From: Oceanibaculum pacificum
GTDB lineage: Bacteria > Pseudomonadota > Alphaproteobacteria > Oceanibaculales > Oceanibaculaceae
Direction: 5' to 3'
DNA length: 64,000 nucleotides
Assembly (NCBI RefSeq): GCF_001618175.1
Contig: NZ_LPXN01000001.1
Span: 62,001 to 126,000, forward strand
The notes beneath the pieces were generated by a model. That model was not told the DNA's origin and searched no databases. It saw only the letters and a list, made by a program, of their open reading frames with translations. The translations under genes and the position numbers were made by a program. How positions within the stretch are numbered: the first letter of the stretch is position 1; the number at the start of each line of letters is the position of its first letter. This document shows positions 1 to 64,000 of this stretch, one piece after another.

Positions 1-41
1 GTCGCATCGCGCAGGGCGACCAGCCGGTCGGCCACGCTTAA
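1..41 (+). CDS. 3' end of a plus-strand gene, possibly secB
   Basis: Only the last 13 codons are in the window: frame 3 reads RIAQGDQPVGHA followed by TAA at 39-41, converging on dnaQ. In many alphaproteobacteria the protein-export chaperone gene secB lies next to dnaQ in this orientation, and a C-terminus of this kind would fit SecB. That identity is inferred from recalled synteny; too little sequence is present to test it. A competing minus-strand reading starting with GTG near position 36 cannot be excluded. Confidence 0.3.
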   Translation, partial: RIAQGDQPVGHA

Positions 42-59
42 GCGCCGGAATAGCGGGGC

Positions 60-743
60 CTATTCCCGCAGCCAGATCGGGTCTTTGATCTTGGCGATCA
101 TGGCGGCGTGGGCGGCCAGTTCGGCCTCGCTGAGGAGATGCGGCCGGGGCGGGCGCTTTTGGCGCACCTCTTCGAGCTGCTGCGATTCGGCGACACTGAT
201 CTGCTCGCCAGCCGCCAGCAGCAGGCCGGGCTCGCGACCGCCAATCAGCTCCAGGTAAACCCCGGCCAGCAGATCGGCGTCGACCAGCGCGCCATGCAGA
301 TCGCGATGGGTGTTGTCGATGCCGAAGCGGCGGCACAGCGCATCCAGGCTGGCCTGCGCGCCGGGGAATTTGCGCCGGGCAATCATCAGCGTATCCACCG
401 CCCGGTCCGACGGCAGGACCGCATGGCCCAGGGCTGAAATCTCGGCATTTATGAAGCGCATGTCGAATTCGGCATTGTGGATCACTAGCCTCGCATCGCC
501 GATGAACTCCAGGAACGCATCGCAGATTTCCGCGAATTTCGGGTAGCCGGCAAGGAAATCGGCCGACAGGCCGTGGACCTTGAAAGCCTCCTCCGGCATG
601 TCGCGCTCGGGATTGATATATTGCTGGTAGGTACGGCCCGTCGGCAGATGGTTATCCAGCTCGACACAGGCGATTTCGACGATGCGGTGGCCGGCCTTCG
701 GGTCGAGGCCGGTGGTTTCCGTATCAAGGACGATTTCGCGCAT
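60..743 (-). CDS. dnaQ: DNA polymerase III epsilon subunit (3'-5' proofreading exonuclease)
   Basis: This 227-residue protein is the proofreading subunit of the replicative polymerase and removes misincorporated 3' nucleotides. All three exonuclease motifs of the DEDDh family are visible: DTETTG with D7 and E9, HNAEFD with D94, and HGALVD with H150 and D155. The length fits the family. Its start overlaps the end of coaE by 20 bp, and it is the last gene of the minus-strand group PSRP-maf-coaE-dnaQ, so translation is probably coupled. Confidence 0.96.
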
Positions 744-1365
744 GGCGGCTCCGGTGGCGAGGGGGGCGGCGAGGGGGGTTGCGTTTCAGGAGTCTGACGA
801 TCCGTTTCAGCTGACGCAAGCTCTCTGCGCGGCTGAGGCCCGTGGTGACGACGAAATCCGCCCGCCGGCGCTTTTCGGCATCGGGAATTTGCTTGGCCAG
901 GATCGCGCGATATTTCGCCGGCGTCATTCCCGGCCGGCGCAGCACCCGCATCGCCTGGATGCGGGCCGGCGCGCTGACCACGATCACGGCATCGACCCGC
1001 CATTCGCCGCCCGTCTCATACAGCAGCGGTATGTCCAGCACGGCCATTTTGCGACGGCGCAGCCGCATCTGCCGCAGGAACCGGCGCTCCGCCTGGCGAA
1101 CCATCGGGTGCAGGATCCGCTCCAGCCGGCGCAGCTTTTCCGGATTGCCGAACACGAGGGCGCCAAGGGCGGCACGGTCGACCGCGCCTTGCTTCACCAC
1201 CCCCGGAAACGCCACCTCGACCACCGGAACCGCAGCACCACCCTTGCCGAGCAGCCGGTGCACCGCCGCATCGGCATCGTGCACCGGAACCCCGAGGGAC
1301 CGCAGCATCGCGGCCGCCGTGCTTTTGCCCATGCCGATGGAACCGGTGAGGCCAAGCCGGATCAT
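724..1365 (-). CDS. coaE: Dephospho-CoA kinase
   Basis: CoaE phosphorylates the 3'-hydroxyl of dephospho-CoA, the last step of coenzyme A synthesis. The 213-residue product begins [15 protein letters not shown], whose G8-S15 forms the Walker A loop; the LLYETG segment is also typical of the family. A longer open frame extends upstream to 1713, but the ATG at 1365 shares its A with the TGA stop of maf (TGATG), which fixes the start. The C-terminal 20 residues are Arg/Pro-rich where the frame overlaps dnaQ. Confidence 0.95.
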
Positions 1366-1994
1366 CAGCGCGGCACCACCCCATGTGTCCGCAAAAAATC
1401 CAGCAACGGCAGCAATGGCAGACCGAGGATGGTGAAGTAATCCCCTTCGATCCGGCTGAAAAGCTGCGCGCCCAGCCCTTCGAGCTGATAGGCGCCAACG
1501 GAATTCAGGATCGGTTCGCCGGCGGCATCCAGATAGGCCTCGATGAAATCCGGCGACAGCACCCGCACCGCCAGGCTGGCGATGGAAAGATTGTGCCAAA
1601 GGCGCTGGCCGTCGCGCGCGACGACGATGCCGACCTGCAGCCGATGCGTCTTGCCGCTGAATGCCTGGAGGTGCGCGCGCGCATGGTCGCGGTCGACCGG
1701 CTTTTCGAACCACACGCCATTGCAGTCCAGCATCTGGTCGCAGCCGATGACCAGCGCGCCCGGATTGCGGCGCGACACACGCATCGCCTTCGCCTCGGCC
1801 AACGCGATGGCGGCGTCGCCCACGGTCGCCCCCTCGGCTTGCAGCGAGCGGCGTATTTCGGCCTCGTCGACCGGCGCGGCCTGGATGTCGAAATCAACGC
1901 CGGCATTGCGCAGCAGCTCGGCGCGGATGCGGCTGCCCGACGCCAGGATCAGTTTCTGCGGCGCGGGCCCGGTCAGCAAAGCCTCAGACGGCAT
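1365..1994 (-). CDS. maf: Maf-family nucleotide pyrophosphatase
   Basis: Maf proteins hydrolyse non-canonical or modified nucleoside triphosphates (dTTP, UTP or methylated variants, depending on subgroup). The 209-residue product has the family entry motif LASGSRIRAELL at residues 17-28 and the VIGCDQML segment around residue 85. I chose the ATG at 1994 over an upstream start at 2069 because it leaves a normal-length N-terminus and only an 11-bp overlap with the preceding regulator gene. The preferred substrate cannot be told from the sequence. Confidence 0.92.
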   Translation of the reverse strand: MPSEALLTGPAPQKLILASGSRIRAELLRNAGVDFDIQAAPVDEAEIRRSLQAEGATVGDAAIALAEAKAMRVSRRNPGALVIGCDQMLDCNGVWFEKPVDRDHARAHLQAFSGKTHRLQVGIVVARDGQRLWHNLSIASLAVRVLSPDFIEAYLDAAGEPILNSVGAYQLEGLGAQLFSRIEGDYFTILGLPLLPLLDFLRTHGVVPR

Positions 1995-2817
1995 CCTCAC
2001 GCTCCTTGCGTTCCTGATAAAGGCCAAGAATTTCCGCCGCGGTCTCTTCGATCGAGCGACGGCTGACATCGATCACCGGCCAGCCCTGGCGCTCGAATAG
2101 CCGGCGGGCCTCCGCCACTTCCCGGCGCACCTCGTCGAGATTGATATAATCGCTCTCCGAGCCTTGATTCAGCATCAGCAGCCGATTCCGGCGAATCTGC
2201 ACCAGCCGGTTCGGATCGTTGGTCAATCCAACCACCAGCGGCCCCGTCGCGGTGGTCACTTCACGCGGCAGCGGCACCCCCGGCACAAGCGGCACATTCG
2301 CCACCTTCAGCCCGCGATTGGCAAGATACAGGCAGGTCGGCGTTTTCGAAGTGCGCGAGACGCCAACCAGAAGAATATCGGCATGGTCGATATCGTGCAG
2401 TTGCTGCCCGTCATCGTGAATCAGGGTGAATTGCATCGCTTCGATACGGTTGAAATAGGCGGCGTCCAACTCGTGCTGGCGGCCCGGGCGGCCGCGCACC
2501 TTGCGGCCGAGATAGGTGTGCAGGGCCCCCAATACCGGGTCGAGCACCGAGATAACCGGGATATTCAGCCGGCGACCGGCCGCTTCCAGCCGAATCAGTA
2601 GCTGATGGTCGACCAGCGTGACCAGAATCGGCCCCGGATGCGCCTCGATGCCGGCGATCACCTTATCGACATGCGTCGAGGTGCGAACCAGCGACCAGGC
2701 ATGCTCGATCGCCTTCACACCCTCGAATTGCACCAGGCAGGCGCGGGCGACCTGGTGGATCGTCTCGCCCGTGGAATCCGAAACCAGATGAAGGTGGATC
2801 GTCTCAGTGCCGGTCAT
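1984..2817 (-). CDS. ppsR: Pyruvate, water dikinase / PPDK regulatory protein (DUF299 kinase-pyrophosphorylase)
   Basis: Members of this family (PSRP/PDRP) inactivate PEP synthase or pyruvate phosphate dikinase by ADP-dependent phosphorylation and reactivate it by phosphorolysis. The 277-residue product shows the N-terminal LVSDSTGET motif and the P-loop-like GVSRTSKT at residues 152-159. It is the first gene of the minus-strand group ending in dnaQ and is divergent from hemE across the candidate origin. Whether the target is PEP synthase or PPDK cannot be decided here. Confidence 0.92.
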   Translation of the reverse strand: MTGTETIHLHLVSDSTGETIHQVARACLVQFEGVKAIEHAWSLVRTSTHVDKVIAGIEAHPGPILVTLVDHQLLIRLEAAGRRLNIPVISVLDPVLGALHTYLGRKVRGRPGRQHELDAAYFNRIEAMQFTLIHDDGQQLHDIDHADILLVGVSRTSKTPTCLYLANRGLKVANVPLVPGVPLPREVTTATGPLVVGLTNDPNRLVQIRRNRLLMLNQGSESDYINLDEVRREVAEARRLFERQGWPVIDVSRRSIEETAAEILGLYQERKEREDAV

Positions 2818-3010
2818 GCCGTTCTCGTCATGCGCTCAGAAACTCTCTGGAAAATCGATAGAATCGGGGATAAGTCGGCTTTTGCCGGGATGCCGGAAAT
2901 TCGATCCCCCCAGCGCCGATTCGCCAGGGCGAGTTGCTCCGGTCGGGACGAATTATCCGGTCCCATCGGGATAACACCGGACTGGCATGGCCGGCAATGA
3001 TTCCTCCCCG

Positions 3011-3019
3011 CTATCCACA
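3011..3019 (+). promoter_or_regulatory. DnaA box-like nonamer CTATCCACA
   Basis: It matches TTATCCACA at 8 of 9 positions and is the best plus-strand match in the hemE-upstream gap. It lies 230 bp before hemE. Confidence 0.6.
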
Positions 3020-3103
3020 GGGCGAAGAAGTCCGGCCCTGTATCTACACAAGAGCGGCATTGTCTCGGCGTCTCCCCACAGGAACAGGATCGCCGCATCG
3101 GCC

Positions 3104-3112
3104 TGTGGTTAA
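3104..3112 (-). promoter_or_regulatory. DnaA box-like nonamer TTAACCACA
   Basis: It matches the consensus at 8 of 9 positions, lies on the opposite strand from the box at 3011, and sits next to the AT-rich segment of the candidate origin. Confidence 0.6.
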
Positions 3113-3243
3113 TTCTGTGCGGAAGCCGGGTGAGCCAATTAATCCCCAGCTTGCCACCCGATAAACAACAACCTCCACTATTTTTAGATTCTTCTTTTGT
3201 GTAAGGAAGGCGGAGTTATCCGACCCCCAGGCAAGGAACCGGC

Positions 3244-4278
3244 ATGACCGTCCCGACCCGCAAGCCCATGTTACGCGCGCTCTCCGGCGAAAGGCTGGAA
3301 CGGCCGCCATTCTGGCTGATGCGACAGGCCGGACGCTACCTGCCCGAATATCGCGAGCTTCGGGCAAAGGCCGGCGGTTTCCTCGATCTCTGCTTCAACC
3401 CGGCGCTGGCTTGCGAGGTCACCTTGCAGCCGATCCGGCGCTACGGCATGGATGCCGCGATTTTATTCTCCGATATCCTGGTCGTGCCTCACGGCCTTGG
3501 CCAGAAAGTTGCCTTCAAGGAAGGCGAGGGTCCGGTTCTCGATCCGATCCGATCCGCCGACGATATGGCAATGCTGTCGCTCGATGGTTTCCACGGGCGC
3601 GTGGAGGCGGTCTACGAGACCGTTGAGCGGATCAAGGCGTCCCTACCCCCGGAGACGGCGCTGATCGGCTTTGCCGGCTCTCCCTGGACCGTGGCGACCT
3701 ATATGGCGGAAGGGGGAGGCAGCAAGGAATATGTTTCCGTGAAACGGTGGGCCTATGGCGATCCGCAGAGCTTCGCCAGACTGATCGATCTGCTGGTCGA
3801 GGCCACCATCGCTTATCTCGACCGCCAGGTGCAGGCGGGGGCGGAAATCCTGCAACTGTTCGATAGCTGGGCCGGTGTGTTGCCGGAGCCGGCCTTCCGG
3901 CGCTGGGTGATCGAACCGACACAGCGTATCGTGGCCGCGCTGAAGCAGCGCCATCCGCATGTGCCCATCATTGGCTTCCCGCGTGGCGCCGGCGCGCTCT
4001 ATCGGGATTATGCAGCGGAGAGCGGCGTCAATGCCATATCGCTGGACACTGCGGTGCCTGTGGACTGGGCCGCGACGGAGCTGCAATCGAGCCTGCCGGT
4101 GCAAGGTAATCTCGATCCCATTCTGCTGGTTGCCGGCGGGGCGGTGCTGGACGCGGAGATCGAGCGGATTCTCGCCGGTTTCGCCGCTGGGCCGCATATC
4201 TTCAATCTCGGGCACGGCGTCACCCAGACCACGCCGCCGGAGAATGTCGAGGCGCTGGCGCGGCGTTTGCGCGCATAG
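3244..4278 (+). CDS. hemE: Uroporphyrinogen decarboxylase
   Basis: HemE removes the four acetate carboxyl groups of uroporphyrinogen III to give coproporphyrinogen III in haem synthesis. The 344-residue product has the family signature [18 protein letters not shown] near residue 20 and the later GFPRGAG and NLGHGV motifs. It begins a plus-strand run with hemH and hemJ. The region upstream combines its promoter with a candidate origin, so its transcription could be tied to origin activity; that link is inference. Confidence 0.97.
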
Positions 4279-4316
4279 GGGCTGGACATCCGGTTATAGG
4301 AGGCCATTTTCCGCCC

Positions 4317-5348
4317 ATGACCAAGACAGCCATCGTTCTTTTCAATTTGGGCGGACCGGACCGGCCGGACTCGGTGCGGCCCTTCCTGTTCAACCTGTTC
4401 AACGATCCGGCGATTATCGGGCTGCCGAATCCTTTGCGCTATCTGGTGGCGAAGTTGATCTCCGGCCGGCGGGCGCCAGTCGCGGCGGAAATCTATCAGC
4501 ATCTCGGCGGCGGCTCGCCCTTGCTGCCGAACACGGTAGCCCAGGCCGATGCGCTGACCGATGCGCTGAGCGATCTGGGCGAGGTGAAGAGTTTCATCGC
4601 CATGCGCTATTGGCACCCGATGACCGAGGAAACGGTCCGGGCGGTGCTTGATTATGCGCCGGACCAGGTGGTCCTGCTTCCGCTGTATCCGCAATTCTCC
4701 ACCACCACGACGGCGTCGTCCTTGAAGAAATGGCGGGAGGAGGCGACCAAGGTCGGCCTGAGCGCGCCGACTCATATCGTCGGGTGTTATCCTCGGGCGG
4801 ATGGCTATATCCGGTCGGTTGCTCAGTTGACCAAGGCGGCGATGGCGCAGATCACCGCCGGGAAGCCCCGCATTTTATTCTCCGCCCATGGTCTGCCGAA
4901 GAAAGTCGTCGAGAAGGGCGACCCCTATCAATGGCAGGTGGAGCAGAGTGCGGCACGGGTTGTGGCCGCGATGGATGTTCCGGATCTAGACTGGGTCGTG
5001 TGCTATCAAAGTCGCGTCGGGCCATTGGAATGGATCGGCCCATCGACCGATCAGGAAATTCGCCGGGCCGGGCAGGATGGCGTTCCGCTGGTTGTTTGTC
5101 CGATTGCGTTTGTTTCCGAACACTCTGAAACACTTGTCGAAATCGAACTGGAATATAGACATTTAGCGGAAGAAAGCGGCGTTCCAGCCTTCATTCGCGT
5201 GCCGACGCCAGGCGATGATCCGCTGTTCATCGAATCGCTGGCAAAGAGCGTCCGGGATGTCCTGGCCCGGCCCGCCGGTATATGGTCGGATGAAGGGAAC
5301 AAGCTCTGCCCGGCGCAATTCGGGCGCTGTATGTGCCAGGCGGGTTAA
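4317..5348 (+). CDS. hemH: Ferrochelatase
   Basis: HemH inserts ferrous iron into protoporphyrin IX, the last step of haem synthesis. The 343-residue product has the N-terminal LFNLGGPD motif, the FSAHGLP segment with the catalytic histidine, and the FVSEHSETL motif near the C-terminal third. The tail carries Cys331, Cys338 and Cys340 (CPAQFGRCMC). Some bacterial ferrochelatases, including that of Caulobacter, bind a [2Fe-2S] cluster through C-terminal cysteines, so a cluster is likely here. It follows hemE by 38 bp and precedes hemJ by 21 bp. Confidence 0.96.
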   Translation: MTKTAIVLFNLGGPDRPDSVRPFLFNLFNDPAIIGLPNPLRYLVAKLISGRRAPVAAEIYQHLGGGSPLLPNTVAQADALTDALSDLGEVKSFIAMRYWHPMTEETVRAVLDYAPDQVVLLPLYPQFSTTTTASSLKKWREEATKVGLSAPTHIVGCYPRADGYIRSVAQLTKAAMAQITAGKPRILFSAHGLPKKVVEKGDPYQWQVEQSAARVVAAMDVPDLDWVVCYQSRVGPLEWIGPSTDQEIRRAGQDGVPLVVCPIAFVSEHSETLVEIELEYRHLAEESGVPAFIRVPTPGDDPLFIESLAKSVRDVLARPAGIWSDEGNKLCPAQFGRCMCQAG

Positions 5349-5369
5349 GACAGAAAAGGAGCGTGGCGA

Positions 5370-5807
5370 ATGGGCGATCTCTATAGTTGGGTCAAGGCGC
5401 TGCATCTGATCAGCGTGATCGCCTGGATGGCCGGCATGCTCTATTTACCCCGGCTTTACGTCTATCATGCCGGTGTCGCGTCCGGCTCCGAACAATCCGA
5501 GACCTTCAAGGTGATGGAACGCCGCCTATTGCGGGCCATAATCAATCCGGCGATGGCGGCAACCTTCCTGTTCGGCATCTGGTTGTTGGTGCTGTATGGG
5601 CCGGATATCTGGTCGCAGGGCTGGTGGCATGTGAAGTTGTTGATGGTCGTGCTGATGACGGCGGCACATGGGTTTCTGTCGCGCTGGCGCAAGGATTTCG
5701 AGGTCGACCGTAATACCCGTCCAGCGCGGTTTTACCGCTTTGTCAACGAAGTACCGACAGTGCTGATGATCGTCATCATAGTGATGGTGATCGTGAAACC
5801 CTTCTAA
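5370..5807 (+). CDS. hemJ: Protoporphyrinogen IX oxidase, HemJ type
   Basis: HemJ is a small membrane protein that oxidises protoporphyrinogen IX to protoporphyrin IX, the substrate of the ferrochelatase encoded just upstream. The 145-residue product starts with the typical WVKALHLISVIAWMAGMLYLPRL, containing the conserved histidine, and has about four hydrophobic segments ending in a MIVIIVMVIVKPF tail. No HemG or HemY gene is visible in the window, so this probably supplies the step. An RBS (AAAGGAG) precedes the ATG. Confidence 0.93.
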   Translation: MGDLYSWVKALHLISVIAWMAGMLYLPRLYVYHAGVASGSEQSETFKVMERRLLRAIINPAMAATFLFGIWLLVLYGPDIWSQGWWHVKLLMVVLMTAAHGFLSRWRKDFEVDRNTRPARFYRFVNEVPTVLMIVIIVMVIVKPF

Positions 5808-6014
5808 TGGCTGCGCCGCTTCAATTTCAAACGTGGATTGACTTGCGAGCGCACAGCCACTATTTCTGCTGAAAAGGTCCTGGCGCGTTTGGCCCGGCGA
5901 CAATTCCCAATAGCATGATCCTCCACCGGCCTTTGGCGCTGGCTTTCCCGTTCAGGGAACATAGGAGGGTTGTGCCCTTCCTCTCCCCATCAATGGCATA
6001 AGCAAGCACCCTCC

Positions 6015-7271
6015 ATGCATTTGCAGGAACTAAAATCCAAAACACCCGCCGAACTTCTGGCTTTTGCTGAAGAGCTGGAAATCGAAAATGCGAGCACGCT
6101 GCGCAAGCAGGATATGATGTTCGCCATCCTGAAGCGTCTGGCGGAAAGGGATGTGCCGATCTTCGGTGACGGCGTGCTGGAGACGCTGCAGGATGGGTTT
6201 GGGTTTCTGCGCTCGCCGGAATCGAATTATCTTCCGGGGCCCGACGACATTTATGTCTCCCCCAGCCAGGTGCGGCGCTTCAGCCTGCGCACCGGCGATA
6301 CGGTTTCCGGACAGATTCGGGCGCCGAAGGATGGCGAGCGTTATTTCGCCCTGCTGAAGGTCAACGAAATTAATTTCGAGCAGCCGGAGGCGGTGCGCCA
6401 TCGCATCAATTTCGATAATCTGACGCCGCTCTATCCCGACGAAAAGCTGAAGCTGGAGCTGGAAGATCCGACGACCAAGGATGTCACCACCCGGGTCATC
6501 GATTTGATCTCGCCGCTCGGCAAGGGTCAGCGCGCGCTGATCGTCGCGCCGCCGCGTACCGGCAAGACGGTGATGCTGCAGAATATCGCACACGCGATTT
6601 CGGCCAACCACCCGGAAGTCTATCTGATTGTCCTGCTAATCGACGAGCGACCGGAAGAAGTGACCGACATGGACCGCTCGGTCAAAGGGGAGGTCATCAG
6701 CTCTACCTTCGACGAGCCGGCCAGCCGCCACGTCCAGGTGACCGAGATGGTTCTGGAGAAGGCCAAGCGCCTGGTCGAGCACAAGCGTGATGTCGTGATC
6801 CTGCTCGATTCGATCACCCGTCTCGCTCGCGCCTATAACACCGTGGTGCCCTCCTCCGGCAAGGTGCTGACCGGCGGTGTCGACGCCAATGCCTTGCAGC
6901 GCCCGAAGCGCTTTTTCGGCGCGGCGCGCAATATCGAGGAGGGGGGGTCTCTCACCATCATTGCCACGGCGCTGATCGATACCGGCAGCCGCATGGACGA
7001 GGTGATCTTCGAGGAGTTCAAGGGCACGGGTAACTCCGAACTCATCCTCGATCGTAAGCTGGCGGACAAGCGTAGCTTCCCGGCCATCGACATCACCAAG
7101 TCGGGTACGCGCAAGGAAGAGCTTCTGGTTGATAAGGGCACGCTGTCGAAGATGTGGGTCCTGCGCCGCGTCCTGATGCCGATGGGCACGACGGACTCGA
7201 TGGAGTTCCTGCTCGACAAGCTGAAATATTCCAAGACCAACGCTGATTTCTTCGATTCGATGAACACCTGA
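6015..7271 (+). CDS. rho: Transcription termination factor Rho
   Basis: Rho is the hexameric RNA helicase that ends transcription at untranslated, C-rich RNA. The 418-residue protein (start MHLQELKSK at 6015, chosen over an upstream in-frame codon at 5970) has an N-terminal SAP-like Rho_N domain, a cold-shock RNA-binding domain with GFGFLRSP near residue 65, Walker A PPRTGKT, and the [10 protein letters not shown] motif. A 207-bp gap after hemJ holds no other gene and may contain the rho leader; rho is autoregulated in other bacteria, which I cannot test here. Confidence 0.97.
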
Positions 7272-7310
7272 TTGCGGTCGATCCGGTCTCAAGAAAATCG
7301 GCTAACATAC

Positions 7311-7338
7311 AAAAAGGGCGGGGAAATTCCCCGCCCTT
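7311..7338 (-). terminator. Intrinsic terminator, mainly for the minus-strand qor operon
   Basis: An 11-bp perfect stem (7314-7324 with 7328-7338, 3-nt loop) is followed on the minus strand by five T residues (the A run at 7311-7315). In that orientation it ends transcription coming from qor. On the plus strand, where it follows rho by 42 bp, the T tract is poor, so bidirectional use is only possible. Confidence 0.75.
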
Positions 7339-7340
7339 CA

Positions 7341-7356
7341 TGTTTCACGTGAAACA
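7341..7356. other. parS: parS centromere site
   Basis: TGTTTCACGTGAAACA is a perfect 16-bp palindrome identical to the conserved ParB-binding site. It lies between the rho/qor terminator and the end of qor, and is 9.8 kb from parB. Confidence 0.93.
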
Positions 7357-7368
7357 GTCCCGATTGCG

Positions 7369-8343
7369 TTACGGCTGCATCACCGTCGAACCGGTGGTCT
7401 TGCGACCCTCCAGATCCTGATGGGCCTTCACGGCATCCTTCAGCGCATAGGTCTGATTGATGTCGATGGTCACCTTGCCGGTCTTAACCGCGTCGAACAG
7501 ATCGTTGGTGGTTGCGACCAGATCGTCCCGCTTGGCGGTGTAGGTCATCAGGGTCGGACGGGTCAGGAACAGCGAGCCCTTAGCCGACAGCACACCCAGA
7601 TCGAGCGGCGGCACATTGCCGGAAGACTGGCCGAAGGCCACCATCAGCCCCAGCGGCTGAAGGCAGTCCAGCGATTTCATGAAAGTATCCTTGCCGACGC
7701 CGTCATAGACCACTGGCACACCCTTGCCGTCGGTGATCTCCTTCACCTTGGCGACGAAATCCTCCTGCTTGTAGAGGATGGTGTGATGGCAGCCATGGGC
7801 CTTGGCGAGCGTCGCCTTCTCCTCATCGCCGACCGTCCCGATGACTGTAGCGCCCAGGGCCGCGGCCCACTGGCAAAGGATCAAGCCGACGCCGCCGGCG
7901 GCGGCGTGCATCAGGATCGTATCACCGGCCTTCACCTTGTAGGTGCGGCGGATCAGATACTGGGTGGTCATGCCCTTCAGCATCATGGCCGCGGCCTGCT
8001 GATCGCTGACGCCTTCGGGGATTTTCACCAGCCGGTCGGCGGCGATGATGCGCGCCTCGGAATAGCTGCCCGGAGGGCCGGCGGCGTAGGCGACGCGGTC
8101 GCCTTCCACCAGATCCTTAACGTCGGAACCGACAGCTTCTACGATGCCCGCGCCCTCCATGCCGATGCCGGCCGGCAGGGGCAGGGGGTATAGGCCGCTG
8201 CGATGATAGGTGTCGATATAGTTGAGGCCGACCGCCGTATGGCGGACCCGCGCCTGGGACGGGCCGGGAGCGGGAAGATCGATATCCTCCCACTGCATCG
8301 CCTCGGGGCCGCCGGGCTTATGAATGCGAAACGCCTTTACCAT
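7369..8343 (-). CDS. qor: Quinone oxidoreductase (NADPH, zinc-independent MDR family)
   Basis: The 324-residue protein belongs to the medium-chain dehydrogenase/reductase family and should reduce quinones or other enones with NADPH. It has an N-terminal GroES-like fold (GLNYIDTYHRSGLYPLPLP) and a Rossmann domain with AAAGGVGLILCQWA near residue 150. The zinc-binding cysteines of alcohol dehydrogenases are absent, as in the Qor subgroup. It ends a minus-strand group with the hydrolase, ogt and YyaL-like genes. The natural substrate is unknown. Confidence 0.9.
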   Translation of the reverse strand: MVKAFRIHKPGGPEAMQWEDIDLPAPGPSQARVRHTAVGLNYIDTYHRSGLYPLPLPAGIGMEGAGIVEAVGSDVKDLVEGDRVAYAAGPPGSYSEARIIAADRLVKIPEGVSDQQAAAMMLKGMTTQYLIRRTYKVKAGDTILMHAAAGGVGLILCQWAAALGATVIGTVGDEEKATLAKAHGCHHTILYKQEDFVAKVKEITDGKGVPVVYDGVGKDTFMKSLDCLQPLGLMVAFGQSSGNVPPLDLGVLSAKGSLFLTRPTLMTYTAKRDDLVATTNDLFDAVKTGKVTIDINQTYALKDAVKAHQDLEGRKTTGSTVMQP

Positions 8344-8353
8344 TTTGGGCTTC

Positions 8354-9049
8354 CTATTTCAGGTTTTTCTTGAGGAACTCGGCGGTACGCTGGTTCGCCT
8401 GCATCGCGGCGTCGCGATTATAGTGCTCGCCGCCGACGCGGGCGAACGCATGGTCCATACCGGGATAGACGTGGATGGTTACGTTCCCATTGCCTTTCAG
8501 GCCAGCGATAAATTTAGCCTGCGCTTCCTTCGGGACGAATTTGTCTTCTTCAGCGACATGCATCAGAAGCGGGTTGCGGATGCCGGTGGCTTCGTTCAGA
8601 AGCGCGTCAATGCCGACGCCGTAATAGGAGACGTTGCAATCCGCATCGGAGCGCGCCGCCATCAGGAAAGCCATCTTGCCGCCCAGGCAATAGCCTATGG
8701 TGCCGACCTTGCCGTTGCTGCCCTCAATCTCACGGCCGACCTTCACGGTGGCGATCAGATCGTCGATGCCCTTTTCGACATCGAAGCCGCCGAAGAGCTC
8801 GAAGGCGCGCTTCCATTCGGCCTCGGTCTTGTCGGTGAGCTGGATGCCCGGCTCCTGGCGCCAGAAGATATCCGGGCAGATGGCGATATAACCGTCGGCG
8901 GCGAGATCATCGCAAATATCCCGCATGACCTGGTTAACACCGAAAATTTCCTGAATGACGACCATGACGGGCGCCATTGTCTGCCTCGGCTTGGCGACAT
9001 AAGCCATGAACGAGCCGCCATCGGCGGCTTGAATGGTTATTTCGGGCAT
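8354..9049 (-). CDS. Dienelactone hydrolase family protein
   Basis: The 231-residue product is an alpha/beta hydrolase of the dienelactone hydrolase family, whose best-known member opens dienelactones in chlorocatechol breakdown; most genomic members have unknown substrates. The nucleophile elbow GYCLGGK carries a cysteine in place of serine, as in true family members, and GMDHAF supplies the histidine. I chose ATG at 9049 because GGAGGAAACTT stands directly upstream; an open frame to 9382 is noise over ogt. It is 10 bp from qor. Confidence 0.87.
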   Translation of the reverse strand: MPEITIQAADGGSFMAYVAKPRQTMAPVMVVIQEIFGVNQVMRDICDDLAADGYIAICPDIFWRQEPGIQLTDKTEAEWKRAFELFGGFDVEKGIDDLIATVKVGREIEGSNGKVGTIGYCLGGKMAFLMAARSDADCNVSYYGVGIDALLNEATGIRNPLLMHVAEEDKFVPKEAQAKFIAGLKGNGNVTIHVYPGMDHAFARVGGEHYNRDAAMQANQRTAEFLKKNLK

Positions 9050-9129
9050 AAGTTTCCTCCCGGATGTTTCGAATCGGCTTGATGATGGCCGCTTGGAAAA
9101 AAGATTCAAGCTGGCGGATAGGCTTTCGG

Positions 9130-9600
9130 TTAATCGAATGCGAGCAGAGGTAGGGCAGGGGCCTCCCGATCGAGCAGCTTCGCCTTGGTCTTCTTGCCGT
9201 CGCCGCCGCTGAAGCCGACCAGCTTGCCGTCCTTGCCGATCACGCGATGACAGGGAATGAAGATGGGAATCGGGTTGGCGCCGCAGGCGGTGCCAACCGC
9301 ACGCGCGTTGGAGCCGATCTCCCCGGCGATATCGCCATAGGTCCGGGTTTCGCCATAGGCGATACGGCACATGGCATCCCACACGGCTTGGTGGTGCGTT
9401 GGGCCTTCAGCGTTCAGCGGCAGATCAAACTGGTGGCGCTGGCCGGAAAAATAGCCTTCGAGCTGTCGGGCGGCTTCCTGTAACAGCGGATCGTCGCTAT
9501 TTTCGGGGCCATTGGCGGCGAAGCGCAGGCGGGTGATCCGTCCGGCCTCGGCCTGGATCGTTACCGGGCCGACAGGTGTGTCAACGCAAAGGCGACTCAT
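9130..9600 (-). CDS. ogt: Methylated-DNA-[protein]-cysteine S-methyltransferase
   Basis: The protein transfers the alkyl group from O6-alkylguanine in DNA onto its own cysteine, a single-use repair reaction. The 156-residue product has the active-site PCHR motif (IPIFIPCHRVIGKDG) and the GETRTYGDIA helix-turn-helix segment. Its start overlaps the end of the upstream YyaL-like gene by 4 bp, which suggests translational coupling. There is no AraC-like N-terminal domain, so it is an Ogt-type and not an Ada-type enzyme. Confidence 0.93.
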   Translation of the reverse strand: MSRLCVDTPVGPVTIQAEAGRITRLRFAANGPENSDDPLLQEAARQLEGYFSGQRHQFDLPLNAEGPTHHQAVWDAMCRIAYGETRTYGDIAGEIGSNARAVGTACGANPIPIFIPCHRVIGKDGKLVGFSGGDGKKTKAKLLDREAPALPLLAFD

Positions 9601-11642
9601 GAGGGTCGCCGCGCGCTGCGCAGCGCGGTGGCCAGCGCTTCGGGATCGGTGAAGGGGAGGGAGCAGACCGGCCCGATGCAGAGATAGGTCGCCGCCCGGC
9701 CATCCTTCATAAGCTTGCCGGATGCCGGATGCGTGGCGGGCAAGGCGGCCGAGAGCGGTACTTGCTGGAAGATGAGGTCCGGCGCCGAACTATCGGCGAC
9801 GACACGGCGCAACGCCTGGGTGGAGATTTGCTCGGTCGGGCCGACCAGCACCAGCTGGAGCGGCCGCTCCAGGAACTCGGCGGCGTTGATCAGTGTGGCC
9901 AGGGGGAAGAAGTTGCGCGTCACCTCACCGGAAAACAAGGTGACGATGCGGCGGGCCTTGGCCTCATAGGCATCATTGCCGGTCAGCAACGCCAGCGTGC
10001 CTAGGGCTGCCGCCAATGTTCCGTTGCCGGAGGGAGTGGCGCTGTCCTGCGCGTTCTTCGCCCGCAGGATTACGTCGGCGGTATCGTCGGCGGTGGCGAA
10101 ATAGCCGCCGGCAGGGTCTGCGTAATGTCGGTCCAGCACCTCGACCCAGCGTTTGGCTTGCTGCAGGAAGCGCTGTTCCATGGTGATCTGATGCAGCGTC
10201 AGCGCCGCGGAGATCATGTTGGCGTAGTCCTCCAGCGTTGCGGGGTGCTTCAAGATCCCATGCCGCCAGCTATGCCGCAGCCGGCCCTCCAGCGTCATCT
10301 CGGTCGCCACGAAGTCGAAGGCGCGGGCGGCGGCATGCAGCCATTCCGGACGGTTGAAAGCGAAGCCGGCGCGTGCCAAGGCGCGGATCATCAGCCCGTT
10401 CCAATCGGCCAGCACCTTATCATCCCAGCCTGGGCGGATTCGCTTCTCCCGCCAGTCCAGCAATTGCAGCCTAAGCTTCGCCAGCAGGCTTTCCTGACGC
10501 CCCGTGCCGAGGGTCGGTCGGTGATTGCGATGGAGGATTGTCTTGCCTTCCCAATTGCCCTCCGGCCTAACGTCATAGGCTTCTTTGAAGGCTTGGCGGT
10601 CTTCCACGGGGATGTCGGCCAGTGCCGTGTCTATCTCGGCCTCGCTCCAGACATAGAATTTGCCCTCTTCGCCCTCGCTGTCGGCATCGAGTGTACTGGC
10701 AAAGCCGCCCTTTTCGGTAACCATCTCGCGAAACAGCCAGTCGACGGTTTCCTCGATGCGCTGGCGATACAGCGGCCGACCGGTCTCCTGCCAGGCATGC
10801 AGCAAGACTTCGACCAACTGAGCGTTATCGTACAGCATCTTCTCGAAATGCGGCGCGAGCCATTCCGCATCGGTGGAATAGCGTGCGAACCCGCCGCCCA
10901 GATGGTCATAGATACCACCCTGGCACATGCGATCCAGCGTCAGGGTGACGGCGTCGCGGAAGCGTTCCTCCCCGCGGCGCAGATAGGCGCGCCACAGCAG
11001 CAGCAGGATTGTCGGTTGTGGGAATTTGGGCGCCTGGCCGATGCCGCCATGCACCGGGTCGATCTCGGCCAGAAGCCGTTCGGCGATCTGCTCGATAATG
11101 CCGGCGGGCAGGCCCGCGCCTTCACTGGGCTGAGATAGGCGGGAGAGCGCCTGGCGCAAGCCGGTTACGTTACGCTGCACCCGGGCAGGATCCTTTTCGT
11201 AAGCCTCTGCGATGCTTTGCAGGGTCGCCTTGAAGGAGGGCCTTCCATAGCGCGGCTCCTTGGGGAAATAGGTGCCGCCCCAAAAGGGTTCGCCGTCCGG
11301 CGTCAGGAACATTGTCAGTGGCCAGCCACCTTGTTCGCCCAACATGGCAAGCGCGGATTGGTAGATATGGTCGATATCCGGGCGCTCTTCGCGGTCGACC
11401 TTCACATTAACGAACAGCCGGTTCATTAGCTCGGCGGTCTCGTCATCCTCGAAACTTTCATGTGCCATCACATGACACCAGTGACAGGCGGCATAGCCGA
11501 CGGAAAGCAGAATTGGTCGGTTGGTCGTTTTCGCGCGCTGCAGCGCCGCTTCTCCCCACGCCATCCAATCCACAGGATTATTCTGGTGCTGTAGCAGATA
11601 GGGGCTGGTTTCCTGCGCCAGTTGATTGGCTTGGCTGCTCAT
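9597..11642 (-). CDS. Thioredoxin domain-containing protein, YyaL/SPATA20 type (DUF255)
   Basis: The 681-residue cytoplasmic protein has an N-terminal thioredoxin-like domain with ACHWCHVMAHESFED at about residues 47-61, followed by a long six-hairpin-glycosidase-like helical region (GGIYDHLGGGFARYSTD, WLAPHFEKMLYDNAQL). These features define the YyaL/SPATA20 family, whose reaction is not established. It is the first gene of the minus-strand group with ogt, the hydrolase and qor. Confidence 0.9.
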   Translation of the reverse strand: MSSQANQLAQETSPYLLQHQNNPVDWMAWGEAALQRAKTTNRPILLSVGYAACHWCHVMAHESFEDDETAELMNRLFVNVKVDREERPDIDHIYQSALAMLGEQGGWPLTMFLTPDGEPFWGGTYFPKEPRYGRPSFKATLQSIAEAYEKDPARVQRNVTGLRQALSRLSQPSEGAGLPAGIIEQIAERLLAEIDPVHGGIGQAPKFPQPTILLLLWRAYLRRGEERFRDAVTLTLDRMCQGGIYDHLGGGFARYSTDAEWLAPHFEKMLYDNAQLVEVLLHAWQETGRPLYRQRIEETVDWLFREMVTEKGGFASTLDADSEGEEGKFYVWSEAEIDTALADIPVEDRQAFKEAYDVRPEGNWEGKTILHRNHRPTLGTGRQESLLAKLRLQLLDWREKRIRPGWDDKVLADWNGLMIRALARAGFAFNRPEWLHAAARAFDFVATEMTLEGRLRHSWRHGILKHPATLEDYANMISAALTLHQITMEQRFLQQAKRWVEVLDRHYADPAGGYFATADDTADVILRAKNAQDSATPSGNGTLAAALGTLALLTGNDAYEAKARRIVTLFSGEVTRNFFPLATLINAAEFLERPLQLVLVGPTEQISTQALRRVVADSSAPDLIFQQVPLSAALPATHPASGKLMKDGRAATYLCIGPVCSLPFTDPEALATALRSARRPS

Positions 11643-11796
11643 GGTGATGCTGGGCCTTTCGCATGTCTGGCGGGCGCTATAGGCTTGATGCCCCTATGAA
11701 CCCCATAGTTGGAGATGCGCGGGCAGGACACAACCCCGTCCGTCGGCCGTACCTCCGACCGGGTCGCGGTCTCTGTTCTCGACAAAGGATGGACCC

Positions 11797-12060
11797 ATGA
11801 AGGTTACCGTGAATATCGATTGCACACCGGAGGAAGCGCGCCAATTCTTCGGCCTGCCCGATGTGAAGCCGATGCAGGACGCGGTTATGACGGAATTGCA
11901 GGAGAGGCTGCTCGGCGGCATCAAGCAGATGGACCCGGACGCGATCCTGAAAAGCTGGTTTCAAGGTGGGCAGGCAGGTATGGCCTCGATGGAGGCTTTG
12001 CAGAAAATGTTCTGGGGCCAATTTAGTGAGAGCACGGGCAAGGGAGAGAAGAAATCGTGA
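11797..12060 (+). CDS. Small conserved protein, DUF6489 type
   Basis: The 87-residue protein (MKVTVNIDCTPEEARQFFG) matches a small family common in alphaproteobacteria and annotated only as DUF6489. No membrane segment or catalytic motif is visible; the middle is helical and rich in Met and Gln, and the end is charged (GKGEKKS). Its stop overlaps the GTG start of the ferredoxin-like gene (GTGA), so the two are probably translated together. Function unknown. Confidence 0.8.
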   Translation: MKVTVNIDCTPEEARQFFGLPDVKPMQDAVMTELQERLLGGIKQMDPDAILKSWFQGGQAGMASMEALQKMFWGQFSESTGKGEKKS

Positions 12061-12437
12061 GTATGGCCGATACCAAAGCGTCGCGTCTTCAACCAGGCGA
12101 TCCGGCGCCATACTACGAATGCCACGTGTTCTGTTGCACGAACCGACGCCCGGACGGGCATAAGCGCGGCTCCTGCGCGGCGGCGGGCGCAGAACCGTTG
12201 CGCAATTACATGAAGGCCCGCGCAAAGGAACTGGGCATCTCCGGCACGCGGATCAATATCGCCGGTTGCCTTGATCGCTGCGAGCTGGGGCCGGTGATGG
12301 TGATCTATCCGGAGGGCGTCTGGTATAGCTATCGGGATCAGGCCGATATCGATGAGATTCTTCAGAGCCACGTCAAGGAGGGGCGGCGGGTTCAGCGATT
12401 GCTGCTCCAGCCCGAGGATGGCGCGACAGAGGGGTAA
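12057..12437 (+). CDS. Thioredoxin-like [2Fe-2S] ferredoxin
   Basis: The 126-residue product has cysteines in the arrangement of thioredoxin-like [2Fe-2S] proteins: ECHVFCCTNRR near residue 22, GSCAAAG near residue 40, and the GCLDRCELGPVMVIYPEG segment near residues 70-87. It should carry electrons in the cytosol; the partner is unknown. The GTG start overlaps the preceding stop; an ATG two codons later is an alternative. It ends 21 bp before mnmE. Confidence 0.87.
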   Translation: MSMADTKASRLQPGDPAPYYECHVFCCTNRRPDGHKRGSCAAAGAEPLRNYMKARAKELGISGTRINIAGCLDRCELGPVMVIYPEGVWYSYRDQADIDEILQSHVKEGRRVQRLLLQPEDGATEG

Positions 12438-12458
12438 GCGGGGCAGGGCGTTAACCGC

Positions 12459-13781
12459 ATGAGCGGCCATACCATCTTTGCGCTGGCCAGCGGAGCCGGA
12501 CGCTCGGGCATCGCGGTAATCCGCATTTCAGGTCCGCTGGCGCGGCAGGCGCTGTCGGCGCTGACGCGCCGGGAGCTGCCCCCGCCCCGGCAAGCAAGCT
12601 TGCGGCTGCTGGCGATGCCTGAGAGCGGCGAAATGCTGGACCACGCGCTGACTCTCTGGTTCCCCGCGCCGCACAGTTTTACCGGGGAGGATGTGGTTGA
12701 GCTGCATCTCCATGGCGGTCGCGCGGTTATCGCTGGCGTGATCGAAGCGCTGAGTGCTCTGCCGGATCTGCGGCTCGCCGAACCGGGCGAATTCACCCGG
12801 CGCGCTTTTCTTGCAGGCAAGCTCGACCTCACGGAGGTGGAAGGGCTGGCCGATCTCATTGATGCGGAAACAACGGCGCAGCGCCGGCAGGCCTTGCGGC
12901 AGATGGACGGCGCCTTGTCGGGGCTTTATGAGGATTGGCGGACCCGATTGATCCGGTGCCTGGCGCATACCGAGGCGGCGATCGACTTCGCCGATGAGGA
13001 ATTGCCGGCGGACATGATGTTGGCCATCCAGGCTGAAGTGCAGGGTTTGCGTCAGGAGATGCAGGCGCATTTAGCCGATGGCCGGCGCGGCGAGATGCTC
13101 CGCGAGGGATTTCGCATCGCCATCATCGGCCCCCCCAATGCCGGCAAATCGAGCTTGTTGAACTGGTTGGCGCAGCGCGACGCCGCCATTGTCTCGGAAA
13201 TCGCCGGCACCACGCGCGATGTGATCGAAGCACATCTGGATCTCGGCGGGTATTCGGTGCTGCTTGCCGATACGGCGGGTCTGCGGGAGACGGTGGACGG
13301 CATAGAAGCAGAGGGAATTCGCCGCGCCCGGAATTGGGCGGCGGCCGCGGATTTGCAGCTATTGGTATTGGACGCCACGCAGCCAGAGCCGGTGGGCACT
13401 GTCTCGGATGCCCCCATGATAAGGGTCTTGAATAAGGTAGACCTCAAGATTAAGGGGCATACCTGTCAGTCATTCCCAATTGATGCGATGTCCATATCAG
13501 TTCGCACCGGCGAAGGGCTGGACGCGTTGCTGCAGAAATTGACCGGATTGGTCGCGGAAAAGCTGGATATGGCCGGGACACCAAGCCTCACCCGTGAGCG
13601 GCACCGGGCGGCGGTGACGCTGTGTGTCGAGGCCTTGGATCGGTTTCTGAAGGGGCGGGCGGCCGACCTGGCTGCCGAAGATATGCGTGTTGCGCTTCGG
13701 GCGCTGGGCCGCATCACCGGGCAGGCCGACGTGGAGGATTTACTCGATGTGATCTTTCGGGATTTCTGCCTAGGGAAGTGA
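12459..13781 (+). CDS. mnmE: tRNA uridine-5-carboxymethylaminomethyl modification GTPase
   Basis: MnmE with MnmG installs the cmnm5 group on wobble uridine 34 of several tRNAs. The 440-residue product has the N-terminal formyl-THF-binding domain, an embedded G domain (GPPNAGKSS G1 loop near residue 222, DTAGLRE G3), and the C-terminal FCLGK whose Cys437 is the conserved catalytic residue. Its partner gene mnmG lies 75 bp downstream, separated by a parS site. The window has a tRNA-Gln(UUG), one of the known substrates. Confidence 0.96.
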   Translation: MSGHTIFALASGAGRSGIAVIRISGPLARQALSALTRRELPPPRQASLRLLAMPESGEMLDHALTLWFPAPHSFTGEDVVELHLHGGRAVIAGVIEALSALPDLRLAEPGEFTRRAFLAGKLDLTEVEGLADLIDAETTAQRRQALRQMDGALSGLYEDWRTRLIRCLAHTEAAIDFADEELPADMMLAIQAEVQGLRQEMQAHLADGRRGEMLREGFRIAIIGPPNAGKSSLLNWLAQRDAAIVSEIAGTTRDVIEAHLDLGGYSVLLADTAGLRETVDGIEAEGIRRARNWAAAADLQLLVLDATQPEPVGTVSDAPMIRVLNKVDLKIKGHTCQSFPIDAMSISVRTGEGLDALLQKLTGLVAEKLDMAGTPSLTRERHRAAVTLCVEALDRFLKGRAADLAAEDMRVALRALGRITGQADVEDLLDVIFRDFCLGK

Positions 13782-13801
13782 TCCGGCAGAGACTTTCACA
13801 A

Positions 13802-13817
13802 TGTTTCACGTGAAACA
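13802..13817. other. parS: parS centromere site
   Basis: A perfect TGTTTCACGTGAAACA palindrome lies in the 75-bp gap between mnmE and mnmG, 3.3 kb from parB. Confidence 0.94.
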
Positions 13818-13856
13818 TCACTTTAAGCGCCGCCGCAAAATCGCTAAGGTGCGGGC

Positions 13857-15725
13857 ATGCAATTATTCGATGTTATCGTTATCGGCGGCGGTCATGCCGG
13901 CTGCGAGGCGGCAGCCGCATCGGCCCGTTTAGGCGCGTCGACGGCGCTGATTACACATCGCCGCGACACTATTGGCGTCATGTCCTGTAATCCGGCGATC
14001 GGCGGGTTGGGCAAGGGCCATTTGGTGCGCGAGATCGATGCGTTGGATGGGCTGATGGCGCGGGCCATCGACCAGGCCGGTATCCAGTTCCGCATGCTGA
14101 ACCGAAGCAAGGGCGCTGCGGTGCGCGGTCCGCGTGCGCAGGCCGATCGCAAGCTCTACAAAGCGGCTATGCAAAGGCTGCTGGCCGAGCAGGATCGGCT
14201 AACGATTATCGAAACCGGCGTGGAGGATCTTATCCAGGGCCCTAACGGGTGCATCGCCGGTATCGTGACGGCAAGGGGTGAAACCATCGCTGCCGGAGCT
14301 GTTGTGGTGACGACGGGCACCTTTCTGCGGGGTTTGATCCATCGTGGTGACGAACGGGTGCCGGCTGGGCGGATTGGCGAAGCGCCGGCCATTGGTTTGG
14401 CACATCGTCTTCAGGCGGCCGGCTTCGCGTTGGGTCGGCTAAAGACGGGGACACCCCCGCGTCTGGATGGCCGCACGATCGATTGGCGGGCGCTTGAGGT
14501 GCAAGAGGGCGATGATCCGCCCGTGCCTTTTTCCTTTCTGACGGAGCGTATTTCAACGCCGCAGATTGTTTGCCATATCACCGAGACGCGGTCCGAAACC
14601 CACGCGATCATTCGCGACAACCTGCATCGTGCGCCGCTCTATTCCGGCCAGATTACCGGGACCGGCCCGCGCTATTGCCCGTCCATTGAAGACAAAGTGG
14701 TGCGGTTTGCCGACAAGTCCCGGCACCAGATTTTCCTGGAGCCGGAAGGCCTGGATGATCACACGATCTATCCGAACGGCATATCGACGTCCTTGCCCGT
14801 CGACGTGCAGAAAGCGTTGATCGCAACCATGCCGGGTCTGGAGCGGGCGGTGATATTGGAGCCGGGCTACGCGATCGAATATGATTTTGTCGATCCGCGA
14901 GAGTTGAAACCGACGCTCGAAACCCGCCGATTGCCGGGCCTCTTCCTGGCGGGCCAGATCAACGGTACGACCGGTTATGAGGAGGCAGCGGCCCAAGGGC
15001 TGATGGCGGGATCGAACGCCGCTCTCCTTGCCGGCGGACAACAGGATGGCGGCTTCACGCTGGATCGTGCCGACGCCTATATCGGCGTGATGATCGACGA
15101 TTTGGTGACGCGTGGCGCCGACGAGCCGTATCGCATGTTTACCTCGCGCGCGGAATATCGATTGCTGTTGCGCGCTGACAATGCGGATCAGCGGTTGACC
15201 CGAAAGGGAATGGCCATCGGTCTGATCGGCAATGACCGCAGCGCGGCCTTTAACGCGAAGGCAAGAGCGCTTGAGGCAGGTCGTGCCTTACTGGCGAGCC
15301 TGCAGGCTACGCCGAATGAATTGGTGCGGCATGGCATCCCGGTTAACCAGGATGGTGTTCGTCGCACGGCAAGCGAGCTTTTGGCTTATCCGGAGATCGA
15401 CATTGCCCGGCTCGCAACTCTTTGGCCGGAATTGGCGGCGCTGGAGCCTAAAATCGTGCAGCAGCTCGAAATAGACGGAGTCTATGCCGGCTATCTTGAT
15501 CGGCAGCGGGCCGATATCGACGCTTTCCGCAAGGATGAGGCGCTGGCTTTGCCCAGCGATCTGGACTATTCGGGGATTGGCGGGCTGTCGGCGGAGATTC
15601 GAGGTAAGCTGGATCGGACGCGGCCCACAACCTTGGGGGCCGCATCGCGAATCCCAGGGATTACGCCGGCGGCCCTGATGGCTTTGCTGCGCTATGTTCG
15701 GGCCGGAAACCGGAAAACCGCCTGA
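13857..15725 (+). CDS. mnmG: tRNA uridine-5-carboxymethylaminomethyl modification enzyme, FAD subunit
   Basis: MnmG (GidA) is the FAD- and NADH-dependent partner of MnmE. The 622-residue product starts with the dinucleotide-binding [19 protein letters not shown] and has the family signatures [21 protein letters not shown] and [17 protein letters not shown]. The C-terminal helical region ends in a [16 protein letters not shown] segment typical of the full-length enzyme. rsmG begins 1 bp after its stop. Confidence 0.97.
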
Positions 15726-15726
15726 T

Positions 15727-16336
15727 ATGCCGGCAATTTCAGGACCGGACCACTTGCGGGCTCATCTTCCTGTTTCACGTGAAACACTGGATCGGCTGCA
15801 AATCTATGTCGATCTGTTGCGGAGATGGCAGAGGGCGGTGAATCTCGTCGGCCCCAGTACGATCGAGGAGGTCTGGACCCGGCATATCCTCGATTCGGCT
15901 CAACTTCTGGCCTATATTCCCCAACAGGCAAAGAGTTTGCTTGATATTGGAACTGGTGCTGGCCTCCCCGGCCTTATCCTGGCTATCATGGGCGTCGAAC
16001 AGGTTCACCTGATGGAATCGGACGCCAAGAAGGTGACTTTTCTGCGCGAAGCGGCTCGATTGACGAAAACCAATGTGACGTTGCATCACGGCCGGATCGA
16101 AACACTAGAACCGTTTCCGGTCGATGTCGTGACGGCGAGAGCGTTAGCATCGGTCGAGGGACTACTGGATTATACCAGGCCATACCGGCAGGCGGACAGT
16201 GTGTGCCTCTTCCTCAAGGGAGGGGGGGTCGAGCAAGAGCTGCGGCAGGCCGCAACGCGTTGGAAAATGACGGTAAATCAGTTTCCAAGCGCCACGGCGG
16301 ATGAGGGCGTAATCCTTAAACTGGAGGCCATACGCG

Positions 16337-16347
<11 letters not shown>
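15727..16347 (+). CDS. rsmG: 16S rRNA (guanine-527-N7)-methyltransferase
   Basis: RsmG (GidB) methylates G527 of 16S rRNA using SAM. The 206-residue product has the SAM-binding LLDIGTGAGLPGLILA near residue 78 and the later VDVVTARALASV. The ATG at 15727 immediately follows the mnmG stop, so an upstream in-frame codon at 15694 is rejected. A perfect parS site is embedded in codons 15-20 (PVSRET), so this stretch must serve both the protein and ParB. Its 3' end overlaps parA by 11 bp. Confidence 0.96.
15771..15786. other. parS: parS centromere site inside rsmG
   Basis: A perfect TGTTTCACGTGAAACA palindrome lies within the rsmG coding sequence, 1.4 kb before parB. The reading frame encodes V-S-R-E-T through it. 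Confidence 0.93.
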
Positions 16348-17160
<813 letters not shown>

Positions 17161-17161
<1 letters not shown>

Positions 17162-18156
17162 TGGCACGGGAAAAACGACAGAATCTCGGGCGCGGCCTCG
17201 ACGCGCTCCTGGGCGAAGACAGTGACGATTACGCCGAGTTGGACCGCTTGCGGCAAACCAAAACCGTGCCAGTGGAGTATCTGGAGCCTGGGCCGTTTCA
17301 GCCCCGCCGCTATTTCGATCCCGAGGATATGACGGCGCTGATCGAGTCGGTGCGCGACAAGGGTGTGCTTCAGCCGATCCTGGTGCGCCGCCACCCGGCC
17401 GATCCGACGCGCTACCAGATCATTGCCGGCGAACGCCGCTGGCGCGCCACGCAGGAGGCGCAGCTGCACGAGGTGCCGGTCGTCATCCGTGATTTCGACG
17501 ACCGACAGGCGCTGGAAGTAGCTCTGGTCGAGAACATCCAGCGCCAGGATCTGACGCCGCTGGAAGAGGCCGAGGGCTATCAACGCCTGATGGAGGAGTT
17601 TGGCCATACCCAGGAAGAGCTGGCGACTGTCATTGGCAAGAGCCGCAGCCATATCGCCAATATGATGCGCCTGCTCGGCTTGCCGCCGCTGATCCGCCAG
17701 GCGGTGGAGGAGGGGAAGCTGACCGCCGGCCACGCCCGCGCCCTGCTCGGCGCGCCGGAATCGGAGGCGCTTGCTGCCCAAGTCATCAGCAAGGCGCTGA
17801 ATGTGCGCGAGACCGAACGTTTGGTGCAGAAGGCCAAGGATGGCGCGACCGAGGGCGGCAAGCGCCGCGCTTCCGGTTCCGGACGCCGCGCCGGCGGCGA
17901 AAAGGATGCCGATACGCTGTCGCTGGAACGCGACTTGTCGGCACTGCTCGGCCTGACCGTGTCGATCGATTTCGAATCCGGAGCGGGCGGCGTTCTGGCG
18001 ATCCGGTATCGCACGCTGGAACAGCTCGACGATGTGCTGTCGCGTCTTAGCCGCGGCGGCGGCCGGGCGGAAAGGATGCCTGCCGACAGGGATGCGGGTT
18101 ACGAGGATATAGATTCCGACGACCCGCTGGTGCCGTCGGCCGACCCCGAGGATTGA
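17161..18156 (+). CDS. parB: Chromosome partitioning protein ParB
   Basis: ParB binds parS, spreads along DNA as a CTP-dependent clamp, and activates ParA. The 331-residue product starts at the ATG that overlaps the parA stop (TGATG) with the typical [14 protein letters not shown]. The CTP-binding GERRWRA box lies near residue 92, followed by the helix-turn-helix [27 protein letters not shown] that reads parS. A low-complexity linker leads to a C-terminal dimerisation domain. Its stop abuts that of convergent holA. Confidence 0.96.
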
Positions 18157-19209
18157 TCAGCCATAGACCGAAGGCGACTGGCGAGTCCGTGCGCGGGCCG
18201 AAATAGCCAAGCCCATAATGGCCTGACCGGCAATGACATCGGCGGGCATACCGCTGGTTTTACACAGCATTTCCGCGTCCATCAGCCTGTCCATCGCCTC
18301 AGCCAGGCGCTTTGCCGGCCAGTTACGCAGTTGTCGCGACAGCCGCTCGGAAACTTTCCACAATAATCCGCGGAATCCAGCCGCTTTGAAGGCTGCATCA
18401 AGGGATTGCCCCGTGGCGACAAGCTCGGCCGCTACCTGGAGCACGCGCAGATGCTGCTGAGCGGCGCGCAGGAGGGGCTGAAAATTCATTCCTTCCGCAC
18501 GGGCCCGCGCCAGGGCGCCATCCAGCCCTTCGGGGTCGCCCTCGGCCATGGCAAAGACGATATCGTCCAACCGCAGGGCGGCGCTGTCGCCGATAGCGGC
18601 GCGCACATCCTCCAGGCCAAGGGCGCCGACAGGGCCGGCATAGAGCACTAGCTTCTCCAGCTCCATGCGGGTCAGCATGCGATCCGCGCCGAGATGCTCC
18701 GCGAGGAAATTCAGCGCCTCCTCGGCGCAGCGGATATTGGCCTGTTGGAAAGTCTGGCGGATGAAATTCTTCAGATCACGCTCGTCATCGGCATAGCAGG
18801 CGACGATGGCGGCGTTCTTCGCGGCTTCGAACAGCTTACGCAGCTTCGAGCCCGCGGGAAGATTGCCAGCCTCGGCCACGACCAACGAATCACCCTTCGA
18901 GTCGGTCAGAAGCCCGCTGAACGCCTCGGTATTACCGTCGCCGGCGTCACGTACACGGATCAGCCGGCGGCCGCCGGTCATCGACAAGGCGGCGGCCTCG
19001 TCGGACAATAAGGCACCATCGTCGCGCAATTGCGCGCCTGTCAGGTCGGCCAGCCGAAACGGATCGGACAGGTCGGGTAGTACCGTGCGGCCCAACCGTT
19101 CAGCGAAATCCTTTACCTTGCCGGTATCGGGGCCGAACAGCAGGACCGCCTTGATCGCCGGGTCGGGCGATTTAAGGAAAGAATCCAACTGGCGGTCATT
19201 CAGCTTCAT
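18157..19209 (-). CDS. holA: DNA polymerase III delta subunit
   Basis: HolA is the clamp-loader subunit that opens the sliding clamp. The 350-residue product starts MKLNDRQLDSFLKSPDPAIKAVLLFGPDTG and has the divergent AAA+ fold of delta subunits, including the GADRMLTRMELEKLVLYAG segment. It is the last gene of the DUF3576-leuS-lptE-holA operon, an order usual in alphaproteobacteria. It converges tail to tail with parB without an evident terminator. Confidence 0.93.
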   Translation of the reverse strand: MKLNDRQLDSFLKSPDPAIKAVLLFGPDTGKVKDFAERLGRTVLPDLSDPFRLADLTGAQLRDDGALLSDEAAALSMTGGRRLIRVRDAGDGNTEAFSGLLTDSKGDSLVVAEAGNLPAGSKLRKLFEAAKNAAIVACYADDERDLKNFIRQTFQQANIRCAEEALNFLAEHLGADRMLTRMELEKLVLYAGPVGALGLEDVRAAIGDSAALRLDDIVFAMAEGDPEGLDGALARARAEGMNFQPLLRAAQQHLRVLQVAAELVATGQSLDAAFKAAGFRGLLWKVSERLSRQLRNWPAKRLAEAMDRLMDAEMLCKTSGMPADVIAGQAIMGLAISARARTRQSPSVYG

Positions 19210-19227
19210 GGGCCGCCATCCTGTGGC

Positions 19228-19746
19228 TTACTCTTTGTCATCCTTGGCAAAATAAATGCCGAGGCGCAGCCGGATATCCTCGCTGATCGCTTCCATGGCG
19301 CGATTGCGGGCATCGTCCTCGGCCACCAGGGCGGCGAATTGCGAGCGGACGATATTATAACTGGCGGTGGAGCGGGCGAGGCCTTGATACAGTACCTTGC
19401 CATCCGCGGCGCTGCGCAGCCGATATTGCGCCCGCACCTGTAGATTGCCCAGCGTCGCCGAGGCATCGTCCCGGATCGCCAGATCCTGACGTAGCTCGCT
19501 GACCCGGACATCCAGTATGTAGTCCGGCCGGCTGGGTGCCCCGTTGGGGGTCAGCTTCAGCCGCAGATCGTTCCGTAGCTTCTGGCCGCTCCGCTCCGGG
19601 ATCGGCGCTATCTCGATGGCGGCGAGTTGCGCGGCGGCACTCTCGCCGCCCGAACGTTCGCCGTAAAGCGGCCGAAAGCCGCAACCAGCCAGGGTTATGA
19701 CCGGTAGTGCCGACCCGATCAGACGAAGAAAGCCGCGTCTCTGCAT
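19228..19746 (-). CDS. lptE: LPS assembly lipoprotein LptE
   Basis: LptE plugs the LptD barrel that inserts lipopolysaccharide into the outer leaflet of the outer membrane. The 172-residue product has a lipoprotein signal with a twin-arginine-like start (MQRRGFLRLIG) and the lipobox LAGC with Cys22, then CGFRPLYG, the hallmark of the family. I used the ATG at 19746, not the one at 19761, since it leaves a compact signal peptide next to the leuS stop at 19748. It sits between leuS and holA. Confidence 0.92.
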   Translation of the reverse strand: MQRRGFLRLIGSALPVITLAGCGFRPLYGERSGGESAAAQLAAIEIAPIPERSGQKLRNDLRLKLTPNGAPSRPDYILDVRVSELRQDLAIRDDASATLGNLQVRAQYRLRSAADGKVLYQGLARSTASYNIVRSQFAALVAEDDARNRAMEAISEDIRLRLGIYFAKDDKE

Positions 19747-19747
19747 T

Positions 19748-22306
19748 CTATCCGACCACATTGACGATACGGTTGGGCACCACGATCACTTTGCGCGGCG
19801 CCTTCCCGTCAAGCTGCTGTATCACGGCCGGAAGCGCAAGAGCGGCCTGCTCTGCATCCTCCTTGGCGCAATCGCGTGGCAGCTCGATGGTTCCGCGCAG
19901 CTTGCCATTCACCTGGATGGCGACGGTAACGCTGTCATCCACCAGAAGCGCAGGGTCGGCCACTGGCCAGGCTGTTTCGGCCAGCAATGTCTCATGGCCT
20001 AGCAACGCCCACAGCTCCTCCGCCAGATGAGGCGTCATGGGGCCGATGAGCTGCACCAGCGTCTCCAAGCCGCGGCGCAGGGCCCAGCCCTCGCCATCCG
20101 TCTTTCCGTCCAGGGTTTCCAACAGATTGCTGAATTCACGGATACGGGCGACGGCTTTATTGAAGTGGAACTTGTCCAGATCCTCGGAAATGCCGGCAAT
20201 GGTCTTGTGCAGGGCCTTTTCGGCCGCCGCCGCCTTGTCGCCCAGAGTGTCCGGGCGGGGTGCATCAGGCGCGGGCAAGGCAAAAGACGGCTCGCCGATA
20301 AGCCGGTGCAGGCGATTCAGATAGCGCCAAGCCCCGTCGATGCCGGAATCCGTCCAGTCCAGATCGCGCTCCGGCGGGCTGTCCGACAGCATGAACAGCC
20401 GTGCCGTATCGGCGCCGTAGCTGTCGATGATATGCACCGGATCGACGACGTTCTTGCGCGATTTGCTCATCTTCTCGGATCGGCCGACCGTCACGGGCCG
20501 GCCATCCTCGACGCTGACGCTGCGCCCGTCCGCATCCTTGGCGACCTGAGACGGAAACAGCCATTTACCGTTCTCGTCCTTGTAGGTCTCATGGCACACC
20601 ATGCCTTGCGTTAGCAGGCCGGCGAAGGGCTCCTCGACATCGGTATAGCCGCATTTTTTCAGCGCCCGCATGAAGAAGCGGGAATACAGCAGATGGAGCA
20701 CCGCATGCTCGATGCCGCCGATGTACTGATCGACCGAGAGCCAGTAATCCGCCTTGTTGCGGTCGAACGCCTCGGCCCCGCGGGCATCGGCGAAACGGGC
20801 GAAATACCAGGAGGATTCGAAGAACGTGTCGAACGTGTCAGTCTCGCGTGTGGCTGGCTTGCCGCACTCGGGGCAGGACACATGCTTCCAGGTCGGATGC
20901 CGGTCTAGCGGGTTGCCTGGCGCGTCGAAAGTGACGTCCTCCGGCAGCTCCACGGGCAGATCCTGCTCCGGCACCGGCACGATGCCGCAATCCTGGCAAT
21001 GGATGAACGGGATCGGGCAGCCCCAATAACGCTGGCGTGAGACGCCCCAGTCGCGCAGCCGGTAGCTGATGGTCGGCTGGCCTGCATCGAGCCTGCGCAG
21101 CTCCTCGGCCATGCGGGTCTTGGCCGACTCGACCGGCAATCCATCAAGGAAACGGGAATTGAACAGCACGCCTTCGCCGGGGAAGGCGGTGTCGCCGATC
21201 GCCACCGCATCGGTATCGGTCGGCTTTACCACCGGGATTACCGGCAGGCCGTATTTCCGGGCGAAATCGAGATCGCGCTGATCGTGCGCCGGACAGCCGA
21301 AGATCGCCCCGGTGCCATATTCCATCAGCACGAAATTGGCGACATAAATCGGCACTTGCCACGACGGGTCGAGCGGGTGGATGGCTTTGAGCCCGGTGTC
21401 GAAGCCCTTCTTTTCGGCCGTTTCAATGGCGGCCTCGCTGGTCCCGATGCGGTTGCATTCGGCGATGAAGGCGGTCAGCTCGGCATTGTTCGCCGCCAGC
21501 GCGCCGGCCAGCGGATGATTCGGCGAGATCGCGCAGAAAGAGGCGCCGAACAGCGTGTCATGCCGGGTGGTGAAAACTTCCAGCTTTTCGTCACGGCCGA
21601 CGATCGGGAAGAAGACGCGGGCACCTTCCGACCGACCGATCCAGTTATGCTGCATGAGGCGCACGCGATCCGGCCAACGCTCCAGCGTCTGGATCGCCTG
21701 CAGCAGCTCCTCGGCATAATCGGTGATCTTCAGGAACCATTGGGAGAGCAGTTTCTTTTCGACCAGCGCGCCGGAACGCCAGCCGCGTCCGTCGATCACC
21801 TGCTCGTTGGCGAGCACCGTATTCTCGACCGGATCCCAATTGACCCAGCTTTCCTTGCGATAGGCCAGGCCGGCCTTGTGGAAATCCAGGAACATCCTCT
21901 GCTCATGCCGATAATAATCCGGATGGCAGGTCGCGATCTCGCGCTCCCAATCGTAAGACAGGCCCATGCCCTGGAGCTGCGTGCGCATGGAGGCGATATT
22001 CTCGTAGGTCCATTTCGCGGGATGGACCTTGTTCTCGATGGCGGCATTCTCGGCCGGCAGGCCAAAGGCGTCCCAGCCCATCGGGTGCAGCACGTTGAAG
22101 CCCCGCGCCTTCTTGTAGCGCGCCACCACATCGCCCAGCGTGTAGTTACGCACATGCCCCATATGGATGCGCCCCGACGGGTAGGGGAACATCTCCAGCA
22201 CGTAATATTTCGGCTTGGTTTCGTCGACCTCGACGTTGAAGCAGCGCTTCTCCGCCCAGACCTGCTGCCACTTCGCCTCGGTTTCCTTGAAATTATAGCG
22301 TGCCAT
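19748..22306 (-). CDS. leuS: Leucyl-tRNA synthetase
   Basis: LeuS charges tRNA-Leu. The 852-residue class I enzyme has the HIGH-type motif [13 protein letters not shown] near residue 45, a CP1 editing domain ([13 protein letters not shown]), a zinc-like knot ([20 protein letters not shown]), and the KMSKS loop [13 protein letters not shown] near residue 615. I chose [14 protein letters not shown] as the start, since this matches the family N-terminus; an in-frame ATG at 22327 adds seven residues and cannot be excluded. Confidence 0.96.
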
Positions 22307-22432
22307 CTGCTCAAGCCTGATCCGCATAGGGCCGCGTGCCGCGGCAATGGCGGCGATTATTCGCCCAAGCGGACGGCCGAATGCAAGCCGTTCTAATGAA
22401 AAGGAGCGTTGCGGCGGAAGATTATACCTTTA

Positions 22433-22975
22433 TCAACGCTGTGCGCTGGCCACGCGCAGCTGCCGCGCCCGGGTCAGGATCGTGTTCTCCAGGTCGCTGC
22501 CCATGCCGGGATCGGTCTGCACATCGACCCACTGGCCAGTGGTGGCGCGGCGCTGGCGGAAGATCGAGGCCCGCACCCCATCGGCCCGCAGCGTGCGGTC
22601 CAGGATGTACAGGTTGATCTTGTAGCGCTCGTTCTGGTTTTCCGGCGGCGAGTACCAATCGGTGATGATGACGCCGCCAAACGGATCGGCCGAGGCCACC
22701 GGCATGAAGGACACCGTATCTAGCGAGGCGCGCCACAGGAAGGCGTTCACGCCGATGCCGGGGCCGCCGCGCTGCTCCTCATCATCGCCGCCCAGCAGGC
22801 TGAGGCCGCCCGGCCCGAGCAATCCTTCCTCTTCCTGCCCGAAAATGCTGGTCTGGGTCGCACCCGGCCGCATGGTCGGATATTCGTAACGCGTATTCGA
22901 TCCGCCGGACCCGCTGGAACAGGCGGCGAGAATTGCTGCCAGGAGCAGGGGGAGCGCAAAGCGCGTCATCTTCAT
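22433..22975 (-). CDS. DUF3576 outer-membrane lipoprotein
   Basis: The 180-residue product has a lipoprotein signal (MKMTRFALPLLLAAILAACSSG, Cys19) and the conserved core IGVNAFLWRASLDTVSFMP followed by ASADPFGGVIITDWYSPP. This pattern is the DUF3576 family found in front of leuS in many alphaproteobacteria. The function is unknown; the link with lptE two genes downstream suggests a role in the outer membrane, which is inference. An ATG at 22969 is an equally possible start. Confidence 0.87.
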   Translation of the reverse strand: MKMTRFALPLLLAAILAACSSGSGGSNTRYEYPTMRPGATQTSIFGQEEEGLLGPGGLSLLGGDDEEQRGGPGIGVNAFLWRASLDTVSFMPVASADPFGGVIITDWYSPPENQNERYKINLYILDRTLRADGVRASIFRQRRATTGQWVDVQTDPGMGSDLENTILTRARQLRVASAQR

Positions 22976-23354
22976 CGTCGGGCCGACCACAGGCAGTTCC
23001 AATCTTCGCGTACTATACAGGAAAACGGCAGACAGCTAATCTCAACGCCTGAATTGGGTCAAGCGTAAGGCGCTCCGCCAGGGAACGCTTTATATCGCAC
23101 ACGAACAATTCGCCGCTAAGCGGTTGACCTGCCGTCATTCCTTCCGACCCCTCAGATTGTGTCTTTCGTGCCACATAATGGCACAATTGTCACGGCGGTG
23201 TGGCGAGTTTGATTGACTAAGCCCGCCCCATGCGTAGCCTGCTGTTAGTCCATACGGGCGGCAGGCAACGATTTGCAGGCACCGGAGGGACAGGCGCGGG
23301 GGGAGGTCCTTCGCGTTTGTGTGTGAGGCAAAACCTATTAGTAGGGGGCACCTA
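22976..23354. other. Porin upstream region between divergent genes
   Basis: This 379-bp gap holds no credible gene. It contains a 6-bp inverted repeat GTGCCA/TGGCAC with a 5-bp spacer at 23168-23184 and a looser GACTAA/TTAGTC pair at 23215-23220 and 23245-23250. Either may be an operator or part of the porin leader. I did not find a convincing -35/-10 pair. Confidence 0.4.
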
Positions 23355-24431
23355 ATGAAGAAGATTCTTCTCGGTTCGACCGCCCTCGTCGCTGCTGGCC
23401 TGCTGGCCCAGCCGACGTTGGCCGCGGACCCGATCAAGCTGCAGGTGAAGGGTTACTACCAGAACCTCGTCACTTATTCGGACGTCGATAACGCTCCGGC
23501 GGGCACCAATTACAAGGACTTCCAGTTCCGTCACGAGGGCGAAGTCCACTTCCAGGGCAAGACCACTCTCGATAACGGCCTGACCGTCGGTTTCGACGCT
23601 CAGCTGGAAATCGTGAACGTCGGCCTGTCGGGCGGCCAGCCGCGCGACATGGACGAGACCTACATGTGGTTGGAAGGCGGCTTCGGTAAGCTGCAGCTCG
23701 GTGCCGAGAACGGCGCTGCCTACCTGCTGCACGTCGACGCCCCGTCCTTCGGCCTCGGCTTCGACGACCGCAACTTCGGCCCGACCGCCCAGACCGGTGG
23801 CACCGCCCGCCCGAACCTGGCTGGCGATACCCCGAAGGGCACCTACTTCACCCCGCGGATCGCTGGCTTCCAGGCCGGTATCAGCTACAGCCCGAACGTC
23901 GAGCCGCAGGACATCAGCGGTTACGGCTTCGGCGTGATCTCGGTTGCGACCGGTGGTCTTGAAGATAATCTGGGCCTGGGCCTGAACTTCAACCACGATT
24001 TCGGTGGCTTGACCCTGAAGGCCTCGGGCTCCTATGAAACTGCCGACATCGTCGGTGGCGGTCAGGATCCGGAGATCTGGGCTGCTGGTCTGAATCTCGG
24101 CTTCGGTGGCTTCACGCTCGGCGGCGCCTATCAGGACTCCGAGAACTACAACGGCAATGGCGGTTACGTTGCCGGCGCCGACGGCCAGGTCTACAGCCTG
24201 GGTCTGTCCTACAAGACCGGCCCGTGGGGCGTCAGCGGCGTCTACCAGAAGACCGACATCGAGGTCGGTGGCGTGAGCCAGTCCAACAGCGCCGACGAGT
24301 ACGAAGTCGCTGCCATGTATCAGGTCGGCCCGGGCATCCAGTTCCGCGGCGGCGTGATCTATGCCGACATGGACCTGTCCACCGGTCAGGACACCACCAC
24401 CGTCTTCGTCGGCACCTTCCTGTCCTTCTAA
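23355..24431 (+). CDS. Outer-membrane porin
   Basis: The 358-residue protein has a clear Sec signal peptide (MKKILLGSTALVAAGLLA, cleavage near AA at residue 24), then a barrel-like run of alternating strands rich in Gly, Tyr and Asn, and ends in an aromatic residue (TVFVGTFLSF), the BAM recognition signal. It belongs to the Gram-negative porin_4-like group. Codon use is strikingly biased to C/G third positions with few rare codons, as in highly expressed genes. The gene at 55671 encodes a paralog with nearly the same signal peptide. Substrate unknown. Confidence 0.92.
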   Translation: MKKILLGSTALVAAGLLAQPTLAADPIKLQVKGYYQNLVTYSDVDNAPAGTNYKDFQFRHEGEVHFQGKTTLDNGLTVGFDAQLEIVNVGLSGGQPRDMDETYMWLEGGFGKLQLGAENGAAYLLHVDAPSFGLGFDDRNFGPTAQTGGTARPNLAGDTPKGTYFTPRIAGFQAGISYSPNVEPQDISGYGFGVISVATGGLEDNLGLGLNFNHDFGGLTLKASGSYETADIVGGGQDPEIWAAGLNLGFGGFTLGGAYQDSENYNGNGGYVAGADGQVYSLGLSYKTGPWGVSGVYQKTDIEVGGVSQSNSADEYEVAAMYQVGPGIQFRGGVIYADMDLSTGQDTTTVFVGTFLSF

Positions 24432-24463
24432 TAGGACTGGTTGTTTCGACAGACTGTGTCGGG

Positions 24464-24498
24464 AAGGGCGTGGCTTCGGCCACGCCCTTTCTCTTTTC
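24464..24498 (+). terminator. Intrinsic terminator of the porin gene
   Basis: An 11-bp perfect GC-rich stem (24464-24474 with 24479-24489) closed by a TTCG tetraloop is followed by TCTCTTTT. It lies 33 bp after the porin stop. Confidence 0.93.
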
Positions 24499-24560
24499 AA
24501 GTACGCCTTCCTCGCCGATCATGGCGCGATCGATTCCGTTAAACGAAATTGTCGAGCGCC

Positions 24561-25406
24561 ATGGGCCAGTTGATCTGGCTCGCCTCCTACCCCAAATCGG
24601 GGAACACCTGGATGCGGGCCTTCCTGCATAATCTCTTCCGCAATCCGCCGCAGCCGGCCCGGATCAACGAGCTGGACCAGTTCTGCCTGGGCGAATCGAA
24701 GCCGCAATGGTACCTGCCCTATACTGGCGGCCGGCCGACCGAAGCGCTGACGCTGGCGGAAATCATGGCGCTGCGCCCGCGCGTGCAGCAGGACATGACC
24801 CGCGCCTTCCCCGATTCCGTCTTTGTGAAGACGCATAATTTCCTGGGCGAATCGAACGGCTATCCGCTGGTTAATCTGCGGGTGACGGCCGGGGCGATCT
24901 ATATCGTGCGTAACCCGCTGGATGTGACGGTATCGGCTGCCGATCATTTCGGCCTGTCGATCGACGATACCATCGCCTTCATGGCGCGCGATGGCGCGGT
25001 GACCGGCAATGATTCCCGCAATGTGCCGGAGGTGCTGAACGGCTGGTCGACCCATGTGCGAAGCTGGACGCAGCAGCCGCATCCCGGCCTGCTGGTGCTG
25101 CGCTACGAGGATATGCTGGCGAAGCCCAAAGCCGCCTTCGCCAAGGTCTGCCAGTTCCTGCGCCTGCCGAAGGATAATGCCCGGCTGGACAAGGCGGTGC
25201 GCTTCTCCTCCTTCAAGGAGCTGTCCGGCCAGGAAGCCAAGGGCGGTTTCAACGAGCGCAGCGTGAATTCGAAGAGCTTCTTCCGCGCCGGCAAGCGCGA
25301 CCAGTGGCGCACCCTCCTGACCCCGGATCAGATCGCCCGGATCGTCGATCTGCACCGCGATCAGATGAACCGGTTCGGCTATCTGCCGCCCGACGCCAGG
25401 GACTAA
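24561..25406 (+). CDS. Sulfotransferase domain protein
   Basis: The 281-residue protein has the two PAPS-binding signatures of cytosolic sulfotransferases: SYPKSGNTWMRAFLHN near residue 9 (5'-phosphosulfate loop) and IYIVRNPLDVTVSAADHFG near residue 115 (3'-phosphate motif). The C-terminal FRAGKRDQWRTLL with the RxGxxGxW-like segment completes the fold. It should transfer sulfate to a hydroxyl group; the acceptor is unknown. It follows the porin terminator and converges on the dioxygenase gene with a 4-bp overlap. Confidence 0.9.
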   Translation: MGQLIWLASYPKSGNTWMRAFLHNLFRNPPQPARINELDQFCLGESKPQWYLPYTGGRPTEALTLAEIMALRPRVQQDMTRAFPDSVFVKTHNFLGESNGYPLVNLRVTAGAIYIVRNPLDVTVSAADHFGLSIDDTIAFMARDGAVTGNDSRNVPEVLNGWSTHVRSWTQQPHPGLLVLRYEDMLAKPKAAFAKVCQFLRLPKDNARLDKAVRFSSFKELSGQEAKGGFNERSVNSKSFFRAGKRDQWRTLLTPDQIARIVDLHRDQMNRFGYLPPDARD

Positions 25407-26068
25407 TTATCCGTCCACATGCGCAGCGTGTTCTGGTGTATGCGGCCGAACCGCTCCAGATAGGGGCTGTTCGGCAGGTCGCGCGCCAGGTCGCGGCGCA
25501 GCTTGTCCATTTCATAGGCCATCTCGCGCTGCAACGGGTCGCGCACGAAGGATTGCGCCCAGCCGATGGCCGCCAGGCGGGTGCCGCTGCGCACCGGCTC
25601 CACCCGATGCAGCACCAGCGAGGGATACACCACGACGCTGCCGGCGGGCCCCTTGCAGAAATGCTCGCCATAGGGCGTGACCATCACCAGCTCGCCGCCC
25701 TCATAACTCGCCGGATCGCTGAGGAAAACGGTGAAGGAAACGTCGGAGCGCACGGCCCGGTCCTGCGACGGGCCGATCAGGGCCGCATCGATATGCTCGC
25801 CATAATTCATCCCGATTTCGTAGCGATTAAACACCACATGTAGTTTTCTCGGCAGGGCATACATGGTGAAGCCATCGGCCCGCATCAGCCCGTTGATCAC
25901 GGTTTGCAGCAATTGCGGCAGTTGCTGGCCGGTCTGCTCGGTTTGTAGATTGTTTTTCAGCCCCTTCTTGCCGGTCGCCGTGCCGTCGCGAAATTCCGTA
26001 CGGTTCAGCTCCATGCGCAGTTTCGCGGTCTCCTCGCGACTCAGCACATCGGGGATCGTAATCAGCAT
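25403..26068 (-). CDS. PKHD-type Fe(II)/2-oxoglutarate hydroxylase (PiuC/YbiX family)
   Basis: The 221-residue product is a prolyl-4-hydroxylase-like dioxygenase. The iron ligands are visible as YGEHIDAAL (His and Asp) and, about 55 residues later, YPSLVLHRVEPV (His); the Arg that binds 2-oxoglutarate follows. It starts MLITIPDVLSREE, typical for the family. PiuC homologs usually sit beside TonB-dependent siderophore receptors; none is present here, so the usual iron-uptake context is missing. Substrate unknown. Confidence 0.9.
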   Translation of the reverse strand: MLITIPDVLSREETAKLRMELNRTEFRDGTATGKKGLKNNLQTEQTGQQLPQLLQTVINGLMRADGFTMYALPRKLHVVFNRYEIGMNYGEHIDAALIGPSQDRAVRSDVSFTVFLSDPASYEGGELVMVTPYGEHFCKGPAGSVVVYPSLVLHRVEPVRSGTRLAAIGWAQSFVRDPLQREMAYEMDKLRRDLARDLPNSPYLERFGRIHQNTLRMWTDN

Positions 26069-26167
26069 CTGGCCGTTTCCTCACAGGTAAGCATCCGCGC
26101 GCCTTGGCAGGGCACGCCGCCAAGGCTAGCGTTGTTTCGCCTGAAACTCCATCATCGGAACCCGCCC

Positions 26168-26890
26168 ATGTCCACCGAGCCAACTCCCGAAAATCTCACC
26201 CGGCAGATACGCGAGAATCTGGACGCCATACATGCCCGGATCGCAAAGGCGGCGAAGGCGGCGCGGCTGGCGCCGACCGATGTGACGCTGATCGCCGTCA
26301 GCAAGGCGCAACCCGCCGAACGCGTGGCCGCCGCCTTGGCCGCCGGGCAGAGAATCTTCGGCGAGAACCGGGTGCAGGAGGCCGAACTGCGCTGGGGGCC
26401 GCTGCGGGCGGAGCATCCGGATCTGGAACTGCACCTGATCGGCCCGCTGCAGACCAACAAGGTGCGCGAGGCCGTCGCCCTGTTCGATGTGATTCAGAGT
26501 GTCGATCGCCCGAAACTGGCCGAGGCGCTGGCGAAGGAGATGGCCAGCAGCGGGCGGCGCTTGCCGTGCTATATCCAGGTCAATACCGGCGAGGAGGAGC
26601 AGAAGGCGGGCATTCTGCCCGAGGCGGCGGACGGCTTCATCGCCGAGTGCAAGGAACTGGGCCTCGATATTGTCGGGCTGATGTGCATTCCGCCGGCAGA
26701 GGAAGAGCCGAGCCTGCATTTCGGCCTGCTGCGCGAAATTGCCCGCCGCAACGGGCTGACCAAGCTCAGCATGGGCATGAGCGCGGATTACGAGCTGGCC
26801 ATACCGTTCGGCGCTACCGCTGTGCGGGTCGGCACCGCCATCTTCGGCATCCGCGGGGACTGGAAGGAGAGCGTGGGTAAGCCGGTCTAA
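26168..26890 (+). CDS. Pyridoxal phosphate homeostasis protein (YggS/PLPBP)
   Basis: This 240-residue protein binds pyridoxal 5'-phosphate and buffers its level; it has no known catalytic activity. The PLP-binding lysine is in LIAVSKAQP near residue 41, followed by FGENRVQEAELRW and the later LSMGMSADYELAIPFGATAVRVGTAIFG. I chose the ATG at 26168 (MSTEPTPEN) over the frame start at 26132. It converges on the L,D-transpeptidase-like gene with a 4-bp overlap. Confidence 0.94.
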   Translation: MSTEPTPENLTRQIRENLDAIHARIAKAAKAARLAPTDVTLIAVSKAQPAERVAAALAAGQRIFGENRVQEAELRWGPLRAEHPDLELHLIGPLQTNKVREAVALFDVIQSVDRPKLAEALAKEMASSGRRLPCYIQVNTGEEEQKAGILPEAADGFIAECKELGLDIVGLMCIPPAEEEPSLHFGLLREIARRNGLTKLSMGMSADYELAIPFGATAVRVGTAIFGIRGDWKESVGKPV

Positions 26891-27411
26891 TCGGCGCGCC
26901 GGACGATCATCCGGCTGTCCGCCCGGCAGCTGCGCAGCACGGCCAGCAGATCGGCTTGCGCCAGCGCCACGCAGCCCTCGGTTGGCAGATAGCCTGGCCG
27001 GGCGGCATGCAGAAAAATGGCGCTGCCGCCGCCGGGCACGACCGGATCGTCATTATAGCCCAGCTCCACCACCAGATCGTACAGCCCGTCCTCGCGCCAC
27101 ATTCTCTCGTGACTGGCGGGATAAGGCAGTGTTACCAGCTGGTTATAGGCGGCGTCATCGGGTGCGTCGCACCAGCCATGCGACGGGTCGATGGGGTGCA
27201 GCGGCAGGCCGGTTTCCGGCAAGGCGAGGCGATCCGCCCGATAGAACAGCCGGCGTAGCGGCCAAACGCCAATCGGCGTGCCGCCATCGCCTTCCTGCTT
27301 GGTCCGGACCAGGCCGGACTTGCCCAGGGCGCATAGATAAAAACGCCCGGCCAAGGAAAGATGGCCGGTCGTGCTGCCGATCTCGGCGCTGACGATAAGC
27401 TCGCTCGTCAT
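26887..27411 (-). CDS. L,D-transpeptidase-like (YkuD) protein
   Basis: The 174-residue product carries a YkuD catalytic signature: AIFLHAARPGYLPTEGCVAL, with the catalytic cysteine in the TEGC segment and the upstream histidine. Enzymes of this fold form 3-3 crosslinks in peptidoglycan or attach proteins to it. There is no signal peptide, which is unusual for a cell-wall enzyme; short YkuD proteins of this type are annotated only as L,D-transpeptidase family. AGGAG 5 bp before the ATG at 27411 fixes the start. Confidence 0.85.
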   Translation of the reverse strand: MTSELIVSAEIGSTTGHLSLAGRFYLCALGKSGLVRTKQEGDGGTPIGVWPLRRLFYRADRLALPETGLPLHPIDPSHGWCDAPDDAAYNQLVTLPYPASHERMWREDGLYDLVVELGYNDDPVVPGGGSAIFLHAARPGYLPTEGCVALAQADLLAVLRSCRADSRMIVRRAD

Positions 27412-27437
27412 GAAATCTCCTGGCACTACCGTGCCGA

Positions 27438-28367
27438 TCAACTGTCCTGACGCGGCGCACCGAGGCGGGCACGCATCATTTGTTCATATTTGCTCAGCGC
27501 ATCGCTCATCAAGGATGGCACGGCGGTGGGATTCGACTGTGTGGTGGCTGCCGCCGGCTTCACCGGATTATCCGCCCTGGGCCGGTCGATCTCGTTAAGC
27601 GCCGGCGAAATCTTGAAGCCCGCCACCGGCTTTGCCGTATCCCGCGCCGGGGCCGGCAAGTCGGTCGAATCCAGGCCGTTCTGTTTGCGTTGGCTCGCGG
27701 CGATGAAGGCGGAGAGACGGTCGCCCTGGCCCTGATTCAAGGTGAGGGGCAGGCTAGGGTCTAGTTCGGGGGAATGGGCGACAGCACCCGGCGGCGGCGG
27801 CGCGTTCGGCTTGGACGAAGCTGCGGCTATGGGCGCGCCGCCGGTCATCGCCTGCGCCGCCGCATCGACGGGATCCGCCGTCGATTGCGCCATGATCGTT
27901 GTCGGTTCCGCCGCCTGCTGGCCGGGACCCATCAATGCCATAACGCTTTCGCCCAGGCTTTCGCCATTGATCTGCTCGATGACCGCCTTGGTGGCGCCGG
28001 CCAGCAGGCCAATCGGTCCGCCAATGAGCCCGGCGCCCATAACGGCGATTTCGGGACGAATCGTGTCGCCAGTGATGTCGCGATAGATCGCCGAAACGCC
28101 GGGTATGTGTTGCAACGGGTTGATCAGGTCGAGAAAATCGAAGAAGGACAGCCCGGATTTCTCCTGCGTCGACACGAAACTGCCGACTTCCGCACTATTT
28201 TCCGGAAAAGCGCTGTAGGCGGCGTCACCCGACTGCGGACCGGCGGGGGCAGGGCCGGGAGCAGGGATGGTGAGGTGCGTCGCCGCCGCGTTCGCGGCGT
28301 TGTCCCGCGGCGGAGAGCCGGGGGGCGGATACAGGGAGGTCGTAGAAACCGAGGGCATCATGGACAT
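27438..28367 (-). CDS. Hypothetical protein with a conserved-looking NPLQHIPGVSAIYRDITGD core
   Basis: I do not recognise a characterised family. The 309-residue protein has a Pro/Ala-rich N-terminus (to about residue 70), then a likely structured core: FFDFLDLINPLQHIPGVSAI, IYRDITGDTIRPE, and a glycine-rich hydrophobic stretch GAGLIGGPIGLLAGATKAVIEQ. The C-terminal half is low-complexity and ends in a short predicted helix (SDALSKYEQMMRARLG). The start at 28367 is preceded by GAGAGG. It is upstream of the YkuD gene by 26 bp on the same strand. The core resembles conserved hypothetical proteins I recall from other alphaproteobacteria. Confidence 0.75.
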   Translation of the reverse strand: MSMMPSVSTTSLYPPPGSPPRDNAANAAATHLTIPAPGPAPAGPQSGDAAYSAFPENSAEVGSFVSTQEKSGLSFFDFLDLINPLQHIPGVSAIYRDITGDTIRPEIAVMGAGLIGGPIGLLAGATKAVIEQINGESLGESVMALMGPGQQAAEPTTIMAQSTADPVDAAAQAMTGGAPIAAASSKPNAPPPPGAVAHSPELDPSLPLTLNQGQGDRLSAFIAASQRKQNGLDSTDLPAPARDTAKPVAGFKISPALNEIDRPRADNPVKPAAATTQSNPTAVPSLMSDALSKYEQMMRARLGAPRQDS

Positions 28368-28513
28368 CGCAATCCTCTCTTCGTGGCTATTTCCACGCAA
28401 GCGCGATGCCAATTAAAATATACTATATTTCAACACCTTAGAAAATGATGGCCGACTCATTTCCTACCGCCCGGCAAGAGCGGGCCCCTGGGCGGGCAGA
28501 ATCTGCCGATGAG

Positions 28514-29674
28514 TCAGAATAAATGGCCGGAGCGTCGGGCCTTGGTCGCCAGGTAGCTTTCATTATGCCGGTTGGTGGGAAAGCTGTGCGCCACCCGCTC
28601 GACCACTTCGATGCCGTGCTGCGCCAAGCCGGCGACCTTATCCAGATTGTTGGTCAGCAGCCGCACCCGCGTCGCGCCTAGCTGGCGCAGCATCTCCGCC
28701 GCCGGGGCGAAGGCGCGTTCGTCGGCATCGAAGCCCAGATGCTCATTGGCATCCACCGTATCCAGCCCCAGATCCTGCAGCTGATAGGCGCGCAGCTTGT
28801 TCACCAGACCGATATCGCGGCCTTCCTGCGCCAGATAAAGCAGGATGCCGGTTCCCGTCGCCGCCATGGCCTGGATCGCGCCGCGCAGCTGGTCGCCGCA
28901 ATCGCAGCGCAGGCTGCCCAGTAAATCGCCGGTGAAGCATTGCGAATGCAGCCGCACCAGCACCGGCTCGCCGACGGCGATTTTCTCCTCCGGCCGGCCG
29001 ATCAGAATTGCGAGGTGCTCGACGCCGCCATCCTGTGGCCGAAAGGCGGCAATGCGGGTTTCCTCGATGTCGGCCAGCGGCACCCGCGCCTCGCACGCCT
29101 TCACCAGGCGGGCGGCGACAAGCTGGGGATAGGCGGCGACCTCCGTCGCGTCGACCAGCACCAGATCATTAGCCTGGGCCATGGCCCGCAGCGGATCGAA
29201 ATCAGTATGGCCAACCAGCGCTACCAATGCCGCCGGGATCAGCCGCGCCTGCTTGATCAGCGCCAGCGCGGTGGCGGCGACACTTTCCTCCGGCTCCGGC
29301 AGGATCGCCACGGTACTGGCCAGTGCCGGCGTCGGGCCGGCGGTGGGGTCGGCCAGGCGGCGGATGAAATCCGGATCGGCCGCCGCCGGCAGCGCAACGC
29401 TTTCCACGCCGCCTGGATGGCTGCCGGGCTTCAGCGCCGCCGCGCGCCGGGCGGTGACGGCGAGTGTCGGGCGGGAGCCGGCCAGCCGGCCCAGAGTAGC
29501 CAGGCTGTCCTCGGTGACCATTTCCGCCGCCATCACCAAGGCGGCCGCCTCGCGCGAGCGGCTGCGGATCAGCACCTGGCCGCCGCGCCGCAGCTCCGAC
29601 AGGGCGCGTTCCACGCTCTTCAGCGCGCCGGGGCGGATGGCGGGGGCGTTGCTGCTGTTGATTTTCGCGGGCAT
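28514..29674 (-). CDS. ribA: GTP cyclohydrolase II with a degenerate RibB-like N-terminal domain
   Basis: RibA opens GTP in the first step of riboflavin synthesis. In this 386-residue protein the C-terminal half has the zinc site CFTGDLLGSLRCDCG and the active-site LYLAQEGRDIGL and LLTNNLDKV motifs. Residues 1-180 have the layout of a DHBP synthase (RibB) domain but lack its DxExE catalytic core near the N-terminus (only SREAAALVMAAEMV) and other metal-binding signatures, so they are probably inactive for that reaction. A separate ribB would be expected elsewhere. No other riboflavin gene lies nearby. Confidence 0.9.
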   Translation of the reverse strand: MPAKINSSNAPAIRPGALKSVERALSELRRGGQVLIRSRSREAAALVMAAEMVTEDSLATLGRLAGSRPTLAVTARRAAALKPGSHPGGVESVALPAAADPDFIRRLADPTAGPTPALASTVAILPEPEESVAATALALIKQARLIPAALVALVGHTDFDPLRAMAQANDLVLVDATEVAAYPQLVAARLVKACEARVPLADIEETRIAAFRPQDGGVEHLAILIGRPEEKIAVGEPVLVRLHSQCFTGDLLGSLRCDCGDQLRGAIQAMAATGTGILLYLAQEGRDIGLVNKLRAYQLQDLGLDTVDANEHLGFDADERAFAPAAEMLRQLGATRVRLLTNNLDKVAGLAQHGIEVVERVAHSFPTNRHNESYLATKARRSGHLF

Positions 29675-29770
29675 TGATGGCCTACAGGGAAAGCGGAAGA
29701 CGCCTACAATCTAGGGAGCCTGCGGCCTCGTGAAAAGCCGAAGCGGCGCAGGGCAGGGGAAACAACAGGC

Positions 29771-30610
29771 ATGACGATGCTATATCGCGGCTATGACAGG
29801 GCGGCGCTGGACGCGCAATACGATAATCGCGCCCGCGTGCCGGAGCATCCGCGCGATTTGGAGCGCTGGGCGGCGCGCAGCGCCGAAGTCCGCGCCGCCT
29901 TCTCCTGCGATGTCGATCTGGCCTATGGCGAGGATGCGCGACAGCGGCTGGATTTCTTTCCCGCCCCGCAGCGCGATGCGCCTGTGCTGCTCTATATCCA
30001 TGGCGGTTATTGGCAGGCGCTGGATAAAAGCTACGCCAGCCATGTCGCCCCGCCCTTCATCGCCGCCGGCATCGCCGTGGCGGTGATGAGCTATCGCCTG
30101 GCGCCGGCGCACCGGTTGACCGATATCGTTGCCGATGCGCGCCAGGCGGCATTGTGGCTGACGCTGCAAGGGCGCGATCTGGGCATCGATTCAGCGCGGT
30201 TGCATGCCGCGGGACATTCGGCGGGCGGGCATCTGGCGGCCTGCCTGTTGTCGGACGGTCTGGTGAAAGGCGCCTGCGGGATCAGCGGCTTGTATGATTT
30301 GGAGCCGATCCGCCTGTGCTATCTGAATGGCGGGCTGCGGCTGGACGTGGCCGAGGCGCAAGCCTTAAGCCCGATCCATACGCCGCCATCCGAGACGCGG
30401 TCGATGCTGCTGGCCGTGGGCGCGCGGGAAAGCCCGGAATTTCACCGCCAGCAGGCTGATTACGTCGCCGCCCTGCGCGCCGCGCGCCGGCCGGTTATTG
30501 CGATGACGCTGGAAGGGCGGCACCATTTCGACATCGTCGATTCCTTCTGCGATCCGCAAAGCCCGCTATTCGAGGGCATGCTGCGGCAGATTCTGGCCCC
30601 GATCTTCTGA
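29771..30610 (+). CDS. Alpha/beta hydrolase, kynurenine formamidase-like
   Basis: The 279-residue product has the oxyanion motif YIHGGYWQALDKS near residue 77 and the nucleophile elbow AAGHSAGGHLAACLL near residue 155, with an acid and a His (EGRHHFDIVDSF) near the C-terminus. The N-terminus LYRGYDRAALDAQYDNRARVPEH is shared with hydrolases annotated as kynurenine formamidase-like or BD-FAE family. No tryptophan-breakdown genes lie nearby, so the substrate stays open. Confidence 0.87.
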   Translation: MTMLYRGYDRAALDAQYDNRARVPEHPRDLERWAARSAEVRAAFSCDVDLAYGEDARQRLDFFPAPQRDAPVLLYIHGGYWQALDKSYASHVAPPFIAAGIAVAVMSYRLAPAHRLTDIVADARQAALWLTLQGRDLGIDSARLHAAGHSAGGHLAACLLSDGLVKGACGISGLYDLEPIRLCYLNGGLRLDVAEAQALSPIHTPPSETRSMLLAVGARESPEFHRQQADYVAALRAARRPVIAMTLEGRHHFDIVDSFCDPQSPLFEGMLRQILAPIF

Positions 30611-30649
30611 TCCGACTACACTGCGGCGCTGCCGAACGCGGGAGAACCC

Positions 30650-31339
30650 ATGACAAGCGGTAAAAAGATCCTTCTGGTCGAAGACGAGGACATGCTGCGC
30701 AACGCGCTTGCGGAGCAGCTCCAGCTTCACGAGGAGTTCACCACCATTGAGGCCGCGACCGGCGCGGCGGCGCTGGAAGCCGCCAAGGCCGATACGTTCG
30801 ACCTGGTCCTGCTGGATGTCGGCCTGCCCGATATCGACGGGCGCGAGGTTTGTCGCCTGATGCGGCGCGGCGGCCTGAAATGCCCGGTCATCATGCTGAC
30901 CGGCGCGATTTCCGACGCCGACACCATTCTGGGCCTCGATTCAGGGGCGAACGACTATGTGACCAAGCCGTTCCGCTTGAATGTGCTGCTGGCCCGCATC
31001 CGCGCGCAATTGCGACAACATCAGCAGAGCGACGATGCCGTCTTCGTCATTGGTCCCTACAGCTTCAAGCCCAGCCTGAAGCTGCTGGTCGATGCCACCG
31101 GCACCAAGAAAATCCGGCTGACGGAGAAGGAAACGGCGATCCTGAAATATCTCTATCGCACCGGCGACAAGACGGTGGCGCGTGAGGTGCTGCTGAACGA
31201 GGTCTGGGGCTATAATGCCGGGGTGACCACCCACACGCTGGAAACCCATGTCTACCGTTTGCGCCAGAAGATCGAGCGTGACCCCTCCAACGCCACCATC
31301 CTGGTGACCGAACCCGGCGGCTATCGGCTGGCCCTCTAG
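30650..31339 (+). CDS. OmpR/PhoB-family response regulator
   Basis: The 229-residue protein has a receiver domain with the acidic pocket (VEDED), phosphoacceptor Asp in LVLLDVGLPDIDG near residue 54, and the KPF lysine, then a winged-helix DNA-binding domain (VLLNEVWGYNAGVTTHTLETHVYRLRQKI). It resembles CenR-type regulators of alphaproteobacteria in my recollection, but no adjacent histidine kinase gene exists to support that. It is an orphan here; the cyclase gene follows 103 bp later. Confidence 0.92.
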   Translation: MTSGKKILLVEDEDMLRNALAEQLQLHEEFTTIEAATGAAALEAAKADTFDLVLLDVGLPDIDGREVCRLMRRGGLKCPVIMLTGAISDADTILGLDSGANDYVTKPFRLNVLLARIRAQLRQHQQSDDAVFVIGPYSFKPSLKLLVDATGTKKIRLTEKETAILKYLYRTGDKTVAREVLLNEVWGYNAGVTTHTLETHVYRLRQKIERDPSNATILVTEPGGYRLAL

Positions 31340-31442
31340 AAGCCACGGGACAGGCGCTCGCGCTGTCGTCACGCGCTGTTGAGCGGCGGGGAGCGCAAGC
31401 GCGGCTTATGCTCCGGTACCGATTGTCTCTGGGGTGTTCCGT

Positions 31443-32792
31443 ATGGTTTCGCTGTCGCCGCTGATCCGGCTGTTCCGCCCGTCGCCTCGCATATTGCTGC
31501 CGGCGCGCATGACGGCTGCGATCGAGGCACAGCAGGCGGAAAGCGAGATATTGATCGGCTGGGTGCAGCTCGCCGTCGTGCTTACTTTCGCCATCCTCTA
31601 TTCGCTGGCGCCGAAAACCTTCCATGCGGACATCATGCTGCAGCCCGTCCCCTGGGCGCTTGGAATCTATGCCGGCTTCACCCTGTTCCGCCTGCTGCTG
31701 GCGCACCGCCGCCGGCTGCCGGGCTGGTTTCTCTATCTCTCCATCGTCGCCGACATGGCGCTGTTGTTGGTGACGATCTGGAGCTTCCATATCCAATATC
31801 AGCAGCCGCCCTCCTTCTATCTGAAGGCGCCGACGGTGCTTTACGTGTTTATTTTCATCGCCTTGCGGGCGTTGCGCTTCGAGGCGCGCTTCGTGCTGGC
31901 GGCTGGCGCCGCGGCGGCGCTGGGATGGCTGGCGCTGGTCTATTACGCGGTGTTCTCGACCATGGAGAACCCGATGATCACGCGGAACTACGTCACCTAC
32001 CTCACCTCCAACGCCATTCTGCTGGGGGCCGAGTTCGACAAGATCATTTCCATCCTGCTGGTCACGGCGGTGATTGCCGCAGCCATTCTGCGTGCCCGCG
32101 CCCTGCTGGAGCGCGCGGTGATCGACGGCGCGGCGGCGCGTGACCTGTCGCGTTTCTTCGCGCCCGAGGTGGCGGCGCGGATTACCGCCGCCGAGCATCG
32201 CATCCGTGCCGGCGAGGGCGAGATGCAGAACGCGGCGATCCTCACCGTCGATATTCGCGGTTTCACGAAATTGTCGATGGAAGCGCCGCCGCGCGAGGTG
32301 ATGGCGCTGCTGTCGGAGTATCAGTCACGGGTCGTGCCGGCAATCCAGCGCCAGGGCGGCAGCATCGACAAATTCCTGGGCGACGGCGTGATGGCCACTT
32401 TCGGCGCGGCACTACCGACGGAAACCTACGCTGCCGATGCGCTGCGCGCCGTGGATGCCGTGACGGCGGCGGTGACGCTGTGGAATGGCGAGCGGATCGC
32501 GGCGGGACTCGCTCCCTTGCGCATCGGCGCCGCGGTCAGCACCGGGCCGGTCTTGTTCGGCGCGGTCGGCGACGATACGCGGCTGGAATATACGGTCATT
32601 GGAGAAGCTGTGAATCTGGCCGCCAAGCTGGAGAATCACACCAAGCGCGAAGGGGTGACGGCCTTGGCGCCGGCGGCGGCCTACGATCTGGCGCTGATGC
32701 AGGGCTACCGCGCCCCGGCCACCGCGCGACGCTTGCCCGCCCGTCACGTGGACGGGGTGGAGGGGCCGCTCGATCTGGTGGCGATCGCCTAG
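31443..32792 (+). CDS. Membrane-anchored class III adenylate/guanylate cyclase
   Basis: The 449-residue product has six probable membrane spans in its first 220 residues, then a linker (RDLSRFFAPEVAARI), and a cyclase catalytic domain. The two metal-binding aspartates are in ILTVDIRGFTK and KFLGDGVMATFG; the lysine in DKFLGD suggests adenine preference, and YTVIGEAVNLAAKLE completes the site. It should make cAMP at the inner membrane. A GTG at 31434 is an alternative start. No signal-sensing domain is recognisable in the membrane part. Confidence 0.9.
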   Translation: MVSLSPLIRLFRPSPRILLPARMTAAIEAQQAESEILIGWVQLAVVLTFAILYSLAPKTFHADIMLQPVPWALGIYAGFTLFRLLLAHRRRLPGWFLYLSIVADMALLLVTIWSFHIQYQQPPSFYLKAPTVLYVFIFIALRALRFEARFVLAAGAAAALGWLALVYYAVFSTMENPMITRNYVTYLTSNAILLGAEFDKIISILLVTAVIAAAILRARALLERAVIDGAAARDLSRFFAPEVAARITAAEHRIRAGEGEMQNAAILTVDIRGFTKLSMEAPPREVMALLSEYQSRVVPAIQRQGGSIDKFLGDGVMATFGAALPTETYAADALRAVDAVTAAVTLWNGERIAAGLAPLRIGAAVSTGPVLFGAVGDDTRLEYTVIGEAVNLAAKLENHTKREGVTALAPAAAYDLALMQGYRAPATARRLPARHVDGVEGPLDLVAIA

Positions 32793-32796
32793 GAAC

Positions 32797-32870
32797 TGGC
32801 TGGGGCGCCAGGATTCGAACCTGGGATCACGAGACCAAAACCCGTTGCCTTACCGCTTGGCCACGCCCCA
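32797..32870 (-). tRNA. tRNA-Gln (anticodon UUG)
   Basis: The minus strand folds into a cloverleaf starting TGGGGCG, paired with CGCCCCA, discriminator G and an encoded CCA (32797-32799). The anticodon loop is TTTTGGT, giving UUG, and the T-arm has GGTTCGAATCC. It is the only tRNA-Gln gene in the window and lies between the cyclase and the PodJ-like cluster. Confidence 0.95.
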
Positions 32871-33011
32871 ACGCGGGCCGCACCATAAGCGCTAAATCGG
32901 GGCTGCGCAAGATCGCAACAAACGCCTTGAAACCCGCCATTTCAACCGCCGCTTAACAGCTATGGCGCGATCTGTTACTTGTTGGTAGTGCCGGCATGGC
33001 GCGGGCGGCGG

Positions 33012-33434
33012 ATGAGTGGGATGGCCCAGGACAAACCCCAGCATAAAACCAAGGATAAACCCCAGGATAAGCGCAGTGTCCCCTGGAGCATCAAGGGGGT
33101 TTCGAGCGAAGCCCGGGAGGCCGCGCGCGCCGCCGTCGACGCTTCCGGCAGGACCATGGGCGAATGGCTGAGCGAGGCGATCCGTGCGGCGGCGGAAAAA
33201 CAGGCGGCCCCGGCACTGCCGGAGGCGCCGGCCCGGATCGAGCCGTCACCGGTGGAACTGGCGGAATGGCAGGCGCTGGTCGAGCGTATCGAGGCGGCGG
33301 AACGGCGGAATGCGCTGATGGTGGCCCCGCTGCATGAAATCCTGACGACCATAGCGCGGCGGCTGGAATCGCTGGAATCCCGGATCGACAAGCGGACCGA
33401 GAGCCCGGTGGAAACACCCGAAGATCAGCGGTAG
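33012..33434 (+). CDS. Small protein with the PodJ-type N-terminal module, copy 1
   Basis: The 140-residue protein begins with a charged repeat rich in Asp, Lys, Pro and Gln (DKPQHKTKDKPQDK), then the module PWSIKGVSSEAREAARAAV...GEWLSEAI. The same module opens the next two genes. A short coiled-coil-like C-terminus (RRNALMV to LEIR) follows; no membrane span is visible. The ATG at 33012 is chosen; ATG at 33021 is an alternative. Function unknown; the module suggests the same partner as PodJ. Confidence 0.7.
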   Translation: MSGMAQDKPQHKTKDKPQDKRSVPWSIKGVSSEAREAARAAVDASGRTMGEWLSEAIRAAAEKQAAPALPEAPARIEPSPVELAEWQALVERIEAAERRNALMVAPLHEILTTIARRLESLESRIDKRTESPVETPEDQR

Positions 33435-33467
33435 CGCCGGTAGCGGCGCACGGAGCGGGGGAGCGGC

Positions 33468-33938
33468 ATGGCACAGATATCACCCTGGAGCGTCAAGGGC
33501 GTTCCCTATGAGGATCGGGAGACCGCAAAGGCGCTGGCCCGGCAGGCCGGCCTGCCGCTGGGGAGCTGGCTCAGTCAATTGATCCGTGAAGCGAATGGCG
33601 CGCCGGTTGTGCAGGAAACGCCCCCGGAAGTTTCTTCAGACAGTCCCGTTTCGGAGCCGCTTGAAGCCGATGCCTTCACCTATCCCGTTGCCGACAGCTT
33701 GTCGTCGGATGTGGCGGAACGCCGCTTCGCCGCCTTGCAAACGCAAATCGATGCCTTGACGAGCCTGCTGCGCGATAGACCGCCCGCCGCCATGGCGGAA
33801 TCGATCGGCGAGACTGGCGCGCCGCTGGAGCGCGCGGTGATGCGGCTGTCGGAGAGAGTCCAGCAACTGGAGCAGGAAGTGTTCAACGAGGCGCCAGGCC
33901 AGGCCGGAATGATCGGCCGGCTGCTCGGCCGCCGCTGA
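33468..33938 (+). CDS. Small protein with the PodJ-type N-terminal module, copy 2
   Basis: The 156-residue product starts MAQISPWSVKGVPYEDRETAKALARQAG and reaches LGSWLSQLI with the same spacing as its neighbours. The middle is acidic; the last 60 residues can form a coiled coil (ERRFAALQTQIDALTSLLRD, RLSERVQQLEQEV). There is no membrane span. It sits 33 bp after copy 1 and 103 bp before the large gene. Confidence 0.75.
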   Translation: MAQISPWSVKGVPYEDRETAKALARQAGLPLGSWLSQLIREANGAPVVQETPPEVSSDSPVSEPLEADAFTYPVADSLSSDVAERRFAALQTQIDALTSLLRDRPPAAMAESIGETGAPLERAVMRLSERVQQLEQEVFNEAPGQAGMIGRLLGRR

Positions 33939-34041
33939 CGGCACTACGATGCTTAACGCCGCCGTCGCACGGTAGTATGATTGCCCGAGAGGGAACTACC
34001 GCTGGCTCGACGGCGGTGCGAAGAGAAGGGAAGCCGGTGCG

Positions 34042-35925
34042 GTGAGCAAAGCCACGCCCTGGAGCGTCAAAGGGGTCGACGAGGAAACCCGGGCCCTTGC
34101 CCGGGATGCCGCGCAAGCATCCGGCCTGACGATCGGCGCCTGGATCGACCTGGCGATTCTGCGCCATGCTGGCCTTTTGCCTGTGGAAGAGAATCGCGCG
34201 CCTGAACTGGTTGATTCCTCTGATCAGGCCGCCGCGCTGGAAGCGCAGGCGGAAGCGCTGTCGCAGACCGCCGATGCCGCGGAACGGCGGCTCAACGCCA
34301 GTCTGAAGCCCGCCGCGCTGGATGTCGCCCAGGCCGCGCAACGCATGGTGGCGCTGGAATCCTCCTTCCGTGCCGGGGCGCCCTTTAAGCCGAAGCCCGC
34401 CATACTGGACGAGGCCGAGAGCGAAAGCAGCGAAACGCCGCCGGAAGACGGTACCGAGCCCGACTTCTCCCCGCCCATGCCGGAAGAGTCAGTGACGATC
34501 GAAGCGACGGCGGTGCCGCTCGAAGATGCGGAGAGGCTGGTCCGCGACGAAACGACCCCGGCAGAGGCGCGGCGGGTGTCGGGCAAGATGATCGTCGGAA
34601 CCGGCGTCCTGGCGCTTGGCATCGCCGCCGGGGTCGCCCTGATGAGCCAGGCCGACCGGATCGGTCTCGGCCCGGCCTTGCAGCGCCTGGAGCGAATGGT
34701 GGAGGGCTGGGTCGAGGATGTCGGCTCCAGCCTGCAACGCGAGGCGCGACCGGTCGAGCGAGCCGAGACACCGCCACCGTCACAATCGGCCCTTCCGGTC
34801 GAGCCGCCCCCGGCCATCGATCCGGCAACCCCGCAGGCCGTGGCCGCCGCCGCGCCCGAGCAGAGCGAGACATTTCCGGAGCCGCCGCCGCCAACCCCAG
34901 CGCAGGCGCTTCCAGCCGCGCCGCGCACTTTGCCGCCGCTGCGCGCCACCGAGGCCGCGCCGGAGCGACCGCCCGAAAGTGCCGCCGAACCGAAAGCGCC
35001 GGAGAAAGTGGCGGCCTTGACAGCGGCGGCCCCAGAGCCATCCGCGGCGGAGCAGCCGCCAGCCCCGCCACCGGCCCTGTCGCGGACCCGGCTGAATGAT
35101 CGTTCGGTGCCGCGTGAGCCGGCGGCCTTTGCCCGTTGGGTGGAGGATCGCGCGAAGCAGGGCGAACGCATGGCGCAGCACGATCTGGCCGTGCTCTTCG
35201 CCCAGGGCGAGGGCCGGCCGCAGGATATGGAGAAGGCTGCCTACTGGTTCCGCGAGGCGGCGGTGCAGGGAGTGGCGAACGCTCAGTATAATCTGGGCGT
35301 CCTGTACGAAACCGGCCGTGGCGTGCAGCAGGACGATGTGCGCGCGCTGCTCTGGTATCACAGCGCGGCCGAACAAGGCCATGCCAAGGCGCAGCATAAT
35401 CTGGGCAGCTTCTATGCCGCCGGCCGCGGTATCCCGGTCAGCTATGGCGAAGCGCGTAAATGGTTGCGCCGGTCTGGCGATCAGGGCTTTGCCCCGGCCT
35501 TGCGCGACCTTGCCCGCATTGAGGAGCGGGGCCTGGGCGCGCCGCCGGATATCGAGAAAGCCCGCGCGCTTTACGCCCAGGCCATGGTGCTGGGCGATGA
35601 GGAGGCAGCCAAGCGCTTGACGGCACTACCACCGGTTCCGGCCGGGGCCATGACAGTGGCGGCCGGCGCTGGCGGCGATTCCCTGGTGCTATCGCCTGAA
35701 GCCGAGCGCGAAACCATCCGGGCGGTACAACGTTTTCTGGCGGCCGGGGCCGCCGATGTCGCGGCCGATGGGTTGATGGGAGAAAAGACCCGCGAGGCGA
35801 TCCGGGATTATGAGCGCAAGGCCGGCCTGCCGATTACCGGTCAGGTCGGGCCGCGCCTGCTGAACCATATGATCTTGCGCTCGGTCCGCAGCGCCGGGGT
35901 GGATCGCGGCACTACCGTCCGGTGA
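34042..35925 (+). CDS. PodJ-like polar localisation protein with SEL1 repeats and peptidoglycan-binding domain
   Basis: The 627-residue protein starts at GTG with [23 protein letters not shown]...IGAWIDLAI (residues 5-40), the PodJ N-terminal signature. A short coiled-coil stretch spans about 60-110, one membrane span covers residues 183-203, and a Pro/Ala-rich periplasmic linker covers about 240-345. Three to four SEL1 repeats lie at about 375-525 ([32 protein letters not shown]), then a peptidoglycan-binding domain at 552-612. PodJ organises the new cell pole in Caulobacter; this homolog is shorter because the cytoplasmic coiled coil is reduced. It converges on ispE with a 14-bp overlap. 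Confidence 0.85.
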
Positions 35926-36772
35926 GCCGGGTGGCCACGGCCCACCAGCCCGGCCGCTCGCGGCCGATGGTATGCGCCGCCTCGGTTGCCGCATCCTCGG
36001 TTTGCATCAGCGCGAAACAGGTTGGACCGCTCCCCGACATCCTAGCCAGCAGGCAGCCGGGCTGCCTCTGCAACAAGTCAAGAACATCGGAAATAGCTGG
36101 TAGCAGCGCGATGGCGGCCGACGCCAGATCGTTACGCTGAGCCGCCAGGAAGGAAACCAGCGCAGTCGGATCGGTCGGTATTGCCTCAGGCGCGGGCGCG
36201 CCGAACGGCCCCTGCCGTGCCTTGAAGACCGCCGGCGTTGAGAGCGGCTGGCCGGGATTGACCAGGACCAGCGGTAGTGCCGGCAGCGCCACCGGCTCCA
36301 GCGTCTCGCCGACGCCGCTCAGCCGCGCGGACCGGCCCAGCAGGCAGACCGGCACATCGGCCCCTAGCTGTAGCGCCAAGGCGGCCAGCACATCCTCGGG
36401 CAGGGCAATTTTCCAGAGATTCATCAGCGCGTGTAGAGCCGCCGCCGCATCGGCCGAACCGCCGCCAATACCGGAGGCGACCGGCAATGTCTTGGTCAGA
36501 CGCAGGGCGGCCTGGGCGGGCCGGCCGGCGGCCTCGGCCAGCAGCCGGGCGGCGCGCAGCACCAGATTGTCCGGTTCCGCCGACAGCGCGGCGGCAAAGG
36601 GGCCGTCAATCTTCAGGGAAAGCTGGTCGGACGGCGCGGCTTCGATATGGTCGCCCTGACCGGCGAAGGCGACCAAGCTGTCGAGCAAATGATAACCATC
36701 CGCCCGCCGGCCGGTCACATGCAGGAATAAATTCAGTTTGGCCGGCGCCGGCCGGCCGATGGCAGCGGTCAT
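35912..36772 (-). CDS. ispE: 4-diphosphocytidyl-2-C-methyl-D-erythritol kinase
   Basis: IspE phosphorylates CDP-methylerythritol in the MEP pathway to isoprenoids. The 286-residue GHMP kinase shows [21 protein letters not shown] near the N-terminus, the ATP loop [18 protein letters not shown] near residue 95, and C-terminal [13 protein letters not shown]. The gene follows the TPR lipoprotein gene by 8 bp on the same strand. Confidence 0.96.
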
Positions 36773-36780
36773 GACGGCGA

Positions 36781-38478
36781 TCAGTTGCGCGAGGCCAGCC
36801 CATCCGCCAGCTTGCTGCGGACCTTGGCCTCCAGCTCCTTATCCTCCGGCTTCAGGCTGATCACCCGTTGCCATTGGAAGCGGGCCTCCGTGCGGCGTCC
36901 GACCTGCCAATAGGCGTCGCCCAAATGGTCGTTGATCGTCGGATCATGCGGCATCAGTTCGATGGCGCGTTCCAATTGGCGCACCGCGTCGTCGTAGCGC
37001 TGCTGCTGATAGAGCACCCAGCCCAGGCTGTCGATGATGTAGCCGTCCGACGGGCGCTGCGCCACGGCGCGCTCGATCATCTCATGCGCCTGGTCCAGCT
37101 TGATGCCTTGCTCGGTCCAGGAATAGGCCAGGTAATTCAGCACCAAGGGCTGCTCGGGCTGCAACTCCAGCGCACGCAGGAAGTCGCGCTCGGCTGCCTC
37201 CCACTGCTTCGCCCGCTCATGCGCGATGCCGCGCACATAATAGAGCGACCAGTTGCGCTGCACCGGTTCCGTCAGCCGCGCTACGGCGCGGTCATAGGCC
37301 GTAATGGCCGCCGGGTAATCCTCGGCCGCGCGCTTCAGGTCGCCGATGCGCACCAGCGGCTCGATCCGGGTCTTGTCGCGGGCCGCCAGATCTTCGAATT
37401 TGGCGGCGGCTTCCTCGCTTCGGTCCAGGCCGTTCAGGCTTTCGGCGATGGCCATGTCGACCTCCCACCGATAGGAGGAATCCTTCGGCACGCCGTCAAA
37501 CACCTCAATGGCGCGCTCGAAGCGCTTCTGGTCCTGCAGCAGCTCGCCGACCAGGATGCGGCTGATCGGCTCCTCCGGGCGGATATGCAGCGCCAGCCGG
37601 GCATAGATCAGCGACACTTCCACCGCGCGGTCGCGGCGCAGGCCGGTGGCAATGTCGTACAACGCCTCGGCCAGGCCTTCGACCGGATTCCGCGCCAGCC
37701 GCTGCGGCTTCGGTTCCTTGCCGAGGCCGTCCAGCCGGCGCTGGATGCGATCATCCTCGCCCATCCGGGCCAGGTAATCGGTATAGAGGTTTCGCGCCTG
37801 CTCGATCTTGCCGTTGCGCTCGTAGAAGCTGCCCAGGGCCTGCACAAGACGCAGCGGCGGCGCGGAAACGGTGGCCAGTGTGCGTTCGAAGGCGACCTCG
37901 GCCGCCTGCGGCTCGCCGACCAGATCCATGATCAGGCCGGTGTGGAAATCCTTCAGCAAGGTCAGGCCGGGATCGCCGGCCAGTGCGTTCAGCGCCTCTG
38001 TGGCGGCCGTTATGTCGCCCTTTCCGGCCTGCAGCCAACCCAGGATCAGCGGCCGCACCAGGCGTCCCAGGCCGCGTGTTTCAAGCGGCTCGACATAGGC
38101 GATGGCGCGCTCGTAATCCTTGGCGCGCGCCGATTCCAGCGCCAGCAACAGCCCGGCGACCGGATCGTCCGGCGCGAGCCGCGCAACCCGGTCGGCCAGC
38201 GAACTCAGCGAGGCGATGCGGCCCTCCGCAACCTGCAGGATCAACACCCGGCGCAACAGCGCCGGATTGTCCGGGTCGGCGGCCAGTGCCTGGCTCATAT
38301 AGTCGGCGGCGGCGGTGTAATCGCCCAGCCGGTAGGCGTGCTGTCCGGCAAGATAGCTGCCGACGGATGCGCCGCTCATCCGCGCCGCTTCGGCGGGCGA
38401 GGCGGTGGTGCAGGCCGGCAAGGCCGCGCCCAGGCCGATCAGGCCGGCGACAGCCAGGGAGGCGAAACGGAAACTCAT
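36781..38478 (-). CDS. TPR-repeat lipoprotein
   Basis: The 565-residue protein has a lipoprotein signal with lipobox LPAC (Cys23) and about ten tetratricopeptide repeats across its length, ending in a clear canonical set ([42 protein letters not shown]). It should be anchored in the outer membrane and act as a scaffold. Conserved order with ETF-QO and ispE is seen in other alphaproteobacteria, but no role is known. A good RBS (GGAGA) precedes the ATG at 38478. Confidence 0.87.
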
Positions 38479-38512
38479 GCCGGCAATCTCCTTCGGGCTG
38501 CGCCCCTGGGGC

Positions 38513-40153
38513 CTACATATTGGGGTAGTTCGGGCCGCCGCCGCCCTCGGGGACGACCCAGTTGATGTTCTGCGTCGGATCCTTGATATCGCAAGTCTTG
38601 CAGTGCACGCAGTTCTGCGCGTTGATCTGCAGACGCGGATTGGAGCCGTCGTCCTCGCGCACGATCTCGTACACACCGGCCGGGCAATAGCGCTGCTCCG
38701 GCGCGTCGTACAACGCCAAATTGACCTCGATCGGCACGCTCTCGTTGCGCAGGGTCAGATGGGCGGGCTGGTTCTCCTCGTGATTCGTGTTCGAGATGAA
38801 CACCGAGGACAGCTTGTCGAAGGTGATCTTGCCGTCGGGTTTCGGATAGGCGATCGGCGTGCACTCGGCTGCCTTTTTGAGCTGCGTATGGTCGGCATGA
38901 TGGTGGAAAGTCCACGGCGCCTTGCCTCGAAACAGGTAGGTGTCGATGGCCGAATAGGCAAGGCCGGCCCATAGCCCGTAATGGAAGGACGGGCGGATGT
39001 TACGCACGCCCCGCAATTCCTCCCACACCCAGCTCGCCCGCACCTTTTCGGGATAGGCGGCCAGCTCGATGCCGTTGCCCGCATCTTCCTGGGTCAGCGC
39101 GTCGAACGCGGCCTCGGCGGCCAGCATACCGGATTTCATCGCGGTGTGCGTGCCCTTGATCTTCGGCACGTTCAGGAAGCCCGCCGCGTCGCCGATCAGC
39201 GCGCCGCCCGGGAAAGTCAGCTTCGGGATCGACTGCAGGCCGCCTTCGTTCAGCGCCCGCGCGCCGTAGGAAATGCGACGCGCGCCCTCGAAGAAGGGCT
39301 TTACCTCCGGATGCAGCTTGAAGCGCTGGAATTCGTCGAACGGGCTGAGATAGGGATTCTGATAGTCCAGCCCGATGACGAAGCCGACCGCCATCAGGTT
39401 GCCTTCCAGGTGATACAGGAAGGAACCGCCATAGGTGCTCGTATCCATCGGCCAGCCCACCGAATGCCAGATCAGGCCGGGACGATGCTTGGCCGGGTCG
39501 ACTTCCCACAGCTCCTTGATGCCGATTCCGTAGGTTTGCGGATCCACGCCCTTGCGCAGGTCGTATTTCTGGAACAGGCCTTTCGACAGCGATCCCCGGC
39601 ACCCCTCGGCGAACAGGGTGATCTTGGCGTGCAGTTCGACGCCCGGCGTGTAATTGGCGGTCTTCTCGCCATCCTTGCCAATTCCCATGTCGCCGGTGGC
39701 GACGCCATAGACCGCGCCCTTCTCGTCATAGAGAATTTCGGCGACGGCGAAGCCGGCATAAATCTCGACGCCGGCCGCCTCGGCCTGCTCGCCCAGCCAG
39801 CGGCAGACATTGCCGAGGCTGACGATGTAATTGCCGTGATTGTTCATCTGCGGCGGAGTCGGCAGGCGGAAACCCTTGGTCTCGGTCAGGAACATGAAAC
39901 GGTCTTCGGCCGCCGGGGTATTGAGCGGCGCGCCCTTTTCCCGCCAATCGGGGATCAGTTCGTTCAGAGCGCGCGGCTCCAGCACCGCGCCGGACAGGAT
40001 ATGCGCGCCGACCTCCGAGCCTTTCTCGACGACGCAGACGCTGAGCTCCTTGCCCTGCTCCGCACAAAGCTGCTTCAGCCGGATCGCCGCGCTCAGCCCC
40101 GAGGGGCCGGCGCCGACGATCACGACATCATATTCCATACTTTCGCGTTCCAT
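38513..40153 (-). CDS. Electron transfer flavoprotein-ubiquinone oxidoreductase
   Basis: ETF-QO passes electrons from the electron transfer flavoprotein, fed by fatty-acid and amino-acid dehydrogenases, to ubiquinone. The 546-residue product has the FAD-binding [20 protein letters not shown], a central ubiquinone-binding region, and the [4Fe-4S] site: [10 protein letters not shown] and [16 protein letters not shown]. The start at 40153 ([11 protein letters not shown]) is chosen over a long noise extension to 40555; ATG at 40138 also fits. The acyl-CoA side of the pathway is outside the window. Confidence 0.95.
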
Positions 40154-40302
40154 CGCGGTCCCGTCCTGCTGCGCAAATCGTTCGTGGCTGTTCGAGGGAA
40201 GCCTATGTTTCCTGACTCGATGATGCTTGTATAGGTTCCTAACACCTGTCGCCCGATAAGCACAACGCCACCTTGGCCGAAGCCGTTCCCGGACATGCCC
40301 AG

Positions 40303-41163
40303 ATGTCGACCCCACCTTTGATGCAGCCCCAGAGCCAGATAGCGGACCCGGCGGCCCTGCTGCGCTGGTATGTCGAATCCGGCATCGACGAGGCGATCGA
40401 GGATCAGCCCATCGACCGTTACCGGCTGGCCGCCGAGGCCCGGGAGCGGGCAATGACGGGTAAATCCAGCCCGGCCCGGCCCGCGGCGGCGGCGACGCGG
40501 CCCCCGCCGGCCGCCGCCCTTGGCGCAGGGCTGGACGACGGCATGGCGACGGCACGGCGGTTGGCCGAGGGCGCCGACAGCCTGGAGGCGCTGCGCGCGG
40601 CGCTTGCCGGGTTCGAGGGCTGCGCGCTGAAGCAGACCGCGATGAACATGGTGTTCGCCGACGGCAACCCCGCCGCGCCGGTCATGTTCATCGGCGAGGC
40701 GCCGGGGCGTGACGAGGACCGTCAGGGCCTGCCCTTCGTCGGCCGGTCCGGCAAGCTGCTGGACCGCATGCTGTCCGCCATCGGTCATGACCGCCATGCC
40801 GAGGACGCAACCAAGGCGGCCTATATCGCCAATATCCTGCCCTGGCGGCCGCCGGGCGACCGCACGCCGACCGCCGGCGAGGTCGCCGCCTGCCTGCCCT
40901 TCATCGAACGGCATATCGCCCTGGCGCGGCCGAAGCTGATCGTTCTGCTGGGCGGCACGGCGGCGAAGACGCTGCTGGGGCGCAGTGAGGGCATCATGCG
41001 GCTGCGGGGCCGCTGGCATGAAATTCCGGTCGCGGGGCTCGACTCGCCCGTGCCGGCGCTGCCCACTTTTCACCCGGCCTATCTGTTGCGTTCGCCGCAT
41101 GAGAAGCGGGCCGCCTGGCGCGATCTTTTGGAGCTAAAGTCAAAATTAGGAAAATCTATATAA
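40303..41163 (+). CDS. Uracil-DNA glycosylase, family 4 type
   Basis: The 286-residue enzyme removes uracil from DNA. Key motifs are [24 protein letters not shown] near residue 128 (active site) and the late [14 protein letters not shown]. Family 4 enzymes hold a [4Fe-4S] cluster; here the first CxxC is reduced to a single Cys (EGCALKQTA), a form I recall from other alphaproteobacterial members, so the cluster ligands need checking. The N-terminal 90 residues are Ala/Pro-rich and unlike the catalytic part. Start uncertain between 40273 and 40321. Confidence 0.85.
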
Positions 41164-41279
41164 GGCGTTGACTTACTGAGGTAACGCGATTCAACGGGTT
41201 TAAACCGTGAAATTAAGCGTCCCTACAGTTGATCGATCTGCTTGCCTTCCCTTGCATCTTCTGTTTTACCTAGCGGACT

Positions 41280-43145
41280 ATGCAATTGCCTATATTGACA
41301 AAAATTGCAGCAAAAACAGGGGCTTCGGCACTAGCGGTCTGTTTGGCCGCCAGCATCTCGATCACAGCGCACGCCGCTGACACGATCTCGATCGAGACCG
41401 CCTTCCTGTCCCCTGGTGCGATCGACAAGGTGCCGCCGCAGCGGGCTCAATCCCTGCCGGCGGTACTCGGTCAGTCCGATGTGCTGCTCTATCGGCGGAT
41501 CTTCTCATTGCAGGAGCTCGGCCAATGGGCGGCGGCTGACCGCGAGATCGCGAAGCTGAAGAACAAGGTGCTGATGGGCCATGTGCTCTATCAGCGCTAC
41601 ATGCATCCGACCGCCTATCGTTCGAGCTATGAAGAGCTGCGCCGCTGGATGGAGGCCTATGCCGACCATCCCGAAGCCGTGCGCGTCTACGGCCTCGCGG
41701 TAAAGCGCAAGCCAGCCGGCGCGGCCGCGCCGGTCGAGCCGGTTGCCGGCTTTCTCGCCGGCAATGGCGAGGAGGCTTCGGCCGTCTTCGACCGCATCAA
41801 TGTGAATGCCCGCGCCGCCGCCCTGACCCGGAACAAGAGCGCTGCCGACGATTTTCGCCGCATCTCCGAGCTGGTGCGCAAGGGCCAGCCGACCGCTGCG
41901 CTGAAACTGCTGGATGGCGAGCTGAAGGCCAAGGCCGGTCCGCTCGCCTTCGCCGTGGCGCAGGGCGAGGTGGCGGCCGGCTATTATCTTGCCGGCGACA
42001 ATGAGCAGGCCTTGACCCTGGCGCGCGAGGCACTGCGCCGCACGGACGAGGAAGGCACCATGGCGGCATGGATCGGCGGCCTGTCCGCATGGCGCCTGAA
42101 CAAGCATGACGAGGCGTCACGGCTGTTCGAGCGGGTGGCGATGGATTCCAGCAATTCCGGCTGGACCGTGTCGGCCGGAGCCTATTGGGCCTCGCGGGCG
42201 CATCTGGTCAGCCGCCGGCCGGCCGAGGCGACGCGCTGGCTGGCCCGCGCGGCGACTTTCCCGACCACTTTCTACGGCCTTCTGGCGCGCCGCGCGCTGG
42301 GCGTCGAAACCCCGGTCAACTGGACCGAGCCGACGCTGAGCGAAGCCGACATCCGCAACTTCCTGGCCATGCCGAATGCACGCCGCGCCCTTGCGCTGGT
42401 GCAGCTCGACATGATCGACATGGCGGAGTTGGAGCTGCGCAAGCTCTATCCCAAGCTCGATTCCTCGCAAGGTCCGGCGCTGCTGGCCATGGCCGGGCGC
42501 GCCAGCATGGCCGGCCTGGCGATGCGCCTGGCCAGCCGCTTGCAGACCGAGAGCGGCGAGCGCTACACCATCGGCCTGTTCCCGATGCCGCATTGGGAGC
42601 CCCCGGAGGGCTTCACCGTGGACCGGGCCCTGCTGTTCAGCATCATGCGGCAGGAATCCGGTTTCGATGCCCGCGCCAAGAGCGGCAGCGGCGCGCATGG
42701 CCTGATGCAGCTGATGCCGCAGACCGCCCGTTTCATCGCCACCGATGCCGAATATACTGGCGACCGCAGCGACCTGCTGGACCCGAAGCTGAACCTCACG
42801 CTCGGCCAGCGCTACGTCCAGCATCTGCTGGATCACGCCCCGTTCAACGGCAATCTGTTCCTGGTCGTTTCCTCCTACAATGCCGGGCCCGGCAATGTCG
42901 GCCGCTGGCTGAAGGAAGTCGATCACCGCGATGATCCGCTCTTGTTCATCGAATCCATGCCGTCGCGGGAGACCCGGATGTTTGTGGAGCGGGTGGTGGC
43001 CAATTTCTGGACCTACCGCATGCGCCTCGGCCAGCCCTCCCCCTCGCTGGAGCAGGTGGCGTCGGGTCAATGGCCGATGTATGAATCCTTCGAGACTTTG
43101 AAGGACAATGCCGCACAGGCGCAGCCGGCATCCCTGTCGCGCTGA
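41280..43145 (+). CDS. Soluble lytic transglycosylase
   Basis: This periplasmic muramidase cuts the MurNAc-GlcNAc bond of peptidoglycan with formation of 1,6-anhydro ends. The 621-residue product has a signal peptide cleaved near AHA at residue 32, a long superhelical region of short repeats, and a C-terminal SLT domain with the catalytic glutamate in IMRQESGFDARAKSGSGAHG, then GLMQLMPQTA and SSYNAGPGNV. The 116-bp gap before it contains a perfect GGTTTAAACC palindrome at 41197-41206 and a GATTC site at 41189. Confidence 0.93.
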   Translation: MQLPILTKIAAKTGASALAVCLAASISITAHAADTISIETAFLSPGAIDKVPPQRAQSLPAVLGQSDVLLYRRIFSLQELGQWAAADREIAKLKNKVLMGHVLYQRYMHPTAYRSSYEELRRWMEAYADHPEAVRVYGLAVKRKPAGAAAPVEPVAGFLAGNGEEASAVFDRINVNARAAALTRNKSAADDFRRISELVRKGQPTAALKLLDGELKAKAGPLAFAVAQGEVAAGYYLAGDNEQALTLAREALRRTDEEGTMAAWIGGLSAWRLNKHDEASRLFERVAMDSSNSGWTVSAGAYWASRAHLVSRRPAEATRWLARAATFPTTFYGLLARRALGVETPVNWTEPTLSEADIRNFLAMPNARRALALVQLDMIDMAELELRKLYPKLDSSQGPALLAMAGRASMAGLAMRLASRLQTESGERYTIGLFPMPHWEPPEGFTVDRALLFSIMRQESGFDARAKSGSGAHGLMQLMPQTARFIATDAEYTGDRSDLLDPKLNLTLGQRYVQHLLDHAPFNGNLFLVVSSYNAGPGNVGRWLKEVDHRDDPLLFIESMPSRETRMFVERVVANFWTYRMRLGQPSPSLEQVASGQWPMYESFETLKDNAAQAQPASLSR

Positions 43146-43181
43146 ACCGCGACTGCGGTTTCGCATCCGGAAGGCAATCCA

Positions 43182-43733
43182 ATGGGCAAACTTGACGAGC
43201 GTATCCCGTTCGTGCCGGTGAGCATCGCCGTGCTGACGGTTTCCGACACGCGGTCCCTGGCCGAGGATCGTTCCGGCGACACGCTGGTGCAGCGGCTGGA
43301 GGCGGCCGGCCACAGGCTTGCCGACCGAAGCGTTGTGAAGGACGAGATCGCCGAGATCGTGGCGCAGCTCACCCGCTGGATCGACGACCCGGCGATCGAT
43401 TGCGTGATTTCCACCGGCGGCACCGGGGTGACGGGCCGCGATGTGACGCCGGAGGCGTTCCAGTCGGTGTTCCAGAAGGAAATTCCCGGTTTCGGGGAGT
43501 TGTTCCGCTATCTCAGCTACCAGAAGATCGGCACCTCCACGGTGCAGTCGCGCTGCGTGGCGGGCGTGACGCGCGGCACCTATTTGTTCGCCCTGCCCGG
43601 CTCAACCGGCGCGGTGAAGGATGCCTGGGACGGCATCCTCCAGGACCAGCTCGATATCCGCCACCAGCCCTGCAACTTCGTCGAGCTGATGCCGCGCCTG
43701 CGCGAGCATGAGGGCTGGGGCAGGAAGGCTTAG
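43182..43733 (+). CDS. moaB: Molybdenum cofactor biosynthesis protein B
   Basis: MoaB-family proteins bind molybdopterin and adenylate it or a related step in Moco synthesis. The 183-residue product has [18 protein letters not shown] and [19 protein letters not shown], the molybdopterin-binding core, and the FALPGST loop. No other Moco gene is nearby. It ends with a 4-bp overlap with the convergent TIGR04282 gene. Confidence 0.94.
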
Positions 43734-44314
43734 CCCCGCCGCAGCCGCGCCAGGTCAGCGCCGGTATCGATATCCGCCAGCATCGCGGCATAGCCGACAT
43801 CGCCCAGCTGCGCTTCGAGCAGGGCCGCCGTGTCCGCCAGGGCGTGCGGCGTCGACCAGCGCACGCCGGTCAGATCCGGCAGGCGCTGGCTGCGGCGAAA
43901 GCCGATCAGCCAATAGCCGCCATCCTCGGAGGGGCCCAGCACCGTCTCATGCCGTTGCAGCAGGCGGAAGGCATGGGCAATTGCGCCCCGGTCGATGCCC
44001 GGTATGTCGCTGCCGACCAGGATGACCGGGCCGGGCGGCAGCGCGGCGATGGCGGCGATCATCCGCCGGCCCAGATCGCCCTGCCCCTGGCCGACCCGCC
44101 GCCAGCCCGCCGGCCAGCCCGGATCGCCCACGGCGCTGTCCGGGCTCAGCGCCAGCCATCCGCGCCACCGGGGATCGCGCAGTCGCCGCAGCAGGCCGAA
44201 AAGCTGGCCACGATAGAAGCGCCAGGCCGCCACCGTGCCGATATCGCGCGCCAGCCGGCTTTTTACCCGCCCCTGGCGCGGCCGCTTGGCGAAGACGATC
44301 AGATGCGCCCTCAT
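43730..44314 (-). CDS. Glycosyltransferase-like transferase 1 (TIGR04282, DUF2064)
   Basis: The 194-residue product ([24 protein letters not shown]) is a CofC-like nucleotidyl/glycosyltransferase of the group named transferase 1, rSAM/selenodomain-associated. Motifs are [26 protein letters not shown] and [23 protein letters not shown]. The ATG at 44314 overlaps the stop of the transferase 2 gene (ATGA), so the pair is translated together. The reaction is not known. Confidence 0.9.
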
Positions 44315-44970
44315 CGATACAGCCGGGCGATTTGCCGCGGCGAGACGCCGAGGAAGTAAAGCCCCAGGCAGCAGAGGTTGCGGCACACTCGGCGCATCGC
44401 CCCGTCGCGCCGGTAGCGCGTGGCCGAGGTGGTGGCGACGGCTTGCAATTCGACCAGCCGCGCCCGGCCGATGCGACGAACCAAATCGACATCCTCCATC
44501 AAGGGTAGCGGCCGGTAGCCGCCGAGCGCGCGATAAAAATCCTTGTGGATCAACAGCCCCTGGTCGCCATAGGGCAATCCCAGCGCCTGGCTGCGCCAAT
44601 TGGCGGCGTCGGCGATGGCGCTGAAGGCCGGATCGTCGAAAGCCAGGCGGAAATAGCCGGCCCTGTCCCCCGCGCCGGCCATAAGATCCGCCGCCGCGCT
44701 AGGCCATCCGGGCGACAGCACGGTATCGGCATGCAGGAACAGCAGCCATTCTCCCGCAGCGGCGTCAGCACCGGCGGCGAGTTGGGCCCCCCGGCCGCCA
44801 GGCGCTGCGATTACGGTCGCCCCGGCTTGCCGGGCGATTGCCGGGGTCGCATCGTCCGACCCGCCATCGACCAGCAGGATATCGCCACCCTCCAGCGCCG
44901 TCAGGCAGGCCGGCAGGCTTGGGGCGGCGTTCAGGGCCGGGATCACGATCGTGAGGCTGGGCAGGGACAT
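44311..44970 (-). CDS. Glycosyltransferase family 2 protein (TIGR04283 type)
   Basis: The 219-residue product begins SLPSLTIVIPALNAAPSLPACLTAL, followed by the acidic ILLVDGGSDDATP and FLHADTVLSPGW, a GT-A core. It matches the group called transferase 2, rSAM/selenodomain-associated. The ATG at 44970 is preceded by GAGGAAAG. It pairs with the gene at 43730. The rSAM/selenodomain gene (ArsS-like) normally linked with this pair is not in the window. Confidence 0.9.
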   Translation of the reverse strand: MSLPSLTIVIPALNAAPSLPACLTALEGGDILLVDGGSDDATPAIARQAGATVIAAPGGRGAQLAAGADAAAGEWLLFLHADTVLSPGWPSAAADLMAGAGDRAGYFRLAFDDPAFSAIADAANWRSQALGLPYGDQGLLIHKDFYRALGGYRPLPLMEDVDLVRRIGRARLVELQAVATTSATRYRRDGAMRRVCRNLCCLGLYFLGVSPRQIARLYR

Positions 44971-45025
44971 CGCTTTCCTCATAGCATGGATGCAGGGCCA
45001 GAATGCCACACAAGCCGGTGAGGAA

Positions 45026-46105
45026 ATGGGCAAGCTGATCGACCTGATGGCGTTGCATGCGGCGCTGATCCGGCTGCCGGGTTTCGAATCGATTGCGCCG
45101 ACAGCTTTGCAGCCCCTGCCGGAGCTGGGCCTGGCGCATGATCATGTGCGGATCGCCGGCACTACCTGGCTGCTGCGGGTGCCCCGGCAGAGCCAGTTCG
45201 GCTACACTGCCGCCGCGAATATGGCCTATCAGGAGGCCTGCTTCGACCGCTGCGCACCTAGCAACCATACGCCGAAACTGCGGGGCACACTACCGCCGCA
45301 GCCAGGCTTGCCGATGGGCGCGTTGTTGGTCGAGGCAATCGACGGAGCGTCCCTCGTCCTGCCAACCGATATGCCTGGTATAGCCGCCTGCCTGGCAGCC
45401 ATCCATATGCTGGAAGTGCCGCCGGTAGAGCGCCGCAACCCCCTGGAAAATCATGCAGATACCGTTACCGGCACACTGGGTTTCATAGAGCGGCAGAGCG
45501 TGGTGCTGGCAACGGTTCTACCCCAAGGCGCGGCCCGCCGGCAGATCGAATCCGAGCTCGAATGGGCCCGTGGCTATGCCGCCGAGGTGGCTCGGACGCC
45601 GCAGCCGCTGACCCTGGTGCTAAGCGATACCCACCCCGGGAACTACCTGCGGCGACCAGACGGCAAGGTGATCTGCGTCGATCTGGAGAAGGCCCTGTAT
45701 GGCGCGCCGGCGATCGATCTCGCTCATGCCAGCCTCTATACCTCGACCACCTGGGACCGGCTCAGCGCCGCTGCGCTCGCCCGGCCGGAGATCGAGGGGT
45801 TCTATCGGCACTACCTGTCGCTGGTCCCCGCTGGACTGGCCGAATCGCTGCGCCCCTGGCTACTGCCGATGCGGCGGTTGACCTGGCTGCGGTCTGTAAC
45901 CTGGTGCGTCCATTACCGGGCGCAGTCCCTGAAAGCGCGTAATCGCGACAAGCTGCATGCCGTCTCGACCGAGGATTGGTCGCGCGAGGATGTCGATGCC
46001 GGTCTCATCGCGCATGTCGAGGATCGCGTGGCGGATTATCTGGCGGCCGAAACCATCGCCCGCATCCGCAGCGAGTGGGTTGGAGAGCGCCCGCTTAGTC
46101 TCTAG
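45026..46105 (+). CDS. APH-fold phosphotransferase
   Basis: The 359-residue protein has the aminoglycoside phosphotransferase/choline kinase fold. The catalytic loop is LSDTHPGNYLRRPDG (Asp then Asn) and the metal-binding acid is in ICVDLEKALYGAPAIDLAHAS; the usual first histidine of HGD is a serine here. A glycine-rich nucleotide loop is not clear in the N-lobe. It is divergent from the transferase pair, with a 5'-leader of 55 bp between starts. It is a poor candidate for antibiotic resistance; a small-molecule or sugar kinase is more likely. Confidence 0.8.
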   Translation: MGKLIDLMALHAALIRLPGFESIAPTALQPLPELGLAHDHVRIAGTTWLLRVPRQSQFGYTAAANMAYQEACFDRCAPSNHTPKLRGTLPPQPGLPMGALLVEAIDGASLVLPTDMPGIAACLAAIHMLEVPPVERRNPLENHADTVTGTLGFIERQSVVLATVLPQGAARRQIESELEWARGYAAEVARTPQPLTLVLSDTHPGNYLRRPDGKVICVDLEKALYGAPAIDLAHASLYTSTTWDRLSAAALARPEIEGFYRHYLSLVPAGLAESLRPWLLPMRRLTWLRSVTWCVHYRAQSLKARNRDKLHAVSTEDWSREDVDAGLIAHVEDRVADYLAAETIARIRSEWVGERPLSL

Positions 46106-46114
46106 ACTGGGCGC

Positions 46115-46300
46115 ATGGCGGCAGAAATCATCAATCTGAAAGAGTTCCGCAAGAAGCAGGCGCGCCAGGAGAAGGAGCGCCAGGCGGCGGAAAATCGTAC
46201 CCGTTTCGGCCGCACCAAGGCGGAGAAGCGAGCGGAAGCGGCCGAAAAGCAACGCCAGGAAGCGGAACTGGACGGCAAAAAGCGCGACCCGAAAACCTGA
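46115..46300 (+). CDS. DUF4169 small charged protein
   Basis: This 61-residue protein (MAAEIINLKEFRKKQARQ) is almost one charged helix of Lys, Arg, Glu and Gln. It fits the DUF4169 family of alphaproteobacteria; function unknown. It starts 10 bp after the kinase gene. Confidence 0.85.
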   Translation: MAAEIINLKEFRKKQARQEKERQAAENRTRFGRTKAEKRAEAAEKQRQEAELDGKKRDPKT

Positions 46301-46345
46301 GTCAATGTTCTTGATTTGTTCTTATCATGAGCGTAGCCTCCGCCC

Positions 46346-47437
46346 ATGGTCGATGAACGCCCCTCCATGCCGACAAAAGGCCGCGGCGCCGTGCGCAACG
46401 AGAGCGGCCGCTTCGAGCGCTATGGCCGAATCGCCATAGACGATGGCTGGCAGCGCGCGGCGGAGGAGGAGTTCCCCGACGAAAACCGCCCGGCCACCAT
46501 CGTCGGGCTGGATACCAGCCGCACCATCATCAGCCACAATAACTCGCCGGATATTTCCTTCGACCGCTCGATCAACCCCTACAAGGGCTGCGAGCATGGC
46601 TGCATCTATTGCTATGCACGGCCGACCCACGCCTATCTCGGCCTGTCGCCGGGGCTGGATTTCGAGACCCGCCTCTTCGCCAAGCCGGATGCCGCGATGC
46701 TGCTGGAAAAGGAATTCCGGCATCGCAAGTACAAGCCGGCGGTGATCGCGCTGGGGGCCAATACCGACCCCTATCAGCCCATCGAGCGACAGCGCCGGAT
46801 CACCCGTTCGATCCTGGAGGTGATGGATCGCTTCAACCATCCCTTCGGCATCGTCACCAAATCGGCGCTGGTGACGCGCGATATCGACATATTGGCGCGG
46901 CTGGCGGAACGGCGACTGGTCTCGGTCTTCCTCTCCATCACCACGCTGGACCGCGATCTCGCAAGGACGATGGAACCGCGCGCCTCGACCCCGCCGCGCC
47001 GGCTGGAGGCGGTTAAGCTGCTGGCCCAGGCCGGCATCCCGGTCGGTGTGATGGCCGCGCCGATGATCCCGGCGCTGAACGATCACGAGCTGGAATCGAT
47101 TCTGGAAGCGGCGACCGAGGCCGGCGCCCTCTCCGCCTCCTATGTGCTGCTGCGGCTGCCGCTGGAGATCAAGGATCTGTTCGCCGACTGGCTGAACGCG
47201 CACCGGCCGGACCGGGCGAAACATGTGCTGTCCCTGGTGCGCGACACGCGCGGCGGCGCGCTCTACCAATCCGAATTCGGCAAGCGCATGCGGGGCGACG
47301 GGCCTTACGCACAGCTGCTGGAACAGCGCTACCGCGCCGCCGTCCGGCGGTATGGCCTGAATCGCCACCGGTGGAACCTCGACCTCACGCAGTTCCGCGT
47401 TCCGCCCGCGTCCGGCGATCAGTTGACGCTGCTCTGA
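46346..47437 (+). CDS. PA0069-type radical SAM protein
   Basis: The 363-residue product has the radical SAM [4Fe-4S] motif [12 protein letters not shown] near residue 87 (CxxxCxxC), preceded by SINPYKG and followed by a TIM-barrel core ([34 protein letters not shown]). This is the PA0069 subgroup related to the DNA photolyase SplB fold, whose substrate is unknown. It precedes rnhB and ccrM, an order known from other alphaproteobacteria. Confidence 0.9.
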
Positions 47438-47483
47438 GGCTGCCCCTATCCTGCCCCCAGATATCGAAGCTGAGCGGAGCGTC

Positions 47484-48110
47484 ATGCCGCATCTGGAGTT
47501 GGAGCGCGCCGCCGGCGGCATTGTCGCCGGCATAGACGAGGCGGGGCGCGGGCCCTGGGCCGGGCCGGTGGTCGCCGCCGCCGTAGTGCTGGACGAAACC
47601 CGCCTGCCGCCCGACATCGCCGCCGCCATCGACGATTCCAAGAAGCTGACCGCAGAGCGTCGGCTGGCGCTCATCGAGGCGATCCGCTGCTGCGCCTGGA
47701 TCGGCATCGGCGCCGCCAGCGCGGCGGAGATCGACCGGTTGAATATCCTTCAGGCAACCTACCTCGCCATGCAGCGCGCCCTGCGCCGGCTGCCGGTGGC
47801 ACCCTGCCTGGCGCTGGTCGACGGCAATCGCGCGCCTGCCTTGCCCTGCCGGGTGCAGACGGTGATCGGCGGGGATGCGCTGTCCCTGTCCATCGCCGCC
47901 GCTTCCATCGTCGCAAAGGTGACGCGCGACCGGGCGATGCAGCGCCTCGATCTGCGCTATGCCGGCTATGGCTGGTCGACCAATGTCGGCTACGGCACGG
48001 CAGAACATCAGGCCGGCCTGGCCAGCCGGGGGCCGACGCGGCACCACCGGCAATCCTTCCGGCCGATTCAAATGCTTCTGGCTCCTGCTGTAGGCGACGC
48101 TTTAGCATAG
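47484..48110 (+). CDS. rnhB: Ribonuclease HII
   Basis: RNase HII cleaves the RNA strand of RNA-DNA hybrids and single ribonucleotides in DNA. The 208-residue product begins with the metal-binding [15 protein letters not shown] and has [11 protein letters not shown] (Asp) and [10 protein letters not shown], plus [12 protein letters not shown] near the C-terminus. It lies between the PA0069-type gene and ccrM. Confidence 0.96.
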
Positions 48111-49310
<1,200 letters not shown>

Positions 49311-50588
49311 TTACCGCGCCGACGGCTCCCGCAGCGGCAGTAGAATCAACAGGCCGATCAGGAAGAAGATGATAATCGTCGCCATGCCGGCGCGCTGGCT
49401 GTCAAACAGCAGGGTAACCCAGCCCAGCAGCATCGGCCCGGCCCAGGCGGTCGCCTTGCCGGACAAGGCGAACAGGCCGAACATCTCGGCCTCCCGGCCC
49501 TCCGGCGACAGGCGGGTCATCAGGCTGCGGCCTGCGGCCTGCGCCGGGCCGACGAACAGGCCCAGCGTCAGCGTCAAGATCCAGAACCAGCTGACGTCCT
49601 CGACCAGCAGCACCGGAATGCCGAAGCCGATCAGGCAGACCAGCGTGATCAGGATGGTGCGCTTCGGGCCGATCCAATCGTCGATCCAGGCGAAGATCAG
49701 CGCGCCCAGCCCGGCCGTGACGTTCATGGCGATGCCGAACTGAATGATCTCCGCGAAGCTCATGCCGAAAGTGCCGGCGGCGTAGATGCCGCCAAAAGCG
49801 AACAAAGTGGTCAGCCCGTCGACATAGAACATGCGCGCCAGCAGGAAGCGCAGGATCGGCTTGTACTGCCGGATTTCCGCCAGCAGCCGGCGCAGCTCCA
49901 CGACGCCCTGGCGGACCGATGCCCCGATCCCCAGGCCGCTCTTCGGCCGGTCGGGCGTCCAGAGGAACATCGGCACCATGAAGGCCAGATACCACAGCCC
50001 GACCAGCAGCGCGGTGGCGCGCACCGGCTCCGCCGCGTCGGGGTCGAGGCCGAAGGGCGGTGGATCGGCTTGCACCAATCCGAACAGGGCGACGACCAGG
50101 CACAGCAGCCCGCCGCCATAGCCCGCCGCCCAGCCCCAGCCGGACAGCCGGCCGACCCGGCCGGGCGTGGTGAGGTCCGGCAGCATGGCGTTGTAGAAGA
50201 TGCTGGCATATTCGTAGCCCAGCGCCCCCAGCGCCACCAGGATCAGCGCCAGCGGCACGTCGCCCGGATCGGGATGCACGAACCACAGCCCCATGCTGGC
50301 GGCGATGCTGAGCAGGCTGAACCACAGAATCCACGGCTTGCGCGCCCCCGCCCGGTCGGCGATCGCGCCCAGCAGCGGCCCGGTCAGCGCAACCGCCAGG
50401 CCGGCCAGGCCGGTCGCCTGACCCCAGAGGAAGGTGCCCTGCTCCGGCGATTCGGCCACGCCGCGGGTGAAATAGGCGGCGAAGATGAAGGTGGTGATAA
50501 CCGTCGGATAGGCGTTGTTCGCCCAGTCGAACAGGCACCAGGAGAAGACGGCGCGGCGGCTGGGCTTGCCAGGTGGGCTGAAAGTCAC
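49311..50588 (-). CDS. MFS transporter, UMF1/Atg22-like family
   Basis: The 425-residue protein has about 11-12 hydrophobic spans and the UMF1 N-terminal signature FSWCLFDWANNAYPTVITTFIFAAYFT. A cytoplasmic loop follows span 6 (TPDRPKSGLGIGASV). Substrate unknown; homologs in bacteria are annotated only as MFS transporter. It is 6 bp downstream of the glutamate dehydrogenase gene on the same strand. Confidence 0.9.
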   Translation of the reverse strand: MTFSPPGKPSRRAVFSWCLFDWANNAYPTVITTFIFAAYFTRGVAESPEQGTFLWGQATGLAGLAVALTGPLLGAIADRAGARKPWILWFSLLSIAASMGLWFVHPDPGDVPLALILVALGALGYEYASIFYNAMLPDLTTPGRVGRLSGWGWAAGYGGGLLCLVVALFGLVQADPPPFGLDPDAAEPVRATALLVGLWYLAFMVPMFLWTPDRPKSGLGIGASVRQGVVELRRLLAEIRQYKPILRFLLARMFYVDGLTTLFAFGGIYAAGTFGMSFAEIIQFGIAMNVTAGLGALIFAWIDDWIGPKRTILITLVCLIGFGIPVLLVEDVSWFWILTLTLGLFVGPAQAAGRSLMTRLSPEGREAEMFGLFALSGKATAWAGPMLLGWVTLLFDSQRAGMATIIIFFLIGLLILLPLREPSAR

Positions 50589-50594
50589 AAGAGG

Positions 50595-53500
50595 CTATCC
50601 TAGCAACAGCGCCCGTATCTGCGCATTGGCGACGGTGAGCATGGCAAGGTCCACGCCGCCGGGTGTGCTGCGCAGATCGGCGAGCAACTGGGCGGCCTTG
50701 GCGGTCGCCTCCCCCTCTGCCTTGGCCCAGCTCTCGATGGCCTCGATATCCGGCGCCAGGGATTGCGCCTCGGCATAATCCAGCACTTTGCGGGTCAGGT
50801 AGGATTGGTGCTGGTACAGATCGTCCACCGCGCTGGTGATGGCGACCTTCTGCCAATGGGTGTCGACCGGCAAGTCGGCGGCGGCCAGACGCAGCCAGTC
50901 CAGCCCGAAGCGCGCGCCGACGGCGAAATAAATCCGCGCCACGTCGGCCACGTCGGCCTTCATCGTCTTGGCGTCGTCGGACCAGGCGATGCGCACGATA
51001 TCCGGCGCGCTGGCCAGATAATCGACGGCGGCCACCTCGGTCGCCAGGCCGGGCGAGACGCCGCGTTCGCTGTAGGCGGCGGCGCGCTGCGTCAGCAGCT
51101 CCCGCTCCTCCGGCGACATCACGCGCTCCAGCGCGCTTTGCAGGGCGGCGATGCCGGGGCCGAAAGCGGCGATCGACTTCGCGATGTCCAGCGGCTGGTC
51201 GCCATGCGCCAGGAACCAAAGCGTGGACCGCTCGGTCAGGCGGCCCAGCTCCAGCAGCATCTCGATCTGGATGTCGGCCGGCACCTTGCCGTCCAACGCC
51301 TCGATCTCGGCCCAGCGGCCACGCAGGCCGAAGGCTTCGCGGCTGATGGTGTAGGCGCGGGCGATATCGCTGGCCGGGCGGCCGGTCTTCTCATGGATGG
51401 CGTCGACGAAGCCGCTGCCGACCCGGTTGACCATCGAGTTGGTGGTGACGGTGGTGATGATCTCGCGGCGCAGCCGGTGCTGGGCGATATGATCCTTATA
51501 GGTCTCGCGCAGCCGTTCCGGGAAATACCGGACCAGATCCTCGACCAGCAGCGGATCGTCCGGCAGGTCGGAATCCAGAAGATCGTTGTAGAGCGAGATT
51601 TTCGAGTAGGAGAGCAGGATGGCCAGTTCCGGCCGGGTCAGGCCCTGCCGGGCGGTGGCGCGGTCGGCCAGGGTTTCGTCGTCGGGCAGGAATTCGATCA
51701 CCCGGTCCAGCTTGCCGGCGCGTTCCAGATGGCGCATCAGGCGGGTATGCCCGTCCAGCAGCTCCGGCGCCATCGCCTGTTCGATGCTGATCGCCTGGGT
51801 TTGCAGGTAATTATGCCGCAGCACATGGTCGCCGACCGCCTCGGTCATCTCGGTCAGCAGCTTGTTGCGCTGCTTTTCCGTCATGTCGCCGGCCTGCACC
51901 ACACCGCCCAGCAGAATCTTGATATTCACCTCATGGTCGGAGCAATCGACTCCGGCGGAATTGTCGATGAAGTCGGTGTTGAGGCGTCCGCCGCGAATGG
52001 CGTATTCGATGCGCCCCCGCTGCGTCATGCCCAGATTGGCGCCCTCGCCCACGACCTTGGCGCGGATATCCAGGCCGTTGATGCGAATCGCGTCGTTGGC
52101 GCGGTCGCCGACCTCGGCGTTGCTTTCCAGTCGCGATTTCACATAGCTGCCGATGCCGCCGAACCACAGCAGATCGACCTCCGCCTTCAGGATCGCGTTC
52201 ATCAGCTCGTTCGGCGTCAAGGTTTCCTGTGCGATGCCCAGTGCCGCGCGGGCCTCCGGGGACAGCTTCAGCGATTTCGCCTTGCGGTCGAACACGGCCC
52301 CGCCCTTGGAAAGCGTCTTGGCGTCATAATCGGTCCAGCTGGAGCGCGCCAGGTCGAACAGCCGCTGGCGTTCGGCCAGGCTGGCGACCGGGTCCGGGTT
52401 CGGATCGATGAAGATATGCAGATGGTTGAAGGCGGCGATCAGGCGGATGTGGCGCGACAGCAGCATGCCGTTGCCGAACACGTCGCCCGACATGTCGCCG
52501 ACGCCGACCACGGTGAAATCCTCGGCCTGGATATCGCGGCCGATCTCGCGGAAATGCCGCTTCACCCCTTCCCAGGCGCCGCGCGCGGTGATGCCCATCT
52601 TCTTATGGTCGTAGCCGGCCGAGCCGCCGGAGGCGAAGGCGTCGCCCAGCCAGAAGCCGTATTCGATGGAGATCGAGTTGGCGATGTCGGAGAAGGTGGC
52701 CGTGCCCTTGTCGGCGGCGACGACCAGATAGGGATCGTCCTCGTCCAGCCGCACCACATGGCTGGGCGGCACGATCTCGGCGCCCTTCACATTGTCGGTG
52801 ATGTCGAGCATGCCGCGCATGAAGATCTTGTAGCAGCCGATGACCTCTTCCATCAGCGCCTCGCGGCTGGCGTCGGCCGGCGGGCGCTTCACCACGAAGC
52901 CGCCCTTTGAGCCGACCGGCACGATGACGGCGTTCTTCACCATCTGCGCCTTCATCAGCCCCAGCACCTCGGTGCGGAAATCCTCCTTGCGGTCGGACCA
53001 GCGGATGCCGCCGCGCGCCACCTTGCCACCGCGCAGATGCACCGCCTCGACGCGCGGCGAATAGACCCAGATTTCCACCATCGGCCGGGGCAGCGGCAGC
53101 TCGTCGATCCGCCGGCTGTCCAGCTTGAAGGAGATATAGGGCTTGGGCAGCCCCTTCTCGTCCGGCTGGAAGGCGTTGGTGCGCAAGGTGACGTCGACCA
53201 GATTGACGAAGCGCCGCAGGATGCGGTCCTCGTCCAGATTGCCGACATCGTCCAGCGCATGGTCGATCTCGACCAGGATGCCGCGCGCCTTGGTGTGCGC
53301 ATCGCGCTGATTCGCCGGGTCGAACCGGGTGGTGAACAGATCGACCGCCAGGCGCGCCACCGGCGCGTATTTCGCCAGCGTCTGCTCGATATAATCCTGG
53401 CTGAAGGTGAAGCCGGTCTGCTTCAGATATTTCGCATAGGCGCGCACGATGGTCGCCTGGCGCACGGTCAAGCCGCCGCGCATCACCAGCCGGTTGAAGC

Positions 53501-55475
53501 CGTCATCCTCCGCCTCGCCCAGCCACACGGCGGCGAAGGCCTCCTGGAAATTGGCCCGCACGCGGCCGATATCGATGCCCGAGCCATCGCCGGTCTGCAG
53601 GTAGAAATCGTGAATCCAGACCGGATGCTCCATGCCGGCCGGCTGCACCTCGAACGGCACCTCGCTGATCGCCCGCAGCCCCATATGCTCCAGCATCGGC
53701 AGAATGTCGGACAGCGGCACCGGCTGCCCGGCGCGGTAGACCTTGAAGCGCACCTCATTGTCGGCGGCCTCCATCGGCCTGTAGAGGTTCATCGCCAGCG
53801 GCGCGCCCTCGCGCAGCGCCTCGATGCGGTCGATGTCCAGCAGCGCCGATTGCGCGTTGAAGGCATCGGCGTAGCCCGGCGGAAAGGCGCGGCCATAGGT
53901 CTGGAACAGATGCATGCCCTGCTCCTCCCCCTTGGCGTCGACCAGCGCTTCGGACAGTTTTTCGGCCCAGGAGCGGCCAACCTCGATCAGCCGCTGCTCG
54001 ACCTCCTTCACATCGTAGGGCGGGATCTGCCCCCGTGTCGTTTTGATAATGAAATGAATCCGCGCCAGCACGGAATCGGAGAGCTGGGTATAGAAGGCCG
54101 ACAGCTTACCGTTGAAAATCTTCTCCAGAAGGCTCTGGATGCGGATGCGCAGGTCGGTGTTGAAATTGTCCCGCGGCACATAGACCAGGCAGGAGACATG
54201 CCGCTCGAACGGGTCGCGGCGCACGAACAGCGCGATGCGCTGGCGTTCCTGCAGGTGCAGGATGCCCAGCGCCATTTCGAACAGCTCGTCATCGCCGATC
54301 TGGAACAGCTCGTCGCGCGGGAAGGTCTCCAGGATATTGACCAGCGCCTTGCCGTCATGGCTGGCCGGCGGGAACCCGGCGCGGGTCAGGATGCGCGCCA
54401 CCTTGCGGCGCAGCAGCGGGATATGGTTCGGCGGCTGGTTATAGGCGACCGAGGTGAACAGCCCGACGAAGCGATGCTCCCCCACCACCTTACCGGCGGC
54501 ATCGAAGCGCTTCACGGCGATCGAATCCATATGCACCGGGCGGTGCACGGTGGCCAGCCGGTTGGTTTTCACCACATCGATGACCGAGGGCTGGAGCAGA
54601 TAGTCGCGCACATCGTCGGGCAGCTTGCCCAGTTCGCGCATGCCGTCGAACACCCGCACCTCGGGGTCGCGCAGGATGCCCAGCCCGCTCTCCGCGATGA
54701 CCTCGCGGGTGGCCTGCTTGCCCTTGCCCTCATAGGCATAGGCGCGGTAGCCCAGGAAGGTGAAATGACCATCCTCGACCCAATGCAGGAAATCGCCGGC
54801 TTCCGCCAGCTCGTCGGCCGGGCGGCCGGCGGGCGGCTGCTTTTCAATGCGCTCAATCTCGGCCAGCATGGTCTGGCGCATCCGCCGCCAATCCTCGACG
54901 GCGGCGCGCACATCGGCCAGCACGGCGCTCAAGCCGGTCTCGATGTCGCGCAGCGCGGCGGGGTTGGACTGCTCGGAGACTTCCAGCAGCATCACCGATT
55001 CGAGCAGGACATCGTCCTTCGGCTTCTTCGGCTTGGCGTCGGCGTCGATCAGCTCGACCAGCGCGCCCTTGGCGTCGCGCCGCACCGTCACGATGGGATG
55101 GATGACCAGATGCACGGTCAGCCCGCGCCGGGTCATCTCGGCGGTCACCGAATCGACCAGGAACGGCATGTCGTCATTCACGATCTCGATGACGGTGTGG
55201 CTGGAGCGCCAGCCATGCGATTCGAAATGCGGGTTGAAGGCGCGGACCTTCGCCTCGCCCGGCTTGCGCTGGGCGGCGAAACCCCAGATCGACAAGGCCG
55301 CGCCCAGGATGTTTTCCGGCTCGCGCTCAAGCAGATCGTCGGGCGGCACATTGGCGTAGAGCAGCCGCAGGAAGCGGTCGGCCTGGCCGGCCTGCTCCGC
55401 CTTCAGCCGGTCCCTGGCAAGCCGTGCGACGCTGTCGATGACTTCCTGTTTGCGGATTTCCAGCTTCCCGGACAT
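50595..55475 (-). CDS. gdhB: NAD-specific glutamate dehydrogenase, GDH180 class
   Basis: This 1,626-residue enzyme oxidises glutamate to 2-oxoglutarate with NAD. The N-terminal half has ACT-like regulatory segments (SHTVIEIVNDDMPFLVDSV); the central catalytic part includes GGIRWSDRKEDFRTEVLGLMKAQMVKNAVIVPVGSKGGF and the dinucleotide-binding GVGDMSGDVFGNGMLL. The size class is known from Streptomyces, Pseudomonas and Caulobacter. The start at 55475 is preceded by GGGAGGGG. The frame upstream to 55562 is Arg/Pro-rich noise. Confidence 0.95.
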   Translation of the reverse strand: MSGKLEIRKQEVIDSVARLARDRLKAEQAGQADRFLRLLYANVPPDDLLEREPENILGAALSIWGFAAQRKPGEAKVRAFNPHFESHGWRSSHTVIEIVNDDMPFLVDSVTAEMTRRGLTVHLVIHPIVTVRRDAKGALVELIDADAKPKKPKDDVLLESVMLLEVSEQSNPAALRDIETGLSAVLADVRAAVEDWRRMRQTMLAEIERIEKQPPAGRPADELAEAGDFLHWVEDGHFTFLGYRAYAYEGKGKQATREVIAESGLGILRDPEVRVFDGMRELGKLPDDVRDYLLQPSVIDVVKTNRLATVHRPVHMDSIAVKRFDAAGKVVGEHRFVGLFTSVAYNQPPNHIPLLRRKVARILTRAGFPPASHDGKALVNILETFPRDELFQIGDDELFEMALGILHLQERQRIALFVRRDPFERHVSCLVYVPRDNFNTDLRIRIQSLLEKIFNGKLSAFYTQLSDSVLARIHFIIKTTRGQIPPYDVKEVEQRLIEVGRSWAEKLSEALVDAKGEEQGMHLFQTYGRAFPPGYADAFNAQSALLDIDRIEALREGAPLAMNLYRPMEAADNEVRFKVYRAGQPVPLSDILPMLEHMGLRAISEVPFEVQPAGMEHPVWIHDFYLQTGDGSGIDIGRVRANFQEAFAAVWLGEAEDDGFNRLVMRGGLTVRQATIVRAYAKYLKQTGFTFSQDYIEQTLAKYAPVARLAVDLFTTRFDPANQRDAHTKARGILVEIDHALDDVGNLDEDRILRRFVNLVDVTLRTNAFQPDEKGLPKPYISFKLDSRRIDELPLPRPMVEIWVYSPRVEAVHLRGGKVARGGIRWSDRKEDFRTEVLGLMKAQMVKNAVIVPVGSKGGFVVKRPPADASREALMEEVIGCYKIFMRGMLDITDNVKGAEIVPPSHVVRLDEDDPYLVVAADKGTATFSDIANSISIEYGFWLGDAFASGGSAGYDHKKMGITARGAWEGVKRHFREIGRDIQAEDFTVVGVGDMSGDVFGNGMLLSRHIRLIAAFNHLHIFIDPNPDPVASLAERQRLFDLARSSWTDYDAKTLSKGGAVFDRKAKSLKLSPEARAALGIAQETLTPNELMNAILKAEVDLLWFGGIGSYVKSRLESNAEVGDRANDAIRINGLDIRAKVVGEGANLGMTQRGRIEYAIRGGRLNTDFIDNSAGVDCSDHEVNIKILLGGVVQAGDMTEKQRNKLLTEMTEAVGDHVLRHNYLQTQAISIEQAMAPELLDGHTRLMRHLERAGKLDRVIEFLPDDETLADRATARQGLTRPELAILLSYSKISLYNDLLDSDLPDDPLLVEDLVRYFPERLRETYKDHIAQHRLRREIITTVTTNSMVNRVGSGFVDAIHEKTGRPASDIARAYTISREAFGLRGRWAEIEALDGKVPADIQIEMLLELGRLTERSTLWFLAHGDQPLDIAKSIAAFGPGIAALQSALERVMSPEERELLTQRAAAYSERGVSPGLATEVAAVDYLASAPDIVRIAWSDDAKTMKADVADVARIYFAVGARFGLDWLRLAAADLPVDTHWQKVAITSAVDDLYQHQSYLTRKVLDYAEAQSLAPDIEAIESWAKAEGEATAKAAQLLADLRSTPGGVDLAMLTVANAQIRALLLG

Positions 55476-55607
55476 GACCCCTCCCAGTCGGCGCCTTCGT
55501 GGCGGAGGGCGGTGGGCGCGGACGGCCCGCCGGCAGCCTCCTGGCGGCGCGGATGGCCTCACGCTAGCGCAAACCGGTCTGGGAAAGAAGCCACTGCTTT
55601 TTAGACA

Positions 55608-55638
55608 AAAGAAAACGGCCGGCGTCGCCGCCGGCCGT
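55608..55638 (-). terminator. Intrinsic terminator of the second porin gene
   Basis: A 10-bp perfect stem (55615-55624 with 55629-55638, loop TCGC) is followed on the minus strand by TTTTCTTTTG. It lies 33 bp after the porin stop. Confidence 0.92.
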
Positions 55639-55670
55639 TCTTCCTTCGCAGTCCAGTGTGAGGCGCTGGC

Positions 55671-56744
55671 TTAGAAGGTCAGGAAGGTGCCGAAATACAC
55701 CGCCAGGGCGTTGTCATCCGCGCCCGAGGCCGGCGTGGGGCTGAAATCGCCGAGGATCACGCCGCTGGCGAATTTGATGCCCTCGACCGGCGTGTAGGAG
55801 GCGGCGATGTCGAACAGCTTGGATTCCGCCCCCGCGCCCTCGTCCTCGCCATTGAAGTAGGTGACGCCGAAGCCGTAGGGCCCGGTCTCGTAGATGATGC
55901 CGGCGTCCCAGGCCTTGCCGTCATTGCTGCCGGACAGGCCGTTGTTCCACTTGGCGTAGGAGCCGCCGACGGTGAAGCCGGCGAAGCCGACATTGATGCC
56001 GAAGGAGTAGCTCTTATAGTCGTCATAGGTGCCGGTCGCGTCGTTCGCCCCCAGCGAGGCGAATTCATAGCCCGCAGACAGGCCCAGCTCGACCTCGCCG
56101 AATTCGCGGGTGTAGCTGGCGCCGAAGCTGAACCAATCCTCCTGCTCCCCGACCAGGCCCTTCGGCAGCACGCCGAAGCCCTGGGTGTTGCCCGAGGTGT
56201 TCGACACGTCCGGCACGTAGGACACACCGAACTGGAAGCCGGCGAATTCCGGGGTGAAGTAGGTGATCTTGTTGGCGTCGTCGGTCTGCACCAGATAGGT
56301 CGAGGTCGGCGCGCCGCTATTCTCGTAGGGCGCGAAGTTCGGCGTGTTCACGCCGATGCCGACATAGGGCGCCTGGTAGTGCATCAGATAGGCTGCGGTC
56401 TCGCGCGAGCCGAGCTGCACCTTACCGAAGCCGCCCTGCAGATACATGTAGACTTCGTCCATCGGCCCGTTGGTGTTGCCGGTATTGACGATCTCCAGCC
56501 GCGCCGAGAAACCGACCGTCAGGCCGTTATCCAGCGTGGTTTCGCCGTTGAAGTCCAGTTCCCCTTCGTGACGGAAAGCGACATCCTTCAGGTCGGTCGC
56601 GCCATCCTGGTCGGTATAGCTGACCACATTCTCGTAATAGCCGTTCACCGACAGCGCGATCGGATCGGCCGCCCGGGCGGGCTGTGCCGCCGCGACCACG
56701 CCAACCGCCACCAAGGCGGTGCTACCCAGAAGTAGCTGCTTCAT
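55671..56744 (-). CDS. Outer-membrane porin, paralog of the gene at 23355
   Basis: The 357-residue protein has a signal peptide (MKQLLLGSTALVAVGVVAAAQPARA, cleavage before ADP at residue 26) nearly the same as that of the first porin, the shared barrel opening DPIALSVNGYYENVVSYTD, and a C-terminal aromatic (YFGTFLTF). The two genes seem to be paralogs that diverged in loops. Like the first, it ends in a strong terminator, which suits high expression. Substrate unknown. Confidence 0.92.
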   Translation of the reverse strand: MKQLLLGSTALVAVGVVAAAQPARAADPIALSVNGYYENVVSYTDQDGATDLKDVAFRHEGELDFNGETTLDNGLTVGFSARLEIVNTGNTNGPMDEVYMYLQGGFGKVQLGSRETAAYLMHYQAPYVGIGVNTPNFAPYENSGAPTSTYLVQTDDANKITYFTPEFAGFQFGVSYVPDVSNTSGNTQGFGVLPKGLVGEQEDWFSFGASYTREFGEVELGLSAGYEFASLGANDATGTYDDYKSYSFGINVGFAGFTVGGSYAKWNNGLSGSNDGKAWDAGIIYETGPYGFGVTYFNGEDEGAGAESKLFDIAASYTPVEGIKFASGVILGDFSPTPASGADDNALAVYFGTFLTF

Positions 56745-57121
56745 CTGCTATGCCCCTCGCTCTAATACCCTGTTCCCAGCCCGCTCGATCCCCCGGGACA
56801 TGCCCGACCGGATGACGGGATCGCTCATTGGTGCAATGCACTCATCCATCAAATTGCAATAAATATACCGCGTCAACTTGGTTCTTATTTCCTGCCAAGA
56901 ATCTGTGCGGACTCGACATCAATATAGATCGGATGAGTATTGGGGTGGCAAAAGTCGGCCCAACAATTCATCAATTGGGCAAAATTTAGGCATCGCTAAA
57001 GCCCAGGCAAATTGGGCTTTGCGGCGCAAGTAATGATATGCGCGCAGAGAGAATGCAGGCGGGGAGTGCAGACGGGGCCCAGAAAAGCGAAAGGACCGGG
57101 CGAGGCCGGTCCTTTTCGAAT
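56745..57121. other. Upstream region of the second porin gene
   Basis: This 377-bp gap, ending at tRNA-Gly, holds no credible gene; a small frame there is a tRNA artefact. It is AT-rich from 56840 to 57000. On the minus strand, TTGACG at 56871-56876 and TTTGAT at 56848-56853, separated by 17 bp, form a possible sigma-70 promoter about 104 bp before the porin ATG. Confidence 0.4.
56848..56876 (-). promoter_or_regulatory. Possible sigma-70 promoter of the second porin gene
   Basis: The -35 TTGACG (5/6) and -10 TTTGAT (4/6) are 17 bp apart. The match is read by eye only. Confidence 0.4.
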
Positions 57122-57196
57122 TGGAGCGGGCGAAGGGATTCGAACCCTCGACCCCAACCTTGGCAAGGTTGTGCTCTACCCCTGAGCTACGCCCGC
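57122..57196 (-). tRNA. tRNA-Gly (anticodon GCC)
   Basis: The minus strand folds into GCGGGCG paired with CGCCCGC, discriminator T and encoded CCA. The anticodon loop is TTGCCAA, giving GCC, and the T-arm has GGTTCGAATCC. Confidence 0.95.
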
Positions 57197-57339
57197 ATTG
57201 GGTACGCCGAAAGCCGCAGGCCCTGGCGAGGCCGCGATAATACCCATTGCGACCTCCTTTGCAAGCGGTGAATCGCGGAAAAATTCCCGTGCATTTGCGG
57301 TTGAGGCGGCGGGGCCAGTTTGGCTAGGCTGGCGCCGTC

Positions 57340-57870
57340 ATGAACAGCCATCCAATGGAGAGCGCGGCCCCGCCGCCGCCGACATCGCCCGAGCAGCTTC
57401 TCGCCTTCCTGGCCGAGCGCGGCATCAAGGTCGTGGAGCATCGCCATCCGCCGCTCTTCACGGTGGAGGATTCCAAAGCGCTGCGCGGCGACCTGCCGGG
57501 CGGGCATTGCAAGAATCTGTTCCTGAAGGACAAGAAGGGACAGATGTGGCTGGTGGTCACGCTGGAGGACCGGCAGGTCGATCTGAAGCGCCTGGACAAG
57601 GCGATCGGCGCGGCCCGGCTGTCCTTCGGCAGCGCCGACCGGCTGTGGGAGGCGCTGGGCGTGCGGCCAGGGGCGGTGACGCCGTTCGCCGCGATCAACG
57701 ACCGCGCGGGCCAGGTGCGCGTCGTGCTGGACAGCGCCATGCTGGCGCGCGACCCGCTGAACTACCATCCGCTGGTGAATGACCGCACGGTGGCCATCCA
57801 CCCCGACGATCTGGTCGCCTTCCTGCGCGCCACCGGCCACGAGCCGCTGATTCTCGACCTCGGCGACTGA
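57340..57870 (+). CDS. Aminoacyl-tRNA deacylase of the YbaK/ProX type
   Basis: The 176-residue protein is a single-domain relative of the editing domain of prolyl-tRNA synthetase (YbaK/ProX), which hydrolyses mischarged tRNA such as Ala-tRNA-Pro. Motifs are GGHCKNLFLKDKKG near residue 59, LSFGSADRLWEALGVRPGAVTPFA near residue 93, and NYHPLVNDRTVAI with a conserved histidine. Which aminoacyl-tRNA it edits cannot be told. Confidence 0.88.
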   Translation: MNSHPMESAAPPPPTSPEQLLAFLAERGIKVVEHRHPPLFTVEDSKALRGDLPGGHCKNLFLKDKKGQMWLVVTLEDRQVDLKRLDKAIGAARLSFGSADRLWEALGVRPGAVTPFAAINDRAGQVRVVLDSAMLARDPLNYHPLVNDRTVAIHPDDLVAFLRATGHEPLILDLGD

Positions 57871-58031
57871 CGTTCGGGGTTCGGCCGGATTTAAGCTGCC
57901 ATGTCGCCGCGCGGGGTTGTCAGTCTCGGGCGCAGCAGCCACATTTCCGGATATCCCGGCGGCGGCCATCGCGCCATCGCCCAACAGAGCTTCCGCGCCA
58001 GGCGGAAATCCAAGCACCAGGACCAGACACC

Positions 58032-58970
58032 ATGGATATTCTGATCGGCGGCAACAAGTCCGGCGCGCCGGCCGGCGGACCCGGCGGCAACCCTTATGTG
58101 AAGGACAGCTCGACCGCGAGCTTCATGGCCGACGTGATCGAGCCGTCGCGCCAGCAGCCGGTCATCGTCGATTTCTGGGCGCCCTGGTGCGGCCCGTGCA
58201 AGCAGCTCGGCCCGGCGCTGGAGAAGGCGGTGGCCGAGGCCAAGGGCGCGGTCCGCATGGTGAAGATCAATGTGGACGAAAATCCCGAGCTGTCGGCGCA
58301 GCTGCGCATCCAGTCGATCCCGACCGTCTACGCCTTCTTCCAGGGCCAGCCGATCGACGCCTTCCAGGGCGCCTTGCCGGAAAGCCAGGTGAAGGCCTTC
58401 GTGGCGCGCCTGATCGAAGCGGCGGGCGGCGGCGCCGACGATGGCCTGGCCGAGGCGCTGGAGCAGGCGAAGCTGCTGATGGAGCAGGGCGAGGCCGGTC
58501 AGGCCGCCGCCCTCTATTCGCGCATCCTGCAGCATGATCCGGAGAATGCCGGGGCGGCGGCCGGCCTGATCCGGGCGCTGATCGCCGCCGGGCGCGTCGA
58601 CCAGGCCAAGGCGATGCTGGCGCAACTGCCGCCCGAGCTGGCGAAGACGCCGGAGGTGACGGGTGCCGCCCAGGCGCTGTCGCTGGCCGAGGAGGCCGCG
58701 GCGGCGGCCGGCGAGCTGGCCAGCCTGCAGGGCAAGCTGGCGGCCAATCCGGACGACCATGAGGCCCGCTTGCAGCTGGCCCTGGCGCTCTACGCCACGG
58801 GCGACATGGAAGGGGCGGCCGACGCGCTGCTGGAGAGCATCCGGCGTAATCGGACCTGGAACGAAGAGGCGGCGCGCAAGCAGCTGTTGAAATTTTTCGA
58901 GGCCTGGGGGCCGACAGATCCGGTCACGGCCCTGTCGAGACGCAGGTTGTCCTCCATATTATTTGCATGA
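58032..58970 (+). CDS. Thioredoxin-TPR co-chaperone (CnoX/YbbN type)
   Basis: The 312-residue protein has an N-terminal thioredoxin domain with intact active site WCGPC (Cys53, Cys56) and a C-terminal TPR-like helical region (SRILQHDPENAGAAAGLIRALI). YbbN/CnoX proteins hold unfolded substrates and hand them to GroEL and DnaK. E. coli CnoX lacks one active-site cysteine; this one keeps both, so it may also be a reductase. It overlaps the next gene by 4 bp. Confidence 0.93.
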   Translation: MDILIGGNKSGAPAGGPGGNPYVKDSSTASFMADVIEPSRQQPVIVDFWAPWCGPCKQLGPALEKAVAEAKGAVRMVKINVDENPELSAQLRIQSIPTVYAFFQGQPIDAFQGALPESQVKAFVARLIEAAGGGADDGLAEALEQAKLLMEQGEAGQAAALYSRILQHDPENAGAAAGLIRALIAAGRVDQAKAMLAQLPPELAKTPEVTGAAQALSLAEEAAAAAGELASLQGKLAANPDDHEARLQLALALYATGDMEGAADALLESIRRNRTWNEEAARKQLLKFFEAWGPTDPVTALSRRRLSSILFA

Positions 58971-59632
58971 GCGATACAAGCTTCGACCTGAAATTCCAGG
59001 ATTTGCCGGCGACTCTGCCGATTTTTCCGCTGCCCGGCGTGCTGCTGTTGCCGCGCGGCCGGCTGCCGCTGAACATTTTCGAGCCGCGCTATCTGGCGAT
59101 GATCCAGGATGCGCTGGCCGGCGACCGGCTGATCGGCATGGTGCAGCCGAAGCCGGGCGCGACCAGCGATGTGGGGGCTGCGGAGATCTATCCGGTCGGC
59201 TGCGCCGGTCGGCTGAGCGCCTTCGCCGAGACGGATGACGGCCGCTATCTTATCACCCTGACCGGCCTGTGCCGCTTCACGGCGACGCAGGAGATCGCCA
59301 CCATCCGCGGCTATCGCCGGGTGGCGGCGGATTGGTCCGCCTATGCGCAGGATATGGAGCCATGCTGCGCCTCCGGGCTGGATCGCGAGCGTTTCGAGGC
59401 GGCGCTGGCCAGTTACTTCCGGGTAAACGGCATGCAGGCGGATTGGGATACGATTCGCGAAGCGCCGGATGAGCGGCTGATCACCTCGCTGGCGATGATC
59501 TGCCCTTTCGCGCCGCCCGAAAAACAGGCATTGCTTGAGGCGGCCACGCTGGCCGACCGGGCGCAGGTCATCACCACGCTGGTCGAGATGGCGGTGGCCG
59601 AGGGTGGCGGCAACGCGCCGGCGCGGCACTGA
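58967..59632 (+). CDS. LON peptidase substrate-binding domain protein
   Basis: The 221-residue product consists of the N-terminal LON substrate-binding domain alone ([30 protein letters not shown] near the start; [19 protein letters not shown]). No ATPase or protease domain follows. Such stand-alone domains are found next to the YbbN gene in other alphaproteobacteria; their role is unknown. Operon with the genes on either side. Confidence 0.92.
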
Positions 59633-59661
59633 CGGCGCTTCGAGAGGATGAGGCAGGCGAG

Positions 59662-59880
59662 ATGAGCGAGACGGATACCCGGCGCGGCGGCGGGGTCGAT
59701 CCCAAGCTGCTGGAAATTCTGGTCTGCCCGCTGACCAAGGCGGGCCTGCGCTACGATGCCGATCGACAGGAGCTGATCAGCGACCAGGCGCGGCTGGCCT
59801 ACCCGATCCGCGACGGCATCCCGATCATGCTGATCGACGAGGCGCGACAGCTCGCCGACGAGGAAATTCAGCGGCGATGA
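59662..59880 (+). CDS. Trm112-family protein
   Basis: The 72-residue protein ([23 protein letters not shown]) is of the UPF0434/Trm112 type, which in eukaryotes activates methyltransferases and in bacteria has an unclear role. Zinc-ligand cysteines are incomplete, as is usual for UPF0434. Its stop overlaps the next start (ATGA). Confidence 0.92.
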
Positions 59881-60263
59881 GCGACGGCTTCGACACCGAG
59901 CACTGGCCGACCGAGCTGAAGCTGCGCAAGGCGGAGAAGGCGCTGGAGGTCAGTTTCGACAATGGCAGGCAGTTTGTTCTGCCAGCGGAATATCTGCGTG
60001 TCGAAAGCCCCTCGGCCGAGGTTCAGGGCCACGGCCCGTCGCAGAAGAAGGTGGTCGCCGGGCGCGCCCATGTCGGCATCATGCGCCTGGAGCCGGTCGG
60101 CAATTACGCGGTGCGCATCATCTTCGACGATCTGCACGATACCGGCATCTTCTCCTGGCGGTATCTGTATGAGCTGGGCGAGCGCCAGGAAGAGCTGTGG
60201 GGCAACTACCTGAAAGCCCTGGAAAAGAGCGGCCTGTCGCGCGAACCGAAACGGCGCGGTTAG
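59877..60263 (+). CDS. DUF971 domain protein
   Basis: The 128-residue product ([33 protein letters not shown]) has the DUF971 fold, which also forms the N-terminus of gamma-butyrobetaine hydroxylase and is linked with Fe-S protein assembly in some studies. Motif [23 protein letters not shown]. It converges with ubiH, overlapping by 4 bp. Confidence 0.92.
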
Positions 60264-61495
60264 CGCGGGCCCTGCCCCAGCAGCATCCCCAGGCTGCCGC
60301 CCATCGTGCCCATGGCGTGGCGCATGAACAGATGCTTCAGCGGCGGCAGCCGGTTCACCGTGGCGAGGCCCAGCCGGCGCGCCAGCCGCACCGGCGCCAG
60401 ATCGTTGGAGAATAGCCGGTTCAGCCCGTCCGTGGCGGCGATCAGCCCCAGCGTGTCGACCCGGCGCCGGCGCGCATACTCGTCCAGCAACGATTTGTCG
60501 CCGAGATCGAGGCCCAGCCCCTGCGCCTCGCCCAGTATATCGGCCAGGACCGCGATATCGCGCAATCCGAGGTTAAGCCCCTGCCCGGCGATCGGGTGGA
60601 TGGCGTGCGCCGCATCGCCGATCAGCGCCAGCCGGTGGTCGGTCGTGCGCGACGCCAGCAGCAGCGACAGAGGATAGCTCCAGCGCCGGCCCAGCAGGGT
60701 CAGCCTGCCGTAATAATCGCCAAACCGCCTGTTCATTTCGATACTGAAATCAGCGTCGTCCAGCGCCAGCATGGCGGGGGCCAGTGCTTGCCGTTCGGTC
60801 CAGACGATGGAGGCGCGGTGCGGATGGCCGGGAATCCCGGTCATCGGCAGCAGCGCGAAGGGGCCGGCCGGCAGGAAACGCTCATGCGCGATGCCCCGGT
60901 GCGGCCGTTCCAGGCTGACCGAGCAGACAATGCCGGTCTGCGGATAATCCCAGCGGGTGGCACGGATGCCGGCGGCTTCCCGCGTCGGTGACTGCTTGCC
61001 GTCGGCGGCGACCGCCAAGGCGGCGCGGATTGTGCGCCCGTCCGACAGATGCGCGACCACGCGGCCGGCGCCGCGCTCCAGCCGCTCGACGGCGGCGGGC
61101 GCGATCACCGTCAGCCCCCCGGTTTCCCCGGCCGCCTTGGCGAGCACGCGGCGGGTGACCGTATTCTCGACGATCCAGCCCATCGGATCGCTACCGATTT
61201 CGCGATGGTCATAATGCAGGAACAGCCTGGAATCGCCGTCCGAGACGCGGATATCCAGAATGGGTCCGGCTTGCGCCGCCATATCCGCCCAAAGCCCGAG
61301 CGAGTCCAGCAGTTGCTGGGAGCCAAGCGCGATGGCGGAGCCGCGCCCGTCATAGGCGGCGTCGGTCATGATCTCCAAGGGCTGGCGGTCGATCACGCAG
61401 GCGGCGATGCCGCGCAACGCCAGCGCCCGGCCGAGCGTGAGCCCGACCAGCCCGCCGCCGATAATCGCCACATCCGCCTTCAACTCGTTTTTCAT
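60260..61495 (-). CDS. UbiH/UbiF/COQ6-type FAD monooxygenase
   Basis: The 411-residue flavoprotein hydroxylates the ring during ubiquinone synthesis. It has GxGxxG (VAIIGGGLVGLTLGRAL) near residue 9, the family's DG motif LAVAADGKQSPTRE near residue 180, and LIGDAAHAIHPIAGQGLNLGLRD near residue 290. Which ring position it hydroxylates (UbiH, UbiF, UbiI or UbiL) cannot be told. The ATG at 61495 is chosen; the frame upstream to 61612 is noise. Confidence 0.92.
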   Translation of the reverse strand: MKNELKADVAIIGGGLVGLTLGRALALRGIAACVIDRQPLEIMTDAAYDGRGSAIALGSQQLLDSLGLWADMAAQAGPILDIRVSDGDSRLFLHYDHREIGSDPMGWIVENTVTRRVLAKAAGETGGLTVIAPAAVERLERGAGRVVAHLSDGRTIRAALAVAADGKQSPTREAAGIRATRWDYPQTGIVCSVSLERPHRGIAHERFLPAGPFALLPMTGIPGHPHRASIVWTERQALAPAMLALDDADFSIEMNRRFGDYYGRLTLLGRRWSYPLSLLLASRTTDHRLALIGDAAHAIHPIAGQGLNLGLRDIAVLADILGEAQGLGLDLGDKSLLDEYARRRRVDTLGLIAATDGLNRLFSNDLAPVRLARRLGLATVNRLPPLKHLFMRHAMGTMGGSLGMLLGQGPR

Positions 61496-62137
<642 letters not shown>

Positions 62138-62157
62138 GGGATTGCGAGGAGGCAATG

Positions 62158-63513
62158 ATGAAGGGGTTTAACAAGGGGCTCGCAAAGGCCGTCGGCACGC
62201 TCGCATTGATCGCAGCGCCGCTGGCCCTTATGGCGTCGCCCGCCAAGGCCGAAGTCTCCGAGGAGACGGCTTTTATCTTCAATACGTTTTCGTTCCTGAT
62301 GTGCGGCGCGCTGGTCATGTGGATGGCCGCGGGTTTCGCCATGCTGGAATCGGGCCTGGTGCGGTCCAAGAACACCGCCACCATCTGCTTGAAGAACATC
62401 ACCATCTACGCCGTCGCCGGCATCATGTACTACGTCATCGGCTACAGCCTGATGTATACCGACGTCAGCGGCTGGATCGGCTCGATCTCGTTCTTCTACA
62501 ACACCTCGGACGCCGAGCTGGCGCTCCTGGGCGCCGACGAGCCGACGGCCGAGCAGGTCGCCGCCGTGGTCGAGAATGGCTATTCGGTGATGTCCGACTG
62601 GTTCTTCCAGATGGTGTTCGTCGCCACCGCGGCCTCGATCGTCTCGGGCACGCTGGCCGAGCGCATCAAATTCTGGCCGTTCATCATCTTCACCACCGTG
62701 CTGACCGCCATCCTCTACCCGATCCAGGGTTCCTGGACCTGGGGCGGCGGCTGGCTCAGCGAGATGGGCTTCAGCGACTTCGCCGGTTCGACCATCGTCC
62801 ATTCCGTGGGCGGCTGGGCGGCGCTGGTGGGCGCCATCATCCTCGGCCCGCGCAAGGGCAAGTTCACCGCTGACGGCCGTATCGCGCCGATGCCGGGCTC
62901 GAACCTGCCGCTGGCCACGCTGGGCACCTTCATCCTGTGGCTCGGCTGGTTTGGCTTCAATGGCGGCTCGCAGCTGGCCCTCGGCTCGGCGCTGGACGCC
63001 TCGGCCATGGCCATCGTGTTCGCCAACACCAACCTGGCGGCCTGCGGCGGCGTCGTGGCTGCCTGCCTGCTGACCCAGCTGATGTACGGCAAGATCGACC
63101 TGACGATGGCCCTGAACGGCGCCATTGGCGGCCTGGTGTCGATCACCGCCGGCCCTGACCTGACCAATCACTTCTGGTCGATCGTCATCGGCGGCGTTGG
63201 TGGCGTGTTGGTCGTGGTCGCGGTCCCGCTGCTCGACAAGCTGAAGATCGACGATGTGGTCGGCGCCATCCCGGCCCATCTGGTCTGCGGCATCTGGGGC
63301 ACGCTCGCGGTCGGCATCTTCGGCGCCGGCAGCCTGGTCACCCAGCTCACCGGCATCGTCGCCATCGCGATCTTCATGATCGTGACCAGCGCGATTTTCT
63401 GGCTGATCCTCAAATTCACCGTCGGCATCCGCGTGCCGGAGGAGGAAGAGGTGCTCGGTCAGGACAAGGTCGAGCTGGGCATGGAAGCCTATCCGGAGTT
63501 CGGCCGCTCCTAA
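62158..63513 (+). CDS. amtB: Ammonium transporter AmtB
   Basis: AmtB conducts ammonium across the inner membrane and is blocked by GlnK. The 451-residue product has a cleavable signal peptide (to about SPAKA, residue 23) and 11 spans. The pore twin-His motifs are visible as GSTIVHSVGGWAALVGA and IPAHLVCGIWGTLAVG; WxxAGFAMLESG near residue 50 is the family entry. AGGAGG 5 bp before the ATG at 62158 favours it over the one at 62155. Confidence 0.95.
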   Translation: MKGFNKGLAKAVGTLALIAAPLALMASPAKAEVSEETAFIFNTFSFLMCGALVMWMAAGFAMLESGLVRSKNTATICLKNITIYAVAGIMYYVIGYSLMYTDVSGWIGSISFFYNTSDAELALLGADEPTAEQVAAVVENGYSVMSDWFFQMVFVATAASIVSGTLAERIKFWPFIIFTTVLTAILYPIQGSWTWGGGWLSEMGFSDFAGSTIVHSVGGWAALVGAIILGPRKGKFTADGRIAPMPGSNLPLATLGTFILWLGWFGFNGGSQLALGSALDASAMAIVFANTNLAACGGVVAACLLTQLMYGKIDLTMALNGAIGGLVSITAGPDLTNHFWSIVIGGVGGVLVVVAVPLLDKLKIDDVVGAIPAHLVCGIWGTLAVGIFGAGSLVTQLTGIVAIAIFMIVTSAIFWLILKFTVGIRVPEEEEVLGQDKVELGMEAYPEFGRS

Positions 63514-63539
63514 GCTGCCGGAAGACGGGGTAAAACAGG

Positions 63540-63571
63540 GCCCGGGCGGGAAACCGCCCGGGCTTTTGTTT
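63540..63571 (+). terminator. Intrinsic terminator of glnK-amtB
   Basis: A 10-bp perfect stem (63540-63549 with 63554-63563) with a GAAA tetraloop is followed by TTTTGTTTG. It lies 27 bp after the amtB stop. Confidence 0.93.
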
Positions 63572-63626
63572 GTCCGCCGCCACTCACCTCAGAAAGACTC
63601 TGAACGAATCGCCTTAGCCTTCTGTA

Positions 63627-63654
63627 TTGTCTTTATTTTGACCGCAGTTATAGT
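63627..63654 (+). promoter_or_regulatory. Possible sigma-70 promoter of the aminotransferase gene
   Basis: TTGTCT (63627-63632) and TATAGT (63649-63654) are 16 bp apart in an otherwise gene-free stretch after the amtB terminator, 57 bp before the ATG. The match is by eye. Confidence 0.45.
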
Positions 63655-63711
63655 ACGGCGGAGGGGGGCGTGGATCGTCCGCGCCCGATGTTGCGATTCT
63701 GCCAGGCGCCC

Positions 63712-64000
63712 ATGTTCAACGACCGGCTCGACCCGCTCGCCGATTATCCGTTCCGCAAGCTTGCCGCCCTGCTCGATCCGATCCAGCCGGTCTGCAACGA
63801 CGCGCCGGTCATGCTGTCGGTCGGCGAGCCGCAAAACCAGCCGCCCGCTTTCATCAAGGATGTGCTGAGCGAGAATGCGCATCTATGGAACAAATATCCG
63901 CCGGCGCTGGCCACCCCGGCCTACCGGCAGGCGGTCGCCGACTGGCTGACGATGCGCTACAAGCTGCCCGCCGGCTTTGTCGATCCCGACCGCAATATCG
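63712..64000 (+). CDS. Aminotransferase class I/II, DapC-like (5' part)
   Basis: The first 96 codons are in the window; the gene runs off the end. The protein begins MFNDRLDPLADYPFRKLAALLDP and has MLSVGEPQNQPPAFIKDV and LATPAYRQAVADWL, the opening of class I aminotransferases annotated as succinyldiaminopimelate transaminase (DapC) in proteobacteria. An ATG at 63688 is an alternative start. The catalytic lysine lies beyond the window, so the family call rests on the N-terminus only. Confidence 0.8.
   Translation, partial: MFNDRLDPLADYPFRKLAALLDPIQPVCNDAPVMLSVGEPQNQPPAFIKDVLSENAHLWNKYPPALATPAYRQAVADWLTMRYKLPAGFVDPDRNI

Follow-up and report, generated by a model that had tools for sequence, protein, structure and literature searches.

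In Caulobacter, the chromosomal origin Cori has the parS sites and the parAB genes nearby. Its position was mapped experimentally between hemE and the COG1806 gene, which carries DUF299, and it comprises an AT-rich segment of about 40 bp and a cluster of DnaA boxes (PMC1914354), described as mostly weak in Taylor 2011 as cited in PMC4468827. CtrA sites are a feature of the Caulobacter origin, but have not been seen in other alphaproteobacterial oris (PMC4468827), and one origin-encoded ncRNA is on record for Caulobacter (PMC8959179). An earlier study of Wolbachia took the view that ori sequences resemble each other only among close relatives (PMC1914354). Two further systems are useful for comparison. 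The basal unwinding system (BUS) of the Bacillus subtilis type, which combines a DnaA box with a DnaA-trio and calls for three or more trio motifs no farther than 16 bp from the box, has been predicted in 85% of 2070 bacterial oriCs (PMC8287927). In Escherichia coli, the unwinding 13-mers carry AGATCT with its embedded Dam site, a sequence confirmed in 5364 genomes.

The window analysed here, a stretch of 64,000 nucleotides of Oceanibaculum pacificum (G000:C1:62001-126000; genome of 3.89 Mb in 181 contigs, contig GC about 65%), has a divergently oriented DUF299 gene and hemE separated by 426 bp, and this gap is very probably the chromosomal oriC of the organism. The principal features of its setting are:

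1984..2817, minus strand: DUF299/COG1806 kinase-pyrophosphorylase gene (PF03618), left boundary
2818..3243, no strand: predicted oriC between DUF299 and hemE (box-count maximum, GC-skew minimum, parS proximity, Cori synteny; PMC1914354)
3102..3220, no strand: most conserved block of the gap in the alignment of four congeners
3244..4278, plus strand: hemE (PF01208), right boundary gene

The sequence-only reading of this DNA had proposed the gap as a candidate origin, free of genes and adjacent to hemE as in Caulobacter, and all of this held: the flanks are those of the experimentally mapped Cori (PMC1914354), no recognisable gene lies in the 426 bp, where only overlapping mechanical ORFs are found, and the box cluster, the skew minimum, the proximity of parS and the congener gaps agree. 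An origin-encoded ncRNA was also considered for the gap and rejected, as Rfam gave no match. One difference from Cori is that CtrA sites of the form TTAA-N7-TTAA, allowing up to one mismatch, are absent from the 426-bp gap. For the IHF site, another Caulobacter feature, a search confined to a strict consensus gave no match in the gap.

As in Cori, the gap contains a cluster of DnaA-box-like sites, identified by mismatch count to TTATCCACA and distributed over both strands:

2846..2854, minus strand: TTTTCCAGA, 7/9
2865..2873, minus strand: TTATCCCCG, 7/9, also by congener comparison
2966..2974, minus strand: TTATCCCGA, 7/9
3011..3019, plus strand: CTATCCACA, 8/9, with congener equivalents at gap position 176-199
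3040..3048, plus strand: GTATCTACA, 7/9
3104..3112, minus strand: TTAACCACA, 8/9, with congener minus-strand equivalents at gap position 297-302
3140..3148, plus strand: TAATCCCCA, 7/9, part of the class-wide ATCCCC/TTATCCACA block beside the trio repeats

The two 8/9 matches had been recognised before, but the 7/9 sites number five rather than the three then counted, two having been overlooked; an exact TTATCCACA does not occur in the gap. These seven boxes with at most two mismatches are 14 times the contig average, which is 0.5 per 426 bp. No other 426-bp window in 180 kb of contig has as many, the runner-up having five, and when the gap was shuffled 500 times, seven was never attained. In the orthologous gaps of three congeners, 7, 7 and 6 such boxes are found, numbers equalled by no shuffle, so that the conservation in relatives proposed earlier as a check was indeed observed. 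Several box positions correspond across the congeners although their letters drift; for instance, each of the three has a minus-strand TTATCCCCN, equivalent to the box at 2865-2873, at gap position 38-53. Conservation is strongest at 3102-3220, with 12-17 identical columns per 30 versus 2-12 elsewhere in the gap among the four congeners.

The position of the gap on the chromosome points the same way. Over 180 kb of contig C1, the cumulative GC skew has its minimum some 250 bp away from the gap, at window position 3491, albeit with a small amplitude and on one contig of a 181-contig assembly rather than on a closed chromosome. A congener (G002) offers a 790-kb contig with a V-shaped cumulative skew, which runs from 0 to about -5400 and back to about -2000; its minimum at 522 kb lies 12 kb from hemE at 534 kb, thus bearing out, together with C1, the expectation of a minimum at this locus, but the trough spans about 100 kb and hence supports the region rather than an exact base. 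In a single-contig relative (G031), the sign change of the skew lies no more than a few hundred kb from hemE, a shallow signal that only brackets the locus. The partition system lies close by, again as the sequence-only reading had stated:

7341..7356, no strand: perfect parS TGTTTCACGTGAAACA, exact match
13802..13817, no strand: perfect parS TGTTTCACGTGAAACA, exact match
15771..15786, no strand: perfect parS TGTTTCACGTGAAACA, exact match
16337..17161, plus strand: parA
about 17161..18156, plus strand: parB, its start set at an ATG within the ORF opening at 17089

These three are the sole perfect parS sites in the genome and lie 4-13 kb from the gap; G002 likewise has three, at 538-547 kb (G002:C12 538455, 544887 and 546862), and their spacing is nearly equal in both species, at about 6.45 and 1.97 kb. 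The site at 15771 falls within the start of an rsmG-like ORF.

Orthologous gaps were gathered from 23 relatives, from 54 loci of GTDB and from another 76 loci, of which 138 were left after similar ones had been dropped; this removal is the only treatment of kinship. Divergently arranged DUF299 and hemE occur in 23 of 30 relatives, and the scan of 78 GTDB loci gave 54 such cases; among the later loci, hemE was found in 78 and the arrangement in 76 of these, most of this set having been selected for the presence of DUF299. Conversely, 24 loci, many of them from Bradyrhizobium, lack DUF299 within 3 kb of hemE, and nearly all of these are devoid of box, trio and AGANTCT upstream of hemE. The few exceptions that keep the features without a DUF299 neighbour (e.g., L058, L066 and L089) would fit an origin that has stayed beside hemE. 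In L059, L077, L085, L087 and other Bradyrhizobium loci, hemE is apart from DUF299 and its upstream region lacks origin features; in those genomes, the origin probably lies elsewhere.

This bears on a competing explanation, according to which the gap would be a mere divergent promoter for DUF299 and hemE, its boxes being DnaA-regulated promoter sites, and the origin would lie elsewhere, for example beside dnaA. The gap does sit between divergent genes, and dnaA is 80 kb away with a perfect TTATCCACA box nearby at G000:C1:146391 (dnaA domain match 144544-145026, minus strand). However, the skew at dnaA is +460, far from the minimum of about -320, the box-count maximum of the contig is the gap itself, and the parS sites cluster by the gap. 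Furthermore, since hemE loci without DUF299 mostly lack the boxes, the trio and AGANTCT, these features do not represent a hemE promoter. The promoter explanation is therefore highly improbable, and an origin beside dnaA was rejected on skew and box counts. The perfect box near dnaA possibly serves dnaA autoregulation.

If the gap is taken as the origin, the side facing hemE shows the elements expected for strand opening:

3161..3200, no strand: AT-richest 40 nt (72.5% AT, by composition), presumed DNA-unwinding element
3164..3180, plus strand: DnaA-trio-like repeats AACAACAACCTCCACTA, aligned to ACTACTACTACCACTA in a congener, a weak match within this genome alone

An AT-rich segment beside the boxes had been noted before and is present, but this trio-like and AT-rich core on the hemE side had been overlooked. 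The trio-like run starts 15 bp past the 7/9 box at 3140-3148; it is imperfect, the local match being weak, and a class profile built without this genus missed it (E=91 for the local trio segment, the best match in the gap being a DnaA box with E=0.18), so that its assignment rests on the within-genus alignment. Across the class, the core is easier to recognise. In many gaps, the layout near hemE consists of ATCCCC(G/A)TTATCCACAGG or a decayed form of it, followed by ATCCACTACTACTACC-like repeats and then by an AT-rich stretch; the window segment matching this core is 3140-3200, inside the conserved block. The repeats are strand-specific, with 120 CTAC versus 2 GTAG across the 138 gaps, and trio-like runs are confined to one strand, where 71/138 gaps have them as against 0/138 for the other (36/54 versus 0/54 in a validation set). 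In five loci (L094, L104, L109, L115 and L118, from Mesorhizobium, Aminobacter and others), there are 3-4 tandem GANTC-like units (CAGACTCTTAGAATCAGAAGAATCTT...) in the AT-rich segment, at the place where a clear trio run is seen in other orders.

Across the class, the arrangement resembles the BUS in its succession of a box, a short spacer, strand-specific trinucleotide repeats and an AT-rich segment. It differs in that this genus has a degenerate box next to the trio, the repeats here are mixtures of CAA, CCA and CTA, and AGANTCT comes next, in the AT-rich segment. By analogy with known systems, DnaA-ATP would load cooperatively on the weak boxes and, starting at the repeat-proximal box, spread onto the trio-like strand, whereupon the AT-rich segment 3161-3200 would melt in the manner of a BUS; the helicase would then be loaded at the melted segment and two forks would start. 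Since DUF299/hemE is the known position of Cori, and weak boxes as well as the absence of CtrA sites outside Caulobacter are on record, the origin is of an already known type, and it is the class-wide AGANTCT element that is worth following up.

The gap holds four GANTC sites, corresponding to 9.4/kb versus 2.0/kb on the contig, one of them within the presumed unwinding element:

2861..2865, no strand: GANTC site (GAATC), motif match
2918..2922, no strand: GANTC site (GATTC), motif match
2999..3003, no strand: GANTC site (GATTC), motif match
3186..3192, no strand: AGATTCT, local copy of the class-wide AGANTCT within the AT-rich segment, holding the CcrM-type GANTC 3187-3191

GANTC is retained in the AT-rich segment of all four congeners, its middle base varying (GATTC, GATTC, GAGTC and GAATC). 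When the AT-richest 60 nt of each gap are considered, GANTC occurs in 44 of 73 non-redundant gaps, as against 12.7 in shuffles and 2-21 for palindromes of the same composition, and AT-rich windows contain GANTC in 70% of cases at the origin versus 24% elsewhere in the same loci (p=1e-8). The longer palindrome AGANTCT is present in 42/138 gaps, where dinucleotide shuffles give 5.3 and no other palindrome of its composition exceeds 9, and in 25/43 origin versus 5/211 AT-rich control windows (p=2e-18). The motif was first noticed in part of these data, and 54 further gaps were tested afterwards; here GANTC was found in 24/54 gaps versus 9.0, and AGANTCT in 9/54 versus 0.87, a real but weaker effect. 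With regard to its flanks, GANTC is preceded by A in 73% and followed by T in 58% of cases, a conservation confined to the AT-rich segment. Judged by its sequence distribution, AGANTCT appears to be under selection in the AT-rich segment. No description of this element was found in a literature search confined to open-access papers.

GANTC is the methylation site of CcrM, and its usual reader at promoters is GcrA; in Caulobacter, CcrM and GcrA are coupled. The window itself encodes a candidate methylase:

48165..49310, plus strand: ccrM-type DNA methyltransferase (N6_N4_Mtase and RAMA domains), presumed GANTC methylase

Some 45 kb separate this gene from the origin; its counterparts in G001, G002 and G003 share a contig with hemE, at a distance of 46-48 kb. 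GcrA (PF07750) was not detected in the whole genomes of G000-G003 although CcrM is present, so that the coupling seems to be missing in this genus and a GcrA-promoter role of GANTC becomes less likely.

One possible, if doubtful, explanation for AGANTCT is that it is selected via CcrM methylation, the methylation state affecting melting or re-initiation as with the Dam sites in the E. coli 13-mers. It would account for the enrichment of AGANTCT and GANTC in the AT-rich segment with the middle base left free, and it agrees with a CcrM-type gene in 23/23 of the relatives searched first as well as in this window, with the undetected GcrA and with the Dam site of the E. coli AGATCT. Against it, about 70% of gaps are without AGANTCT and, in Agrobacterium, CcrM depletion affected ori2 but not measurably ori1 (PMC11514494). 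Moreover, genomes in which two kinds of search detected no CcrM keep GANTC in the AT-rich window in 7/11 gaps, some of it stemming from a GGGATTCAC box-like context, and AGANTCT in 2/11. This comparison, which bears on CcrM as the cause of GANTC, did not separate CcrM-lacking from CcrM-bearing genomes, and the presence of GANTC in the former means that a dependence of initiation on methylation is not implied. The same persistence without CcrM speaks for a methylation-independent role, in which AGANTCT would be selected as a DnaA-ATP contact, like the AGATCT 6-mers in the E. coli unwinding element, or as a melting-prone palindrome; this alternative, a plausible one though held at somewhat below even chances, also fits the conservation of the flanks beyond GANTC, but it is a prediction from sequence and the CcrM-lacking genomes are few (11 gaps). 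On either account, the likeness to the 13-mers lies in a methylation-site palindrome set between A and T inside an unwinding element; the site is GATC (Dam) there and GANTC (CcrM type) here, homology is not implied, and the role here is a predicted one.

With this gap, the replication origin of the lineage is very probably located, and DUF299/hemE gaps from a broad sample of Alphaproteobacteria are seen to share a core of weak boxes, strand-specific trio-like repeats and an AGANTCT-bearing AT-rich segment. We tentatively suggest that hemE-linked alphaproteobacterial origins may share AGANTCT as an unwinding-element palindrome just past the DnaA-trio, with a CcrM site embedded in it. CcrM and IHF sites were reportedly conserved only among close freshwater Caulobacters (Shaheen 2009), and a class-wide enrichment of GANTC and AGANTCT would extend that conservation of CcrM sites. 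If AGANTCT is indeed shared in this way, it would form a parallel to the AGATCT that carries the Dam site in the 13-mers of E. coli, and it would couple the melting of the origin, or its re-initiation, to a methylation clock. AGANTCT makes an old question directly testable, namely whether the origin itself is a place of action of CcrM methylation in this class.

Follow-up and report, generated by a model that had tools for sequence, protein, structure and literature searches.

A conserved gene trio sharing a ribbon–helix–helix-like N-terminal module, with a PodJ-like member, in the origin-proximal region of Oceanibaculum pacificum

We analyzed a 64,000-nucleotide stretch of the Oceanibaculum pacificum genome (contig NZ_LPXN01000001.1, positions 62,001 to 126,000), referred to in the following as the window and numbered from its first letter. 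The window carries a trio of forward-strand genes, here called small1, small2 and large, which occupy positions 1, 2 and 3. The trio and its setting comprise the following features, with the basis for each given in parentheses:

7341-7356, 13802-13817 and 15771-15786, no strand assigned: three perfect parS sites (site search)
16337-17161, forward strand: parA (context)
17161-18156, forward strand: canonical parB, with the ParA-binding box LGRGLDALL (context)
32797-32870, reverse strand: tRNA-Gln (TTG), directly upstream of the trio (side observation)
33012-33434, forward strand: small1, 140 aa, position-1 gene; N-terminal extension, ribbon–helix–helix (RHH)-like module and coiled-coil-like tail (open reading frame)
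33081-33194, forward strand: RHH-like module of small1, PWSIKGV...AIRAAA (alignment)
33468-33938, forward strand: small2, 156 aa, position-2 gene; module, coiled coil and C-terminal P-x-E-R-A-x-x-R-L-x-E-R motif (open reading frame)
33483-33593, forward strand: RHH-like module of small2 (AlphaFold2, Foldseek)
33822-33857, forward strand: small2 signature, PLERAVMRLSER, confined to the small2 line among the proteins scanned (motif scan)
34042-35925, forward strand: large, 627 aa, PodJ-like, GTG start, position-3 gene (open reading frame)
34057-34170, forward strand: RHH-like module of the large protein (alignment)
34585-34653, forward strand: predicted transmembrane span of the large protein, about residues 182-204, with a basic N-terminal flank (hydropathy only)
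35167-35601, forward strand: Sel1 repeats of the large protein, four stretches, outer limits approximate (Pfam Sel1)
35707-35871, forward strand: PG_binding_1 domain of the large protein, E = 2.2e-9 (Pfam)
35912-36772, reverse strand: ispE, conserved downstream neighbor (synteny)

An earlier note, made from the DNA alone, had described this trio and claimed that the two small proteins, of 140 and 156 residues, have no membrane span. The open reading frames agreed in coordinates and sizes, and a hydropathy search found no hydrophobic span in small1 or small2 and one, at about residue 182, in the large protein. The latter consists of the module, a cytoplasmic part of ≈180 residues, a single transmembrane span, the Sel1 repeats and the peptidoglycan-binding domain. 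Its NCBIfam matches (MerG, MotX and similar) were Sel1 cross-matches and were rejected; a PodJ model was sought in NCBIfam, and there is none there. The note had also asked whether the small genes might be absent or broken in close relatives, but in all three Oceanibaculum congeners small1, small2 and large were intact and in unchanged order. Comparison with the congeners gave dN/dS values of 0.21–0.47 for the three genes; these ratios are rough, several dS values being greater than 1 and near saturation.

Each of the three proteins has one N-terminal module of ≈40 residues. The residues common to the trio after PWS(V/I)KGV are R (+5), A (+8), (A/S)G (+15/16) and G-x-W-(L/I) (+20 to +23), and 13 of the 44 columns in an alignment of the trio modules (A1) are invariant, so that the equally spaced motif claimed previously was borne out. 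Tryptophans lie at fixed places in the module, S and K alternate along its strand, a pattern shared with Arc-type strands, and G-x-(S/T)-x-G opens helix 2; in several lineages the PWSVKG strand is lost and the two helices are kept. Searched in six frames with the large module, the complete genome gave small1 (E = 6.8e-8), small2 (E = 2.4e-6) and the large protein from which the module was taken. A fourth match (E = 0.025, at about 62.2 kb of the window) runs antisense inside an amtB-like gene and was taken as chance; with this match set aside, the genome has no module beyond those of the trio.

The fold of the module was approached by scanning 48 diverse modules singly against Pfam, with matches below the cut-off counted. 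The families matched by more than one module were NikA-like (9 modules), TacA1 (7), FitA-like RHH (6), HicB (5) and Rv0623-like (2), all of which we take to be ribbon–helix–helix families. No module passed the curated cut-off of a Pfam RHH family, the best score being 19.9 bits for TacA1, against a cut-off of 21. When ten modules were reversed as a control, none matched Pfam, while four of the same ten matched RHH families in the forward direction. The AlphaFold2 model of small2 has an extended start followed by helices at residues 14–26 and 31–42, with pLDDT about 90; in this monomer the strand shows up as no more than an extended segment. Foldseek searches of the PDB gave leading matches that were mainly RHH proteins (Arc, MatP, AvtR, AmrZ, CopG and NikA), no E-value being individually significant, and a second model led to MazE, VapB, KacA and AtaR, again with no E-value significant for so short a domain. 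Module profiles found no significant relatives among PDB sequences, and hits to two designed repeat proteins were rejected as compositional. A natural two-module protein was modeled by AlphaFold as two separate strand–helix–helix units; a paired ribbon was sought in this model and none was seen, alignment depth being available for the second module only. From the profile matches and predicted structures, we conclude that the module is very probably RHH-like, that is, a divergent RHH domain.

The module was present in 98 of 387 sampled alphaproteobacterial genomes, typically in 1–3 copies, and not, as the earlier note had allowed, in hundreds of unrelated proteins. The co-occurrence of small and large forms that it had proposed to map was found in ten family groups (f1, f17, f87, f98, f102, f104, f107, f112, f113 and f120), which have the complete trio in fixed order, adjoining ispE–TPR–ETF-QO. 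In about 20 families ispE lies beside at least one module gene, and the TPR, ETF-QO, UDG and Slt genes are conserved there too. The named records with a trio are mostly Rhodospirillales-type MAGs, and those with a single long PodJ-like protein are mostly Parvibaculum and relatives. Single-module genomes also occur, many of them PodJ-only or small2-only.

Across families, the nearest neighbor of a module shared its position in 51 of 66 cases, more often than expected by chance; 5000 permutations gave a mean of 22 and a maximum of 46. The small1 line is the loosest of the three and small2 is tight, with a C-terminal P-x-E-R-A-x-x-R-(L/M) signature that was absent from all small1 and large proteins scanned and that recurs in family f83, in the small gene next to the long PodJ-like gene. 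All of the large proteins checked have Sel1 repeats, and nine of ten have PG_binding_1. On these sequence comparisons, each position forms an orthologous line of its own, and the trio is conserved as a unit of ancient origin.

Several individual loci deserve mention. The position-1 proteins of five loci (L092–L094, L135 and L140) are only 56 aa long, with little beyond the module. L048 and L179 (genome G019) show four module genes in a row, one encoding a two-module small2-like protein. In genome G340, the search found one in-frame TGA in small2 (L096:7529-8053), either a sequencing error or a sign of a decaying gene. Outside the Alphaproteobacteria, small module proteins are found without PodJ-like neighbors; in L236, L239 and L240 such a protein directly precedes a kinase/FGE-sulfatase-type fusion gene, the protein kinase and FGE-sulfatase-type domains of which were checked in L239 and L240.

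The window is the centromere- and origin-proximal region of the genome. Its three parS sites accompany mnmE–mnmG–rsmG–parA–parB and are all that the genome contains at up to 1 mismatch, with 0 expected by chance. The trio starts about 15 kb downstream of parB, and none of the three sites is more than 26 kb away from it. Trio and parB lie within 15–20 kb of each other in families f1 and f107; the congeners and, in f107, genomes G338 and G111 are similar to the window in this distance, but in genome G272 the trio lies 1.2 Mb from parAB. No parS site was present in the trio loci retrieved from other genomes. PopZ (DUF2497) was found in 25 of the 27 trio or PodJ genomes checked, including that of the window.

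In eight loci of relatives (L180, L178, L098, L179, L110, L051, L053 and L105), the position-1 protein consists of one or more modules followed by ParB domains. Genomes with such a module-ParB at position 1 include G204 (L178), G117 (L098), G019 (L179), G341, G376, G063, G010 and G084, and most module-ParB genomes also have a canonical ParB; in G019, an assembly that is 93% complete, the module-ParB is the only HTH_ParB match found. All three of the ParB_N, HTH and C-terminal dimerization domains are present in L180, L178, L098 and L053, and the first two in L179. The CTP-binding motifs (GERRWRA and EN(L/M)-type) are intact in L098, L178, L179 and L180 and degraded in L053, L051, L110 and L105. 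The ParA-binding box (LGRGLxALL), present in every canonical ParB checked, is absent from all module-ParBs. The L178 protein matches the solved Caulobacter ParB structure (6t1f) with E = 6e-54 from residue 68 onward, i.e., after the module. Residues R173 and G201 of ParB set its parS preference (PMC7383237); read against that work, our alignment shows both, the parS-specific class, in L178, L098 and L179, and S at 201 in L180. The L180 protein (534 aa; L180:1037-2638) has four degenerate modules ahead of its complete ParB, which suggests multivalent contacts.

In the window, ParB profiles at E ≤ 1 found no ParB domain or remnant in small1, and ParB may have been lost from position 1 in this lineage or never have been there. 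The 152-aa position-1 protein of L181 retains a weak trace of the C-terminal part of ParB (E about 8e-4). In a ParB tree the module-ParBs cluster, on long branches; on a tree of concatenated ispE, TPR and ETF-QO, used as a species proxy, the ParB form is scattered, with at least 3 changes. These changes imply either an old fusion that was repeatedly lost, perhaps also in the window lineage, or multiple origins, and both alternatives point to a functional tie. Contrary to the first impression of a PodJ-specific element, the RHH-like domain is also found on ParB proteins and on small non-alphaproteobacterial proteins. The label "mini-PodJ" given to the small genes proved misleading, since small1 and small2 are two separate ancient lines, one with a C-terminal motif of its own and the other with a position taken by ParB in some lineages.

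How the three proteins might work together is suggested by the fold. RHH domains are obligate dimers, and for this reason the modules of small1, small2 and the large protein may pair with one another. If they do, the large protein, fixed to the wall, would collect small1 and small2 as heterotypic partners on the cytoplasmic face. The trio would then form one envelope-linked scaffold held together by module pairing, with the wall-anchored PodJ-like protein drawing in partners that carry the module; this is our preferred reading, held tentatively at somewhat less than even probability. In lineages with an intact ParB at position 1, such an assembly would fasten parS-loaded ParB clamps, and with them the centromere, to the envelope, probably at a pole, in a manner comparable to the membrane attachment of DNA by Noc. 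In the window organism the scaffold would be kept, and the chromosome would be reached, if at all, through other partners, e.g., the canonical ParB or PopZ. Since small1 of the window is without a ParB part, the link to DNA is less firm there and depends on the relatives and on the location of the locus. In favor of the scaffold are the RHH matches, the position test and synteny, the Sel1 and PG_binding_1 domains of large proteins from many families, the module-ParBs, the proximity of trio and parB in f1 and f107, and the frequent presence of PopZ. Counting against it are the unpaired two-module model, Pfam and Foldseek matches that individually fall short of cut-off or significance, the distance between trio and parAB in G272, and the non-alphaproteobacterial module proteins with neighbors of an unrelated kind, a protein kinase gene among them. 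A broader reading, possible but on balance unlikely, is a chromosome-to-wall tether of Alphaproteobacteria, in which an RHH-type pairing code would bring together in one assembly a CTP clamp of the ParB type (or a reduced derivative of it), an adaptor with a coiled coil, and a PodJ-like protein anchored in peptidoglycan, the N-terminus of PodJ being a relic of this system.

RHH-type modules normally bind DNA, and the trio modules could be true DNA-binding domains as well. The large protein would then bind DNA from its anchor in the membrane and so hold the nucleoid or origin, and small1 and small2 would be heterodimer partners that set sequence specificity or repress the locus. The families matched (NikA, TacA1, FitA, HicB, Arc and CopG) are DNA binders, the strand has the alternating S and K of Arc-type strands, helix 2 has the start described above, and parS lies close to the locus in two families. 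However, the strand, PWSVKG, is the very part lost from several lineages that keep both helices, and DNA binding is already supplied by ParB where the strand is weakest. We regard this reading, the main rival to the scaffold, as rather unlikely.

The earlier note had instead cast the small proteins as competitors, adaptors or oligomer caps. Taken as regulators, competitors or caps that limit the growth of large-protein oligomers, with no role in DNA positioning, they would account for the presence of soluble proteins with the same module encoded beside the large gene, and for position-1 proteins that are hardly more than a module. The conserved motif and coiled coil of small2 and the full ParB at position 1 in several lineages argue against it, since both partners thereby have effector parts of their own, which makes them more than caps. 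We consider this account improbable; among the roles suggested, adaptor-type partnering fits best, while nothing specific speaks for a competitor or cap. About equally improbable is that the genes are simple tandem paralogues, duplicates that retain an ancestral module and have independent products. The single-module genomes do indicate that the parts are separable, but the fixed small1–small2–large order in ten families, as separate orthologous lines with the same neighbors, points to a joint function.

In the open PMC literature, to the extent of the available text, we found no description of the RHH start, the small module genes or the module-ParBs. In the available excerpts of three PodJ papers (PMC8980812, PMC9684454 and PMC10127582), likewise, neither the module nor the first ≈40 residues of PodJ are treated as a domain.

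PodJ is a model polar scaffold. If its start is an RHH domain common to two conserved partner genes, one of them a ParB in several lineages, this would offer a concrete molecular idea for the link between polar scaffold and centromere. It would also provide a set of tests in tractable relatives, including module swaps and localization of module-ParBs, and a shorter version with additional subunits may be present in many alphaproteobacteria that lack a clear PodJ homologue.

The large protein resembles the PodJ of Caulobacter, Agrobacterium and others in its cytoplasmic N-terminus, single membrane span, periplasmic Sel1 repeats and peptidoglycan-binding domain, and the long single-copy PodJ-like proteins of Parvibaculum and others begin with the same module. 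It differs in being accompanied by two small module genes and in having only ≈180 (about 181) cytoplasmic residues before the span. In the excerpts available, Caulobacter PodJ is described as having a long cytoplasmic coiled-coil (CC1–6) and disordered region of ≈600 residues (PMC9684454) that binds PopZ and PleC (PMC9684454, PMC10127582, PMC8980812), and its dissections assign functions to coiled coils 4–6 and the disordered region (PMC8980812, PMC9684454, PMC10127582). The short cytoplasmic part of the large protein leaves no room for this region, and we therefore call it PodJ-like rather than PodJ; the homology proposed in the earlier note held for the span, Sel1 repeats, peptidoglycan-binding domain and module, but not for the long coiled-coil and disordered region.

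Polar anchoring of a ParB–parS complex, as proposed for the trio, is also what the PopZ–ParB centromere tether provides, and PopZ co-occurs in 25 of the 27 genomes; the trio, however, contains no PopZ-like sequence, and the anchoring proposed for it is wall-linked and module-mediated. The module-ParBs of the relatives are, like the Bacillus nucleoid occlusion protein Noc, ParB paralogues in which an N-terminal element could link a DNA clamp to the membrane (PMC8429893). In their case the proposed link would run through pairing of the module with a membrane protein rather than through an amphipathic helix, and the specificity residues are parS-type, not NBS-type, in three of the four intact module-ParBs; the window itself has no such ParB. 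Finally, the module shares with RHH proteins (Arc, CopG, TacA/FitA-type antitoxins, NikA and MatP) the strand–helix–helix layout, the spacing and the start of helix 2, and these proteins led both the Pfam and the Foldseek matches. It is set apart from them by matches below the curated cut-offs, by its fixed W residues, and by its bearers, which are membrane scaffold, adaptor and ParB proteins.

Follow-up and report, generated by a model that had tools for sequence, protein, structure and literature searches.

A conserved gene cluster in Oceanibaculum pacificum links a PodJ-type protein with a short cytoplasmic part to two small proteins sharing its N-terminal RHH-like domain

The A-B-C cluster and its genomic setting

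The window analysed here, a stretch of 64,000 nucleotides from the draft genome of Oceanibaculum pacificum, carries three adjacent genes on the forward strand, designated A, B, and C, the last of which encodes a protein of PodJ-type architecture. The genes and their recognizable parts are as follows.

33021..33434, + strand: gene A, 137 aa, an RHH-like domain plus one short coil segment (ATG at 33021)
33081..33191, + strand: RHH-like domain of A (alignment A1; own-genome profile match, E 2.8e-19)
33468..33938, + strand: gene B, 156 aa, an N-terminal RHH-like domain plus coil segments
33483..33593, + strand: RHH-like domain of B (alignment A1; own-genome profile match, E 1.0e-18)
34042..35925, + strand: gene C, PodJ-type protein, GTG start, 627 aa
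34057..34167, + strand: RHH-like domain of C, residues 6-42 (own-genome profile match, E 1.1e-19; AlphaFold; structure matches)
34216..34371, + strand: single long cytoplasmic helix of C, residues 59-110 (AlphaFold model; heptad scan marks 55-89)
34585..34662, + strand: membrane helix of C, residues 182-207 (hydropathy 2.19 at residue 183; AlphaFold helix)
35119..35625, + strand: Sel1 repeats of C, residues 360-528 (PF08238, 2.1e-31; AlphaFold helices)
35695..35892, + strand: peptidoglycan-binding domain of C, residues 552-617 (PF01471, 2.2e-9; AlphaFold helices)

The start of A is uncertain, an ATG at 33012 or a TTG at 32979 also being possible. Upstream of the cluster lies an ORF (31434-32792) whose C-terminal part resembles, by eye, an adenylate/guanylate cyclase domain. 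A promoter and terminator scan yielded nothing useful. Within its own genome, the profile of the N-terminal domain matched exactly A, B, and C at E<0.1, and a search with C retrieved C itself, the N-terminal ends of A and B, and, from two further contigs, matches to its Sel1 part. The initial annotation had named a separate long PodJ in the same genome as evidence that would count against its reading; searches of the draft assembly (3.89 Mb, 181 contigs, 91.8% complete) brought up no further PodJ-like gene, though one may lie on a missing contig. The genome also contains a popZ gene (DUF2497, E 1.8e-24).

Architecture of protein C and comparison with PodJ

Pfam assigns to C the Sel1 and PG_binding_1 families listed above and a weak second peptidoglycan family, with no further families at E up to 1, and hydropathy analysis indicates a single clear membrane span at residue 183. 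In the AlphaFold2 model, built from 21 related sequences and with a mean pLDDT of 69.8, two N-terminal helices (14-27 and 31-42) precede the long helix at 59-110, after which confidence is low up to residue 181, leaving a stretch of about 71 residues (111-181) between that helix and the span. Beyond the membrane helix, a further helix (210-240) is followed by a low-confidence linker leading to the Sel1 helices. Because the hydropathy span at 183 and the predicted helix at 182-207 coincide, the cytoplasmic part can be placed at about 181 residues, which bears out the value of about 182 given in the initial annotation; its statement that coiled coils are nearly missing from this part was also nearly right, except that one helix of 52 residues remains.

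The comparison value of about 600 residues for Caulobacter PodJ agrees with the constructs described in the available text of two papers, namely PodJ(1-635), which lacks the membrane tether (PMC8980812), and PodJ1-601, the soluble cytoplasmic part (PMC9684454). Like Caulobacter PodJ, C has a cytoplasmic N-terminus, crosses the membrane once, and carries Sel1-type repeats and a peptidoglycan-binding domain in the periplasm, in a genome that also encodes PopZ. Unlike Caulobacter PodJ, with its about 600-635 cytoplasmic residues and six coiled coils (CC1-6), C has about 181 such residues, with one helix and a short disordered part; a coiled-coil-rich cytoplasmic region was found neither by AlphaFold nor by the heptad scan. 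A further difference is that C is preceded by two genes encoding the same N-terminal domain, an RHH-like domain that goes unmentioned for PodJ in the available portions of PMC9684454, PMC10127582, and PMC8980812. Among the literature matches listed, no title or abstract mentions a PodJ with an RHH-like domain or a fusion of such a domain to ParB. Since two of the tested features of PodJ are absent from C, membership in PodJ proper is not claimed, and the possible orthology of C and PodJ is argued from architecture.

A shared N-terminal RHH-like domain

A, B, and C begin with the same domain of about 40 residues, with the pattern PWSxKGV...R...G.W. In alignment A1, which comprises 49 domains from the window and from 17 of 21 alphaproteobacterial loci, seven columns (W, S, K, G, R, G, and W) are invariant in all 49. 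In our view, this domain, absent from the initial annotation, is the most informative feature of the cluster. Its AlphaFold model (pLDDT 85.7) has an extended N-terminus and helices at 9-22 and 26-37, giving a predicted strand-helix-helix arrangement of about 42 residues. Foldseek searches with this model returned mostly RHH proteins in the top rows, with a best E of 0.93, and a second structure aligner, which re-ranks Foldseek's own matches, gave Z scores of 5.8 to CopG and VapB12 and 5.6 to Arc. We take 39 of its 40 best rows to have the RHH fold, the other being a designed beta-alpha-alpha protein.

The sequence link is weak. The TacA1 family was touched by 7/49 domain members (best E 0.014), and a few members touched NikA-like (2), Rv0623-like (2), and HicB (1) families, which are presumably RHH as well; families unrelated to RHH appear beside them, such as RuvA_C (3 members, best E 0.0019). 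Profile comparison by hhalign gave A1 12.6% with TacA1 and 9.8% with RHH_1, compared with 0.1-3.9% for four control profiles against A1, 8.3% for the unrelated pair of RHH_1 and a peptidoglycan-binding profile, and 95.7% for the true pair of RHH_1 and TacA1. The domain is therefore termed RHH-like by its predicted fold: it shares the predicted strand-helix-helix order with CopG, Arc, the N-terminus of PutA, and TacA, but its sequence similarity to them is weak and, unlike in those proteins, it heads scaffold-type proteins, including a membrane protein. In a tree of the domain, the copies of A, B, short C, and long C clustered by type, with 10 label changes against a mean of 53.1 after shuffling.

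Conservation of the unit in Alphaproteobacteria

A genome scan recovered 27 loci, 21 of them alphaproteobacterial with the motif and six without it. A small domain gene precedes C in all 21 alphaproteobacterial loci, and a second small gene is present in 16/21, so that three domain-bearing genes stand in a row in 16 loci and two in the other five; the recurrence of C with small neighbours in 21/21 loci is more than chance. Within the taxonomic order to which the window belongs, three such genes are present in 4/4 genomes covered (that of the window and three of the same genus). The small gene of the five two-gene loci was labelled A and used in training the A profile; it may instead be B, since in the domain tree the copy of their family, f51, adjoins the B of f97.

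In a sample of the whole class, the domain was detected in 90/386 genomes, no more than 18 candidates from the first look being scored in any one of them, and the regions of the 89 genomes besides the window were fetched and rescanned. A C gene, defined by a Sel1 match over 60 residues and a length over 250, was found in 57 of the 90 domain-bearing genomes. Other arrangements were also observed. Two RHH-like proteins of 723 and 513 aa (L082:4298-6466 and L101:4447-5985) end soon after a membrane span and have no Sel1 match, and may be PodJ-type proteins without the periplasmic part. Lone small RHH-like genes occur in families f30 (L080, L109, L158) and f62 (L086, L112, L130, L145), with no PodJ-type gene beside them in the fetched regions. 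At locus L118 (genome G191), the C gene apparently lies in two open frames (186 and 242 aa), reflecting a frameshift or an assembly error. The two-gene cluster at L015 resembles clusters from lake MAGs, and its label, Rhizobium sp. Q54, may be wrong.

Cytoplasmic length and upstream neighbours

The length of the cytoplasmic part differs markedly with gene context. In C genes preceded by an RHH-like gene (30/57), this part measures 82-575 residues (median 214) and in 29 of the 30 does not exceed 372, whereas it measures 467-1069 residues (median 594) in those without one (27/57; Mann-Whitney p 2.6e-10, n=57). Three of the latter, in family f73, carry a small gene downstream instead, and an upstream neighbour is possible in G290 and G183, where only 442 and 1052 upstream bases are covered. 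The exceptions are G198, with 575 residues, and, in the set of 21 loci, L018, with 476 residues and both neighbours. Four lengths in the group with upstream genes (G072, G125, G198, and G269) were taken from the ORF start, as no RHH match was found there, a domain-like segment being visible by eye in G072 and G198; G060 and G250 have weak membrane spans (1.52 and 1.36), and L026 gave no reliable measurement.

In a tree built from the periplasmic part (56 rows, without G072), neighbours change once and length twice, and there is one independent pair. The contrast thus lies close to a single deep evolutionary split, and the data describe two architectures and not repeated co-variation; a reading of the correlation as repeated co-variation was accordingly rejected in spite of its p value. 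With respect to the initial annotation, C is short by comparison with the long forms, as its word "shortened" implies, while the direction of change in that word is assumed.

Coil segments in B, short C, and long forms

The N-terminal domain of the long forms scored best as B in 20/27, as A in 5/27, and as C in 2/27, with B-over-A margins often of a few bits. A B-coil profile built from A-B-C clusters matched 19/27 long forms at E<0.01 and 15/27 at 1e-5, compared with 2/27 and 0/27 for reversed long forms and 0/27 for shuffled ones; an earlier build, which also drew on a truncated long form and an atypical family, had matched 23/27, and some genomes are present twice in the coil-profile sets. 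In 14 of the 19 matched long forms, a listed copy starts at residues 46-75, directly after the domain, and seven long forms have at least three copies among the matches listed. The same profile matched 7/47 short C proteins (1/47 when reversed) and, at E<0.01, 13/34 reversed A sequences (none at 1e-5), so that it partly reflects coil make-up and is not very specific. In the other direction, a profile of the short-C cytoplasmic part matched A in 30/34 and B in 12/34, with 0/34 for each reversed set, which suggests one coil segment common to A, B, and C.

The proposal in the initial annotation that the neighbours bring coiled coils of their own holds in kind, in that each of the three coil profiles (A, B, and C) detects the other two more readily than it does reversed sequences, with one of these controls being poor. 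It fares less well in amount. By a crude heptad count that skips windows containing proline, A of the window is unmarked and B is marked at 74-104 only at a laxer threshold, and across genomes the short-form clusters carry a mean of 25 coil-like residues in total against 224 in the long forms. The neighbours therefore fall short of the coil deficit, and a simple supply in trans does not follow. The suggestion is partly supported: in its favour are the searches of the draft genome, which gave no separate long PodJ, the conserved unit, the short C with partners and the long C without, and the B coil in 19/27 long forms; against it are the helix that C keeps, the difference in coil content, and the closeness of the length contrast to one split.

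A test of domain topologies gave p 0.58 for grouping the long form with B and p 0.41 for grouping it with short C. A case for fusion from phylogeny was consequently set aside, as the domain tree gives no decisive grouping of long forms with B, and it is the class scores and coil similarity alone that favour B. The simplest reading of these sequence comparisons is that long PodJ-type proteins would hold B-like and C-like parts in one chain, whether by fusion or by fission.

ParB fusions and the chromosomal context

The same window also contains a chromosome partitioning locus, given here as context.

16337..17161, + strand: parA (named by eye from the ORF list)
17161..18156, + strand: parB (start 17161 estimated; the listed ORF begins at 17089)
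7341..7356, + strand: parS, perfect site (match to assumed consensus)
13802..13817, + strand: parS, perfect site (match to assumed consensus)
15771..15786, + strand: parS, perfect site (match to assumed consensus)

ParB of the window has a PF02195 match (8.6e-35) at G000:C1:79257-79541, which corresponds to window positions 17257-17541. The site search used what we take to be the parS consensus and returned three exact matches and one with three mismatches, with 0.03 expected at up to three mismatches. In the interval 7341-17161, the three perfect parS sites lie around genes that are mnmE-, gidA-, gidB-, and parA-like by eye, and mark this as the centromere region. The cluster lies about 15 kb from parAB and 17-26 kb from the parS sites, and it is 15-20 kb from parB in 6/6 genomes of f1 (the family of the window) and f97. 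Closeness of the cluster to parB does not hold generally, the two being far apart in G271, G178, and G011.

Two genes upstream of C appeared ParB-like by eye, which prompted a Pfam scan of ten domain-bearing proteins. Seven of them, from five alphaproteobacterial families (f7, f15, f55, f70, and f103), pass the ParB_N cut-off, and the other three have no Pfam match over the cut-off. In these fusions, the RHH-like segment precedes the ParB_N and ParB HTH domains.

L121:4227-5228: RHH-ParB fusion
L096:2615-3667: RHH-ParB fusion
L078:7129-8124, - strand: RHH-ParB fusion
L075:1028-2386: RHH-ParB fusion
L156:4372-5346, - strand: RHH-ParB fusion
L084:3903-5150: RHH-ParB fusion
L087:3906-5012: RHH-ParB fusion

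Six of the seven stand upstream of C, while for the seventh (G057) the region fetched contains no C gene. With E values calculated for 100,000 sequences, the RHH match is 5e-3 to 1e-4 in five fusions and 2e-5 and 2e-10 in the other two. Among the five genomes of the taxonomic order that includes f103, the full-length fusion was matched in three, and in a fourth, G386, an RHH-like segment is seen before ParB by eye. A separate ParB is present in all fusion genomes except G017; a single branch of modest support (80/81) separates fused from main ParBs, and GERR occurs in only 3/7 fused ParBs. In the window, by contrast, ParB is a protein of its own, and no RHH-like domain was found in it. According to the model ranges, the strand Lys of the RHH-like domain occupies positions that we assume to be DNA contacts in Arc and PutA, and in some sequences of the class it is replaced by Ala, Asp, or Glu.

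A proposed model and its alternatives

The reading favoured here, with a probability of roughly one half, is that the conserved unit of A, B, and C functions in the manner of PodJ, with the scaffold distributed over three polypeptides. In this model, the RHH-like domain would act as a dimerization module through which the three proteins could pair. C would be the component spanning the membrane, its Sel1 and peptidoglycan-binding domains holding the assembly to peptidoglycan, while A and B would add short coil segments on the cytoplasmic side that could build a scaffold there, presumably at the cell pole. In other alphaproteobacteria, one long PodJ-type chain runs from an RHH-like domain through several coil units to the membrane anchor; the B-type coil in 19/27 long forms is what one would expect of B and C as portions of a single PodJ. 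PopZ is a candidate partner, since PodJ and PopZ orthologues co-localize in the species tested, according to the available text of PMC10127582. That text also describes binding of Caulobacter PopZ by CC4-6 of PodJ, and PMC8980812, in the portion available, describes binding of PleC by its disordered region. As C lacks a long CC4-6 or disordered region, partner binding must differ or reside on A and B.

Several other explanations deserve weighing against this divided scaffold. It is very improbable that C owes its short cytoplasmic part to a wrong start, a frameshift, or misassembly: the genome is a draft in 181 contigs and C begins with GTG, yet the corresponding part is of similar length (215-242 residues) in three genomes of its genus, and the domain of C starts at residue 6, as in many relatives. 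An unlikely but more substantial alternative is that the cluster tethers the chromosome to the cell wall, the RHH-like domains binding DNA, or ParB via A, and C holding the centromere region at the polar envelope. The RHH-ParB fusions in five families, the presence of parAB and three perfect parS sites on the same stretch, the distance to parB shared by the f1 and f97 genomes, and the position of the strand Lys all point in this direction. However, the RHH match is weak in most fusions and GERR is missing from the majority of fused ParBs, the strand Lys is not constant, and cluster and parB are far apart in three genomes. In addition, ChIP with GFP-PodJ of A. tumefaciens was barely above background at ori1 and ori2 in the results available from PMC9239152.

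It is also rather doubtful that C is a Sel1/peptidoglycan-binding envelope protein with a role of its own, A and B being adjacent paralogues with separate jobs, so that no PodJ-like polar scaffold would exist. Small genes without a PodJ-type gene in the fetched region, such as those of f30 and f62, are compatible with such independence, as is the absence from C of most partner-binding regions described, in the accessible text, for the cytoplasmic part of Caulobacter PodJ. The occurrence of small genes upstream of C in distant families, the domain common to all three proteins, and the B-type coil in long PodJ-type proteins argue against it. A more speculative idea would combine scaffold and tether, with the RHH-like domain as a common plug: C at the peptidoglycan, B as coil linker, and either A or an RHH-ParB fusion as adaptor on the side of the chromosome would be connected in a chain that reaches from the cell wall to the centromere and fixes the replication origin at the pole, with the three-protein form as an ancestor of, or an alternative to, single-chain PodJ; this too appears improbable.

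In the available text of the cited work, PodJ has been studied as one long chain. If the divided scaffold is correct, and part of the class assembles it from several proteins through a small dimerization domain, the functions packed into PodJ would be genetically separable. Moreover, the predicted RHH-like domain on PodJ-type proteins, together with the ParB fusions, raises a testable question of direct contact between scaffold and chromosome.

Motif counts and plasmid matches

A plasmid search with a long form gave Sel1-part matches only, among the best 10 of 76 records. The repeat AE#R#A#AI reported for CC4-6 of Caulobacter PodJ in the available text of PMC9684454 was tried in a relaxed form as a coil marker and discarded, as it is not enriched in A (0 occurrences; shuffled mean 0.14), B (0; 0.14), short C (1; 0.14), or long C (2; 0.62). 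The shorter motif AERR occurs once in each of the three window proteins, and enrichment of AE[RQKELST]R is confined to A (15 against 2.63).
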